From: an uncultured Clostridia bacterium
GTDB taxonomy: Bacteria > Bacillota > Clostridia > TANB77 > CAG-508
Assembly: GCA_944391575.1 (NCBI GenBank)
Contig: CALXUC010000010.1
Location: 1-49,007 of the forward strand
Direction of reading: 5' to 3'
Length of the DNA: 49,007 nucleotides
The notes beneath the pieces were generated by a model, which searched no databases, was not told the origin of the DNA, and was given only the letters and a program-made list of their open reading frames with translations. How positions within the stretch are numbered: position 1 is the stretch's first letter; every line of letters starts with the position of its first letter. The position numbers were made by a program, and so were the translations under genes. Below, piece after piece: positions 1 through 49,007 of this stretch.

Positions 1-7
1 ATTATTA

Positions 8-12
8 CCTCC
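8..12 (-). promoter_or_regulatory. Shine-Dalgarno of a divergent gene off the left edge
   Basis: The plus strand reads CCTCC here, so the minus strand carries GGAGG followed only a few bases later by the window edge. This looks like the ribosome binding site of a gene transcribed leftwards whose start codon lies just outside the window. Nothing of its coding sequence is visible. Confidence 0.5.
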
Positions 13-31
13 ATTTCTACACCTACAAAAA

Positions 32-65
32 ATATGGTGTGCTTATTTATTTTCACACACCATAT
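32..65. repeat. Inverted repeat in the divergent intergenic region
   Basis: ATATGGTGTG at 32-41 is the exact reverse complement of CACACCATAT at 56-65, with a 14 base AT-rich loop. It lies between the presumed left-leaving gene and walR. It could be an operator for the divergent promoters or an mRNA hairpin. No T-run follows, so it is a poor terminator candidate. Confidence 0.5.
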
Positions 66-123
66 TATACACCATCAAAAATATCGCTTGTAAGCGACAT
101 TTTTAATAATTTTTTAAAATTAC

Positions 124-152
124 TTGTAATATTTGAAAAATTGATATATAAT
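124..152 (+). promoter_or_regulatory. Promoter of walR-walK-lepB
   Basis: TTGTAA (124-129) and TATAAT (147-152) are separated by 17 bases, a good vegetative sigma-A spacing, and the walR start lies about 50 bases after the expected transcription start. The -35 overlaps TGTAAT (125-130), one WalR-type half-site, but no partner half-site at 11 bp is present, so autoregulation is only a possibility. Confidence 0.6.
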
Positions 153-208
153 AACATATGTATAAATAGAAGTAAAGTTTATTTCTGGAAAGGAATGGGG
201 ATATATAA

Positions 209-958
209 GTGGATGTAACAAATAAAACAACTAAAAAAACAATACTTGTTGTAGATGATGAAAAAAACATAGTTAATTTATTAGTCCATAATTTGACAAA
301 AGAAGGTTACGATACTTTAGAAGCTTATGATGGTGTAAGTGCTGTGGAAATTGCTATGGATAAAAAGCCAGATTTAATTTTATTAGATAGAATGTTACCA
401 AAACAAGACGGAATAGCAGCATGTGTACAAATAAAACATTATACAAATATTCCTATAATAATGTTAACAGCTAAAAGTGAGGAAACAGACAAAATTGTAG
501 GTTTAGAGCTGGGAGCAGACGATTACATTACAAAACCTTTTAGTGTTAGAGAATTGCTAGCAAGGGTAAAAGCTAATTTAAGAAAAAATGAGTTTAATTT
601 ATATAATAATAGAGAAGACGCATCACAAAAAGTAGAAGTTAAATTAGGCGATGACAAAATAATAATAGGTCAATTAGAATTAGATTTAGAAAGATTTGTC
701 GTTAAGATAAGGGGTAAGATTGTAGATTTAACTATAAAAGAATTTGACTTTTTAAAATATTTAGCAAAACAACCGGGGCAAGTTGTAACTAGAGAATTAT
801 TGTTAGAAAAAGTATGGGGATATGAGTATTATGGAGATATTCGTACAGTAGATGTAACTGTAAGAAGAATAAGAGAAAAAATAGAGCTAGATACTACTAA
901 TCCTAAAATATTATTAACAAAAAGAGGAATAGGGTATTATATTTCAGATAAACAATAA
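209..958 (+). CDS. walR: Response regulator, WalR (YycF/PhoB-OmpR) family
   Basis: A 249-residue OmpR-type response regulator that starts at GTG, 8 bases after a G-rich Shine-Dalgarno stretch. The receiver domain (about 12-125) shows the acidic pair D16-D17, phospho-acceptor D60 in LILLDRMLP and K109 in ITKPF. The winged-helix domain (about 150-247) contains RTVDVTVRRIREKIE, very close to the WalR recognition helix, and ends with the usual RGIGYY wing. WalR/WalK is the essential envelope-homeostasis system of low-GC Gram-positives. It is followed 15 bases later by its kinase. Assignment to WalR rather than another PhoB-like regulator rests on the recognition helix, the partner kinase architecture and the WalR-type sites found elsewhere in the window (6790-6828, 12841-12899). 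Confidence 0.85.
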   Translation: MDVTNKTTKKTILVVDDEKNIVNLLVHNLTKEGYDTLEAYDGVSAVEIAMDKKPDLILLDRMLPKQDGIAACVQIKHYTNIPIIMLTAKSEETDKIVGLELGADDYITKPFSVRELLARVKANLRKNEFNLYNNREDASQKVEVKLGDDKIIIGQLELDLERFVVKIRGKIVDLTIKEFDFLKYLAKQPGQVVTRELLLEKVWGYEYYGDIRTVDVTVRRIREKIELDTTNPKILLTKRGIGYYISDKQ

Positions 959-973
959 TAAAGGATATAGCTT

Positions 974-2446
974 ATGTTAAAAAGTGTTCAAATAAAAGTA
1001 ATTATAATTTTTATGCTGTTAGGAATAGTATGTATAACAGCATTAGGAATGTTTTTTATAAATAAATTACAACTTACTTTAACTACAGTAGAGATTAATA
1101 GTACAGATTCTATACAATTAATAGAAAAGCAGATACAAGATACTAAAATATTGGTATTATATGCTAATTTTATTTTTATAATAATATCTATTGTAGTAGG
1201 CTACTTTGTTTCTAAAGTAATTATTCATCCGATTTCAGACTTGATAAAAACTGCAGAAAAAATAGTATCTGGAGAAGAAGTCGAAATAAAAACTTTAACA
1301 GATGGTAAAAGCAATAATGAAATTGATGAATTAGTTGGCGCTTTCTCTATGATGACGTCGGAATTGAAAGAAAAGCTAGAAGAAACTGCTATTCAAAAAC
1401 GTCAGATTGAAACAATACTTTTAAAAATGACAGATGGAGTAATTGCTTTTGATATAAGAGGCCATGTGCTACATATGAATCTTGCTGCTAAAAAAATGTT
1501 ATCTATTTCAGATGAGATGGATTCTTTTGAAGAAATTTTCGAGAAAATAGGTATAGAAATAAATTTAGAAAAAATAATGTATTTAGAAAACTGGACATCT
1601 TATGACCAAAATGTAAAAGTTAATGATAAAGTTTTAAATATGATGTTTGTTCCATTTAAAGATGATTCTAAAAGGCCAGAAGGTGTAATTGTAGTTATAC
1701 AAGATATAACAGAACAAGTTAACTTAGATAATATGAGAAAAGATTTTGTTGCAAATGTTTCTCACGAGTTAAAAACACCAATAACTTCAATTATAGGTTA
1801 TGCAGAAACCATACAAGGAATGGACGATAGCGAGAAAGAGGAAAAAAATAAATTCTTAAATGTAATAATTTCAGAAGCAAATAGAATGTCTGTTCTAGTT
1901 TCAGATTTATTAACATTATCTAAGTACGAAACAGATGAAACGATTAAAAAAGAAGAATTTGATTTAACAGAAGTTGTAAAAAATGTTTACGATAATTTAA
2001 AATTAGAAGCTAAAAAGAAAAGTCAAAACATAGAATGTTTTGTTACAGCTAATGTACCTCATGTTTATGCAGATAGATTTGGAATAGAAAGAGTAGTAAT
2101 AAATATATTAAATAATAGTATAAAATATACTCCTGAAAATGGTAGTATAAAAATATATGTTGGATTCGTATATAATGATGCATATATTAAAGTAATAGAT
2201 ACAGGTATAGGCATACCAGAAGAAGATCTAGGCAGGATATTTGAAAGATTTTATAGAGTTGATAAAGCAAGAAGTAGAGAATCTGGCGGAACTGGTTTAG
2301 GCCTTTCTATTGCAAAAGAAATTTTAGAGAGAAATAATTCTACTATAGATATTAAAAGTGTAGTAGATAAGGGAACTGAAGTGGTTATAAAAATACCTAC
2401 AGTACAAGAAAGGAATATGATTAATGAAATTGATAAAAAGGAATAA
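974..2446 (+). CDS. walK: Sensor histidine kinase, WalK-like
   Basis: A 490-residue membrane kinase. Two hydrophobic segments (about 7-30 and 60-80) bracket an external loop of only about 30 residues, so there is no large extracellular sensor. A HAMP region follows (about 80-135), then a PAS-like domain (about 145-250), the HisKA dimerisation domain with phospho-acceptor H264 in NVSHELKTP, and the HATPase domain with N box NILNNSIKYTP and G boxes DTGIGIPEEDLG and GGTGLGLSIAKEI. The TM-HAMP-PAS-HisKA-HATPase order is that of WalK/PhoR kinases. It phosphorylates the regulator encoded just upstream. Its 3' end overlaps lepB by 23 bases, which suggests translational coupling. The WalH/WalI partner genes found in bacilli are absent here. 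Confidence 0.85.
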   Translation: MLKSVQIKVIIIFMLLGIVCITALGMFFINKLQLTLTTVEINSTDSIQLIEKQIQDTKILVLYANFIFIIISIVVGYFVSKVIIHPISDLIKTAEKIVSGEEVEIKTLTDGKSNNEIDELVGAFSMMTSELKEKLEETAIQKRQIETILLKMTDGVIAFDIRGHVLHMNLAAKKMLSISDEMDSFEEIFEKIGIEINLEKIMYLENWTSYDQNVKVNDKVLNMMFVPFKDDSKRPEGVIVVIQDITEQVNLDNMRKDFVANVSHELKTPITSIIGYAETIQGMDDSEKEEKNKFLNVIISEANRMSVLVSDLLTLSKYETDETIKKEEFDLTEVVKNVYDNLKLEAKKKSQNIECFVTANVPHVYADRFGIERVVINILNNSIKYTPENGSIKIYVGFVYNDAYIKVIDTGIGIPEEDLGRIFERFYRVDKARSRESGGTGLGLSIAKEILERNNSTIDIKSVVDKGTEVVIKIPTVQERNMINEIDKKE

Positions 2447-3122
2447 AGAGAATAAAGGAAATGAAGAAATAGAAGTAAAGCCTGAAAAAAGCGTAGTAAG
2501 AGAAATTATAGAGTGGACAGCATGTGTATTAATAGCTGTAATTTTAGCTTTATTAGTTAGATACTTTATAGGAACGCCAACTATTGTTCAACACCCATCT
2601 ATGACTCCTACATTATTATCAAATGATCGATTAATATTAAATAGGTTACATGTAAAATTGGGAAAAGAAATAGAAAAAGGTGATATTATAACATTTGAAG
2701 CTCCTTCTAGAATCTTTGTACCAGCATATCAAATTACGGATAATAATTATGTGGCAGAATATGATAAAGAAATAAATGGATTAATAGATAATTTTACTTA
2801 TTACGTATTAGAAATAGGTAAAACGAGTTATATAAAAAGAGTTATAGCTGTAGCAGGTGAACATATAAAAATAGAAGACGGAAATGTATACATAAACGGA
2901 GAATTATATGAAGAGCCATATTTACCAGAAGGTACTGTAACTACAGATGGTGGCGGATATTTCTTAGATTTAGTTGTACCAGAGGGAACAGTTTTTGTAA
3001 TGGGAGATAATAGAGGAGATAGCACAGATTCTAGATGCTTTGGCTGTATTCCATTAGAAAAAGTAGAAAGCAAGGTATTAATTAGATTTTGGCCTTTTGA
3101 TAAATTTGGAAAAGTTGAATAA
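2424..3122 (+). CDS. lepB: Signal peptidase I
   Basis: A 232-residue type I signal peptidase of the Sip/LepB family, which removes signal peptides of secreted proteins on the outer face of the membrane. One N-terminal membrane anchor (about 30-50) precedes catalytic S59 in QHPSMTPTL; the general base is K138 in SYIKRVIAVAG, and the C-terminal family box MGDNRGDSTDSR is intact. The ATG lies inside the end of walK, after AAAGGAAT, giving a 23-base overlap. Natural substrates in this window include the cohesin-like proteins and the giant exported protein. Confidence 0.93.
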   Translation: MKLIKRNKENKGNEEIEVKPEKSVVREIIEWTACVLIAVILALLVRYFIGTPTIVQHPSMTPTLLSNDRLILNRLHVKLGKEIEKGDIITFEAPSRIFVPAYQITDNNYVAEYDKEINGLIDNFTYYVLEIGKTSYIKRVIAVAGEHIKIEDGNVYINGELYEEPYLPEGTVTTDGGGYFLDLVVPEGTVFVMGDNRGDSTDSRCFGCIPLEKVESKVLIRFWPFDKFGKVE

Positions 3123-3205
3123 TTTTAAGAAAACATCCTAACAAGAAGGTATACAAATAGTTGATAAATTAAAACAGGGGTGAATAATTCTAAGAAAATG
3201 TTCTA
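3117..3205 (+). repeat. Imperfect 24-base direct repeat between lepB and holB
   Basis: The 24 bases at 3117-3140 (around the lepB stop) recur with four differences at 3182-3205, both including GAATAATT and TAAGAAAA. They fill most of the lepB-holB gap. The significance is unknown; a small local duplication is the simplest reading. Confidence 0.4.
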
Positions 3206-3244
3206 CCTAATATCATAAAGAATTTTCGGAAAGGCTGAAAAATT

Positions 3245-4117
3245 ATGTTTGAAAATATTGTAGGAAATAATAAAGTAAAAACTATATTATCTAACATATC
3301 TAATCCTTCGCACGCATATATCTTTTTAGGATCAGAAGGAATAGGAAAATTTTTATTTGCAAAAAAATTTGCATATAAATGGTTATGTACTTCTAATAAT
3401 CGCCCATGTGGAGTTTGCAAAGCGTGCATACAATTTAAAAGCAATAATAATATGGAATTTAATGTGATAGAGCCATTAGATGGTAGTATAAAAGTAGATC
3501 AAATTAGGAATTTTATAAAAAATGTATATGAAAAGCCTGTAGAATCTTATAAAAAAATATATATAATAAATGATGCTGACAAAATGACAGATTCTGCTCA
3601 AAATGCGTTATTAAAAATATTAGAAGAACCACCATTATATGTAATGATTATTTTAGTAGGAAGTAATGAGCAAGCATTTTTAAACACTATAAAATCAAGA
3701 TGTATAAAAATAAACTTTCAAGAACTTTCAATAAAAGAGCTAAAACAATATTTTGAAAATAACGGAGAAACAATAAACGAAAAATTCTTAGATATTTACC
3801 AAGGAAGTATAGGTAGAGCAAAAAAAATATCTGGACAAGAAGGCATCTATTTAGAACTAGAAGAATGTATATTAAATATTAAAAATTTAAATAAGGTAGA
3901 ATTTGTAAAAAGATGTACAAAAGATATAAATAAAGATAATATAAAAGATATATTAGAATATCTTAATATATTGATGTTTAAATTTGGAAAAGACAATCTA
4001 AAGTATTTAGAAGTCATATCAGAAATAAACGATGCAATTAAACAATGTAGATTTAATTGTAATATGGAAATGGTAAGTGATAATTTATTTTTAAATATGT
4101 ATGACGCAGTTTTATAG
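3245..4117 (+). CDS. holB: DNA polymerase III delta-prime subunit
   Basis: A 290-residue clamp-loader subunit. The AAA+ fold begins with a degenerate P-loop GSEGIGKF (29-36), where the usual Thr or Ser after Lys is replaced by Phe, as expected for delta-prime, which does not hydrolyse ATP. Cysteines at 48, 55, 58 and 61 form the zinc-binding knuckle, and NALLKILEEPP is the sensor region typical of the family. It is somewhat short for the family because of a compact C-terminal collar. The next gene is ricT, the same order (holB then yaaT) as in Bacillus. The stop codon directly abuts a hairpin element of the interspersed family. Confidence 0.9.
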   Translation: MFENIVGNNKVKTILSNISNPSHAYIFLGSEGIGKFLFAKKFAYKWLCTSNNRPCGVCKACIQFKSNNNMEFNVIEPLDGSIKVDQIRNFIKNVYEKPVESYKKIYIINDADKMTDSAQNALLKILEEPPLYVMIILVGSNEQAFLNTIKSRCIKINFQELSIKELKQYFENNGETINEKFLDIYQGSIGRAKKISGQEGIYLELEECILNIKNLNKVEFVKRCTKDINKDNIKDILEYLNILMFKFGKDNLKYLEVISEINDAIKQCRFNCNMEMVSDNLFLNMYDAVL

Positions 4118-4203
4118 ATCTTGATATATAGCTATTTGCAAGTCAAGACCCGGATTGTGTCACCCTAGCTATGTTTTGACTAAAAATAGCTATATATCAA
4201 GAT
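4118..4203 (+). repeat. Interspersed hairpin element, copy A (forward)
   Basis: Perfect 20-bp inverted arms (4118-4137 and 4184-4203) enclose an inner stem AGTCAA/TTGACT and a loop with GACCCGGATTGT and AGCTATG. It begins at the base after the holB stop codon. Its interior is identical to copy B, which lies in the opposite orientation 5.4 kb away. Confidence 0.95.
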
Positions 4204-4272
4204 TATTCAAAAGACTTTTATTTAAATATAAAATTAAAATTTAAATATAGAATTAAAGAAGGGAGAGAATTA

Positions 4273-5190
4273 ATGAAAAGTATTGTAGGTGTAAGACTGA
4301 ACAAAGGTTGCAAGGTAAACTTTTTTGAAGTTAATGATATTGATGTTAATGTAAAAGATGATGTAATAGTAGATATAGTAGAAGGTTACGATTATGGCGA
4401 AGTTATTACTGGAATACGTGAAATTGAAGATGATAGCAAAATTGAGGTTGCAGGAAAAATTATAAGAAAAGCAAATAAGATAGATACAGAACATTTTTTA
4501 GAGAATAGGGAAAAAGAGAAAAAAGCTTTTAGTATATGTTTAGAAAAAATAAAAGAACATAAATTGAAAATGAAATTAATAGATGTTGAATATAAATTTG
4601 ATAATTCTAAAATAGTATTTTCATTTACTGCAGAAGGTAGAATAGACTTTAGAGAATTAGTAAGAGATTTAGCAGCTGTTTTTAGAACAAGAATCGAATT
4701 GAGGCAAATTGGAATTAGAGATGAAGTAAAACGTATAGGTGGAAATGGTATATGCGGCAGAGAGCTATGTTGCTGCTCATATTTAAGAAATTTTGAAACT
4801 GTATCTATAAAAATGGCAAAAGAGCAAAATTTAGTATTAAATCCATCTAAAATAACAGGTAACTGTGGCCGTTTAATGTGTTGTTTGAAGTATGAGCAAG
4901 AAGTGTATGAAGAAAAAAATTCTAGAATGCCTAAAATGGGTGCTATAGTAAAAACGGCAGATGGCACAGGGGAAGTCTGCGGGGTAGAAACATTATCAGA
5001 AAGAATAAGAGTAAGATTTGGCCAAGGTGAAGAAACCTCATATAAAAAATATAATGTAAAAGATATAGAAATCATAAAAAATGGTACAGATACTGAAGAA
5101 AATATGGAAAATGATTTACAAGATAAAGAGGACCTTGAAGAATTAGAAAGATTAGAAAATTTAGAAAACTTAGAAAAAAATGAATATTAA
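4273..5190 (+). CDS. ricT: RicT/YaaT, PSP1-domain protein
   Basis: A 305-residue PSP1 (RicT, formerly YaaT) family protein. In Bacillus it forms the RicA-RicF-RicT complex, which assists RNase Y in mRNA maturation, influences the sporulation phosphorelay and carries Fe-S clusters. The conserved core has GGNGICGRELCCCSYL with Cys 161 and 166-168, then GNCGRLMCCLKYE with Cys 198, 203 and 204, which supply the candidate cluster ligands. The C-terminus is a charged Glu/Leu-rich tail (about 275-305). The start follows GAAGGGAGAG. No ricA or ricF gene is visible here, and a ferredoxin gene follows 23 bases downstream. Confidence 0.88.
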   Translation: MKSIVGVRLNKGCKVNFFEVNDIDVNVKDDVIVDIVEGYDYGEVITGIREIEDDSKIEVAGKIIRKANKIDTEHFLENREKEKKAFSICLEKIKEHKLKMKLIDVEYKFDNSKIVFSFTAEGRIDFRELVRDLAAVFRTRIELRQIGIRDEVKRIGGNGICGRELCCCSYLRNFETVSIKMAKEQNLVLNPSKITGNCGRLMCCLKYEQEVYEEKNSRMPKMGAIVKTADGTGEVCGVETLSERIRVRFGQGEETSYKKYNVKDIEIIKNGTDTEENMENDLQDKEDLEELERLENLENLEKNEY

Positions 5191-5213
5191 TAAAAAAGAA
5201 TGGAGTGATAAAA

Positions 5214-5390
5214 ATGGCATATAAAATAACAGAAAAATGTATAGCATGTGGAGCTTGCGCAGCAGCTTGCCCAATGCAATGTATAAGCATGGCAGAAGAC
5301 GGCACAAAATACCAAATAAATAGCGAAGAATGCATAAGCTGCGGAACTTGCGCTAGCGTTTGCCCAGTTGAAGCCCCAGAAGCTGAATAA
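5214..5390 (+). CDS. 2[4Fe-4S] ferredoxin
   Basis: A 58-residue clostridial-type ferredoxin, a small soluble electron carrier. Two classic motifs, CIACGACAAACP and CISCGTCASVCP, each bind one [4Fe-4S] cluster. I place the start at the ATG at 5214 because it sits at correct distance from GAATGGAG; an upstream in-frame GTG at 5205 lies within that ribosome binding site. It follows ricT closely and is probably co-transcribed. The redox partner cannot be inferred from this window. Confidence 0.95.
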   Translation: MAYKITEKCIACGACAAACPMQCISMAEDGTKYQINSEECISCGTCASVCPVEAPEAE

Positions 5391-5415
5391 TTTGATAAAA
5401 AATTCAAAAAAAGTA

Positions 5416-5444
5416 TTGATTTTTTATAAAAAATTTAGTATAAT
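5416..5444 (+). promoter_or_regulatory. Strong promoter of candidate small RNA
   Basis: TTGATT (5416-5421) and consensus TATAAT (5439-5444) have an exact 17-base spacer. The predicted start, near 5451, coincides with the first base of a long hairpin. No protein gene follows on this strand before the terminator at 5541-5573. Confidence 0.75.
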
Positions 5445-5450
5445 GTTATT

Positions 5451-5573
5451 TACAGATAGAAAGAGATAATGAGTTCGGCTATTATGCCTTACTTTCTAAA
5501 TCTGTAAACAAGCATCAATTAATTGTCCATAGCGGAGACAAAAAAGACTAGAACGGCGAATTCTAGTCTTTTT
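5451..5573 (+). ncRNA. Candidate structured small RNA of about 120 nt
   Basis: A self-contained transcription unit with a consensus promoter, three hairpins and a perfect terminator. Hairpin 1 pairs the 5' end, TACAGATAGAAAG, with CTTTCTAAATCTGTA ending near 5512, with an inner ATAAT/ATTAT stem and a loop containing GTTCGGC. Hairpin 2 is TTGTC/GACAA (5523-5541) with loop CATAGCGGA. The third is the terminator. No start codon with a ribosome binding site opens a convincing frame. I do not recognise it as 6S, SRP, tmRNA, RNase P RNA or a riboswitch class. It could be a trans-acting regulator or an independent sporulation or stress RNA. Confidence 0.6.
5541..5573. terminator. Bidirectional intrinsic terminator
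   Basis: A 13-bp perfect stem (5541-5553 with 5561-5573) around a 7-base GC-rich loop has T-runs on both strands. It ends the small RNA on the plus strand and the HExxH gene, whose stop codon is at 5586, on the minus strand. Confidence 0.85.
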
Positions 5574-5585
5574 AATATGTACTTA

Positions 5586-6707
5586 TTAATTATTTTCTTT
5601 TTCAACATTAACTTTAAGTTGAGAAACTTTCTTCAACTTACTAAAGAACTTAACTATAAAAGAGAATATACTTTGCTTTTCCTCAAAAAGCACTAATGCT
5701 GTTTCTCTATCGCCGGGCAATATAACATATCCATTTTTCTCTAGTTCTGCTTCTTTTTGCTCAATTTTATTCATAGTATAATAGAAGAAATCTTTATAAA
5801 AAGTATAATCTTTATTAGTAGCTATTAAAAATTGGTAATTATAAACACGCGATTTAAATTTCTTTAAGTCTTCCATTGTTTTTATATTTTTAAATTCTAC
5901 ATTAAAACAATTTGTCATTATAATATTTTGCGTTTTTAAAAACAAGTTAAAAATTTCTTCTTTTTTTGTATTTATAGAAGTGTTAATTGATTTAATCTTT
6001 GTTGTATTAGCATTTGAGTACTTTAGTTCATTTGTTAAATCAGATACTATGTCTTGTAGTTCTACTAATTTATTGAAGTTTTTTTCTATAATTTTATATA
6101 TGCGTTTATTAGTTTTTTGAATAAATGTATTTTTAAAAATATTATTACTATAAATAGTACTATGGTATAAAGGATAAGTTCCTGTAAAGTATGTAATTTG
6201 TTTAAGTAATGCACATTCTAGTGTATAATATGTAGGACTAGTTGTTGGTAAAGTTAGATTATAATATGTAACTATATCTTCCTTTTCTTTATTTGCTTCT
6301 GACGCCATTAACTGTACTGCTGCTTCGTTCATTGCCATAGCTTCTTTATTTAATATCGCTATACCTAATCTATTATTGTTTTGAGCTTTTGCATTGCTTT
6401 CTTGTATATAATGCAAACATTCATGTATAGCAATAGTATTTAAATCATCTAAATTTAAATTTTTATTAAAATATATCGACTGATTTTGTGAAACATATTT
6501 TGCCATTGCTGATGTATAAGGCATGTCGGCTATGTACATATTAAGTCTAGATAGATTAACAAATAAATTTTGCCTATCAAAGTTATGCTCTGGAAACATT
6601 TCGCATAATTTACTTGCTATATTGTTTGAAATTAGATTAGTTTTTATAATAGGTAATTTTTCAATTTCATTTATACCTTCTTTTTTTAATATGTGCTCAA
6701 TGTTCAT
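5586..6707 (-). CDS. Uncharacterised protein with HExxH metallopeptidase-like motif
   Basis: A 373-residue protein I do not recognise. It has no signal peptide or membrane segment. Residues 95-99 read HECLH inside TIAIHECLHYIQE, a match to the HExxH zinc-protease motif, with a possible third ligand E128 in NEAAVQL about 30 residues later, the arrangement of gluzincins. The middle (about 215-265) is a probable coiled coil, and the C-terminus has a hydrophobic, basic amphipathic stretch (SIFSFIVKFFSKLKK) that might touch membranes. The ATG follows AAGGAGA. Four WalR-type half-sites lie 83-121 bases upstream of the start, so regulation with cell-wall genes is plausible. Proteolytic activity is inference from the motif only. 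Confidence 0.75.
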   Translation of the reverse strand: MNIEHILKKEGINEIEKLPIIKTNLISNNIASKLCEMFPEHNFDRQNLFVNLSRLNMYIADMPYTSAMAKYVSQNQSIYFNKNLNLDDLNTIAIHECLHYIQESNAKAQNNNRLGIAILNKEAMAMNEAAVQLMASEANKEKEDIVTYYNLTLPTTSPTYYTLECALLKQITYFTGTYPLYHSTIYSNNIFKNTFIQKTNKRIYKIIEKNFNKLVELQDIVSDLTNELKYSNANTTKIKSINTSINTKKEEIFNLFLKTQNIIMTNCFNVEFKNIKTMEDLKKFKSRVYNYQFLIATNKDYTFYKDFFYYTMNKIEQKEAELEKNGYVILPGDRETALVLFEEKQSIFSFIVKFFSKLKKVSQLKVNVEKENN

Positions 6708-6789
6708 TTAAAATTTCTCCTTACAAAATATCTAATTATATTATACTATAAAAACAAGCAAAATTATATTATATTTTCGTTAAAAAAAT

Positions 6790-6828
6790 ATTACAAAAAT
6801 ATTACAAAATGATTACATTTTCGTAACA
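6790..6828 (-). promoter_or_regulatory. Array of four WalR-type half-sites
   Basis: ATTACA at 6790, 6801 and 6812 and GTAACA at 6823 are exactly 11 bp apart. On the minus strand they read TGTTAC-N5-TGTAAT-N5-TGTAAT-N5-TGTAAT, fitting the WalR box TGTWAH-N5-TGTWAH. The array points towards the HExxH gene (start 6707); TATAAT on the minus strand around 6740 could be its -10. The divergent cohesin gene's promoter is 124 bases away on the other side. Confidence 0.65.
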
Positions 6829-6867
6829 AATAAAAAAGTTGTCAAAAAATGTTGAAACATGGAACTA

Positions 6868-6884
6868 GCATTGCCAAGGAATGC
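6868..6884 (+). other. Small hairpin in the 6.83-6.95 kb intergenic stretch
   Basis: GCATT (6868-6872) pairs with AATGC (6880-6884) around GCCAAGG, with a further CC/GG pair, flanked by ATGG (near 6859) and CCAT (near 6906), which could close an outer stem. The stretch is GC-richer than its surroundings. It lies upstream of, not within, the transcript from the promoter at 6952-6980. I could not match it to a riboswitch consensus. Confidence 0.35.
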
Positions 6885-6951
6885 GGGACAAAAACTTAAT
6901 TCTTGCCATAAATAAAGGTAAAAATTCTCAAAAATTTTTAATCGAAATCTC

Positions 6952-6980
6952 TTGCATTTGATAAAAAAATATATTATAAT
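6952..6980 (+). promoter_or_regulatory. Promoter of the cohesin-like gene cluster
   Basis: TTGCAT (6952-6957) and consensus TATAAT (6975-6980) with a 17-base spacer. The transcript would have a leader of about 70 bases before the ATG at 7059. Confidence 0.7.
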
Positions 6981-7058
6981 GTACCCATGAATGAATTTAT
7001 TTTATAAAATTGTAAAGACTATATAATAAATTCCTAAAAATTTTATGGAGGTTATAAA

Positions 7059-8081
7059 ATGAAAAAAACAATATTAATAATGTTTGTAACCATTATTTTA
7101 ATTGTAGGAATGGTTACTCCAGTATTTGCTGCACCGATGTTTAATTTTTATTGCAGTTATAATACTAAAGACACAGGCGTTGCGTTAACTAAAGAAATTA
7201 CTTTTATTTATTCAGTTAACGATTTTAGAGAATTTGCTAATCAATCTGACGGTGGTAAAAACGGTATAAACGTTATAAGGGCTACTTTAGAGTATGATGA
7301 AAATGTTTTCGAACCAATCGAAATCAACACAACAGGAGATGGCAATTATAATGGTATAAAAACTGAGACATCTGATGGAGGAAAAGCAATTGAAGCAATA
7401 GGAAATTGGACTGGATTAACATATAATCCAGAGACAAAAAGAATAGTTGTTGAAGCAGGCAAATTTATTAATTCAGAGGACGAGGTTTTAGAAATCACTT
7501 TAAAAGTTAAACCAACTGCTACTTTAGGAAATACTACAGTAACTTTAACTGAAATCGAAGGTTCAGACGAAAAGAAAGATATAACTCCTTCTGCTGTTTC
7601 AAAAACAGTTGAAGTTATAAGTGCAGTAGGTGATGCTACAGATGCAGATCCAGAAAATGGATTCGGAGGTTATATAAGAATATTACCAGATATGAAGGTA
7701 AGTGAATTTAGAATTTTAAAACCTGAATTAACTGGAGCTATAAAAAATGTACAAAATACAACTTTAGGTAATGATGACTATATTCCAACAGGAGCTACAG
7801 TTACAGAAGGTGAGTTAACATATACTTTAATTGCTATAGGTGATCTTAACTCAGATGGTCAATTAACAGCAACAGACTTATCACAATTTAAAGCATATTT
7901 CATTCACCAATTAACTACATTATCTGACAACCAAAAAAGAGCTTGTGATATTAGATGGGATGCAGCTTTAACAGGTACAGACCACTCACAATTAAGAAGC
8001 TTATTAGTAGGTTTATCAGATCCAAAATTCTATGTATGGAATGGAACAGGTACAGCAACATCTGTGCCAGTAAGTAGGTAA
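7059..8081 (+). CDS. Exported protein with cohesin-like domain and dockerin
   Basis: A 340-residue secreted protein. A signal peptide (1-24, ending VFA) leads into a cohesin-like beta-sandwich (about 35-190) with LEYDENVFEP near its start and ITLKVKPTATLGNTTV near its end. After a linker, residues about 262-325 form a type I dockerin-like pair: GDLNSDGQLTATDLSQFK is a good calcium loop (D-x-N-x-D-G and a later D), while the second, CDIRWDAALTGTDHSQLR, is degenerate. Cohesins and dockerins bind each other to build surface assemblies. This is the first of three related genes, 38 bases before the second. It has no anchor of its own, so it may attach through a partner. Confidence 0.8.
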   Translation: MKKTILIMFVTIILIVGMVTPVFAAPMFNFYCSYNTKDTGVALTKEITFIYSVNDFREFANQSDGGKNGINVIRATLEYDENVFEPIEINTTGDGNYNGIKTETSDGGKAIEAIGNWTGLTYNPETKRIVVEAGKFINSEDEVLEITLKVKPTATLGNTTVTLTEIEGSDEKKDITPSAVSKTVEVISAVGDATDADPENGFGGYIRILPDMKVSEFRILKPELTGAIKNVQNTTLGNDDYIPTGATVTEGELTYTLIAIGDLNSDGQLTATDLSQFKAYFIHQLTTLSDNQKRACDIRWDAALTGTDHSQLRSLLVGLSDPKFYVWNGTGTATSVPVSR

Positions 8082-8119
8082 AAAATAATTTAATATATAA
8101 AAAAGGAGTGTAAAAAAAC

Positions 8120-8797
8120 ATGAAAAAAACATTAAGTATTGTATTAACAGTTTTATTAGTACTAAGTATGTGCTCAACAGCAGTATTCGCATCTGATGTA
8201 ACAACATCAACATCATTTAATGTTGGGATAGCTGCATCTTCAACACAAGTTGAAGTTGGAGGCGAAGTTGAGTTAACGATATCATTAACAAACTTTACAG
8301 CAGGTAGAACAGGTATCAACACATTCTATTTTGTGCTTGATTATGACAAAGCTATTTTTGAAACAGTAAAAGGTGAAAACTTTACTGCATCAAATGGCTG
8401 GGGCGCAGTAATGTTTAATGAAGCAACAGGTGAAGGCGTAACAGACAACTCTTCATTTATAGCTGAAGATCATGAAGCTGTAAAAGTTACATTAAAAGTT
8501 AAAGATAATGCTAATCTAGGAAATACTACAATAACAGTAAGAGATGTTGAATCATCTGATGGTAATAATGATATTCACCCAGCTGATCAAAGTATATCTT
8601 TAAGTGTAGTTGAAGCATCTACAGATCCAACACCAGAGCAAGAGCCTGGTAATACAGTTAATACTGTAGTAGAAAAGCCAGAGCCAGCACCATCAAATCC
8701 TTCAACAGGAATTGAAGATTATACAATACCAGCTATATTAGTAATATCAGTTTTAGCTGTTATAGCTTATGTAAGATATAGAAAATTAGAAAAATAA
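8120..8797 (+). CDS. Cell-surface cohesin-like protein with sortase-type tail
   Basis: A 225-residue paralogue of its neighbours. The signal peptide (1-24, ending VFA) is followed by a cohesin-like domain (about 27-175; FVLDYDKAIFE, VTLKVKDNANLGNTTI), a Pro/Glu/Thr-rich wall-spanning linker, NPSTG at 193-197, a hydrophobic segment and the basic tail RYRKLEK. NPSTG followed by a membrane segment and basic tail is the layout of a sortase sorting signal, so the protein is probably linked to the cell wall. The sortase gene is not in the window. It is likely co-transcribed with the gene upstream. Its role as the anchoring cohesin is inference. Confidence 0.82.
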   Translation: MKKTLSIVLTVLLVLSMCSTAVFASDVTTSTSFNVGIAASSTQVEVGGEVELTISLTNFTAGRTGINTFYFVLDYDKAIFETVKGENFTASNGWGAVMFNEATGEGVTDNSSFIAEDHEAVKVTLKVKDNANLGNTTITVRDVESSDGNNDIHPADQSISLSVVEASTDPTPEQEPGNTVNTVVEKPEPAPSNPSTGIEDYTIPAILVISVLAVIAYVRYRKLEK

Positions 8798-8818
8798 TAT
8801 AATATGATATCTTATTTT

Positions 8819-8847
8819 AAACGTCCTTGAGTTATTTAAGGACGTTT
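8819..8847 (+). terminator. Hairpin, possible terminator or attenuator
   Basis: AAACGTCCTT (8819-8828) pairs perfectly with AAGGACGTTT (8838-8847). Only a weak T-run follows. It probably trims transcription between the second and third cohesin-like genes, giving unequal expression, or protects the 3' end of the upstream message. Confidence 0.6.
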
Positions 8848-8879
8848 CATATTAAAAGTATGAAAGGATAGATGTTTAT

Positions 8880-9482
8880 ATGAAAAAATTTGCAAGTGTA
8901 TGCATAGCTTTAATAATCGTTTTTATTACATCTGCTGTTTATGCTACAACTACATTTACAGCTAAACTAGAAACTGATAAATCAGTTATAAAAGCTGGTG
9001 AAGAACTAGAAATTGTATTAAAATTAGAAAATTTTACAGAAAATGAAAAGGGCATAAATGTCCTTATAGCAACTTTAGAATATGATAAAGGTATTTTTGA
9101 AGTAGTTAGTGAAAACGATATAAGTTTAGTACAATTTTGGAATGCACCAATTTATAATAGTGAAAATGGGAAAATTGTTATGGAATCAAATGATTTTATA
9201 GATACATCTCATAATGCATTAAAAATAAAATTAAAAGTTAAAGAAAATATAGAAGAAAATACTACAACTGAAATAAAAGTAAAAGATATATCAGCTTCAG
9301 ATGGTGAAAAAGATATATATGTAGAAGATGCAGTTGCAGTAATTCAAGTAGAAAAATTAACTGAAGAAGAAATTGCAAATAATAATACAAATGATAATAA
9401 AATATTAATTATGACATTAGCAATATTAGGCATAGTAATTGTTGGTAGCGTATGTATTGTTATTGTTAAGAAAAAAATGTAA
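8880..9482 (+). CDS. Membrane-anchored cohesin-like protein
   Basis: A 200-residue third paralogue. It has a signal peptide (1-22, ending VYA), one cohesin-like domain (about 25-160; IATLEYDKGIFE and IKLKVKEN) and a C-terminal transmembrane segment (about 174-195) with the short basic end VKKKM. Unlike the protein upstream it lacks a sorting motif, so it should sit in the membrane with the domain outside. The start ATG follows GAAAGGATAG with an acceptable spacing. A strong terminator follows. Confidence 0.78.
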   Translation: MKKFASVCIALIIVFITSAVYATTTFTAKLETDKSVIKAGEELEIVLKLENFTENEKGINVLIATLEYDKGIFEVVSENDISLVQFWNAPIYNSENGKIVMESNDFIDTSHNALKIKLKVKENIEENTTTEIKVKDISASDGEKDIYVEDAVAVIQVEKLTEEEIANNNTNDNKILIMTLAILGIVIVGSVCIVIVKKKM

Positions 9483-9516
9483 TTTTTAAATTTGTTCGCT
9501 ATAGTATATTTAATAT

Positions 9517-9555
9517 AAAAAGTTTTATGTATAAATTATACATAAAACTTTTTTT
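9517..9555 (+). terminator. Intrinsic terminator after the cohesin-like genes
   Basis: An 18-bp almost loopless stem (9517-9534 with 9536-9553) ends in a run of T. It closes the 7059-9482 gene group. Confidence 0.85.
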
Positions 9556-9578
9556 GTAATAATTCAGGATATACTTTT

Positions 9579-9672
9579 TAAAAGCTTGATATATAGCTAT
9601 TTTTAGTCAAAACATAGCTAGGGTGACACAATCCGGGTCTTGACTTGCAAATAGCTATATATCAAGCTTTTA
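9579..9672 (-). repeat. Interspersed hairpin element, copy B (reverse)
   Basis: Perfect 24-bp inverted arms (TAAAAGCTTGATATATAG and onward) enclose the reverse complement of the copy A interior, without a mismatch. The flanks retain faint outer inverted similarity (TAATAATTCAG on the left, its inverse on the right), as in the longer copies D and E. Confidence 0.95.
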
Positions 9673-9723
9673 TTTTAATTCTACTGAGTATTATAATTTT
9701 TTCATTTTTTTTCAACAAATATC

Positions 9724-9753
9724 TTGTCAAAATCTATAAATTAGTGGTAAAAT
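9724..9753 (+). promoter_or_regulatory. Promoter of the divIB-DUF881-sbp genes
   Basis: TTGTCA (9724-9729) and TAAAAT (9748-9753) with an 18-base spacer, about 40 bases before the divIB start. Confidence 0.6.
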
Positions 9754-9791
9754 ATATGTTGTAAAATAGTAAATAAAAAAGGAATGAGTTA

Positions 9792-10769
9792 ATGGCAAAA
9801 AAAGTAACAAATATAGTAAAAAAAGGTAAAGATGAGCCGGAATCAAGCGAAATATTTAATTTAAATGAAGAAATAATTATTGGTATTAATAGTAAAAAAG
9901 ATGATGGTAAACACAAAAAAAAGAAAGAGAAAAAGAAAGAGAAAAAAGATAATAACTCTGTTAACATCAAGAAAAAAAATGATAACAATGATTATTTTAT
10001 CGATATAAAAAGTAAAAGTGATAATAATGATTTTAAAAAAGAAAAGAAAAAATCACATAAAGTTTTGAAAATATTTTTTATATTCTTTTTATTGATTCTT
10101 ATTATAGTTTTACTTTTATTGTCTCCTGTTTTTAATATTAGTAAAATAACTGTGGAGAATAATGTTAGAGTAAGTGCAGATGAAATTATAAGTTTATCTG
10201 GTATAAAATTGGGTGATAATACTTTTAAATATATTAACTTTGATATGATTGAAAAGATAAAAGAAAACCCATATATAGAGGATGTTAAAATAACTAGAAA
10301 ATATCCTGATGAAATTATAATAAGTGTTACTGAAAGAACAGCAGAATTTTGCTTAAAATTAGGTGAAAGCTATATTTATATCGATAATCAAGGATATATT
10401 GTAGAAATAACATCAGAGGATTATGGCGTGCCAGAAATTATAGGATTTAAAACAGAAATTATGAATGACTCATTAGGAAATAGATTAATAGAAGAAGACT
10501 TAAATGAATTTGGGAAAATAATAGGAGTATATGATAGTATAAAAAATAATGGAATAGCTGATAAAGTAATTAGTTTTACTATAGAAGATGATAGATTAGT
10601 AATAGGTTTAGTAGAAGATAAAGTTGCATATTTAGAGAATTTTACAAATATTAATATAAAAATATTATCATTAAAAGTAATTTTAGAAAGAACTGCAGGA
10701 AAAGCTGGCGAAATTAATTTAGACGGCCAAGGAACAGATTCATCAGCTATATTTAAAGAAAAAGTATAA
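9792..10769 (+). CDS. divIB: Cell division protein DivIB/FtsQ
   Basis: A 325-residue bitopic division protein. A long cytoplasmic N-terminus (1-90), extremely rich in Lys and Asn, precedes one transmembrane helix (about 91-111), a POTRA domain (about 114-184; ITVENNVRVSADEIISLSG) and a FtsQ-type beta domain. DivIB works with FtsL and DivIC to activate septal peptidoglycan synthesis. It opens a division cluster that leads through two DUF881 genes and sbp to ftsA-ftsZ, a common clostridial order. The poly-basic N-terminus is longer than usual and could bind nucleic acid or lipids. The ATG follows AAAAGGAATG. Confidence 0.88.
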   Translation: MAKKVTNIVKKGKDEPESSEIFNLNEEIIIGINSKKDDGKHKKKKEKKKEKKDNNSVNIKKKNDNNDYFIDIKSKSDNNDFKKEKKKSHKVLKIFFIFFLLILIIVLLLLSPVFNISKITVENNVRVSADEIISLSGIKLGDNTFKYINFDMIEKIKENPYIEDVKITRKYPDEIIISVTERTAEFCLKLGESYIYIDNQGYIVEITSEDYGVPEIIGFKTEIMNDSLGNRLIEEDLNEFGKIIGVYDSIKNNGIADKVISFTIEDDRLVIGLVEDKVAYLENFTNINIKILSLKVILERTAGKAGEINLDGQGTDSSAIFKEKV

Positions 10770-10795
10770 ATCAAAAGGAGGTAATCTATTAAGAT

Positions 10796-11527
10796 ATGAA
10801 TAAAAAAGAGATTGCTATTGTTTTAGCGGCAATGTGTGCTTTGCTAGTATTTGCAATTTTTATGCAAATAAAAACAATAAAAGATACTACTACTGTTATT
10901 TCACAAACAATGGAAGATAATGAGTTAAGAGACGAAGTTTTAAGAGCTAAAGAGCAGTATGAATCTTTATATAATGATTATGAAAATCAAGCAAAAGAAA
11001 TAGAAGAAATTAGGAAAACTGTAGCAGAAAGAGATTCTTCATTATCTGAAAAAGAAGCACAACTTAATGAAAATAATAAATTATTAGGTGCTACTGATGT
11101 TACAGGTGATGGAGTAGTTATAGTTTTAGCAGATAATAACGGAATTGTAAATGACTCTACTGTAGTCGCAACAGATGTTTCAGAATATGTTTTACATTAT
11201 ATAGATTTAATCCAAGTTGTAAATGCATTAAAAAATGCGGGAGCTGAAGCGATTTCGATAAATGACCAAAGAATAGTATCTACTACTGCTATAGTTTGCA
11301 TAGGAAATGTAATTAGTATAAATGGAGAAAAAGTTGCAAATCCTTTTGAAATAAAAGCTATAGGAGATCAAGAAAAGCTTTACGGTGGTGTAACTATGTT
11401 AGGTGGATATGTAGGAATATTAGAAAAATATGGACTCGTTAAAAGTGTAGAAAAACAAGAAAACATACAAATACCTAAATATATGGGAACTTACACAATG
11501 GAATATATGAAAGAAGTGGAAGAATAA
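10796..11527 (+). CDS. DUF881 protein, first of two (YlxW/YlxX-like)
   Basis: A 243-residue DUF881 protein. It has one N-terminal transmembrane segment (about 5-23), a coiled coil (about 35-95) and the external DUF881 domain with LGATDVTGDGVVIVLAD and AGAEAISINDQRI. Proteins of this family sit between divIB and ftsA in many Firmicutes; their function is unknown, with a role at the division site inferred from gene order. The ATG follows AAAGGAGG with a slightly long spacing. A hairpin element separates it from its paralogue. Confidence 0.85.
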   Translation: MNKKEIAIVLAAMCALLVFAIFMQIKTIKDTTTVISQTMEDNELRDEVLRAKEQYESLYNDYENQAKEIEEIRKTVAERDSSLSEKEAQLNENNKLLGATDVTGDGVVIVLADNNGIVNDSTVVATDVSEYVLHYIDLIQVVNALKNAGAEAISINDQRIVSTTAIVCIGNVISINGEKVANPFEIKAIGDQEKLYGGVTMLGGYVGILEKYGLVKSVEKQENIQIPKYMGTYTMEYMKEVEE

Positions 11528-11568
11528 AATAATATATAATTTATGGATAGTAATTAAAAGTATTTAAA

Positions 11569-11654
11569 GTCGTGATATATAGCTATTTGCAAGTCAAGAC
11601 CCGGATTGTGTCGCCATAGCTATGTTTTGACTAAAAATAGCTATATATCACGAC
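11569..11654 (+). repeat. Interspersed hairpin element, copy C (forward)
   Basis: Perfect 20-bp inverted arms (11569-11588 and 11635-11654) whose ends read GTCGTGAT/ATCACGAC, where copy A has ATCTTGAT/ATCAAGAT, so both arms changed together. The loop keeps GACCCGGATTGT and AGCTATG. It splits two otherwise adjacent DUF881 genes. Confidence 0.95.
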
Positions 11655-11690
11655 AAGTAATATTATTATAAGAAGGAAGTGAGCTAATAA

Positions 11691-12392
11691 GTGAAAAATG
11701 TTAAAAAAAATAAAATTGTAGTAAGCGTTATAATAGGACTAATGTGTTTTATATTAGTATTTACAATGTTTATACAATTTAATACTATAGAGCAAACTGA
11801 TTTAGCCAATATAGCTACAATGCGTGAAACTGAACTTAGAGAGGAGTTGGCTAAATGGAATACAAGATATGAAGAATTGTATGCAAGGTATCAAGAAGAT
11901 GAAGTGAAAAAACAAGAGTATCAAAATAGTTTAGGAACAGATACTGAAGCAAGTGATTTATTAGAAAATGAATTAAATGAAACTAATATATTATTAGGTT
12001 TAACAGATGTAACAGGTCCGGGAATTATAGTTACATTAAGTAATAATTCAAATAAAAATATTGATGCTTACGATTTATTAGAATTAGTAAATGAATTAAG
12101 GTTGGCAGGAGCCGAAGCTATTTCTATAAATGACGAAAGAATTATAGCAATGTCAGATATAGTTGATATAAATTATTCATTTATAGTTGTAAACGGTAAC
12201 AGAATATCTTCTCCTTATGTTGTGAAAGCTATAGGAAATCAAACTTATTTAGAGAGCGGTTTAACTGCAAAAGAATATGGATATATGGATAATATAATTA
12301 AAGGAAATGGAAAAACTGCAACATTAGAAAGAGCAGATAATATAGAAATACCTAAATTTACAGGTAAATTAGAAATGAATTATGCAAATTAA
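11691..12392 (+). CDS. DUF881 protein, second of two
   Basis: A 233-residue paralogue of the preceding gene with the same plan: transmembrane segment (about 9-28), coiled coil (about 40-95) and DUF881 domain (LGLTDVTGPGIIVTLSN, AGAEAISINDERI). The start is GTG, after AGAAGGAAGTGAG. Two DUF881 genes next to sbp is a familiar arrangement in Firmicutes (ylxW, ylxX, sbp). Molecular function is unknown. Confidence 0.85.
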   Translation: MKNVKKNKIVVSVIIGLMCFILVFTMFIQFNTIEQTDLANIATMRETELREELAKWNTRYEELYARYQEDEVKKQEYQNSLGTDTEASDLLENELNETNILLGLTDVTGPGIIVTLSNNSNKNIDAYDLLELVNELRLAGAEAISINDERIIAMSDIVDINYSFIVVNGNRISSPYVVKAIGNQTYLESGLTAKEYGYMDNIIKGNGKTATLERADNIEIPKFTGKLEMNYAN

Positions 12393-12473
12393 AAGTTTAT
12401 ATAATTTGGCGAAATAATTCTTAAATAAAAATAAGAGTTATTCGAATTAAAATAGGAAAGGAATGAAGAGAGA

Positions 12474-12836
12474 ATGATTTTTTTTGCTATAATATTAGGA
12501 TGTTTATTAGGAATTATTTTTGGAATTAATGCACCTATTATTCCATATTCTTATTCAGGTTATTTAGCAATAGCTATAGTTGCTGCAATAGATTCAGTTT
12601 TTGGAGGTATTACATCTGTTTTAAAGAAAAATTTTGATTTAAAAATATTCGTATCAGGATTTTTTGGGAATGCAATATTATCAATTTTATTAACATATTT
12701 AGGACAAAAATTGAATGTAGATATTTATTTGGCAGCAATTATTGTTTTTGTTGGTAGAATGTTTACAAATCTTGCAATAATAAGAAGATATTATATAGAA
12801 AAATGGAATGAAAAGTCTAAAAAACAAGAAAAATAG
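12474..12836 (+). CDS. sbp: Small basic protein Sbp (DUF1290)
   Basis: A 120-residue membrane protein with about three hydrophobic helices and a basic C-terminus. The motifs GIIFGINAPIIP and YLAIAIVAAIDSVFGG match the DUF1290/Sbp family, which lies immediately upstream of ftsA in Bacillus and many Clostridia. Function is unknown. The ATG follows AGGAATGAAGAG. It is separated from ftsA by a regulatory region with its own promoter. Confidence 0.88.
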   Translation: MIFFAIILGCLLGIIFGINAPIIPYSYSGYLAIAIVAAIDSVFGGITSVLKKNFDLKIFVSGFFGNAILSILLTYLGQKLNVDIYLAAIIVFVGRMFTNLAIIRRYYIEKWNEKSKKQEK

Positions 12837-12840
12837 CGGC

Positions 12841-12899
12841 TGTAACAATGATGTAACAATATTACAAATTTATTACAAAAATATTACAAAATTGTTACA
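12841..12899 (+). promoter_or_regulatory. Array of six WalR-type half-sites upstream of ftsA
   Basis: TGTAAC at 12841 and 12852 forms a perfect TGTAAC-N5-TGTAAC WalR box. Four inverted half-sites follow at exact 11-bp steps: ATTACA at 12861, 12872 and 12883 and GTTACA at 12894. The last ends 7 bases before the -35 of the ftsA promoter, a good position for an activator. WalR (YycF) has been linked to ftsAZ expression in Bacillus subtilis. Confidence 0.75.
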
Positions 12900-12906
12900 A
12901 AAAATA

Positions 12907-12935
12907 TTGACTTTTTATAAAAAATATATTATTAT
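12907..12935 (+). promoter_or_regulatory. Promoter of ftsA-ftsZ
   Basis: TTGACT (12907-12912) with TATTAT (12930-12935) at 17 bases. A consensus TATAAT at 12933-12938 gives an alternative 20-base spacing. It lies directly downstream of the WalR-type array. Confidence 0.65.
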
Positions 12936-12971
12936 AATAGCATCAAAAAAAAGAATAGGGGGTTAGTAGTT

Positions 12972-14201
12972 TTGGCAATAGGAGATATCATTGTTGGTAT
13001 AGATATCGGTACCTCTAAAGTTGCCACTGTAGTAGGTGAAGTTAACAATTTTAATCAAATAGAAGTAATTGGAAATTCAGAAGTTAAATGCAGCGGTATT
13101 CAAAAAGGACAGATTATAGATGAAGAACAAATAGTAAATGCAATAAAACAAAATATTGGAGAAATTGAAGAATTAGCAAATATAAAAATAAATTCAGCCT
13201 ATACCACAATACCAGGGAAATATGTAACAATTATACAAAATAGTGTTTTTAAAGAAACGAGAGATAAATATGCAGGTATATCATTAAAAGATGTTACAAA
13301 TTCCATAATGCAAGTACGAGATATCGAGATACCAGAAGATGAGGTATTAATAGATATAGTACCTAATAAGTTTATTTTAGAAGATGGCAGTGTTATGGAA
13401 GATCCTATTGGAAGATTAAGCGCAAGTTTTACATTAAATGCTCAATTAATTTTGGCAAAAAAAGACTATGTAAAAAAATTAACCTCAATATTTAGAAAAG
13501 TTGGAATTGAGATTGATGGCATAGTACCAAATACATTAGTTGAACGTAATTTAGTTTTAGATAATAATGAATTAAATGATAATATAATGTTGTTAGATAT
13601 AGGAGCAGGAAATACAGATATAGGTGTATTTGAAGGTTCAACATTTATTTATACAAATACAATTCCATTAGGTGGCAATAATATTACAAATGACATAGCA
13701 TACGTATTACAAATATCTATAGAAGAAGCAGAAAGACTAAAGAGACAATATGGACTAGCATTAAAATCATACATAAATAATGATAATGAAATAATGTTAA
13801 ATTCAGTTAGAGAAGAGAAACAAAATAAAGTTATAAAAAGTTCTGAGCTAATAGAGATTATAGAAGCTAGAATAGAAGAAATATTTTCTTTAGTAAATAA
13901 AGATATTACAAATGTAGGATTAAAATCAAAGATTAATAATATTGTTTTAACAGGACAAGGAATAACAAATATAAGTAAAAGTGATGTTGCTGGTAAGATA
14001 AATTTAAATATTCCTGTAAAAATGTCTACAGGAAGATTGGTAAGTACAGTAAAACCAGTATATAGAACTGCATATTCTTTAGTAAGATATATAGCAGCGC
14101 GACCTTTTGCAAAAACTGTTTCAAGCAATATTGATGAAAAATTAGAAGATAATTTTTTCAAAAATATTTTAGAAAAAATAAAAGAATTTTTTTATTCGTA
14201 A
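12972..14201 (+). CDS. ftsA: Cell division protein FtsA
   Basis: A 409-residue actin-like ATPase that ties the FtsZ ring to the membrane. Visible features are phosphate-1 VGIDIGTSKV, the SHS2/1C region, phosphate-2 LLDIGAGNTDIGV, the adenosine motif NIVLTGQGI and a C-terminal amphipathic helix (NILEKIKEFFYS), the membrane anchor. The start is TTG, preceded by AATAGGGGG. ftsZ follows after 33 bases. The array of WalR-type sites upstream suggests that division is coupled to the envelope-stress regulator encoded in the same window. Confidence 0.95.
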   Translation: MAIGDIIVGIDIGTSKVATVVGEVNNFNQIEVIGNSEVKCSGIQKGQIIDEEQIVNAIKQNIGEIEELANIKINSAYTTIPGKYVTIIQNSVFKETRDKYAGISLKDVTNSIMQVRDIEIPEDEVLIDIVPNKFILEDGSVMEDPIGRLSASFTLNAQLILAKKDYVKKLTSIFRKVGIEIDGIVPNTLVERNLVLDNNELNDNIMLLDIGAGNTDIGVFEGSTFIYTNTIPLGGNNITNDIAYVLQISIEEAERLKRQYGLALKSYINNDNEIMLNSVREEKQNKVIKSSELIEIIEARIEEIFSLVNKDITNVGLKSKINNIVLTGQGITNISKSDVAGKINLNIPVKMSTGRLVSTVKPVYRTAYSLVRYIAARPFAKTVSSNIDEKLEDNFFKNILEKIKEFFYS

Positions 14202-14234
14202 TATAAATAAAAGAAATTTAAGGAGGATTATTAA

Positions 14235-15359
14235 ATGCTAGAATATGATGAAAATATATCATCTGGAATGACAGATGGTACAGCTGTAATAAAAGTTATT
14301 GGTGTAGGTGGTGCTGGAAATAATGCAGTAAACAGAATGATAGATTCTGAAATAAAAAATGTGGAGTTTATAGTTGTTAATACAGATAGACAAGTATTAC
14401 AACGTTCAAAAGCATCAACAAGAATACAAATTGGTGAGAAGTTAACTAGAGGCTTAGGAGCTGGAGCTAATCCTGACATTGGAGCACAAGCTGCAGAAGA
14501 AAGCAAGGCAGAAATAGCAGAAGTATTAAGAGGAGCAGATATGGTATTTGTTACTGCTGGAATGGGTGGTGGAACAGGTACTGGTGCTGCACCAATAGTA
14601 GCACAAGCCGCAAAGGAAATGGGAATATTAACAATAGGAGTTGTTACAAAACCATTTACATTTGAAGGTAAGAAAAGATTAGCACAAGCAGAACGTGGAA
14701 TAGAAAGTCTAAAAGGTAAAGTAGATACATTAGTTGTAATACCAAATGATAAATTATTACAAGTAATAGATAGAAAAACTTCAATGGTAGAAGCATTTAG
14801 AATGGCAGACGATATTTTAAGACAAGGTGTACAAGGCATATCAGACTTAATTTTAATACCTGGAGAAGTTAACTTAGACTTTGCTGACGTTAAAACAATT
14901 ATGCAAAATAAAGGTATGGCACATATGGGTATTGGTATGGCAACAGGTGAAAATAGAGCAGAAGATGCAGCAAAACAAGCAATACAAAGTCCATTACTTG
15001 AAACATCTATAGAAGGAGCTAAAGCAGTAATTATAAATATTACTGGTAATGCAGAAGTAGGATTACATGAAGTAAATACAGCAGCAGAATTAATTCAACG
15101 CAGTGCAGATCCAGAAGCTAATATTATATTTGGTACAGTTATAGATGATACACTAGAAGATGAAATAATTATAACTGTAATAGCAACAGGCTTCGAGGGA
15201 GATAACAATGCAACTTCTGGATTAAATACAGAAGGAATAGTAAATAGACCTTGGAAAGAAAGAAGCTCTATGGGAAGCTTCCAAGTACCAGCAGAAAGTA
15301 CAAGTAATCCAAACGACTTAGACATTCCATCTTTCTTGAGAAATAAAAAAATGAAATAA
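14235..15359 (+). CDS. ftsZ: Cell division protein FtsZ
   Basis: A 374-residue tubulin-like GTPase that polymerises into the division ring. It carries [11 protein letters not shown] at the N-terminus, the tubulin signature [12 protein letters not shown] near residues 110-121, and catalytic [11 protein letters not shown] in the T7 loop. The C-terminal peptide [10 protein letters not shown] is the conserved site for FtsA and other partners. The start follows AAGGAGG. The spacer before that peptide is short. Confidence 0.98.
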
Positions 15360-15416
15360 TATATATGAAAATAACGGTAAATTCTATAAACCGTTTGAAA
15401 ATACTAGGATTTAAAA

Positions 15417-16401
15417 ATGTTTTTAAAAAAATTAAAAATTGGAAATGTAGAATTAGATAATAATATAATATTAGCGCCTATGGCAGGCGTAACAGACCGA
15501 CCTTTTAGGATAATTGCTAAAGAATATGGTGTAGGTTTAGTTGTAACAGAAATGATAAGTAGTAAAGCTATTTTTTATGATGATAAAAAAACAAAGAAAA
15601 TGCTAAATATGAAAGATGAAAAAAGACCTATTTCCGTTCAAATTTTTGGAAATGATTTAGATGCTATAAAAGTAGCTGTAGAGTATATTAATAATTTTGC
15701 AGATATTATTGATATAAATATGGGATGTCCTGCACCTAAAATTGTTAAAAACGGAGATGGTAGCGCACTTTTAAAAGATTTAACACTTGCAGAAAAAATT
15801 ATTAAAACAGCTGTTGAATATTCTAATGTGCCTATCACAGTAAAATTTAGAAAAGGATGGGATAATAAGAGTATAGTGGCTACAGAATTTGCAGAAATGG
15901 CAGAAAAAGCAGGTGCGAAAATGCTTACTATACACGGTAGAGCAAGAGAAGAATATTATTCACGGAAATGTGGATTTAGATATTATAAAAGATGTTAAAA
16001 AATCTGTTAATATCCCTGTTATCGGTAATGGCGATATAAAAACTGTAGAAGATGCTAAAAAAATGTTTGAATACACAAATGTAGATGGAATAATGATAGG
16101 TAGAGCTACTATAGGTAACCCATGGTTTATTAAAAATGTTATAGATTTTTTGAAAGATGAAGATACTTATATACAGCCAGAAATTTCAAACGAAGAAAAA
16201 CTTGCTGTGATTTTGAAGCATTTAAATCTATTAATAGAAGAAAAAGGTGAAATTGTGGCAGTAAAAGAAATGAGAAAACATATTGCTCATTATGTTAAAA
16301 ACATGCCTAATGCTACTTCTATTCGTGAAAAGGTAAATTCTATTGAAGATAGAGAGACTTTAGAAAAGACTTTAAGAAATAGTTTAATTACATTAAACTA
16401 A
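15417..16401 (+). pseudogene. dusB: tRNA-dihydrouridine synthase (DusB-like), frameshifted
   Basis: Two overlapping frames together make one full Dus protein of about 327 residues. Frame 1 (15417-15998) holds the FMN-binding start ILAPMAGVTDRPFR, the catalytic-Cys motif INMGCPAPKIVK and TIHGRAREEYYS. Frame 2 continues GNVDLDIIKDVKKSVNIPVIGNGDI and GIMIGRATIGNPW to 16401. Deleting one C near 15963 (TCA-C-GGA) joins them into the expected YYSGNVD. Dus enzymes reduce uridines in the tRNA D-loop. As written, the first frame would end at about 193 residues without the C-terminal tRNA-binding domain. A sequencing error is as likely as a true mutation; no slippery heptamer is obvious. Confidence 0.85.
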
Positions 16402-16403
16402 TA

Positions 16404-16454
16404 AAAGAATATTATATATGTATTTTAAATTAAAAGACATATATAATATTCTTT
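16404..16454. terminator. Terminator between convergent dusB and sigE
   Basis: A perfect 18-bp stem (16404-16421 with 16437-16454). The minus-strand side ends TTCTTTTATT, so it mainly serves the spoIIGA-sigE transcript, and probably also stops dusB. Confidence 0.75.
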
Positions 16455-16499
16455 AAAAAATTTAATTTTTATTTTTGAAAAATGACACAAGTGTTTAAA

Positions 16500-17256
16500 C
16501 TACCCGGTCTTTTTCATTATATCTTTCTTCATTTTTTCTATTATCTTTTTTTCAAGTCGTGATATGTAACTTTGCGATATACCGCAACATATCGGCGACT
16601 TCTTTTTGCGTTTTTTCTTTTTGATTTGTATTAATTCCAAATCTTAATTCCATCAAGTATTTTTCCCTACTACTTAATTTACTCATGGCAACTCTTAATA
16701 ACTTCAAATCGACTTCATCCTCTAATCTTCTCGATGTAACATCTGGCTCTGTCCCTAACAAGTCCGACAATAAAAGTTCGTTTCCATCGCCATCTTGATT
16801 AAGTGGCTCATCTATAGATACTTCTGTTTTTATTTTATTACTTTTTCTTAAAAACATTAATATTTCATTTTCTATACATCTCGAAGCATATGTAGCTAAT
16901 TTTATATTTTTACCAACATTAAATGTATTTATTGCCTTCATTAATCCTATCGTTCCAATAGATATTAAATCTTCGATACCAACGCCTGTATTTTCAAATT
17001 TTTTAGCAATATATACAACTAATCTTAAATTTCTTTCCACCAATATTTTTCTCTTTTCTTCGCATCCCGCTTCTATTTCCTCTAAAATTTTATTTTCTTC
17101 CTCTTGAGAAAGTGGTGGAGGCAATGTTTGCGCTCCAGCTATGTAAAAAATAGATGAATCTATTAATCTTAATTGGTACCTAACCTCGTCCTCTTCCTCA
17201 AAAAATTTTTTATGCAAATTCTTTAAAGTATTTTTTATAACTTCTAAAATATCCAT
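16500..17256 (-). pseudogene. sigE: Sporulation sigma factor SigE, frameshifted near its C-terminus
   Basis: Sigma-E, the early mother-cell sigma factor. The best start is the ATG at 17256 (after GGAGGAATGTGTT), giving a pro-sequence of about 25-30 residues to be removed by SpoIIGA. Region 2 is intact ([50 protein letters not shown]), as is the region 3/4 start ([14 protein letters not shown]). After EVADML the frame goes to YIAKLHITT and stops, but dropping the C opposite plus-strand G16584 restores [17 protein letters not shown] and continues to a stop at 16500. The lost part is region 4.2, which reads the -35, so the protein as written should not work. Sequencing error or genuine loss cannot be told apart here. 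Confidence 0.87.
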
Positions 17257-17338
17257 AACACATTCCTCCATTACATATAAATTATATTTACTCACAAAGC
17301 AAATTTATTTTTCTAATAAATCTGCACCTATAATTGCA

Positions 17339-18232
17339 TTATAAATACCGCTCTTTTGATAACTTTTTATTATACATACCTATTATTATATTTTCAATTT
17401 TTTCATGTTCATACTCACCATTTTCAATTACTTTCAAATAATCAGCTTTAATACCTAATAATAAACCGTTTTCTTTTCCCAAAGAATTAAAAGGAATCAC
17501 TCTAAACTTATTTAAAAATTTACTTATTTCCGCTCTCTTCTCTTCATCTTCTATATCATTTACATTTAAAACATCTGTATTACCTACAATAATGTTATCA
17601 ATATTTTTTAATATTTCGTCAGGCACTAATTGAAATAAATATGTAGTTTCAACAACTATTACTGGCACACCAGTAATAGGTTCTTTTAAAAAATTACCAC
17701 TATCTATTAATGCTTTTACAAGCCTTTTATTTCCCTCAATAGAAATTTCTACCTCACATATTTTTTTCTTTTTGCTATATCTATTTTTTATAATGCTATA
17801 AAATATAGATATTAAAATAAATCCTACTACACCACCAAATAAAACTATCTTTATCGGATATGTACCTATGTAAACGCCATTTTTCATTAATATGTTCTCT
17901 GGCTTTATAAAATATAGCAATGCTAATGCAACACCACCAAATGTAAATGATACTACGTAAAATACTAATACCGCTTTAAGTAAACTTTTAAAACTTTTTG
18001 TATCTGCTGAAATATACACTATAATTACAGATATTAAAATTTTCAAAAAAATAGTATTATATATTTCAAAAACTTTTGTAACACTTAAAACAGCATAAAT
18101 TGCCCCTATTAGGCTACCTAATAAAATTCTAATCGGCTTATTATTTAGTTTTAGTAATAATACTGTTGCATAAATTATTATATAATTCATACATATATTT
18201 TCTAAAAAAACAATATCTAAATATACAGTCAT
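17339..18232 (-). CDS. spoIIGA: Sigma-E processing peptidase SpoIIGA
   Basis: A 297-residue membrane-embedded aspartic protease that cleaves pro-sigma-E. Its N-terminal half has five hydrophobic helices (YLDIVFLENICMNYIIIYAT starts the first), and the C-terminal domain carries the catalytic loop ALIDSGNFLKEPITG, with the Asp-Ser-Gly triplet. sigE follows 82 bases downstream on the same strand, the conserved arrangement. There is no Shine-Dalgarno sequence directly before the ATG; instead a strong one lies upstream of a long hairpin (see 18233-18308). Compared with Bacillus, the spoIIGA-sigE pair faces ftsZ rather than following it. Confidence 0.92.
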   Translation of the reverse strand: MTVYLDIVFLENICMNYIIIYATVLLLKLNNKPIRILLGSLIGAIYAVLSVTKVFEIYNTIFLKILISVIIVYISADTKSFKSLLKAVLVFYVVSFTFGGVALALLYFIKPENILMKNGVYIGTYPIKIVLFGGVVGFILISIFYSIIKNRYSKKKKICEVEISIEGNKRLVKALIDSGNFLKEPITGVPVIVVETTYLFQLVPDEILKNIDNIIVGNTDVLNVNDIEDEEKRAEISKFLNKFRVIPFNSLGKENGLLLGIKADYLKVIENGEYEHEKIENIIIGMYNKKLSKERYL

Positions 18233-18308
18233 TTTTATTAAAATAAAAAAGTTTAAAGGGTATTAAAGGAGGTTACCAATTTAACTTTTTTATTTTTTCC
18301 TCCTTCCT
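18233..18308 (-). promoter_or_regulatory. spoIIGA leader: Shine-Dalgarno, hairpin with anti-SD loop, start codon
   Basis: On the minus strand GGAAGGAGG (18307-18299) is followed by a 14-bp stem (AAAATAAAAAAGTT with AACTTTTTTATTTT) plus further AAA/TTT and GGTA/TACC pairs. The apical loop contains CCTCCTTT, complementary to the Shine-Dalgarno sequence. The stem ends 9 bases before the ATG. Folded, it would bring the ribosome site to normal distance; unfolded, the loop could mask it. The U-run also makes it terminator-like. Confidence 0.6.
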
Positions 18309-18361
18309 CTTTACTATACCACTTTTCTATTTAAAAATTTGTCTCTTTTTAGGGGCGAAAA

Positions 18362-18395
18362 AAAGAAATAATCTAAATTTTTAGATTATTTCTTT
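18362..18395 (-). terminator. Terminator-like hairpin facing left
   Basis: AAAGAAATAATCTAAA pairs perfectly over 16 bp with its inverse (18362-18377 with 18380-18395). On the minus strand it runs straight into a T-run, so it should stop a leftward transcript. The only gene to its right (mazF) points the other way, which leaves the transcript it ends unexplained; alternatively it is a spoIIGA leader attenuator. Confidence 0.55.
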
Positions 18396-18659
18396 AAATA
18401 TACTCTTTTTTATTAATATATATTACAATTTTCCACAAATTATTCAGAAAATTATAACATTTGTTTTACAATTCCTAGTTAAATATTTAAAGTCGATATA
18501 TATTTTTTTCAAATTAAAGCTATAAAATTAAAAAAATTGGTAATACTACTATTATAAAATTTAATATTAAAATATTAAAACAAAAAAACAATTTGTACAT
18601 ATAATATAATGTAATAATATTTTAAATATTAAATGCAAAAAATAATAGGAGTGAAATTT
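18396..18659. other. AT-rich intergenic stretch before mazF
   Basis: No gene is seen. Two overlapping TATAAT motifs (18600-18605 and 18605-18610) could serve mazF but lack a clear -35. At 18483-18505 the sequence TTTAAAGTCGATATATAT resembles the left end of hairpin copy C (TTTAAAGTCGTGATATAT), so a decayed copy is possible. No antitoxin open frame is present upstream of mazF. Confidence 0.4.
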
Positions 18660-19010
18660 ATGGTAATAAAAAGAGGAGATATGTTTTATGCTGATTTAAG
18701 TCCTGTTGTAGGTTCAGAGCAAGGAGGTATACGACCAGTATTAATAATTCAAAATGATACGGGAAATAAATATAGTCCAACAGTAATTGCAGCAGCTATT
18801 ACATCTCAAACTGGGAAAACAAAATTACCAACACATATAGAAATAGGAGCAGAAGATGTAGGATTAAAATCTAATTCTATAGTATTAACAGAACAAATAA
18901 GAACAATAGATAAATCAAGATTAAAAGAAAAAATAGGTCATATTGAAGACGATACAGTTATGCAAAAAATTAATAATGCATTAGGTGTAAGCTTTGGATT
19001 AGGAGAATAA
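18660..19010 (+). CDS. mazF: MazF/EndoA-type mRNA interferase, without antitoxin
   Basis: A 116-residue MazF (PemK/NdoA) toxin, an endoribonuclease that cuts mRNA at short sites. The N-terminus [20 protein letters not shown] and the following RPVLIIQND match the EndoA subgroup, and [12 protein letters not shown] is the conserved C-terminal part. I choose the ATG at 18660 because AGGAG sits 9 bases upstream; an earlier ATG at 18633 lacks a ribosome site. In Bacilli the antitoxin gene lies directly upstream, but none is found here, so it may be encoded elsewhere or this may be a housekeeping orphan. A terminator follows. Confidence 0.92.
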
Positions 19011-19028
19011 GAAGAATTAAAATATATC

Positions 19029-19063
19029 AAAATAGACGAGCTAAAAAATAGCTCGCCTATTTT
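19029..19063. terminator. Terminator after mazF
   Basis: AAAATAG-A-CGAGCTA pairs with TAGCTCG-C-CTATTTT across an A-rich loop with one mismatch. It lies between convergent mazF and the HD-GYP gene and can serve both. Confidence 0.8.
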
Positions 19064-19072
19064 AAATTTGCG

Positions 19073-20020
19073 TTAAATTTTTAAATGTTTTATAACATTA
19101 ATTTCATTATATAAGTTATCGATTTTTTCATGCCTTACCTTATAAGCATTTCTATAATCATTTAAAATGTTATTAAAATTTTCTACAGTTTCTCCAGTGC
19201 TTAGTAGCGCTTTTATATTTTCGCCATAATATATTTTATCTTTTTCAGTCATACTTATTTTATATTTATCATAATTTTCTTTAACATTTTCTAATCTTTT
19301 TATTTGTTGCTCTAAATATACTATATATTCCTTTACGCAATCGATTTCGTATTCAATGTCAGATATAACAATTTTAAATAGTTGGGCGAGAATTTTTTTA
19401 TTAATTTTTCCGTACTTTTTGCGGATTTTTACTAATTTTTTATCTAAATGTTCTTCAGGTTTAGCAGGAACAGGGGTTGCATTCTCGATCAATATTTTTA
19501 AAGTATCTGAAATACCAACGTGAGATTTATATTGTCTTTTATTTACAATAGCATCATACTCATCAGCTACTCTAATTATTTGACCTTCCAAAGGAATTTC
19601 GTTTATAGTTACTCCATGAGGGTACCCAGTACCATTTAAAGCTTCATGATGGTATAAAGGACCGTTTGCATATGGCTGTAAAAGAGGATCCGCCATACAA
19701 ATATTATAACCTCTAATAGCATGAGTTTTCATAATTTCATATTCCTCATTAGTTAATTTACCTTTTTTTTGTAAAATTTCGTGAGGAATAAACATTTTCC
19801 CAATATCATGCAAGTATGCGCAAGTCGTACAGTATACAGTAAAAGTAGGATTAAGTTTAAGATGTTCGCATAATCTACAAGTAATATTTGCAACACTCTC
19901 ACTATGTTTCCTTGTAAAAACATCTAAAGTATCTAATCTACTTAATTGGTATCTCATAGTTTCATTTAAATTGTATGATTTTAAACTAGTTTTGTTATAA
20001 AAATCAAACGTTTCATTCAT
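19073..20020 (-). CDS. HD-GYP domain protein, putative cyclic-di-GMP phosphodiesterase
   Basis: A 315-residue soluble protein. Its HD-GYP domain (about 25-200) shows H39, the metal pair H71-D72 in HDIGK, H100, H124-H125 and the signature GTGYP (130-134), then RVADEYDAI. Such proteins hydrolyse cyclic di-GMP or related nucleotides. The C-terminal half (about 205-315) is predicted coiled coil without a known domain. I choose the ATG at 20020, preceded by AGGAGAG, over a longer start at 20065. It is monocistronic. No GGDEF cyclase or recognised c-di-GMP riboswitch lies in the window, so the signal it acts on is open. Confidence 0.85.
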   Translation of the reverse strand: MNETFDFYNKTSLKSYNLNETMRYQLSRLDTLDVFTRKHSESVANITCRLCEHLKLNPTFTVYCTTCAYLHDIGKMFIPHEILQKKGKLTNEEYEIMKTHAIRGYNICMADPLLQPYANGPLYHHEALNGTGYPHGVTINEIPLEGQIIRVADEYDAIVNKRQYKSHVGISDTLKILIENATPVPAKPEEHLDKKLVKIRKKYGKINKKILAQLFKIVISDIEYEIDCVKEYIVYLEQQIKRLENVKENYDKYKISMTEKDKIYYGENIKALLSTGETVENFNNILNDYRNAYKVRHEKIDNLYNEINVIKHLKI

Positions 20021-20123
20021 ATAAAAAATCTCTCCTATATATTGATAAAATATAGTATATAACAAATTTGATAAAAAGTCTATAAAATTTTTAAAAAATC
20101 TAAATGTTTAATGTAATGAACTC

Positions 20124-20152
20124 TTGATATTTTCACACAAATGTAGTAAAAT
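20124..20152 (+). promoter_or_regulatory. Promoter of the unknown gene at 20228
   Basis: TTGATA (20124-20129) and TAAAAT (20147-20152) at 17 bases, about 75 bases before the start codon. Confidence 0.6.
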
Positions 20153-20227
20153 AAATCTGAAAATACATCAAGAAAAAAAGTAGATAACATGTTTTAGCAT
20201 AATCTACAACAAAAGGAGTGAATTTTG

Positions 20228-21271
20228 ATGAAATTAAAAAGTTCAATTATAAAAGAATACTTAAATTCTCAAAATATAGAAGAAGATAATTTACCAGAAA
20301 AATTTGAATTAACTATAGATGCAAAAAACGTTATGAATAGATATTACAAAGAAGAAGTATCTAAAATACAAGAAGATTTAATTGCTCTATTAGAAAATAA
20401 TATGTATTCCTTAACATTAAGAAATATAAAACTAGATGAATCTAAAACTATGGAATTTATAATGCAAAAAATAGGAGAAAACGTAAAGAACTTTAAAATA
20501 GAAAATTCATATATAGGAAATTTAGATTCATATATAAGTACAATTTCTGAAAAAATAGGAAAAAACTATTCATTATCTGAAAAACAACATATACAAAATT
20601 TTGAGTATAATAAAGATAATGAAATGCTTGTAATATCGGCAGAAAATTTAGATATTTTATCAGAAATAAATAGATACAAAAAAGCTAGAATGTTAAAAAT
20701 AAAAGTATATTCAAAAGCAGAATTATCTAACATAACAAAATATATAGATTCAATTAGAGAATTAAAACTATCAAATGTTATTTTAGTAGATAAGAGTGAA
20801 GAAAAAATATCTGAAATCTATAATTATGAAAATTATATAAACGGTAAAATAATAATTTTTCAAAGTGACTTAATAAAGGAAAGTTTAGGATTTGACAAAC
20901 TTCCTACTAAAAAAGTAAATAGAACAATGTATAAATTTAAAATTGATGGAAGCAAAGTAGAAGGTGAACCTGTATACGTTTTAGAAGGAAAGCAATTAGA
21001 ATTATTTAAAAAAGATATGCAAGAAATTACTAAATATATAAACATAGCTAGAATTGAATATAAAAATCTAGTTGTACCGGATACTTGCGAAATAAAAGAA
21101 ATATTAAGCGAAGCAGAAAGTAAGTCTTTTAATATTAAAGAAGAGGAAATAGAAGACGAAAATACATTTGAAGTAAAAAGAAGTTTCTTTAGTATCATAA
21201 TAGAAAAAATATGTAAATTATTTAATATAAATCTAGGTGCTAATAAGGAACAAAAGAAATTCCCACTTTAA
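20228..21271 (+). CDS. Uncharacterised protein
   Basis: A 347-residue protein with no family I can name. It has no signal peptide. The sequence is rich in Lys, Glu, Ile and Asn, with alternating strands and helices (for example YSLTLRNIKLDES and LKIKVYSKAELSNI), and a strongly hydrophobic, amphipathic helix near the C-terminus (SFFSIIIEKICKLFNI, about 318-333) that could hold it to the membrane. I take the ATG at 20228, which follows AGGAGTGA; a TTG lies one codon earlier. It has its own promoter, and a hairpin element plus rpsU follow. No operon context points to a function. Confidence 0.7.
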   Translation: MKLKSSIIKEYLNSQNIEEDNLPEKFELTIDAKNVMNRYYKEEVSKIQEDLIALLENNMYSLTLRNIKLDESKTMEFIMQKIGENVKNFKIENSYIGNLDSYISTISEKIGKNYSLSEKQHIQNFEYNKDNEMLVISAENLDILSEINRYKKARMLKIKVYSKAELSNITKYIDSIRELKLSNVILVDKSEEKISEIYNYENYINGKIIIFQSDLIKESLGFDKLPTKKVNRTMYKFKIDGSKVEGEPVYVLEGKQLELFKKDMQEITKYINIARIEYKNLVVPDTCEIKEILSEAESKSFNIKEEEIEDENTFEVKRSFFSIIIEKICKLFNINLGANKEQKKFPL

Positions 21272-21321
21272 TACCGAAAGCTATATATCACTATTTTGTA
21301 AAGTACTTAATGAGCTGTTAC

Positions 21322-21476
21322 AAATTTCGGAACAATTCAGCATGTATTTAAATAAAAGCTTGATATCTAGCTATTTGCAAGTCAAGACCCGGATTGTTGC
21401 GCTTAAGCTATGTTTTGACTAAAAATAGCTATATATCAAGCTTTTAGCAAGTATTTCCTAAGTTGTTACCAAATTT
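21322..21476 (+). repeat. Interspersed hairpin element, copy D (forward, extended form)
   Basis: The core (21353-21446) has 24-bp arms with one mismatch and the loop GACCCGGATTGT. Outside it, AAATTTCGGAACAATTCAG on the left mirrors CTAAGTTGTTACCAAATTT on the right with few differences, so the whole inverted structure is about 155 bp with AAATTT at both ends. This is the best view of a possible full-length element. Confidence 0.9.
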
Positions 21477-21499
21477 CTATGCAAAAAATAATTTTTCTA

Positions 21500-21529
21500 T
21501 TGACAAATTACATCAAAATGTAATATAAT
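21500..21529 (+). promoter_or_regulatory. Promoter of rpsU
   Basis: Consensus TTGACA (21500-21505) and TATAAT (21524-21529) with an 18-base spacer: a strong promoter, as expected for a ribosomal protein gene. Confidence 0.85.
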
Positions 21530-21612
21530 AAGGAATAGTTAGGGAAAAGGAAATTTTAGGAAACCCCAAATAATCCCAAACACGTTTTCAAACTTGGAAG
21601 GAGGGGAAATAT

Positions 21613-21783
21613 ATGTCAGAAGTAAAAGTTAATAATGGAAATATAGAGGAAGCTTTAAAACGCTTTAAAAGACAATGCGCTAGAAATGGAGTTTTACAAG
21701 AAGTACGTAAAAGAGAGCATTATGAGAAGCCAAGTGTGAAAAGAAAGAAAAAATCAGAGGCGGCTAGAAAAAGAAAGTTTTAA
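21613..21783 (+). CDS. rpsU: Ribosomal protein bS21
   Basis: A 56-residue small-subunit ribosomal protein. The sequence begins [20 protein letters not shown], continues with [20 protein letters not shown] and ends in the basic tail [14 protein letters not shown], all typical of bS21. The ATG follows GGAAGGAGGGG. It has its own consensus promoter and a T-rich terminator, so it is a single-gene unit. In many Firmicutes a yqeY gene follows, but here the M16 peptidases do. Confidence 0.97.
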
Positions 21784-21803
21784 TTTATACATAAAGTAAA
21801 AAG

Positions 21804-21827
21804 TGGGGAATTTTTCCCCATTTTTTT
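21804..21827 (+). terminator. Terminator after rpsU
   Basis: TGGGGAA pairs with TTCCCCA across a three-base loop and is followed by seven T. Confidence 0.92.
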
Positions 21828-21948
21828 ATTTTTTTCATAATATATAAAAAATTGGAAATAATAAAAGAGAATAAGTGAAAGTTGAAAAGAGTTGTAACTC
21901 TTTTCTAACTAAATTATTGTTTTAACAAAGAAAGGAATGATATTAATT

Positions 21949-23223
21949 ATGGAATATAAAAATAAGGAGATAAAAAAAGGTATAAAAATACATTATATAA
22001 AAACAGATTTATTTAAAACAGATTTAATCTCTATATTTATAACAAGAAAATTAAACAGAGACACTGTAACTAAAAATACATTAATACCAGCTGTATTAAC
22101 AAGTGGAACAAAAACAATGCCTACACAAGAAGCCATAAATAAAGAAATGGAAAATTTGTATGGTGCAGAAATGGATTGTGGTGTAGAAAAAACTGGAGAT
22201 AATCAAGTATTAAAATTCTATATAGAATCAATAAATAATAAGTATGTTTTAACAAATGAAAATTTAATAGAAGCGGTTATTAATAAATTATTAGAAATAG
22301 TATTTGAGCCAGTATTAGAGAATGGAATTTTTAAATCTGATTACGTTGAAAAAGAAAAAGTAAAAGTTAAACAATTAATAGAAGGTAAAATAGATAATAA
22401 AGATAAGTATGCTATGGATAGAATGATAGAAGAAATGTATAAAGGCGAGTTATATGGCTTATACAAATACGGATATGTAGAAGATGTTGAAAAAATAAAT
22501 GCGGAAGATTTATATAAAACATATTTAGACTTAATTGAAAATTCAAAAATAGATATAATAATATCAGGTGATTTTCATCAAGAATCAGTTGAAAATATAA
22601 TAGTAAATAATGAGAATATAAAAAAATTAAAAGATAGAAATCCTGATTATGTTGTAAATAATGAAACTACAGAGCATAAGGAAGCAAAGGAAGAAAAGAC
22701 AGTAGAAGAATCTTTAAATGTAGCACAAGGTAAATTAGTACTTGGCTTAGATGTGTTAGATAATAGTGACGATGTTAAATATATTTTAGGTGTATATAAT
22801 ACAATTTTAGGTGGAAGTGCAACATCAAAATTATTCCAAAATGTAAGAGAAAAAGAAAGTTTGGCATATTCAATAGGAAGTAGATATTTAAAACAAAAAA
22901 ATAATATAATTGTAAAAGCTGGTATAGAAATTGAAAATTACGAAAAAGCTTTAAAATTAATAAAAAACGAAATAGAAGATATGAAAAAAGGAAATTTTGA
23001 TGAAGAAGATGTTGAGCAAGCAAAACAATTTATAACTTATGGAATAAATGCAATAATAGAAGACCAAGAAACAGGAGTAAATTATTATATAAGTCAAGAG
23101 CTTTCAGGAAGTATTGTAAGCCCTAAAGAATATAGCGAAAAAATAAGTAAAGTAAGTAAGGAAGATATTGTTAGAGTGGCTCAAAATATAAGAATTAATA
23201 CAGTTTATTTCTTAAAAAATTAG
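21949..23223 (+). CDS. M16-family peptidase homologue, non-catalytic (YmfF-like)
   Basis: A 424-residue M16 (pitrilysin/insulinase) family protein. The zinc motif HxxEH is missing: the corresponding region reads AINKEMENLYGAEMDC, so this is likely the inactive partner. The C-terminal half has GVYNTILGGSATSKLFQNVREKESLAYSIGS, the conserved substrate-closing region with the R/Y pair. The next gene encodes the active partner, and such pairs (YmfF/YmfH, AlbE/AlbF) form heterodimers that process peptides. The ATG at 21949 is 9 bases after AAAGGAATG; an ATG at 21937 overlaps that site. Confidence 0.88.
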   Translation: MEYKNKEIKKGIKIHYIKTDLFKTDLISIFITRKLNRDTVTKNTLIPAVLTSGTKTMPTQEAINKEMENLYGAEMDCGVEKTGDNQVLKFYIESINNKYVLTNENLIEAVINKLLEIVFEPVLENGIFKSDYVEKEKVKVKQLIEGKIDNKDKYAMDRMIEEMYKGELYGLYKYGYVEDVEKINAEDLYKTYLDLIENSKIDIIISGDFHQESVENIIVNNENIKKLKDRNPDYVVNNETTEHKEAKEEKTVEESLNVAQGKLVLGLDVLDNSDDVKYILGVYNTILGGSATSKLFQNVREKESLAYSIGSRYLKQKNNIIVKAGIEIENYEKALKLIKNEIEDMKKGNFDEEDVEQAKQFITYGINAIIEDQETGVNYYISQELSGSIVSPKEYSEKISKVSKEDIVRVAQNIRINTVYFLKN

Positions 23224-23261
23224 TGGATAATAAAGGTTTATAGGTAACCTTTTAAAAGCTA

Positions 23262-23400
23262 TAACAACTTAGCAGAAACTTAAATAAAAGCTTGATATAT
23301 AACTATTTGCAAGTCAAGACCCGGATTGTACCGCTTTAGATATGGTTTGACTAAAAATAGTTATATATCAAGCCTCTAATAAATATCTTATGAGTTGTTA
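23262..23400 (+). repeat. Interspersed hairpin element, copy E (forward, extended form)
   Basis: The core (23290-23373) has perfect 19-bp arms in which AACTATTT/AAATAGTT replaces AGCTATTT/AAATAGCT, a paired G-C to A-T change. Outside it TAACAACTTAG (from 23262) is mirrored by TGAGTTGTTA (to 23400). It separates the two M16 peptidase genes. Confidence 0.9.
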
Positions 23401-23438
23401 ATAAAAACCTAAATATAATATGTAAGGAATTGAGAATA

Positions 23439-24722
23439 ATGCAAATTATAGAAAATGATAAAATAAAAGAAAAATTGTATGTTAAGAAATTAGAAAATGG
23501 CTTAACAATGATGTTTATGCCTAAAAAAAATACAATGAAAAAATTTATAATATATGGAACTAATTATGGTTCTATAGATAATAAATTTGTAGTACCGGGT
23601 GAAAATAGAGAAGTAGAAGTTCCAAATGGTGTGGCACATTATTTAGAGCATAAATTATTTGAGCAAGAAAATGGGACAAATAGTTTAGATGTTTTAACTA
23701 CCCTTGGGGTAAATGCAAATGCATATACAACAAATGACCATACTGCATATTTATTTGAAGCAACAGAAAATTTTTACGAAGCGTTAGACGAATTAATGGA
23801 TTATGTACAACACCCATATTTCACAGATGAAAATGTAGAAAAAGAAAGAGGAATAATAGGGCAAGAAATAATGATGTATGACGATACACCAGAGTGGAAA
23901 GTGTATTTAAATACTTTAAGATGTATGTATAAAGATAACCCTATAAACATCGACATAACCGGAACTAAAGAAACAATCGCCCAAATAACAAAAGAAACAT
24001 TATATGACTGCTATAATACTTTTTATCATCCTTCAAATATGGCTATAGTAGTATGTGGAGATTTTGAAGCGGAAGAGATTTTTAATGAAATTGAAAAACG
24101 TTTAATTAAAAATGTAAAAAATCAAGCAGAAATAAAAAGAATATATCCAAAAGAACAAAAAGAAATTGTTCAAGATTATATGGAAGAAAAAATGGAAGTA
24201 AGTATACCACTATTTACAATAGGAATAAAAGATGATGTAGAAGGATTATCTAGTAAAGAAATGATAAAAAGACATATATCAATACAAATATTATTAAGTC
24301 TTTTAATAGGAAAAAGTTCAAAATTATATAATAAATTATATGAAGAAAACTTATTACAATCTGCACCAGCTATGGATTATGAATTTTCTAAAAATTATGG
24401 ATATATTTTAATACAAGGACAATCAAATAATCCACAAAAAGTTAAAGAAATGTTAATAACTGAAATGGAAAAATTTAAAAATGAGGGAATAAATGAAGAA
24501 GATTTCAATAGAATTAAAAAAATGTTATATGCAGATTACGTAAAAAGTTATAATAGTATAGATAATATAGCAACTGACTTAATTATGAACTTCTTTAAAG
24601 GAATAAGTAGTTTTGATTATATAGAAGAATTTAGTACATTAAGTTTACAAGATGTGGAGTATGTTTTAAAAGAAGTGTTTAATAAGGAAAAAATGGTGTT
24701 ATCAGTGATTAATAAGAAATAA
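23439..24722 (+). CDS. M16-family zinc peptidase, catalytic (YmfH-like)
   Basis: A 427-residue M16 peptidase. HYLEH at residues 67-71 gives the inverted zinc motif HxxEH, with the third ligand in the following ENVEKERGIIGQEI segment. The ATG at 23439 follows AAGGAATTGAG; an in-frame TTG at 23430 lies inside that site. It probably pairs with the non-catalytic homologue upstream. In Bacillus the equivalent genes lie near cell-shape and competence loci. The natural substrate is unknown; peptide or signal-peptide turnover is plausible. Confidence 0.92.
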   Translation: MQIIENDKIKEKLYVKKLENGLTMMFMPKKNTMKKFIIYGTNYGSIDNKFVVPGENREVEVPNGVAHYLEHKLFEQENGTNSLDVLTTLGVNANAYTTNDHTAYLFEATENFYEALDELMDYVQHPYFTDENVEKERGIIGQEIMMYDDTPEWKVYLNTLRCMYKDNPINIDITGTKETIAQITKETLYDCYNTFYHPSNMAIVVCGDFEAEEIFNEIEKRLIKNVKNQAEIKRIYPKEQKEIVQDYMEEKMEVSIPLFTIGIKDDVEGLSSKEMIKRHISIQILLSLLIGKSSKLYNKLYEENLLQSAPAMDYEFSKNYGYILIQGQSNNPQKVKEMLITEMEKFKNEGINEEDFNRIKKMLYADYVKSYNSIDNIATDLIMNFFKGISSFDYIEEFSTLSLQDVEYVLKEVFNKEKMVLSVINKK

Positions 24723-24749
24723 TAAATAATTTAGTAAATGTTTTAAAAA

Positions 24750-24831
24750 CTTGGTATATAGCTATTTTTAATCAAAACATAGCTAGAGCGTAACAATCCG
24801 GGTCTTGATTTGCAAATAGCTATATACCAAG
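24750..24831 (-). repeat. Interspersed hairpin element, copy F (reverse)
   Basis: Perfect 18-bp arms with GGTATATAG/CTATATACC in place of GATATATAG/CTATATATC, and an inner stem AATCAA/TTGATT in place of AGTCAA/TTGACT. Both stems therefore show paired changes. The loop keeps CCGGATTGT and AGCTATG in reverse orientation. A-rich and T-rich flanks extend the pairing to about 24745-24837. Confidence 0.93.
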
Positions 24832-24876
24832 CTTTTTAGAAAATATAATGAATATAAGATTATTTAGAGGTTTTTT

Positions 24877-25665
24877 GTGAATATTGTAGAGTTTCCATTA
24901 TTTAATTTAGAAATAGAATTAGAAAGAGTTGCATTCTCACTATTTGGCATAGATGTATATTGGTATGCTATTTTAATTGTATTAGGTATGGTAATAGCAT
25001 TGTTGTTGTGTAAAAGAGATTCTGGAAAGTATGGTGTAAAGTTTGAGACTATTTTAGATTTAAGTTTATATGTAATTCCTATTTCCATTGTATCGGCAAG
25101 GATATATTATGTTGTATTTAATTTAGAGCCATATATGGTAGATCCTTTAAAAATATTTGATTTTAGAAGCGGAGGATTAGCTATTTATGGTGGAATAATA
25201 GGTGCTGTTATAACAATAATAATATTTTGTAAAAAGAGAAAGATAAATTTTTTAGATATATTAGATTATGTAGCACCTTTTTTGCCATTAGCACAAGCAA
25301 TAGGAAGATGGGGCAATTTTATAAATGTAGAAGCGTATGGAACGGAGACTAACCTACCTTGGAGAATGGGAATATTTGAAAATGGAATATATAAAGAAGT
25401 ACATCCTACTTTTTTATATGAATCTATTGCCACATTTATAATATTTTTAATATTATATAATAGAAGAAATAAAAGAAAATTTAAGGGCGAAATTACGGCG
25501 TTATATTTAGTAATGTATTCATTTGTAAGATTTCTTATAGAAGGTTTAAGAACAGATAGTTTAATGTTCTTTAACTTTAGAATTTCACAAGTGCTATCCC
25601 TGTCGATTTTTGTCGTATTTTGTATAATTTTATTGAAAAAGTATAAAAAATATAAAAAAATGTAA
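24877..25665 (+). CDS. lgt: Prolipoprotein diacylglyceryl transferase
   Basis: A 262-residue polytopic membrane enzyme that transfers diacylglycerol from phosphatidylglycerol to the lipobox cysteine of prolipoproteins, the first step of lipoprotein maturation. About seven hydrophobic helices are visible. The Lgt signature GRWGNFINVEAYG lies at about 143-155, preceded by the YGGIIGA motif and followed by HPTFLYES. The start is GTG, six bases after AGAGG. A Spo0E-like gene and a toxin-antitoxin pair follow, with no functional link evident. Confidence 0.95.
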   Translation: MNIVEFPLFNLEIELERVAFSLFGIDVYWYAILIVLGMVIALLLCKRDSGKYGVKFETILDLSLYVIPISIVSARIYYVVFNLEPYMVDPLKIFDFRSGGLAIYGGIIGAVITIIIFCKKRKINFLDILDYVAPFLPLAQAIGRWGNFINVEAYGTETNLPWRMGIFENGIYKEVHPTFLYESIATFIIFLILYNRRNKRKFKGEITALYLVMYSFVRFLIEGLRTDSLMFFNFRISQVLSLSIFVVFCIILLKKYKKYKKM

Positions 25666-25778
25666 AATGCTGTAACACGAAAGTTCAGAAAAATACTGTA
25701 TTTCATTGACTTAGGTAAAAAAATATGGTATTTTATATATATAGGAATAGAAAAATGTAAATAAAAGGAGTGAGTTAT

Positions 25779-25916
25779 ATGTTAAACGAAAGAATTTGTG
25801 AATTAAGAGATGAATTAAATAAAAAAATAGAAGAAAATGCAGATTACGAAATTATTTATAACTTAAGTCTTGAATTAGATAAATTGATAGCGGAGTATTA
25901 TAGAGAAATTGCATAA
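25779..25916 (+). CDS. Spo0E-like aspartyl-phosphate phosphatase
   Basis: A 45-residue protein. It consists of two short helices with the Spo0E family motif: ICELRDELNKKIEEN, then IIYNLSLELDKLIAEYY, where SxELDxLI is the conserved active-site helix. Members of this family dephosphorylate Spo0A~P and so delay sporulation. The ATG follows AAAAGGAGTGAG. TTGACT at 25706-25711 with TATTTT 17 bases later may be its promoter. The presence of spoIIGA and sigE in the same window makes a sporulation role coherent. Confidence 0.85.
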   Translation: MLNERICELRDELNKKIEENADYEIIYNLSLELDKLIAEYYREIA

Positions 25917-25997
25917 ATGGAAATATTTAAAAATATATTTTAAAATAATAAGTTTTATGCTATAATAATTATAGTATTGTAAAGAGAGGTGGTAAGT

Positions 25998-26237
25998 ATG
26001 CAACAAGTAACAAATATAAAAGAATTAGAAACAGCAGTAAACTTAAATGGTGAAATGGTAGTAAGTAAAAATAGTAGAAATAATATAGTTGTTATGAGTA
26101 TGGAAGAGTATAAGAAAAAATTATTAAAAGATAAAATAGAAAGAAACTTGTTAAAAGCAGAAGATGATATTAAAAAGGGAAGAGTAAAAGAGGCAGAGGA
26201 CGTTTTTAAGGAGTGGAATGAAAAATATGGAATATAA
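25998..26237 (+). CDS. Type II antitoxin, Phd/YefM-like
   Basis: A 79-residue antitoxin. The N-terminal domain (ITNIKELETAV-like start and VVVSKNSRNNIVVMSMEEY) matches the Phd/YefM fold, which binds DNA and represses the operon; the charged C-terminal half wraps the toxin. I use the ATG at 25998, after AGAGGTGG. Its end overlaps the toxin gene by 20 bases, so the two are translationally coupled. TATAAT at 25961-25966 may be the promoter. Confidence 0.82.
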   Translation: MQQVTNIKELETAVNLNGEMVVSKNSRNNIVVMSMEEYKKKLLKDKIERNLLKAEDDIKKGRVKEAEDVFKEWNEKYGI

Positions 26238-26541
26238 AGTAAGATTTACTGATAAGTGTTTAGACGATATTGAAGAAGCTTGTCAGTATATTGAAGAAAA
26301 ACTAAAAGCCGAAAATGCAGCGAATAGACTTAGAATAAAAATAAAAGATAGTATTAAAGGATTATTCATTTCCCCAGAAATGTATGCAAAAATAGAAAAA
26401 TTTGATAAAGTAAAAAGAGATTATAGAAGAATTCCTATTGATAATTATGTATTATTATATACAATTGATAAAGAAAATAAAATAGTGTATATAGCACATA
26501 TGTATTATAGTGGAAGAAATTATTTAGAAGAATTAATTTAA
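26218..26541 (+). CDS. Type II toxin, RelE/ParE family
   Basis: A 107-residue toxin of the RelE/ParE superfamily. The pattern YKVRFTDKCLDDIEEACQYIEEKL, then RRIPIDNYVLLYTIDKENKIVYIAHMYYSGRNY fits the family, with the helical hairpin first and the beta sheet with basic and aromatic residues at the end. Members either cut mRNA on ribosomes or poison gyrase, and sequence alone does not settle which. It overlaps its antitoxin and is followed by a terminator, so the pair is a compact unit. Confidence 0.85.
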   Translation: MKNMEYKVRFTDKCLDDIEEACQYIEEKLKAENAANRLRIKIKDSIKGLFISPEMYAKIEKFDKVKRDYRRIPIDNYVLLYTIDKENKIVYIAHMYYSGRNYLEELI

Positions 26542-26546
26542 AAAAT

Positions 26547-26580
26547 AAGAAAAATCTAGTAAAAACACTAGATTTTTCTT
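26547..26580. terminator. Terminator after the toxin-antitoxin pair
   Basis: A perfect 14-bp stem (26547-26560 with 26567-26580), A-rich on one side and T-rich on the other. Confidence 0.85.
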
Positions 26581-26612
26581 GCTTTTAATGTAAAATTAGA
26601 CGAAATTAAGCA

Positions 26613-26641
26613 TTGACGAAAAAGTCTTTGGGGTATAAAAT
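26613..26641 (+). promoter_or_regulatory. Promoter of the MFS exporter gene
   Basis: TTGACG (26613-26618) and TAAAAT (26636-26641) at 17 bases; TATAAA at 26634 is an alternative -10. Confidence 0.5.
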
Positions 26642-26683
26642 AGTCAAGTTGGCTATAAATTTTGAAAGGAGGATTTTTATATA

Positions 26684-28102
26684 ATGGGATTAAAAGACAA
26701 GAAAAAAACTATGCTTGTTATTGTTATGTTAGTAGGTACATTTGTTGCAATTTTAAATCAAACTTTATTATCAGCAGCAATTTCAAAAATAATGATAGAT
26801 TTCAACATAGATACAAATATAGCTCAATGGTTAACAACTATATTTATGTTGACAAATGCTGTTATGATACCTATTACTGCATATTTAATTAATAGATTTA
26901 CAACTAGACAATTATATATTGCAGCTATGTCAATATTTACAGTAGGTACAGTAATTGCAGCGATTTCACCTAATTTTACAGTTTTACTTATAGCGAGAGT
27001 ATTTCAAGCTGCAGGTGCAGGTATATTAATGCCTCTTACAATGAATACCTTAATAGATATTTTCCCTAAGGAAAGAAGAGGTAGCGTAATGGGAACAGTT
27101 GGTATAATAATTGCTTTTGCTCCGGCTATAGGTCCGACTCTTTCAGGAGTTATAACAGATGCATTTGGATGGCACACATTATTTTATTTAATAATACCTA
27201 TTGCAATAATAGATATTATACTTGCATATTTCACTTTAATAAATGTTGGTGAAAAAGCAGATCATAAATTAGACGTTCCTTCTGTAATATTATCTACTTT
27301 AGGATTTTCACTATTATTATATGGATTCAGCGAGGCTGGTTCATTAGGATGGAGCAATATTATAGTATTAGGAAGCATATTAATAGGAATTATTATAGTA
27401 TTATTATTCGTATTAAGACAATTAAAGTTAGAAACACCTTTATTAAACTTGAGGGTATTTAAAAATAAAGTGTTCGTATATTCATGTTTAGTATCTATGG
27501 TTGTATTCTCATCAATGATTGCAACAGAAATGTTATTACCAATATATATGCAAACAGGAAGAGAATTTTCAGCTATTGAATCTGGTTTATTACTATTACC
27601 AGGTGCGATTATAATGGGTATTATGAGCCCTATTACAGGAAGATTATTTGATAAATTTGGACCAAGGGTATTAGTACTTACAGGATTATCAATAATGGCA
27701 GTATCAACATTTGGACTAATGCAATTAGGAACAGATACATCAATAGTATATATCTGTATAATCTACGCAATCCGTATGTTTGGAGTTTCTATGGCGCTAA
27801 TGCCAATAACAACTTGGGGATTAAATGCTATAGAAAATAAATCAATTCCGGACGCAACAGCATCAAATAACACTTTAAGACAAGTGGCAGGTTCTATCGG
27901 AACAGCGATATTCGTAACAATACAATCAAGTGCAACAAAAGCAGTAGCAGACCAAGGAACACAATTCGCATTAATACATGGTATAAATGTTTCATTTGTA
28001 GCATCAGCAGCAATATCAGTACTTGCAGTTTTAGTAGCAATGTTTGCATTTTATAGAACAAAAAACGAAAATAGTACAACTGCAGTTGCAAATCATGGTT
28101 AA
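26684..28102 (+). CDS. MFS drug exporter, DHA2 (QacA/EmrB) family
   Basis: A 472-residue transporter with about 14 hydrophobic helices, as in the DHA2 group of proton-driven drug exporters. Near the N-terminus it has VGTFVAILNQTLLSAAISKI and WLTTIFMLTNAVMIPITAYL, typical of this group, and motif A-like and motif C-like (APAIGPTLSGVI) segments. Substrates cannot be predicted. The ATG follows AAAGGAGG. No regulator of the MarR or TetR type is adjacent. It lies just upstream of the str operon, with no functional connection seen. Confidence 0.9.
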   Translation: MGLKDKKKTMLVIVMLVGTFVAILNQTLLSAAISKIMIDFNIDTNIAQWLTTIFMLTNAVMIPITAYLINRFTTRQLYIAAMSIFTVGTVIAAISPNFTVLLIARVFQAAGAGILMPLTMNTLIDIFPKERRGSVMGTVGIIIAFAPAIGPTLSGVITDAFGWHTLFYLIIPIAIIDIILAYFTLINVGEKADHKLDVPSVILSTLGFSLLLYGFSEAGSLGWSNIIVLGSILIGIIIVLLFVLRQLKLETPLLNLRVFKNKVFVYSCLVSMVVFSSMIATEMLLPIYMQTGREFSAIESGLLLLPGAIIMGIMSPITGRLFDKFGPRVLVLTGLSIMAVSTFGLMQLGTDTSIVYICIIYAIRMFGVSMALMPITTWGLNAIENKSIPDATASNNTLRQVAGSIGTAIFVTIQSSATKAVADQGTQFALIHGINVSFVASAAISVLAVLVAMFAFYRTKNENSTTAVANHG

Positions 28103-28140
28103 TAACCCTTACGGAAAATTAAATTTTGTTCAAAAATGAT

Positions 28141-28169
28141 TTGACAAAATTATACAAATATGATAAAAT
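28141..28169 (+). promoter_or_regulatory. Promoter of the str operon
   Basis: TTGACA (28141-28146) and TAAAAT (28164-28169) at 17 bases. The start of the transcript would fall inside the hairpin that follows. Confidence 0.75.
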
Positions 28170-28170
28170 A

Positions 28171-28196
28171 AAAGCGTTAATTTTTATTAACGCTTT
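28171..28196 (+). other. Hairpin at the 5' end of the rpsL transcript
   Basis: AAAGCGTTAA (28171-28180) pairs perfectly with TTAACGCTTT (28187-28196), followed by ATTTT. It may be the terminator of the MFS gene overlapping the str promoter, or a leader hairpin that stabilises the mRNA. Confidence 0.6.
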
Positions 28197-28223
28197 ATTT
28201 TAGTTATGGAGGTGAAATAAGAA

Positions 28224-28637
28224 GTGCCAACAATTAATCAATTAGTAAGAAAAGGTAGACAAACATCAGTAACAAAATCTACTGCACCAGCTCTACAAAA
28301 AGGATTAAACTCATTAAAAAAGAAAACAACAAACAATAGAGCACCACAAAAAAGAGGTGTGTGTACAGTAGTTAAAACAGTTACACCTAAAAAACCAAAC
28401 TCAGCTATGAGAAAAGTTGCCAGAGTTAGACTTTCAAATGGATTTGAAGTTACATCATATATTCCAGGTGTAGGTCATAACTTACAAGAGCACAGCGTAG
28501 TTTTAATTAGAGGTGGTAGGGTAAAAGACTTACCAGGTGTTAGATACCATATAATTAGAGGTACATTAGATACAGCAGGTGTTAAAGATAGAAACCAAGC
28601 TCGTTCTAAATACGGTGCTAAAAAACCTAAAAAATAG
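28224..28637 (+). CDS. rpsL: Ribosomal protein uS12
   Basis: A 137-residue small-subunit protein at the decoding centre. The N-terminus [12 protein letters not shown] and the loop [15 protein letters not shown] hold the conserved Lys42-type region where streptomycin-resistance changes arise; here it is the wild-type [29 protein letters not shown] is also intact. The start is GTG after GGAGGTG. It is the first gene of the str operon; the usual upstream rpoB-rpoC are not in the window. Confidence 0.98.
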
Positions 28638-28816
28638 AATTAGGTAAATAAGTAAAATTGTAGTGCAAAAAAATTATATAACTAAAATATAGCAAAAATA
28701 ATTTAGAAAATATATTTTATGTACTATGCGGGAAATTAATTAAAATTTCCAGAGTAACGGTGTTTAATAAACACAATATGGGGAATACCCTAAATTTAAA
28801 AAAGGAGTGAAGAATA

Positions 28817-29287
28817 GTGCCTAGAAAAGGATATATAGCAAAAAGAGATGTTTTACCAGATCCAATATATAACAGCAAAATTGTTACAAAATTAGTAAAC
28901 AATGTAATGTTAGATGGTAAAAAATCAATAGCTCAAAAAATTGTTTATGATGCATTCGAAATAATTCAAGAAAAACAACAAACATCACCATTAGAAGTTT
29001 TTGAAAATGCTTTAAATAATGTAATGCCAGTTCTTGAAGTAAAAGCTAGAAGAGTTGGTGGAGCAACATATCAAGTTCCAATGGAAATAAGACCAGAAAG
29101 AAGACAAACTTTAGGTTTAAGATGGTTAGTTATATATGCTAGAAAAAGAAGCGAAAAAACAATGGCTCAAAAACTAGCAGCAGAAATTATAGATGCAGTT
29201 AACAACAATGGTGGAGCATTTAAGAAAAAAGAAGATATGCATAGAATGGCAGAAGCTAACAAAGCCTTTGCACATTACAAATGGTAA
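28817..29287 (+). CDS. rpsG: Ribosomal protein uS7
   Basis: A 156-residue small-subunit protein that starts assembly of the 30S head. [20 protein letters not shown] at the start, [19 protein letters not shown] and [14 protein letters not shown] at the end match the family at full length. The start is GTG, after AAAGGAGTG. A 179-base gap separates it from rpsL; it contains a short GTGTTTA/TAAACAC hairpin and no gene, and may hold an S7 regulatory site. Confidence 0.98.
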
Positions 29288-29304
29288 AAGGAGGATAATT
29301 TTAA

Positions 29305-31389
29305 ATGGCAGAAAGAAAATGTTCATTAGAAATGACAAGAAATATAGGTATAATGGCTCATATAGATGCTGGAAAAACTACTACTACAGAGAGAATCTTG
29401 TTTTATACAGGTAGAACACATAAAATAGGAGAAACTCATGAAGGCGCAGCCACTATGGACTGGATGGCTCAAGAGCAAGAAAGAGGAATCACAATAACAT
29501 CAGCAGCAACAACTTGTAATTGGTTAGGTCACAGAATAAACATAATAGATACACCAGGACACGTTGATTTTACTGTTGAAGTTGAACGTTCTTTAAGAGT
29601 CCTTGATGGTTCAGTAACAGTTTTCTGTGCTAAAGGTGGAGTTCAACCACAATCTGAGACAGTATGGAGACAAGCAAATAAATATAAAGTACCAAGAATG
29701 GCATATGTAAATAAAATGGATATAACAGGTGCAGACTTTTACGGTTGCGTAAAACAAATGCATGAGAGATTAGAAGCAAATGCTGTTCCAATTCAATTAC
29801 CAATTGGTGCTGAAGACACATTTAAAGGAATAGTGGATCTAATAAAAATGAGAGCATTTATTCATAAAGATGACTTAGGTAAAGTTATCGAAGAAACAGA
29901 TATTCCTGAAGATATGAAAGAATTAGCAAATGAATATAGAGGAAAATTATTAGAAGCTGTAGCAGAACAAGATGATGAATTAATGATGAAATATTTAGAC
30001 GGTGGAGAATTAACAGAGCAAGAAATTCATGCAGCCTTAAGAAAAGGAACTATAGCTAATGAAATTGTTCCAGTATGTTGCGGTTCTTCATATAAAAACA
30101 AAGGTGTACAAGAATTATTAGATGCAATAGTTGCATATATGCCATCACCATTAGATATACCAGATATTAAAGGTGTGGATAAAGAAGGAAATGAAGTAGT
30201 TAGAAAAACTTCAGATTCAGAACCATTTGCAGCATTAGCATTTAAAATAGCTACAGACCCATTTGTTGGTAAATTATGTTTCTTTAGAGTATACTCAGGA
30301 ACATTAGAATCAGGTTCTACAGTATTAAATGCTAATAAAGATAAAAAAGAAAGAATTGGTAGAATTCTTCAAATGCATGCTAACCATAGAGAAGATATAG
30401 AAAAAGTATTTGCAGGAGATATAGCTGCAGCAGTAGGATTAAAAGAAGTAACAACTGGTGATACATTATGCGATATTAATAATCCAGTTATATTAGAATC
30501 TATGGAATTCCCAGAGCCAGTTATAGACATAGCTATTGAGCCAAAAGATAAAGTAGCTCAAGAAAAAATGGGAATAGCTTTAGCAAAATTAGCTGAAGAA
30601 GATCCAACATTCAAAGTGTATACTAACCACGATACAGGTCAAACTGTTATTGCAGGTATGGGAGAATTACACTTAGATATAATAGTAGATAGATTAAAAA
30701 GAGAATTTAAAGTTGAATGTAATGTAGGAAAACCACAAGTTGCATATAAAGAAACAATTAGAAACTCAGTAAGAGTAGAAGGTAAATTTATACGTCAATC
30801 TGGTGGTAAAGGACAATACGGTCACGTATGGCTAGAACTTGAGCCATTAGAGCCAGGTACAGGAATTCAATTTGAAAGCAAAATTGTAGGTGGAGCAGTT
30901 CCAAAAGAATATGTAAAACCTATAGAAACAGGTATAAGAGAAGCAGCAGAAAGTGGAGTTTTGGCTGGATATCCAGTTATAGACTTTAAAGCTACATTAG
31001 TAGATGGATCTTACCACGAAGTAGACTCTTCAGAAGCAGCGTTCAAAATAGCAGCTTCTATGGCATTCAAAGAAGGATGTAGAAAAGCAAAATCTGTAAT
31101 ATTAGAGCCAATAATGAAAGTTGAAATAACAGTTCCAGAAGAATATATGGGAGATGTTATAGGAGACATCAATTCAAGAAGAGGAAAAATGGAAGGTATG
31201 GAAGCAAAAGGCGGTTCTCAAATAATAAGAGGATTTATTCCATTATCTGAAATGTTTGGCTATGCTACAGACTTACGTTCTAAAACACAAGGTAGAGGAA
31301 CATACTCTATGGAACCTAGTCACTATGAAGAAGTTCCAAAATCAATTTTGGAGAATATTGTGGCTTCTAGAGGTAAGAAAGAAGAATAA
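29305..31389 (+). CDS. fusA: Elongation factor G
   Basis: A 694-residue translocation GTPase. G1 is [13 protein letters not shown]2 [12 protein letters not shown]3 DTPGHVDF and G4 NKMD, followed by domains II-V of normal length, ending in the EF-G C-terminal [18 protein letters not shown] segment. It moves tRNAs and mRNA through the ribosome and helps in recycling. It follows rpsG by 17 bases with its own AAAGGAGG. The tuf gene has a separate promoter downstream. Confidence 0.98.
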
Positions 31390-31434
31390 TTTAACATAAA
31401 AAATAATTATTTATTAAAAAAATTTAAAAAAGTC

Positions 31435-31463
31435 TTGATTTTTCCCAAAAAATAGTATAAAAT
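31435..31463 (+). promoter_or_regulatory. Promoter of tuf
   Basis: TTGATT (31435-31440) and TAAAAT (31458-31463) at 17 bases, so tuf can be transcribed apart from the rest of the str operon. Confidence 0.65.
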
Positions 31464-31511
31464 AGTGTGGAAAAATAAAGAAAGATTTTTAGTCATTAAA
31501 ATTTAGTAAAT

Positions 31512-31548
31512 AAAGATGAGATGTAAAACATCAAATACAAACATCTTT
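31512..31548 (+). promoter_or_regulatory. Nested hairpin in the tuf leader
   Basis: AAAGATG (31512-31518) pairs with CATCTTT (31542-31548), and inside it GATGT (31520-31524) pairs with ACATC (31528-31532). It ends about 10 bases before the tuf ribosome binding site, so it may influence message stability or translation. Confidence 0.5.
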
Positions 31549-31570
31549 AAATTAAAAGGAGGATTTTTAA

Positions 31571-32773
31571 ATGGCAAAAGCAAAATTTGAAAGAACAAAA
31601 CCACATGTTAACATTGGTACAATAGGTCACGTTGACCATGGTAAAACAACAACAACAGCAGCTATTACTAAATATTTAGGATTATTAGGAAGAGCTCAAT
31701 ACACAGCTTATGATCAAATTGATGGTGCACCAGAAGAAAGAGAAAGAGGTATCACAATCAATACAGCTCACGTTGAGTATGAAACAGAAAAAAGACATTA
31801 TGCACACGTTGACTGCCCAGGACACGCTGACTATGTAAAAAACATGATTACAGGTGCTGCACAAATGGATGGAGCTATATTAGTAGTTTCAGCAGCTGAT
31901 GGCCCAATGCCACAAACAAGAGAACACATCTTATTAGCTAGACAAGTTGGTGTTAAATACATCGTTGTTTATTTAAATAAATGTGATATGGTTGATGATC
32001 CAGAATTATTAGAATTAGTTGAAATGGAAGTTAGAGAATTATTAACTCAATATGAATTCCCAGGAGACGAAATTCCAGTTATAAAAGGTTCATCTTTAGC
32101 AGTATTAGAATCAACATCTACAGATCCAAATGATCCTGTATATGCTCCAATTAAAGAATTAATGGATGCAGTTGATAGCTATATACCAACTCCAGAAAGA
32201 CCAACAGATGGTGCATTCTTAATGCCAGTAGAAGACGTATTTACAATTACAGGTAGAGGAACAGTTGCTACAGGTAGAGTAGAAAGAGGAGTTATAAAAG
32301 TTAATGACGAAGTTGAAATCGTAGGATTATCAAAAGAAGCTAAGAAAACAGTTATTACAGGTGTAGAAATGTTCAGAAAATTATTAGACCAAGCAGAAGC
32401 TGGAGATAACATTGGTGTACTTTTAAGAGGTATCCAAAGAACAGAAATCGAAAGAGGTCAAGTAATTGCAAAACCAGGAACAATACACCCACATACAAAA
32501 TTCAAAGCTGAAGTATATATCTTAACTAAAGAAGAGGGTGGAAGACATACACCATTCTTCAATGGATATAGACCACAATTCTACTTCAGAACAACAGACG
32601 TTACAGGTGTTATTGAATTACCAGCTGGAACAGAAATGGTAATGCCAGGAGACAACGTTACTATGGAAATCGAATTAATCACACCAATCGCAATAGAAAA
32701 AGGATTAAGATTCGCTATTCGTGAAGGTGGTAGAACAGTAGGTTCTGGTATCGTTGCAGATATAATTGAATAA
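31571..32773 (+). CDS. tuf: Elongation factor Tu
   Basis: A 400-residue GTPase that delivers aminoacyl-tRNA. G1 [13 protein letters not shown]2 [14 protein letters not shown]3 [13 protein letters not shown]4 NKCD and the C-terminal [13 protein letters not shown] are all present. The ATG follows AAAAGGAGG. Codon choice is more biased than in neighbours, as usual for this abundant protein. An intrinsic terminator follows. Only this one tuf copy is in the window. Confidence 0.98.
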
Positions 32774-32790
32774 TTATAAGAAAAATAAAG

Positions 32791-32828
32791 GCTTTCGGGA
32801 ATTATCTCGAAAGCTATTTTTTATTTTT
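32791..32828 (+). terminator. Terminator after tuf
   Basis: GCTTTCGGGA pairs with TCTCGAAAGC (one G-U pair) across ATTA, followed by ATTTTTTATTTTTT. Confidence 0.92.
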
Positions 32829-32857
32829 TCCGAAATCTATTTTTTTCCAAAAATCAT

Positions 32858-32886
32858 TTGCTTTTTTTCCCATTATATGATATTAT
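32858..32886 (+). promoter_or_regulatory. Promoter of the unknown gene at 32921
   Basis: TTGCTT (32858-32863) and TATTAT (32881-32886) at 17 bases. Confidence 0.5.
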
Positions 32887-32920
32887 TTTACGAGAAAATT
32901 AAAAGAAACAGGTGAAAAAA

Positions 32921-33898
32921 ATGTTAGATATAAAAATACAAGAAAAAATCACAAACGTAGAAAATATGCTAAAAAGAGAACTAGAAAACATAAATAATTT
33001 AGAAAAATCTACAGAAGATAATAAAAAATATTTAATGGAATCGCTAGAAATAATGTCTAAAAATTTTAATGCTGAAAATATAATAGAAGAATCATGTATG
33101 TTACCTCAACTTTTTAAGACACTAAACGATTCTATTGATAAGGCTAATGCTAATATCACAATATTGAAAGATTTAGAAAATAGTATAAATTCAATATTAT
33201 TCACAATATCTATGCAGTCTTCTAATGAAAATATAAATGAAGAAGATATAAGTAATCAGTTAAATTTATACAACTTAAAAAAGATGGAAAACAAAAATGA
33301 AATTTTAAATAATACGACATATGTAGAAAAATTTATAAATTCATCAAAGCCAATAATAAACAACTTTAAAGATAATGTTACTCCTTCTAAGGAAGATATT
33401 ATTAAAGAATTTAAAGAAAAAAGGAAAGAAAATCAAGAAGGTGAAATTATTAATAATACCAATAAGGAAGATGATATACTATATAAGCCATATAAAATAC
33501 AAGAAAATAATACATTATTAATATCAGAAAAGCAAGAAAAAATATTCTTGCCATATACTTTAAGTAATTTATCTAAATACACAGTAGATGAAGAAAAATC
33601 TTTAGAAGATATTGTAAGAGAAAACTTTATAATACCTTTACATACATTTAGAAATCCAACAATTTCTAGATTTAAGGAGACATATAACTTGGCTAGAAAT
33701 AAAAGTAATTATTCGTTATTAAAAAGTTTTAATTTTGCTGTAGAAGTAATGTTTAAAAGAAACTTAAATCCAGCTATCATAGTGGCTTGTAAAAATGTAG
33801 ATGAGCTAAAGGATTACTTAAATTGCTTAAAAGAACAAAAACTAGATTCATTCAAAGCGTTTAATATCAAGTATGAAATGAATCCAATGAAGATATAG
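32921..33898 (+). CDS. Uncharacterised coiled-coil protein
   Basis: A 325-residue soluble protein I cannot assign. The first 120 residues are strongly helical and probably coiled coil (IQEKITNVENMLKRELENIN and onward), the middle (about 150-200) is low-complexity and charged, and the last 130 residues look globular (FLPYTLSNLSKYTVDEEKS to the end). The ATG at 32921 follows ACAGGTGA with correct spacing; an upstream GTG at 32912 lies in that site. It stands alone between tuf and the accessory patch, with its own promoter and terminator. Confidence 0.7.
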   Translation: MLDIKIQEKITNVENMLKRELENINNLEKSTEDNKKYLMESLEIMSKNFNAENIIEESCMLPQLFKTLNDSIDKANANITILKDLENSINSILFTISMQSSNENINEEDISNQLNLYNLKKMENKNEILNNTTYVEKFINSSKPIINNFKDNVTPSKEDIIKEFKEKRKENQEGEIINNTNKEDDILYKPYKIQENNTLLISEKQEKIFLPYTLSNLSKYTVDEEKSLEDIVRENFIIPLHTFRNPTISRFKETYNLARNKSNYSLLKSFNFAVEVMFKRNLNPAIIVACKNVDELKDYLNCLKEQKLDSFKAFNIKYEMNPMKI

Positions 33899-33905
33899 AA
33901 TTATC

Positions 33906-33945
33906 ACAAAAGACACTTCAATTTATTATGTTGGAGTGCCTTTGT
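33906..33945. terminator. Terminator after the gene at 32921
   Basis: ACAAAAGACACTTCAA pairs with TTGGAGTGCCTTTGT with two imperfect positions, ending in a T-rich stretch. Confidence 0.7.
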
Positions 33946-34038
33946 TTATAAATCAGCAAATGGTCTATTATAGTTTGAAAGTAAAAACTTTCATAACTAT
34001 GTGTGCCTTTAGAAATTCAAGAAAGGACCGATTATAAT

Positions 34039-35031
34039 ATGAAAATAAAAGATGAGAGAGGAATAAGTTTAATATTAATCTTAATAATACTTGTAATAAT
34101 ATTATTAATTGTATTTGTCAGTTTAAGAATAGTTAATCCACAAGACGATAAACAAAATAAAAATGAAAGTAATACTCTAATAACAGTCGAAGAAAGTGAC
34201 ACTCCGCCTATTCCCGATGGATATTATTATGTAGGAGGTACTAAAGATACAGGTTTTGTTATTTCTGATAATATAGAAGATATGGATGCCACTAATTATA
34301 CAGCTCAAGATAATTTAAAAGGAAATCAATGGGTTTGGATACCAGTAAATGATATAGATAGTATAATAGAAAAAAGAAAGAGTGAAAACAATTATTATGA
34401 ACCAGGAATGGTAGTAGGTAGTGATGGAACGGCATTTGACTATACAGAATATGCGTTAGCTGGTTTCGATTCTTATGAAGATATGGAAAATGAAATAATG
34501 AATAGTTATCAAACAATGTTAGAAAGCGTAAGAAAATATAAAGGCTTTTATATAGGTAGATACGAACTTAGTGAAAACGGAGTAAAGAAAGGAAGTACGT
34601 TAACGCAAAAATTTTGGTATGAGCTATATAAAAATTGTAAAGAATTAGACGATGATAACGATTCTGTAATGACTATAATGATATGGAGTGCGCAGTGGGA
34701 CGCAACGTGCGAATGGCTTAAAAGTTGTAACTATAATATAGAAGACTCTTCAACATGGGGAAATTATGCCAATAATACTGCTGAAGGTGCAGGTGAGTAT
34801 AGAGAAACTGGATATAGTGAAGAATGGAAAGCTAATAATATATACGATTTCGCAGGTAATTATTGGGAATGGACACAAGAACCTTATAGAAATGTATATA
34901 GAATAACTAGAGGTGGACATTGGGAATTTACTGGTGATAGAAGCCCTGCAAATAGTTTTGATAGAACTTTGCCTACAAATGAAATTGCTGTAGTTACAAC
35001 AACTAGAGCTACATTAATCATTATGCCGTAA
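34039..35031 (+). CDS. Surface protein with prepilin-like N-terminus and SUMF1/FGE-like domain
   Basis: A 330-residue protein. The N-terminus MKIKDERGISLILILIIL has a short basic head, then Gly before a long hydrophobic stretch, resembling a type IV prepilin signal, though Glu at mature position 5 is missing. The rest is a formylglycine-generating-enzyme-like (SUMF1) domain: GNQWVWIPV, YKGFYIGRYE, SAQWDATCEWLK, IYDFAGNYWEWTQE and RITRGGHWEF. The same domain occurs twice in the giant protein at 43007. The Cys pair of true FGE is not seen, so a structural or binding role is more likely. The start is the ATG after GAAAGGACC. Confidence 0.8.
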   Translation: MKIKDERGISLILILIILVIILLIVFVSLRIVNPQDDKQNKNESNTLITVEESDTPPIPDGYYYVGGTKDTGFVISDNIEDMDATNYTAQDNLKGNQWVWIPVNDIDSIIEKRKSENNYYEPGMVVGSDGTAFDYTEYALAGFDSYEDMENEIMNSYQTMLESVRKYKGFYIGRYELSENGVKKGSTLTQKFWYELYKNCKELDDDNDSVMTIMIWSAQWDATCEWLKSCNYNIEDSSTWGNYANNTAEGAGEYRETGYSEEWKANNIYDFAGNYWEWTQEPYRNVYRITRGGHWEFTGDRSPANSFDRTLPTNEIAVVTTTRATLIIMP

Positions 35032-35055
35032 AAATTAAATGTAATTGGATATTAT

Positions 35056-35092
35056 AAAAAATACTAGAACTTAAAAGACTCTAGTATTTTTC
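35056..35092. terminator. Bidirectional terminator between the SUMF1 gene and hicB
   Basis: AAAAATACTAGA (35057-35068) pairs with TCTAGTATTTTT (35080-35091), with T-runs on both strands. It separates convergent genes. Confidence 0.85.
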
Positions 35093-35125
35093 CGTATATA
35101 ATAAAATTTATAGTCTAAAGAATTA

Positions 35126-35527
35126 TTAGTTAATATTTAATTTTGCTTTTAAAGCCTCTTGTAATACTTGTGAAAAATTAGTATTATTTTTTTCAGCAAG
35201 AGTATTTAGCCACATAGGAATTGTTAATGTTTTCTTTACAGCCGTGTTATTATATTTTTTTCTATATTCGTTTAAGTCTAAATATACTAAAGTTATAAAT
35301 TCATTTTCTTTTAATTCAGTATTGTTATGTGGTGGCAATGAAGGTTTAGGTAATTCGTTGTCTGTTAAATCACATAAATACAAACCCATAGCATCTTGTG
35401 CCATTTCGTAAGCTTCATCGATAGTTTTCCCTTCTGTTGTACATCCTATTAAATCAATAAAATCAACAATATAACTATTATTTTCGGTATCATAAGTAAA
35501 AATTGCTGGATACATACATTTTTTCAT
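35126..35527 (-). CDS. hicB: HicB-like antitoxin, without HicA
   Basis: A 133-residue HicB protein. The N-terminal half is the partial RNase-H-like fold (YPAIFTYDTENNSYIVDFIDLIGCTTEGKTIDEAYEMAQDAMGLYL, shown here in part only), and the C-terminal KKTLTIPMWLNTLAEKNNTNFSQVLQEALK is a ribbon-helix-helix DNA-binding segment. HicB neutralises the HicA RNase and represses its operon. No HicA gene is seen on either side, so this is an orphan or a remnant. The start follows GGGGGGAAATCA. A good promoter with palindromes lies upstream. Confidence 0.85.
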   Translation of the reverse strand: MKKCMYPAIFTYDTENNSYIVDFIDLIGCTTEGKTIDEAYEMAQDAMGLYLCDLTDNELPKPSLPPHNNTELKENEFITLVYLDLNEYRKKYNNTAVKKTLTIPMWLNTLAEKNNTNFSQVLQEALKAKLNIN

Positions 35528-35576
35528 TGATTTCCCCCCTAAATTAATATATGTATAAAATTAAAATTTATTTAAG

Positions 35577-35593
35577 CAGGACTATTTTAGTCC
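35577..35593 (-). other. Small hairpin in the hicB leader
   Basis: AGGACT and AGTCCT pair around ATTTT or its complement. It falls in the 5' untranslated region of hicB, about 50 bases before the start codon, and may regulate or stabilise the message. Confidence 0.4.
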
Positions 35594-35634
35594 TGACCTT
35601 TTTAAAATCTTATTTGCCAGACCTTTTCTTAAAT

Positions 35635-35663
35635 ATCATACTACGTATTAACACGTGTGTCAA
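35635..35663 (-). promoter_or_regulatory. Promoter and probable operator of hicB
   Basis: On the minus strand TTGACA (35663-35658) and TATGAT (35640-35635) have a 17-base spacer. That spacer holds two palindromes, ACACGTGT (35651-35658) and TACGTA (35642-35647), likely binding sites for the ribbon-helix-helix domain of HicB, giving autorepression. Confidence 0.7.
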
Positions 35664-35785
35664 CACCTTAACAATTATTTTTTTATATCTTTCAAATTAT
35701 GTATAAAACCTATTGCAAATTTTTTGAATTTATAATGAAATTTAAAAAAATACATGATATAATGTTAATTGTTAAAAAATAAATA

Positions 35786-35812
35786 AATTTGGCAGACAGT
35801 GTCTGCCAAATT
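35786..35812. repeat. Perfect palindromic hairpin
   Basis: AATTTGGCAGAC (35786-35797) is mirrored exactly by GTCTGCCAAATT (35801-35812) around AGT. It is GC-richer than its surroundings and overlaps the start of the DUF1016 remnant. It may mark a rearrangement junction or be an operator. Confidence 0.6.
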
Positions 35813-36291
35813 GCCTTGGTCTCATAATGTTTTATTGATAAGTAAAGTTAAAGATAAAGAAATAAGAAATAGGAAATGGATTTGCATTTGTCGGAAATCA
35901 ATATAAGATAACGGTAAGTGATATAGATTATTTCATAGATTTATTATTTTATCATTTAGAATTAAGATGTTATGTTGTAGTGGAATTAAAAGCAAGAAAA
36001 TTTAAACCTACTGATGCAGGGCAGTTGAATTTTTATTTATCAGCGATAGATGATATCCTTAGAAAAGAAGGAGATAATCCAACAATTGGGATATTACTAT
36101 GTAAAGAAAAAGACAAACTAACAGCAGAATATGCTTTAAAAGATATAAATAAACCTGTTGGCGTAAGTGAATATAAACTTTTACAAGATATACCAGAATA
36201 TTTGCAATCACAATTACCAAAAGCAGAAGAAATTGAATTGCATATTAAAGATATTGAAGAAATAGAAAAACAGCAAGATAATGAAGAATAA
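35805..36291 (+). pseudogene. Broken DUF1016 (YhcG-like) PD-(D/E)XK nuclease
   Basis: Two pieces of one DUF1016 gene lie in different frames. At 35811-35873 the frame reads LPWSHNVLLISKVKDKEIRN, the conserved N-terminal domain motif. From 35866 another frame gives GNGFAFVGNQYKITVSDIDYF, IDLLFYHLELRCYVVVELKARKF and DAGQLNFYLSAIDD, running to 36291; it includes the nuclease ELK. The segment between these motifs, roughly 100-150 residues in the family, is missing, along with the true N-terminus. The longest intact open frame begins at GTG 35980 (103 residues) and would lack the first catalytic acid. DUF1016 proteins are often linked to restriction or mobile elements. Confidence 0.8.
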
Positions 36292-36320
36292 TATATCTTT
36301 TAATTTATGCTTAAAACCTC

Positions 36321-36349
36321 TTGCAAATTTTAGAAAATCGTATTAAAAT
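36321..36349 (+). promoter_or_regulatory. Promoter of plsX-rplI-dnaB-tilS
   Basis: TTGCAA (36321-36326) and TAAAAT (36344-36349) at 17 bases. A similar stretch (AAAACCTATTGCAAATTTT) lies at 35707-35725, before the DUF1016 remnant, suggesting duplication of this promoter region. Confidence 0.65.
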
Positions 36350-36380
36350 ATATATACAAAAATTTAAAAATAATATGGGA

Positions 36381-36408
36381 AAGGAGCGTATGATTTCAAG
36401 ATCATACG
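36381..36408 (+). promoter_or_regulatory. plsX leader: Shine-Dalgarno followed by a hairpin
   Basis: AAGGAG (36381-36386) is followed at once by CGTATGAT (36387-36394), which pairs perfectly with ATCATACG (36401-36408) around TTCAAG. Nine bases later comes the plsX ATG, which has no ribosome site of its own. Folded, the hairpin brings the two to normal distance. The stem also hides an ATG (36390) that would open a 20-codon frame (36390-36452) overlapping plsX. Confidence 0.65.
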
Positions 36409-36417
36409 GAATTTATT

Positions 36418-37485
36418 ATGAAAATTTTGTTAGATGCTATGGGTGGAGATAATGCACCAGAAGCAACAATAAAAGGTGCTGTAAGAGCTGCAAAAGAAAT
36501 TGAATCAGAAGTTATAATGATAGGACAAGAAAAAGTAATAATGGAAAAAATAAAAGAAATATATAATGTAGAGAAACTTTCAGATTTAGCGCCAAATTTG
36601 AAAATAAAAAATGCTACAGAAGTTATAGAAATGGAAGATATACCAACACAAGCAATTAAACATAAAAAAGATTCATCAATGGTAGTTGGATTTAATATGT
36701 TAAAAAATGGAGAAGGAGATGCTTTCGTATCAGCCGGAAATTCTGGAGCGTTACTAACAGGAGCGACTCTAATAGTAGGAAGGATAAAAGGTGTAGATAG
36801 ACCAGCGCTAGCGCCAATGTTACCTTCATATAAAAAAGGTTTAATGTTAATTGACGCAGGTTCAAATACTAATTGTAAACCATTAAATTTATTACAATTT
36901 GCACAAATGGCTAATATTTATTTAAAAAATGCACTTCATATTGAAAAGCCAGTAATAGGCTTATTAAATATAGGAACAGAAGAAAACAAGGGTAATGATT
37001 TAATGAAAGAATCATATAAACTTTTAAAAGAAAATGCAGAAGCTTCAGATATGAACTTTGTAGGAAATGTAGAAGGAAGAGAAGCTTTTTTGGGTAAAAT
37101 AGATGCTGTAGTAACAGATGGCTTTACTGGAAATATATTTTTAAAAACAATAGAAGGCTTTGGAAAACTAGTAAAATTAAGTTTAACAGAAAGTTTAAAG
37201 AAAAATATATTTAGCACTATAGCAGCAGTACCAGCGCTACCGGGTATTAAAAGATTTACTAAGACAATGGATTATAAACAATATGGAGGAGCGTTATTCT
37301 TAGGAGTAAAACAACCAGTAGTAAAAGCACATGGAAGCAGTGACGATTACTTATTTTACACAACTATAAAACAAGCAGAAAACTTCGCTAAAAATGGTGC
37401 CGTAGAAATGATGAAAAAAGAATTTGAAAAATTAAGAACAAAAACTGCAGAAACAGAAAAAATAACAAATACAGAAAGGAGATAA
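36418..37485 (+). CDS. plsX: Phosphate acyltransferase PlsX
   Basis: A 355-residue enzyme that makes acyl-phosphate from acyl-ACP, the first committed step of phospholipid synthesis in Firmicutes. The start [20 protein letters not shown], the middle [19 protein letters not shown] and [18 protein letters not shown] mark the family at full length. The start codon is fixed by the conserved N-terminus, although no Shine-Dalgarno sequence is adjacent (see the hairpin upstream). In many Firmicutes plsX sits with fapR, fabD and acpP; here rplI and dnaB follow instead, three bases after its stop. No FapR operator is recognisable. Confidence 0.96.
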
Positions 37486-37487
37486 TC

Positions 37488-37934
37488 ATGAAAGTAATAT
37501 TATTACAAGATGTAAAAGGAACAGGAAAAAAGAATCAATTAGTAAACGTAAGTGATGGATATGCGAGAAACTTTCTATTCACAAAAAAATTAGCAGTAGA
37601 AGCGACTGTAGATAACGTACAAAAATTAAAAGAATTCAACGCTTCTCAAGATTTAAAGAAACAAAGGGAGATAGAAAATGCTAAAGAATTAGCTAAAAAA
37701 ATAGAAACAATTAAAATATCTGTAAAAGTAAAATCTGGAGATACAGGCAAAATATTTGGTGGAGTTACAAGTGCAAATATATCAGATGAGTTAAAAAAAC
37801 AACATAATATAGATGTAGATAAGAAAAAAATTTTGTTAGAGGAACCTATAAAAATATTAGGCGCATACACAGTTAATATAAAATTATATGAAGGAATTAA
37901 TGCAAAATTAAAAGTTAATGTTGGGAAAGAATAA
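37488..37934 (+). CDS. rplI: Ribosomal protein bL9
   Basis: A 148-residue large-subunit protein. The N-terminal domain [30 protein letters not shown] (in part) and the C-terminal domain with [18 protein letters not shown] are joined by the long helix typical of L9. The ATG lies 2 bases after the plsX stop, with AAAGGAGA inside the end of plsX, so translation is coupled. The rplI-dnaB order is conserved in Firmicutes. Confidence 0.97.
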
Positions 37935-38005
37935 AGATAAAGATTTAAAAATAATTATAATTCTTTTTCAACCAGTTTTGTGCTTTAGGAAGGAATGAAT
38001 TTAGT

Positions 38006-39337
38006 ATGGACAATATAAAATTACCACCACACGATATAGAAGCAGAGCAAGCAGTTTTAGGTAGTATGTTAACAGATAAAGATGCAGTTATAGCGGGTAT
38101 TGAAATTTTAAAACCAGAAGATTTTTATAGAGAAGATAATAAAGCTATATATCAAGCGATATATAATTTATATAGAAAAGGCGAACCTATAGATGTAATA
38201 ACTGTAAAGTCACAACTTATAGAAGAAGGAAATTTTGAAAAAGTGGGAGGGCTAGAATATTTAGCCCTTTTACCAGATAAAGTTCCTACAACTGCAAATG
38301 TTGAAATGTATATAAAAATAATAGAAGAAAAATCTATATTAAGAAATTTAATACAAACATCTAATCAACTTATAGAACTTGGATATTCTCAAAATGAAGA
38401 AGTTGATTATATAATGGATGAGGCTGAAAAAAGAATTTTCAATATAATGAAAAATCGTAATCAAAAAGGTTATACACCTATAAAAGACATCTTAATAGAC
38501 AGTTTCCAACAAATAGAAAGAATGTATAATCAAAAAGATGCAATTAGTGGTATAAGAAGCGGTTTTATAGATTTAGATAGAAAAACATCAGGATTAAATA
38601 ATTCAGATTTAATATTAGTAGCAGCAAGACCTGCTATGGGTAAATCTGCATTTGCTATAAATATTGCTACAAATGTTGCTATGAGAGCTAATGTTCCAGT
38701 AGTTATTTTTAACTTAGAAATGTCTAAAGAACAAGTTGCAAACAGAATTTTATGTAGTGAAGCAATGGTAGATAGCAACAAAATAAAAACAGGTCAAATG
38801 GAAGATTCAGACTGGGAAAAACTTGCTTCCACATTAGGACCTTTATCAGCTTCAGAAATTTATATAGATGATACACCGGGAATATCAATTATGGAAATTA
38901 GAGCAAAAGCTAGAAAATTAAAGTTAGAAAAAAATATAGGCTTAATAGTAATAGATTACTTACAATTAATACAAGGAACTGGAAAAAAAGGTGCAAGCCG
39001 TGAACAAGAAATTTCTGAAATCAGTAGAAGCTTAAAAATATTAGCTAAAGAATTAGATGTACCAGTAATTGCATTATCACAATTATCAAGAGCATCAGAA
39101 CAAAGAAAAGACCACAGACCTATGCTTTCAGATTTAAGAGAATCTGGAGCTATTGAGCAAGACGCAGATATAGTTATGTTTATTTATAGAGATGACTACT
39201 ATAACGAAGACTCACCTAAAAAGGGAGTAGCAGAAATCATATTGGCAAAACATAGAGGCGGCTCAATAGGTACAATAGAATTATTGTGGCTAGGCAATTA
39301 TACAAAATTTGTAGACTTAGATAAAAGAGATATGTAA
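38006..39337 (+). CDS. dnaB: Replicative DNA helicase DnaB
   Basis: A 443-residue hexameric helicase (called DnaC in Bacillus). The N-terminal domain (PPHDIEAEQAVLGSML) is followed by a linker and the RecA-like motor: Walker A ARPAMGKSAFAIN, Walker B LIVIDYLQLI, and the switch region RESGAIEQDADIVMFIYRDD. Length is normal and there is no intein. The ATG follows TAGGAAGGAATG. It unwinds DNA at the fork; the clamp-loader gene holB is in the same window but in another operon. Confidence 0.97.
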   Translation: MDNIKLPPHDIEAEQAVLGSMLTDKDAVIAGIEILKPEDFYREDNKAIYQAIYNLYRKGEPIDVITVKSQLIEEGNFEKVGGLEYLALLPDKVPTTANVEMYIKIIEEKSILRNLIQTSNQLIELGYSQNEEVDYIMDEAEKRIFNIMKNRNQKGYTPIKDILIDSFQQIERMYNQKDAISGIRSGFIDLDRKTSGLNNSDLILVAARPAMGKSAFAINIATNVAMRANVPVVIFNLEMSKEQVANRILCSEAMVDSNKIKTGQMEDSDWEKLASTLGPLSASEIYIDDTPGISIMEIRAKARKLKLEKNIGLIVIDYLQLIQGTGKKGASREQEISEISRSLKILAKELDVPVIALSQLSRASEQRKDHRPMLSDLRESGAIEQDADIVMFIYRDDYYNEDSPKKGVAEIILAKHRGGSIGTIELLWLGNYTKFVDLDKRDM

Positions 39338-39402
39338 GATTTCAGTTGTTTAGATCATAATTCTTTTATTTTAAATATAAATTATTTAAAAGGAGCATTA
39401 AT

Positions 39403-40383
39403 TTGGAAAAACTTGTACTAGATTATATAAAGAAGAATAACTTAATAGCCGAAAACGATAAGGTCCTAGTAGCAGTATCAGGGGGGCCTGATTCTATATG
39501 TTTACTAAATATTTTATATAATCTAAAATCCGACTTAAAAATTGAATTATTTGTAGCACATGTAAATCACTTAATAAGAAATGAGGCAAAAAGCGACGCA
39601 GAATTTGTAAAAGAATATTGCGAGAATAGAGGTATTAAGTTTTTTTATAAAGAATACAATATAAAAGAAAAGGCAAAAGTAGAGAAAATTAGCGTAGAAG
39701 AAGCGGGAAGAAATGCTAGATATGGATTTTTTGAGGAAATTGCTAAAGAATATAATATAAACAAAATAGCAATAGGGCATAATAAAAATGATTTAGCAGA
39801 AACTTTAATCATGAATATTATAAGGGGCACAGGAACGCAAGGATTAAAAGCAATTCTCAATAAAAATGGTATCTATATAAGACCATTATTAGATATTAGC
39901 AGAGAAAAAATCGAAGAATATTGTGAAAAAAATAATTTAAAACCTAGAATAGATTTAACGAATTTTGAGAATAATTATACTAGGAACAAAATAAGAAATA
40001 TAGTAATTCCGTATTTAAAAGAAGAATTTAATCCTAACATTGTAGAAACATTAACAAGATTATCTAAAATAGCTATAGAAGAACAAGATTTTATTAATAT
40101 GGAAGTTGAAAAATACTATAACGAAATTGTAATAAACGAAGAAGAAAATAGTATAAAAATTGAAGGAAAAAAATTCTCAAAATTACATATAGCTATAAAA
40201 AAACGAATAATTTTATATATAATAAATAAATTATTTGGAAATACTAAACAAATAGAAAAAAAGCATATAGAAGACATAATAAAATTAATAGATAATAATA
40301 TAGGAAATAAATATTTAACACCTAACAAAAATTTAAAAATAAGTATAAGGAAAGGAATTGTGGTGTTTAATAAAACATATTAA
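39403..40383 (+). CDS. tilS: tRNA(Ile)-lysidine synthetase TilS, short form
   Basis: A 326-residue enzyme that adds lysine to C34 of tRNA-Ile(CAU). The ATP-pyrophosphatase motif SGGPDS lies at 26-31, and HNKNDLAETLIMNIIRGTGTQGL is conserved. The start is TTG, after AAAAGGAGC. It is shorter than the 430-470 residues usual for TilS and appears to lack most of the C-terminal tRNA-binding part. Short TilS forms exist, so I treat it as functional. Immediately after its stop lies a decayed hairpin element. tilS-hpt-ftsH is the usual order; hpt is missing. Confidence 0.92.
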   Translation: MEKLVLDYIKKNNLIAENDKVLVAVSGGPDSICLLNILYNLKSDLKIELFVAHVNHLIRNEAKSDAEFVKEYCENRGIKFFYKEYNIKEKAKVEKISVEEAGRNARYGFFEEIAKEYNINKIAIGHNKNDLAETLIMNIIRGTGTQGLKAILNKNGIYIRPLLDISREKIEEYCEKNNLKPRIDLTNFENNYTRNKIRNIVIPYLKEEFNPNIVETLTRLSKIAIEEQDFINMEVEKYYNEIVINEEENSIKIEGKKFSKLHIAIKKRIILYIINKLFGNTKQIEKKHIEDIIKLIDNNIGNKYLTPNKNLKISIRKGIVVFNKTY

Positions 40384-40475
40384 AGTACTTATATATTAAT
40401 ATTTTGTAATCAAAGACCCAGATTGTGTCACAATAGCTATGTTTTGACTAAAAATAGCTATATATCAAGCTTTTA
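40384..40475 (+). repeat. Interspersed hairpin element, copy G (forward, decayed)
   Basis: The right arm (AAATAGCTATATATCAAGC) and loop (GACCCAGATTGT, AGCTATG) are well kept, but the left arm has many changes (ACTTATATATTAATATTTTG), so the hairpin no longer closes. It starts right after the tilS stop codon. The right flank TAAGTTGTTA matches the extended copies. Confidence 0.85.
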
Positions 40476-40526
40476 GGAAGTGTATTTTAAGTTGTTACAC
40501 ATAATTTGATTTTTTTGCAAAAAAAC

Positions 40527-40555
40527 TTGAAAAACTAGTATAAATATGGTATAAA
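40527..40555 (+). promoter_or_regulatory. Promoter of ftsH
   Basis: TTGAAA (40527-40532) and TATAAA (40550-40555) at 17 bases, about 40 bases before the start codon. Confidence 0.7.
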
Positions 40556-40596
40556 ATATATGTAATTTATAATTAAAAATTTGGGAGGAAATTAAT

Positions 40597-42396
40597 TTGA
40601 AAAGTGGAATAAAAACATTAGCAGTTTGGCTAATTTTAGGAGTTATTTTTATTGTACTCTTATCATCTGTAATGGATAATGTAGACAATAAAATGAAGTA
40701 TTCAGAATTGATTGAGCAGATAGATGCTGGAGAGGTAAGGTCTATAGAAGTTTCAGCAAATGGTACAGAAGCAGTAGTAGAGTTCAACAATGATGAGCAA
40801 TCAAAAACAGTAAACATACCAAGTGTAGATAGCCTTGTAGAGTATATTCAAGAACCTATGAGAGCAGGTACTATTGAATTTGAAGAAAAATCACAATCAT
40901 TTTTAATAACATTATTAGGTTTATTATCACCATTAGGGTTGTTATTAATATTGTTATTATTCTTATTCTTATTTATGAATCCAGGACAAAGTGGAAACAA
41001 AACGATGTCATTTGGCAAGAGTAAGGCAAGAATGATGACACCTACAGAAAAAAATAAAGTAACATTTAAAGATGTTGCAGGTGTAGATGAAGAAAAAGCA
41101 GAGCTAGAAGAAATAGTAGAATTCTTAAGAAAACCGCAAAAATTTATAGATATGGGAGCTAGAATTCCAAAAGGAGTATTATTAGTAGGACCTCCGGGAA
41201 CTGGTAAAACATTATTAGCAAAAGCAGTTGCTGGCGAAGCAAATGTTCCATTCTTCATTATAAGTGGTTCAGATTTTGTTGAAATGTTTGTTGGTGTTGG
41301 TGCTTCAAGAGTAAGAGACTTATTCGAACAAGCAAAAAGAAATGCACCATGTATCATATTCATAGATGAAATTGATGCAGTAGGACGCCAAAGAGGTGCA
41401 GGCCTCGGTGGAGGACATGACGAAAGAGAACAAACATTAAATCAATTATTAGTAGAAATGGATGGCTTTGGTACTAACGAGGGTGTTATAGTATTAGCAG
41501 CTACAAATAGACCAGACGTTTTAGATAAAGCATTATTAAGACCAGGTAGATTTGATAGACAAATATTAGTATCAGCTCCAGATGTAAAAGCAAGAGAGCA
41601 AATATTAGAAGTGCATGCTCGTAAAAAGAGGTTTGCAAATGATATAGATTTAAAAACTATTGCTAAAAACACATCAGGATTTTCAGGAGCAGACTTAGAG
41701 AATATTTTAAACGAAGCAGCTTTACTTGCAGCTCGTAGAAATAAATATGAAATTTCAATGGAAGAAATTGAAGATGCAATGATAAAAATACAAATGGGAC
41801 CTGAAAAGAAAACAAGAGTTAGAAGCGAAAAAGAAAATAAATTAGTAGCATTCCATGAAGCAGGTCACGCAGTAGTAAGCAAATTCTTACCAACACAAGA
41901 TGATGTACACCAAATATCTATAGTACCAAGAGGAATGGCTGGTGGATATACTATGTATAGACCAACAGAAGACAAAAACTTTATGTCTAAAACTGAAATG
42001 GAAGAAACAATAGTATCATTATTAGGTGGTAGAGTAGCAGAAAAATTAGTTTTAGATGATATATCTACAGGAGCAAGTAACGATATAGAGAGAGCAACTA
42101 AAATCGCTAGGGAAATGGTAACTAAGTACGGTATGAGTGAAAAATTAGGAACAATAAATTATGCTGCAGATAATGGCGAAGTATTTTTAGGTAGAGACTT
42201 TAATCGTCATAGTGATGTTAGCGAAAGAACAGCTTCAGAAATAGATTCAGAAGTAAAAAGAATAATAGACGAAGCATATAAAGCAGCAGAATATATATTG
42301 AACGCTCATTTAGATAAACTTCATGTTGTAGCTAATATATTAATGGAAAAAGAAAAAATAGATGGTGAAGAATTCGCTAAAATATTTGAAAACTAA
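40597..42396 (+). CDS. ftsH: ATP-dependent zinc metalloprotease FtsH
   Basis: A 599-residue membrane AAA+ protease that degrades membrane and regulatory proteins. It has two transmembrane helices (about 7-24 and 103-127) around an external segment, Walker A GPPGTGKT (198-205), Walker [12 protein letters not shown], the second region of homology RPGRFDRQI, and the zinc site HEAGH at about 420-424. The start is TTG after GGGAGGAA. In spore-formers FtsH also affects sporulation through Spo0E-type regulators, and a Spo0E-like gene lies in this window. A terminator follows. Confidence 0.97.
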
Positions 42397-42432
42397 AATT
42401 GTATAAAAAATAGATAAATTTAAAACTATAAG

Positions 42433-42497
42433 AATTCCTTTAATAACTTTATATAAAAGTAATATAAAGTTGTTTTGGGAATTTTTATTTTTTTATT
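42433..42497 (+). terminator. Terminator after ftsH
   Basis: AATTCC and AACTTTATAT pair with ATATAAAGTT and GGGAATT with an internal loop, followed by a long T-rich run. Confidence 0.75.
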
Positions 42498-42533
42498 TAT
42501 TACACTATTTTTTTACGGAACTTTTTTATTAAA

Positions 42534-42619
42534 GTCGTGAGATATAGCTATTTGCAAGTCAAGACCCGGATTGTGTCACCCAAGCTATGTTTTGACTAAA
42601 AATAGCTATATCTCACGAC
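42534..42619 (+). repeat. Interspersed hairpin element, copy H (forward)
   Basis: Perfect 20-bp arms (42534-42553 and 42600-42619) reading GTCGTGAGATATAG/CTATATCTCACGAC, where copy C has GTCGTGATATATAG/CTATATATCACGAC: a paired T-A to G-C change. The loop has GACCCGGATTGT and AGCTATG. Confidence 0.95.
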
Positions 42620-43006
42620 ACATTAATATAATAAATACGTAAAAAATATTTAGAAATCCTATGAATATTTTATTTGATAGTTTACTCAAAAAAATTTATA
42701 TTTTAAAGCCATTATATTAGCAGTAATTATAATGTTAAGATTATTTTAAAAACCTCGAACTTCGTATTGCCGTAAGAAATTTTGACAAAAAATAAGATTA
42801 AATTTTGAAAAAACTTGAATTTTAAGGAAAAAATGAATATTAAAAAATGTAATAAAAAAATAATATTTCAATTTCACACCTTTAATTGTAAATTTCCGTA
42901 TATTTATATTCATAATATTTGGAATGACTGTAAAATTTTGATATTGAAGATTATGAAAAAAAATGTTTAAATATAAGTAATTGCAATTATGGGAGGAAAA
43001 AATCTT
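42620..43006. other. AT-rich intergenic stretch before the giant gene
   Basis: No gene, repeat or hairpin stands out. TTGACA at 42782-42787 is not followed by a good -10 at the right distance, so I cannot place the promoter of the giant gene with confidence. GGGAGG at 42991-42996 is its ribosome binding site. Confidence 0.4.
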
Positions 43007-46000
43007 ATGAGAAAATGTAGAATCAAAAAATTTTATTTGTTTATAGCAATAATTATAAGCACTTTAATAATTTCAACAATTACATATGCAGATGAATTGA
43101 TTTCTACTGTAAGGTATAGTATAAGCGAAGGGTATATAATGAGAATTAAAGCAGAAACAACAGTAGAAGAGTTTTTAAGCAGTATATCTAGCAATAATAA
43201 TCAACCATTAAAAGTATATGACGGTACACGAGAAATGGAATCTACTGAATTTGTAAAAACAGAAGCAGAATTAAGAGTAGGAGAAGTAGGCTCATATATA
43301 TTAGTAGTACGAGGAGACATAAATTGTGATGGTAAAATAACACCAACCGACTTATCACAATTAAAAAGTTATCGTGTAGGACTAATGGAATTAGATGGTG
43401 CAAGATTAAAAGCGGCTGATATTAATTATAATGGTGAAGTAACAGCATTAGATATATCTCAATTTAAAATGTTGTTAGTCGATTTAGGCACGGGAGAAGA
43501 CGATATATCTACAGGAAATATAATAGTAACTCCTGATACAACAGATCCAACTAAAGAAGTAACATTAAAAATAGAAGTAAAACAAGATGCTAATATAGAT
43601 TACGATAAAATGAAAGTCAGTTTAGATAATGGTTCTACATGGGAAAATTGTACAGGACAAGTTAAAGTAAGAGAAAATACAGAAGTACAAATAAAATTAG
43701 TAAAAGAATATACTTATGAATATTATAATTTTACAGACATATTTGATGTAGAAAACTTAACAGATGAACAAATAAAAAAAGAAGATGAAACAGAAGAAGA
43801 ATATATGCAAAGATTAGCTGAATTAGGTTTTGCTGAATTAGTCACTACTACAGAGGAAGTTATGGTGGAAGAACATTCACATATTGTAAATAATGTAGAT
43901 AGTATGGCACCAGACGCATTTGAATTTACAGCAACTACAACAACAAATTCAATAACCGTAGAAGCTGCTACAATAGATAAATTAAAAGATTATGAGGGAA
44001 ATGTAGTACAAAATACTTATTCTGGTGTTAAATCTTATGAATATAGGATAGATGATGGAGTTTGGCAAAGCAGTAATGAATTTATAAATTTAACTAAAAA
44101 TACAGAATATAGAGTATATGTTAGAGCAACAGATTATGCTGGAAATATAACGGAAGCAACAAATAATGGTACAATTATTAAAACAAATAATATAGAAATA
44201 CCGAACTCAAACATAAAATTTGAAGTAAGTGAAACCAATATAACAAATGAAGATGTAACAGTAACAATGAAAAGTGAAGGCTTAGAAGACACGAGTTTTA
44301 AAATACAATATCAAATAAATGGAACAGATGGTGTATGGCAAAATGGAAGCAAATATTTAGCAAAAGGAAATTGTACAATATATGCAAGAGTAGCAGATGA
44401 TGAAGGGCAAGAAGGAATAGGAGAATATGCTTCGATAACAATATCAAATATAGATAAATTGGCACCAAATCAATTTACGCCAGAAATAATAGAACAAACA
44501 AATAGTAATATAAAAATAAGAGTAACAGTAGATGATAAAGAAGCAACAGAAACAAGTTGTAAGAGTGGAATCGGCAGTTATATATATTATGTGTTAAACG
44601 ATAGAGGAGAAGAAATAACTAAAGTAGAAGAAAAAGAAAGTGAATACAACTTTATGGGGTTAGACTTAGATAACCATGGATATTATATATATGTAACAGC
44701 AAAAGATAAAGCTGGAAACGCAACAGTATCAGAAGGATTAAGTGTAGGAAAAATAGAGAAAAAAGGTTTAGGAATAGGGGTAATAAATCCGGGGCCAGAA
44801 AATGTAACAGTAAATGATGGAGTATTTAGATATTATAACCCAGTAATACCAGTAGGGTTTAAAGCCATAAATACAGAAGACGCAAGTTGGGAAGGAGTAA
44901 TGCCAAAAGACTGGAACAAAGGATTAGTAATAGAAGATGTAAATGGTAATCAATTTGTGTGGATCCCAGTAGATGGAGAAGCAGTAAAATATGAAAAAGG
45001 AACAATGGTATGGGATTATGGCGATAATGAAGAATGGGATAGATTAACAAGTCAAGTAGCCGGAGATGAATTACCATTATCATTACAAGGTTTAAATGAA
45101 CAAGAAATAGGACAAATAGAAAAATACGAGGGATTTTATGTATCAAGATACGAAGCAGGAAATAATGAAAACACATTAGCATCACAAGAAGGATTAAGAG
45201 TTGTAAATGCAGTTACATATGAACAAGCAAAAAATTATGCAGAAAGTATGTATAGATTACCAAAAGTAAAAAGTGGATTATTAACAGGAACAATGTGGGA
45301 TACAATGACAAGTTGGATAGCGAATGAAAAAGGAGAAGATTACGTAATAAATAACATAGATGCAGGAAACACATATGAAACAGCATTCACATTTAGTGGA
45401 ATGTATGCAGAAGGCCCAAACTCTGTATCAGAAATAAGAGGGCAATATAAAACAGGAACAAATATAAATAAACTTGCAAAAACAAGAGCATTATTAACAA
45501 CAGGAATAGTAGAAAACTTTAAAGATAAAAATATATATGATACAGCAGGTAACGTATGGGAATATACAAGTGAATATTTAATAAATGATGAAAATAAAAA
45601 GGAATTTATAGCAAGAGGAGGAAACTATTACTGGCCTTATGATAGAATAGTAGCAGCAGGAACAGCATTAAGAGAATATGTAAGCGATGTAGAAGGACAA
45701 GCAAGAAACGAAGGTGGATTTAGAATAGCATTGTTCTTAGTAGATGGCGCATCAGAAGTTGGAGTATTTGAAGACTTTAATAGAACAATAAATGGAAGTG
45801 CCCCAGCGTATGATAACCCAGTAATACCAGCTGGATTTGCAGCAGTAAACGAAGGCGCAAATTGGGGAAATGGAGTTACAGTAAAACCAGATTGGAATAA
45901 TGGATTAGTAATAGAAGATGTAAATGGAAACCAATTTGTATGGGTACCAATAGACGGAACAGATGTAAAGTATGAGAAATGGACACACGTTGGAGTAAAT

Positions 46001-49000
46001 TCAGACGAAACAACAGGAGATGATTTACCAGCAAAAGTACTTGAGTGGAATGAAACGGATAAAACTCAAGTAGAAAAATATGGCGGATTTTATATAGCAA
46101 GATACGAAGCGTCTATTTCGGGAGATGGAAAAGTTTTAACACAAGCAGATAAAGAAGTTTTATTAGATGAACCGTACGAAAGAATGAAAGAAATAGCAGA
46201 AAACATGGAGATAAAAGATGAAAATAAAGAATATGTAACAACCGGTTTAGTAACAGGAGCGCAATGGGATGCCGTAATGAGATGGATGGCAAATGAAGTA
46301 GGGAATAGTTACATATTACAAAATAGTGCAAGTTGGGGTACATATGGAGATACTGTTAAGAAAACTGGTTCAACACATATAAAAAATATATATGATATGG
46401 CAGGAAATGCATGGGAAGCAACAGCAGAAAAACAAGGAGAAACAAGAAGAGTATATAGAGGTGGAGTTCACTTAGATACGAGTATACCTGTGGCGTATAG
46501 AGGAGCAAAAGGCTTATATTATAAAGATGCAGCAACAGGATTTAGAATAGCTTTATTTATAACAGGGGATGTAAAATCAGAAATAAGCGTAGTTCCAATT
46601 CAAGACGACGTACCATTAAATGGAACAAGAGGAACACCGCCAATACCAGATGCAAGCGAGAGTGTAACATTTGAACCAAGCACAACAGAGTGGACAAATA
46701 AAGATATAGAAGTAACAATAAAAAATACGAATCCACATTATATAACACAATATCAAATAGGAACTACATCAGGCAAGTGGAATAGAGGCGAAAAATTTAC
46801 AGTAACAAAAAATTGTACAATATATGGAAGACTTGCAAATACAAAAGGACAAGGTGGAAGCACAGTAAAATATGTAATTGGAAATATAGATAAAGTAAAA
46901 CCAGCTGCATTTACACCATCTACAACATATGTGGGACCATTTAGTATAACTTTAAATTCAAATGCGGTAGACACATTGAGCGGTATAGGAAACTGTGCAT
47001 ACTATGTAAATGGAATGTTAGTACATAGTGGACCAGAAGCAACTTATAAAATTAAAAACTTAACAGAAAAAACAACATATGAAATTTATGTTATAGCAAC
47101 AGATAGAGCTGGAAACAGCACTCAAAGTACAACAATTACTGTAACTACACCAGATAAATATATTCAAAACGCAGCCGAATTAGGAGCATATGTAAAATAT
47201 GACGGAAGTGGGTACACAGATTGGAGAGTACTAAGTAAATCTGGTACAAGTATAACGATAGTTAGTGCAGATTCTGTAGCAAGTTTAGGCTTACATGGAG
47301 AAGACGGAACTTTGAATGGAGCAAGCTATTTACAAACTATTGCAAACTTCTTTGTAAACGATAAATATGCAACTTCAGCAAGAAGTATAAATACAGGAGA
47401 TGTCGGTGCACTATCAAGTATAGGTGCAGCACAATCTAGTACGACAATTTGGTTACCAGAAATATATTCAAATGGATATAAAAACAGAGATATAGGACAT
47501 TATGCACTTTTATCTAATGGTACAACTGGGTTGCAATGGTTATACCATATGAATAATAGTTATAGATGTGATACGGCAGAATGTGGCGTAAGAGTAATTG
47601 TAACATTAAAAGATAACTTACTTGTAGCTGGTGGAGACGGAACAAAAGACGACCCATGGATTTTAGAAGGAGACACAGATAAAAGTCCAAAAGTTGGAGA
47701 CTATGTACAATATACTGCAAATAATTATTCAAAATGGAGAGTATTAGCTAATAGAGGTAGTTACTTACAAATAGTAAGTGCAGGAAATGTTGAGAACGTA
47801 ACACTTTCAGGCTCTGGAGGAGTATTAGGTGGACCTTCACAAATTAATAATGCTGCTCAAAAATATCTTAACAGTACATATGCAACAAGTGCAAGAAGTA
47901 TAGACATACCTGATTTAGCTGTACTTAGAAAAAACGGTTTAAGCTCAACAGGTTCACCATATTGGCTTCCAAGATCATATTATCATGGATACAAAGGTAG
48001 AACACATGGAGTATATGCTGTTGACTCTTCAGGTAGTTCAACTGCACGTTGGAATACTATTCCAGATGCAGGAGATACACTAGGATATATAGGTAAATTA
48101 TACCACTATAATGATTGGTATTGGAGTACATCACGTTCATATGGTATAAGACCTGTGGTAACTTTAAAATCAGAAGCTAAAATTATAGGTGGTTCAGGTA
48201 CAGAAAATGATCCATGGATAATAAGTACAGGTGAAAACACAGGTATTGGAGTATCATACAGTGATACAAAACCTACAAAAGAAAATGTAAAAGTAACATT
48301 AAAAAATAACAGTGGAAATAGTAGTGTCACATTAAAATATCAAATAGATAGTACATCCGGAACTTGGAAAAATTATACAGAGCCAATAGAAATGAGTTCT
48401 AATGGAACTATAAATATAAGATTATATAATAATAATCAAGTTATAAATACAGCCACAGCAGTTGTAGAAAATATAGATAAAGTAAAACCTACGATAAATG
48501 AGGTATCATCAGATGTAAGTGAAAATGCTATAATTATAACATTAAGAGCTACTGATACAGGAACAGCAGGAATCTCTGCAGATAATATAGGAATAGAGGC
48601 TTATGGAATAAGCGAAAGTAATACAGTAGAGCCAACGTATCTAACTTGCGCTCCAACTACAGAACTAAATGTTACGATAAGTACTATAGAAAAAGGCGGA
48701 ACATATTATGTATGGGTAAAAGATAGAGCTGGAAATGTGACAGTAGAGAAGGTCGAAATAGAGTCATTTGGTGAAATTCCATCTGAAATAGCTAAAATAG
48801 GAGATTTCGTAAATTATAGTGTAACAGTAGACGGAGTAACATACGATAAATGGAGAATACTAGATTTTGATAATAATGGACATATGGAAATAGTATGTTA
48901 TAACGGACCAAGTTTCACATTAGGCTCAAGTACAGCATCAACAGCAAAAACACGATATGCAAATGCAATACAAATATTAAACGATGAATCAATACCATAT

Positions 49001-49007
49001 GGAGAAG
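43007..49007 (+). CDS. Giant exported modular protein with dockerin, SUMF1-like and DUF6273-like domains (partial)
   Basis: One open frame runs from ATG 43007 (after GGGAGG) to the right edge, at least 2000 residues, with no stop. Order of parts: signal peptide (1-27, ending TYA); type I dockerin pair (about 103-165; GDINCDGKITPTDLSQLK and ADINYNGEVTALDISQFK); Ig/FN3-like modules (about 185-600) with repeated DKAGN-type endings; two SUMF1/FGE-like domains (about 606-913 and 933-1185; GNQFVWIPVDG, YEGFYVSRYE, YDTAGNVWEYTSE, and the second set); more Ig-like modules; then DUF6273-like modules (about 1385-1545, 1562-1735 and from about 1930; KWRVLANRGSYLQIVSAG, SYGIRPVVTL, GTENDPW). It is probably a surface adhesin or scaffold. 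Its dockerin suggests docking to a cohesin such as those at 7-9.5 kb. The anchor would lie beyond the window. Confidence 0.88.
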   Translation, partial: MRKCRIKKFYLFIAIIISTLIISTITYADELISTVRYSISEGYIMRIKAETTVEEFLSSISSNNNQPLKVYDGTREMESTEFVKTEAELRVGEVGSYILVVRGDINCDGKITPTDLSQLKSYRVGLMELDGARLKAADINYNGEVTALDISQFKMLLVDLGTGEDDISTGNIIVTPDTTDPTKEVTLKIEVKQDANIDYDKMKVSLDNGSTWENCTGQVKVRENTEVQIKLVKEYTYEYYNFTDIFDVENLTDEQIKKEDETEEEYMQRLAELGFAELVTTTEEVMVEEHSHIVNNVDSMAPDAFEFTATTTTNSITVEAATIDKLKDYEGNVVQNTYSGVKSYEYRIDDGVWQSSNEFINLTKNTEYRVYVRATDYAGNITEATNNGTIIKTNNIEIPNSNIKFEVSETNITNEDVTVTMKSEGLEDTSFKIQYQINGTDGVWQNGSKYLAKGNCTIYARVADDEGQEGIGEYASITISNIDKLAPNQFTPEIIEQTNSNIKIRVTVDDKEATETSCKSGIGSYIYYVLNDRGEEITKVEEKESEYNFMGLDLDNHGYYIYVTAKDKAGNATVSEGLSVGKIEKKGLGIGVINPGPENVTVNDGVFRYYNPVIPVGFKAINTEDASWEGVMPKDWNKGLVIEDVNGNQFVWIPVDGEAVKYEKGTMVWDYGDNEEWDRLTSQVAGDELPLSLQGLNEQEIGQIEKYEGFYVSRYEAGNNENTLASQEGLRVVNAVTYEQAKNYAESMYRLPKVKSGLLTGTMWDTMTSWIANEKGEDYVINNIDAGNTYETAFTFSGMYAEGPNSVSEIRGQYKTGTNINKLAKTRALLTTGIVENFKDKNIYDTAGNVWEYTSEYLINDENKKEFIARGGNYYWPYDRIVAAGTALREYVSDVEGQARNEGGFRIALFLVDGASEVGVFEDFNRTINGSAPAYDNPVIPAGFAAVNEGANWGNGVTVKPDWNNGLVIEDVNGNQFVWVPIDGTDVKYEKWTHVGVNSDETTGDDLPAKVLEWNETDKTQVEKYGGFYIARYEASISGDGKVLTQADKEVLLDEPYERMKEIAENMEIKDENKEYVTTGLVTGAQWDAVMRWMANEVGNSYILQNSASWGTYGDTVKKTGSTHIKNIYDMAGNAWEATAEKQGETRRVYRGGVHLDTSIPVAYRGAKGLYYKDAATGFRIALFITGDVKSEISVVPIQDDVPLNGTRGTPPIPDASESVTFEPSTTEWTNKDIEVTIKNTNPHYITQYQIGTTSGKWNRGEKFTVTKNCTIYGRLANTKGQGGSTVKYVIGNIDKVKPAAFTPSTTYVGPFSITLNSNAVDTLSGIGNCAYYVNGMLVHSGPEATYKIKNLTEKTTYEIYVIATDRAGNSTQSTTITVTTPDKYIQNAAELGAYVKYDGSGYTDWRVLSKSGTSITIVSADSVASLGLHGEDGTLNGASYLQTIANFFVNDKYATSARSINTGDVGALSSIGAAQSSTTIWLPEIYSNGYKNRDIGHYALLSNGTTGLQWLYHMNNSYRCDTAECGVRVIVTLKDNLLVAGGDGTKDDPWILEGDTDKSPKVGDYVQYTANNYSKWRVLANRGSYLQIVSAGNVENVTLSGSGGVLGGPSQINNAAQKYLNSTYATSARSIDIPDLAVLRKNGLSSTGSPYWLPRSYYHGYKGRTHGVYAVDSSGSSTARWNTIPDAGDTLGYIGKLYHYNDWYWSTSRSYGIRPVVTLKSEAKIIGGSGTENDPWIISTGENTGIGVSYSDTKPTKENVKVTLKNNSGNSSVTLKYQIDSTSGTWKNYTEPIEMSSNGTINIRLYNNNQVINTATAVVENIDKVKPTINEVSSDVSENAIIITLRATDTGTAGISADNIGIEAYGISESNTVEPTYLTCAPTTELNVTISTIEKGGTYYVWVKDRAGNVTVEKVEIESFGEIPSEIAKIGDFVNYSVTVDGVTYDKWRILDFDNNGHMEIVCYNGPSFTLGSSTASTAKTRYANAIQILNDESIPYGE

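Follow-up and report, generated by a model that had tools for sequence, protein, structure and literature searches.

A candidate hairpin-bridged translation start at spoIIGA in an uncultured Clostridia bacterium

The leader of spoIIGA in an uncultured Clostridia bacterium carries a strong Shine-Dalgarno (SD) sequence far from the start codon, and a predicted hairpin fills the gap between them. Hairpin-bridged (split) translation initiation, like that of phage T4 genes 38 and 25, is the best explanation of this arrangement, and we give it a probability of roughly 0.6. At the level of sequence, bridging is well supported by the anatomy of the leader, by a comparison of 95 orthologous leaders, and by further genes that have the same layout, in one instance with conservation between genera. 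Throughout, “the window” means the whole stretch of DNA that was analysed, 49,007 nucleotides of contig CALXUC010000010.1.

Results

The spoIIGA locus

The original prediction, made from the sequence alone, had named the gene spoIIGA, and the profile match given below establishes that identity. The start codon (ATG, 18232-18230, minus strand) is set by an N-terminus that is conserved in relatives. The features of the locus and of its promoter are as follows.

17339..18232, minus strand: spoIIGA, sigma-E processing peptidase (TIGR02854, 218 bits, E 1.4e-64; frame check)
16552..17295, minus strand: sigE, 3' of spoIIGA, frame shifted near its 3' end (NF006158 / TIGR02835)
18313..18318, minus strand: -10 box TATAGT of the spoIIGA promoter (conserved position and spacing)
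18340..18344, minus strand: -35-like AGACA of the spoIIGA promoter (conserved geometry)
18362..18395, minus strand: terminator-like palindrome, 5' of the spoIIGA promoter (kept together with the promoter in relatives)

Frame shifts are present in spoIIGA (17339-17400), sigE (~16552-16620) and dus (~15890-16000); those in spoIIGA and sigE both lie close to the conserved 3' ends. They suggest indel errors in the assembly. Such errors would not, however, produce a palindrome.

In at least some relatives, the terminator-like palindrome is found directly 3' of ftsZ. In the window, spoIIGA-sigE and ftsZ are on opposite strands. A MazF/PemK-like gene (PF02452; 18633-19010, plus strand) is divergent to spoIIGA, and an HD-domain gene (PF13487; 19073-20065, minus strand) comes after it.

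Anatomy of the spoIIGA leader

Between the promoter and the start codon, the leader consists of the following elements.

18299..18307, minus strand: strong SD GGAAGGAGG, with which the mRNA is predicted to begin (pairing with the 16S tail, -11.9 kcal/mol)
18283..18296, minus strand: 5' arm of the stem, AAAAUAAAAAAGUU (folding)
18263..18273, minus strand: apical loop ACCUCCUUUAA, 11 nt, holding the anti-SD CCUCCUUU at 18272-18265 (folding; match to the SD)
18240..18253, minus strand: 3' arm of the stem, AACUUUUUUAUUUU (folding)
18233..18239, minus strand: spacer AAUAAAA, 7 nt, from the stem to the ATG (sequence)

The gap between SD and ATG is 66 nt long (18298-18233), close to the 68 or so first reported. 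No nearer SD precedes spoIIGA: the best score in the final 22 nt is +2.1 kcal/mol, as compared with -11.9 kcal/mol for the distal site, and this contrast is the strongest of its sort among 259 genes. The gap is predicted to fold into a stem of 14 consecutive pairs, of which one is G-C, followed by 2 + 4 more pairs above small internal loops. Once folded, this hairpin of 57 nt leaves 2 + 7 = 9 nt from SD to AUG. By a similar measure, the normal strong SDs of the same genome have a median distance of 6 nt and a 5-95% range of 2.8-10 nt. The original prediction of a strong but distant SD, with no other site present and a stem of 14 or more base pairs that leaves about 10 nt, was therefore accurate on all of these points.

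The 66-nt spacer has a folding energy of -13.8 kcal/mol, against -5.0 +/- 2.0 kcal/mol when shuffled, and not one of 3000 dinucleotide shuffles was as low. Stems of at least 14 bp appear in 0.5% of the spacer shuffles and in 0.9% of the genome's intergenic 66-mers. The whole 111-nt region is of ordinary stability (z = -0.25), but this score says little for so AT-rich a sequence, and the figures above therefore refer to the spacer.

No Rfam model matched the window at gathering scores, and no known riboswitch or RNA thermometer family was found in it by this means. We rejected the possibility that the hairpin belongs to a recognisable repeat family, given that a search for copies in its own genome and in 390 family genomes returned merely short AT-rich matches. 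A leader ORF between the SD and spoIIGA was likewise rejected: no ATG, GTG or TTG lies 5-13 nt from the SD, the first being a TTG at 19 nt.

Promoter geometry and the leaders of relatives

In 80 of the 95 spoIIGA leaders of the family, the window's among them, the motif [TAG]GACA occurs exactly 21 nt before TANNNT; shuffled leaders give an expectation of 1.08. The 21-nt spacing agrees with the long spacer of the B. subtilis spoIIG promoter, which depends on Spo0A and sigma-A. From this geometry, the spoIIGA transcript is predicted to start at about 18307-18305, 6-8 nt past the -10 box, and therefore the SD would be the extreme 5' end of the mRNA. A start downstream of the hairpin, which had been named as a finding that would speak against bridging, is improbable with so conserved a promoter.

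The distance from the -10 box to the ATG is mostly 16-49 nt in 79 relatives. In the window it is 80 nt, or 23 nt without the hairpin. Since the latter value is a usual one, the SD is in its ancestral place and the hairpin occupies the gap between SD and AUG. The hairpin looks as though it had been inserted there. Among the 95 family leaders, the combination of a distal SD and a hairpin was found in the window only, and nearly all of the others have an SD that adjoins the start codon. The closest spoIIGA found, that of locus L022, reads TATAAT-AATAAAGAGG-TTATAT-ATG. The window's genus is represented in the collection by one genome, and the spoIIGA hairpin was seen in that genome alone. The comparison of relatives that had been recommended as a check thus places the SD where the ancestor had it relative to the promoter, but recovers the hairpin in none of the 94 other leaders. 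Phylum-wide spoIIGA loci, whose orientation was unreliable, were left out of this evidence.

Two further kinds of leader were seen among the relatives. In four (L057, L080, L081 and L089), just 6-9 nt separate the -10 box from the ATG, and these spoIIGA mRNAs are probably leaderless. Three (L009, L029 and L047) have palindromic insertions, tens of nt in length, between the promoter and the SD.

Other genes with the same layout

We scanned 0.9 Mb of the same genome, in stretches that contain 739 ORFs, for the order SD-stem-AUG without an SD at any nearby start. Five matches were obtained, and four were kept: spoIIGA, plsX, L214:15158 and L162:1489. The fifth, L217:8059, was rejected as a bridged gene; comparison with an orthologue reveals the stretch as coding sequence, with the start farther upstream. 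The plsX gene is also in the window; neither this second case nor the predicted 5'-terminal position of the SD in the spoIIGA transcript had figured in the original prediction.

36378..36386, plus strand: plsX SD GGAAAGGAG, immediately 5' of the hairpin (sequence)
36387..36408, plus strand: plsX hairpin in the SD-to-ATG gap, 22 nt, 9 bp, loop of 4 (folding; relatives)
36418..37485, plus strand: plsX (PF02504, E 1.5e-95)

The plsX start thus has the order SD, CGTATGATTTCAAGATCATACG, GAATTTATT, ATG at 36418. In 29 relatives, plsX has no hairpin and its SD adjoins the start codon.

At L214:15158, a dockerin-domain gene (PF00404), an SD is followed by an 11-bp hairpin and the ATG (L214:15113-15160). 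This hairpin is kept in another genus, g7 (genome G006; L284, G006:C17, ~19.8 kb). When the leader GAAAGGGGGATAGATATTAGTTTTATAAACTAATATTAAATATG is compared with its G006 counterpart GAGGGGGGGAAATATTAGTTTAAAAACTAATATATAGAATATG, the SD, both arms and the ATG are retained, and the loop and tail differ. Genome G006 has two more SD-hairpin-AUG starts, L315:13392 (plus strand) and L303:1326 (minus strand), the orthologues of which in G040, G002 and G026 have adjacent SDs. A third match in G006, L316:1465, is a candidate by the scan alone.

Bridging stems of at least 9 bp number 4 in the sample from the window's own genome, as compared with 0.76 expected from shuffled spacers and a maximum of 3 in 300 shuffles; for stems of at least 11 bp, the figures are 2 observed and 0.08 expected. 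Against this enrichment, one of the four cases, L162:1489, is an orphan ORF of 101 aa with no homologue in 58 family genomes. Among 896 ORFs of sampled relatives (the G006 stretches excluded), there were no bridging stems of at least 8 bp. The resulting contrast, 4/739 vs 0/896, is modest (Fisher p = 0.04) and, as the comparison was made after the first cases had been seen, indicative only. Genome G006 was chosen for sampling on account of the common dockerin case, and its own excess of bridging stems at the threshold of at least 9 bp is not significant. Hairpins located just 5' of the SD have a frequency of 10.3% here vs 10.8-14.2% in relatives; they are no commoner in this genome, which is therefore not simply palindrome-rich. 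The recurrence of the SD-hairpin-AUG order, elsewhere in this genome and in the related genus, suggests that bacteria, too, use the device known from phage T4.

Discussion

If translation of spoIIGA is bridged, the mRNA would begin at the strong SD or within 2-3 nt of it, and the 57 nt that come shortly after would fold into the hairpin and so reduce the SD-AUG distance to 9 nt. Both elements could then be bound by a single 30S subunit while the hairpin juts out between them. In the window's lineage, the hairpin would have arisen as a palindrome that was inserted, or that grew, between an ordinary SD and its start codon, and it may have been tolerated since, by folding, it removes itself as an obstacle. 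Four points are inferred: exactly where the transcript starts, that the hairpin folds in the cell, that ribosomes initiate across it, and how it arose. Two properties of the hairpin speak against bridging: the stem is nearly all A-U, and the rod that separates SD from AUG, at 20 bp, exceeds the known T4 cases.

T4 genes 38 and 25 are established cases of initiation across a hairpin: the distance goes from 22 to 5 nt in the former and from 27 to 11 nt in the latter, and mutations that weaken the stem lower initiation (PMC3014915). The layout of gene 25 is limited to close T-even phages (PMC3014915). As at spoIIGA, a strong SD in these genes is too distant, and a hairpin in the gap gives a workable distance. 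However, the T4 examples are short hairpins in phage genes that have been tested experimentally, whereas spoIIGA, a bacterial developmental gene, is known here from its nucleotide sequence, with a 57-nt hairpin that takes 66 to 9 nt. Also unlike T4, the mRNA is predicted to have the SD at its 5' extremity, the loop holds an anti-SD, and the layout is seen at several genes of one genome. The E. coli thrS leader resembles that of spoIIGA in that RNA structure splits the ribosome binding site; as described, it has several large structured standby modules, whereas a single hairpin parts SD from AUG at spoIIGA (PMC3936740). A literature search found no report of a hairpin or of bridging in a spoIIGA leader; most subscription papers were beyond its reach, and earlier descriptions may exist.

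The hairpin might have nothing to do with initiation. It has the A-tract/U-tract form of an attenuator or intrinsic terminator, the second finding that had been named as adverse to bridging, and the palindromic insertions in the leaders of L009, L029 and L047 make a neutral insertion conceivable; translation would in either case be weak and independent of the SD. SD-less initiation at spoIIGA is possible, given the four relatives with leaderless-like mRNAs. However, the stem before the U-run amounts to just -4.1 kcal/mol and the hairpin is absent from the terminator-like sites of our scan, while a neutral palindrome would have had to land exactly between SD and AUG with the spacing preserved, and to do likewise at other genes. 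We regard this account as highly unlikely. For a distant, 5'-terminal SD, the most serious alternative is a STAB-SD, which would hold 30S subunits against a 5' exonuclease while the AUG is used without an SD. The element of this name in the cry3A mRNA is, like that of spoIIGA, an SD-like sequence near the 5' end and far from the start codon; it affords protection from RNase J1, does not direct initiation, and has no bridging hairpin described (PMC4113751). Promoter geometry indeed predicts that the spoIIGA SD is at the 5' end of its mRNA. In relatives, however, the SD at the same promoter-relative place adjoins the AUG and would serve translation. A STAB-SD also leaves unexplained why a stem fills the gap and restores the spacing, and why plsX and the dockerin genes have the same layout. 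We judge it no likelier than a terminator or neutral insertion.

Another possibility, raised in the original prediction, is that the leader is a two-state switch. The loop sequence CCUCCUUU can, as had been claimed, pair with the SD, forming 8 bp (one of them G-U) at -9.6 kcal/mol. In one fold (B) the loop would lie on the SD and initiation would be shut; in the other (A) the bridging hairpin would form and initiation would be open; a ligand, a protein, the ribosome or temperature would tip the balance. A Watson-Crick match of at least 7 nt to the SD arises in the spacer in 1.1% of shuffles, and just 1 of the genome's 681 leaders has one. (A test that allows G-U pairs is too lax, an 8-nt complement then being common, at 10-35%; Watson-Crick matches were used instead.) In a nested model, the complete folds A and B are mutually exclusive. 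While the nascent RNA is 43-64 nt long, it folds best by pairing SD with anti-SD; that pairing is displaced once the 3' arm emerges at 68 nt. On the other hand, fold A is better than fold B by ~4 kcal/mol; the SD is predicted to be ~92% unpaired at 37 C, and this figure varies little between 25 and 50 C. The leader shares an anti-SD with SD/anti-SD riboswitches and thermosensors, but differs from them in a predicted ground state that leaves the SD free and in the lack of an Rfam match in the window. Moreover, the other bridged genes are without such a loop, the anti-SD is kept in no relative, and no effector is known. Thus, the anti-SD is present and rare, but its proposed role as a switch is weakly supported. 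The folding model makes a switch possible; it is not needed to explain the leader, and we think it rather unlikely.

Bridged initiation could also be part of something broader: a recurrent, tolerated and sometimes conserved habit of an AT-rich Clostridia lineage, arising from palindromes that repeatedly grew between SD and AUG, in which the anti-SD loop of spoIIGA adds co-transcriptional two-state control of the sigma-E-activating protease. We consider this combination decidedly unlikely.

What is distinctive at spoIIGA is the size of the hairpin, its occurrence in a bacterial developmental gene, and the recurrence of the layout within one lineage. If the bridging reading is true, the ribosome accommodates much larger inserts in the SD-AUG gap than the T4 genes showed. 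To gene finders and expression models, a distant SD commonly counts for nothing; should initiation across hairpins be routine in some bacteria, genes that are scored as lacking an SD are mis-scored. The spoIIGA leader would also constitute a point of post-transcriptional control, amenable to testing, over entry into the sigma-E stage of sporulation.
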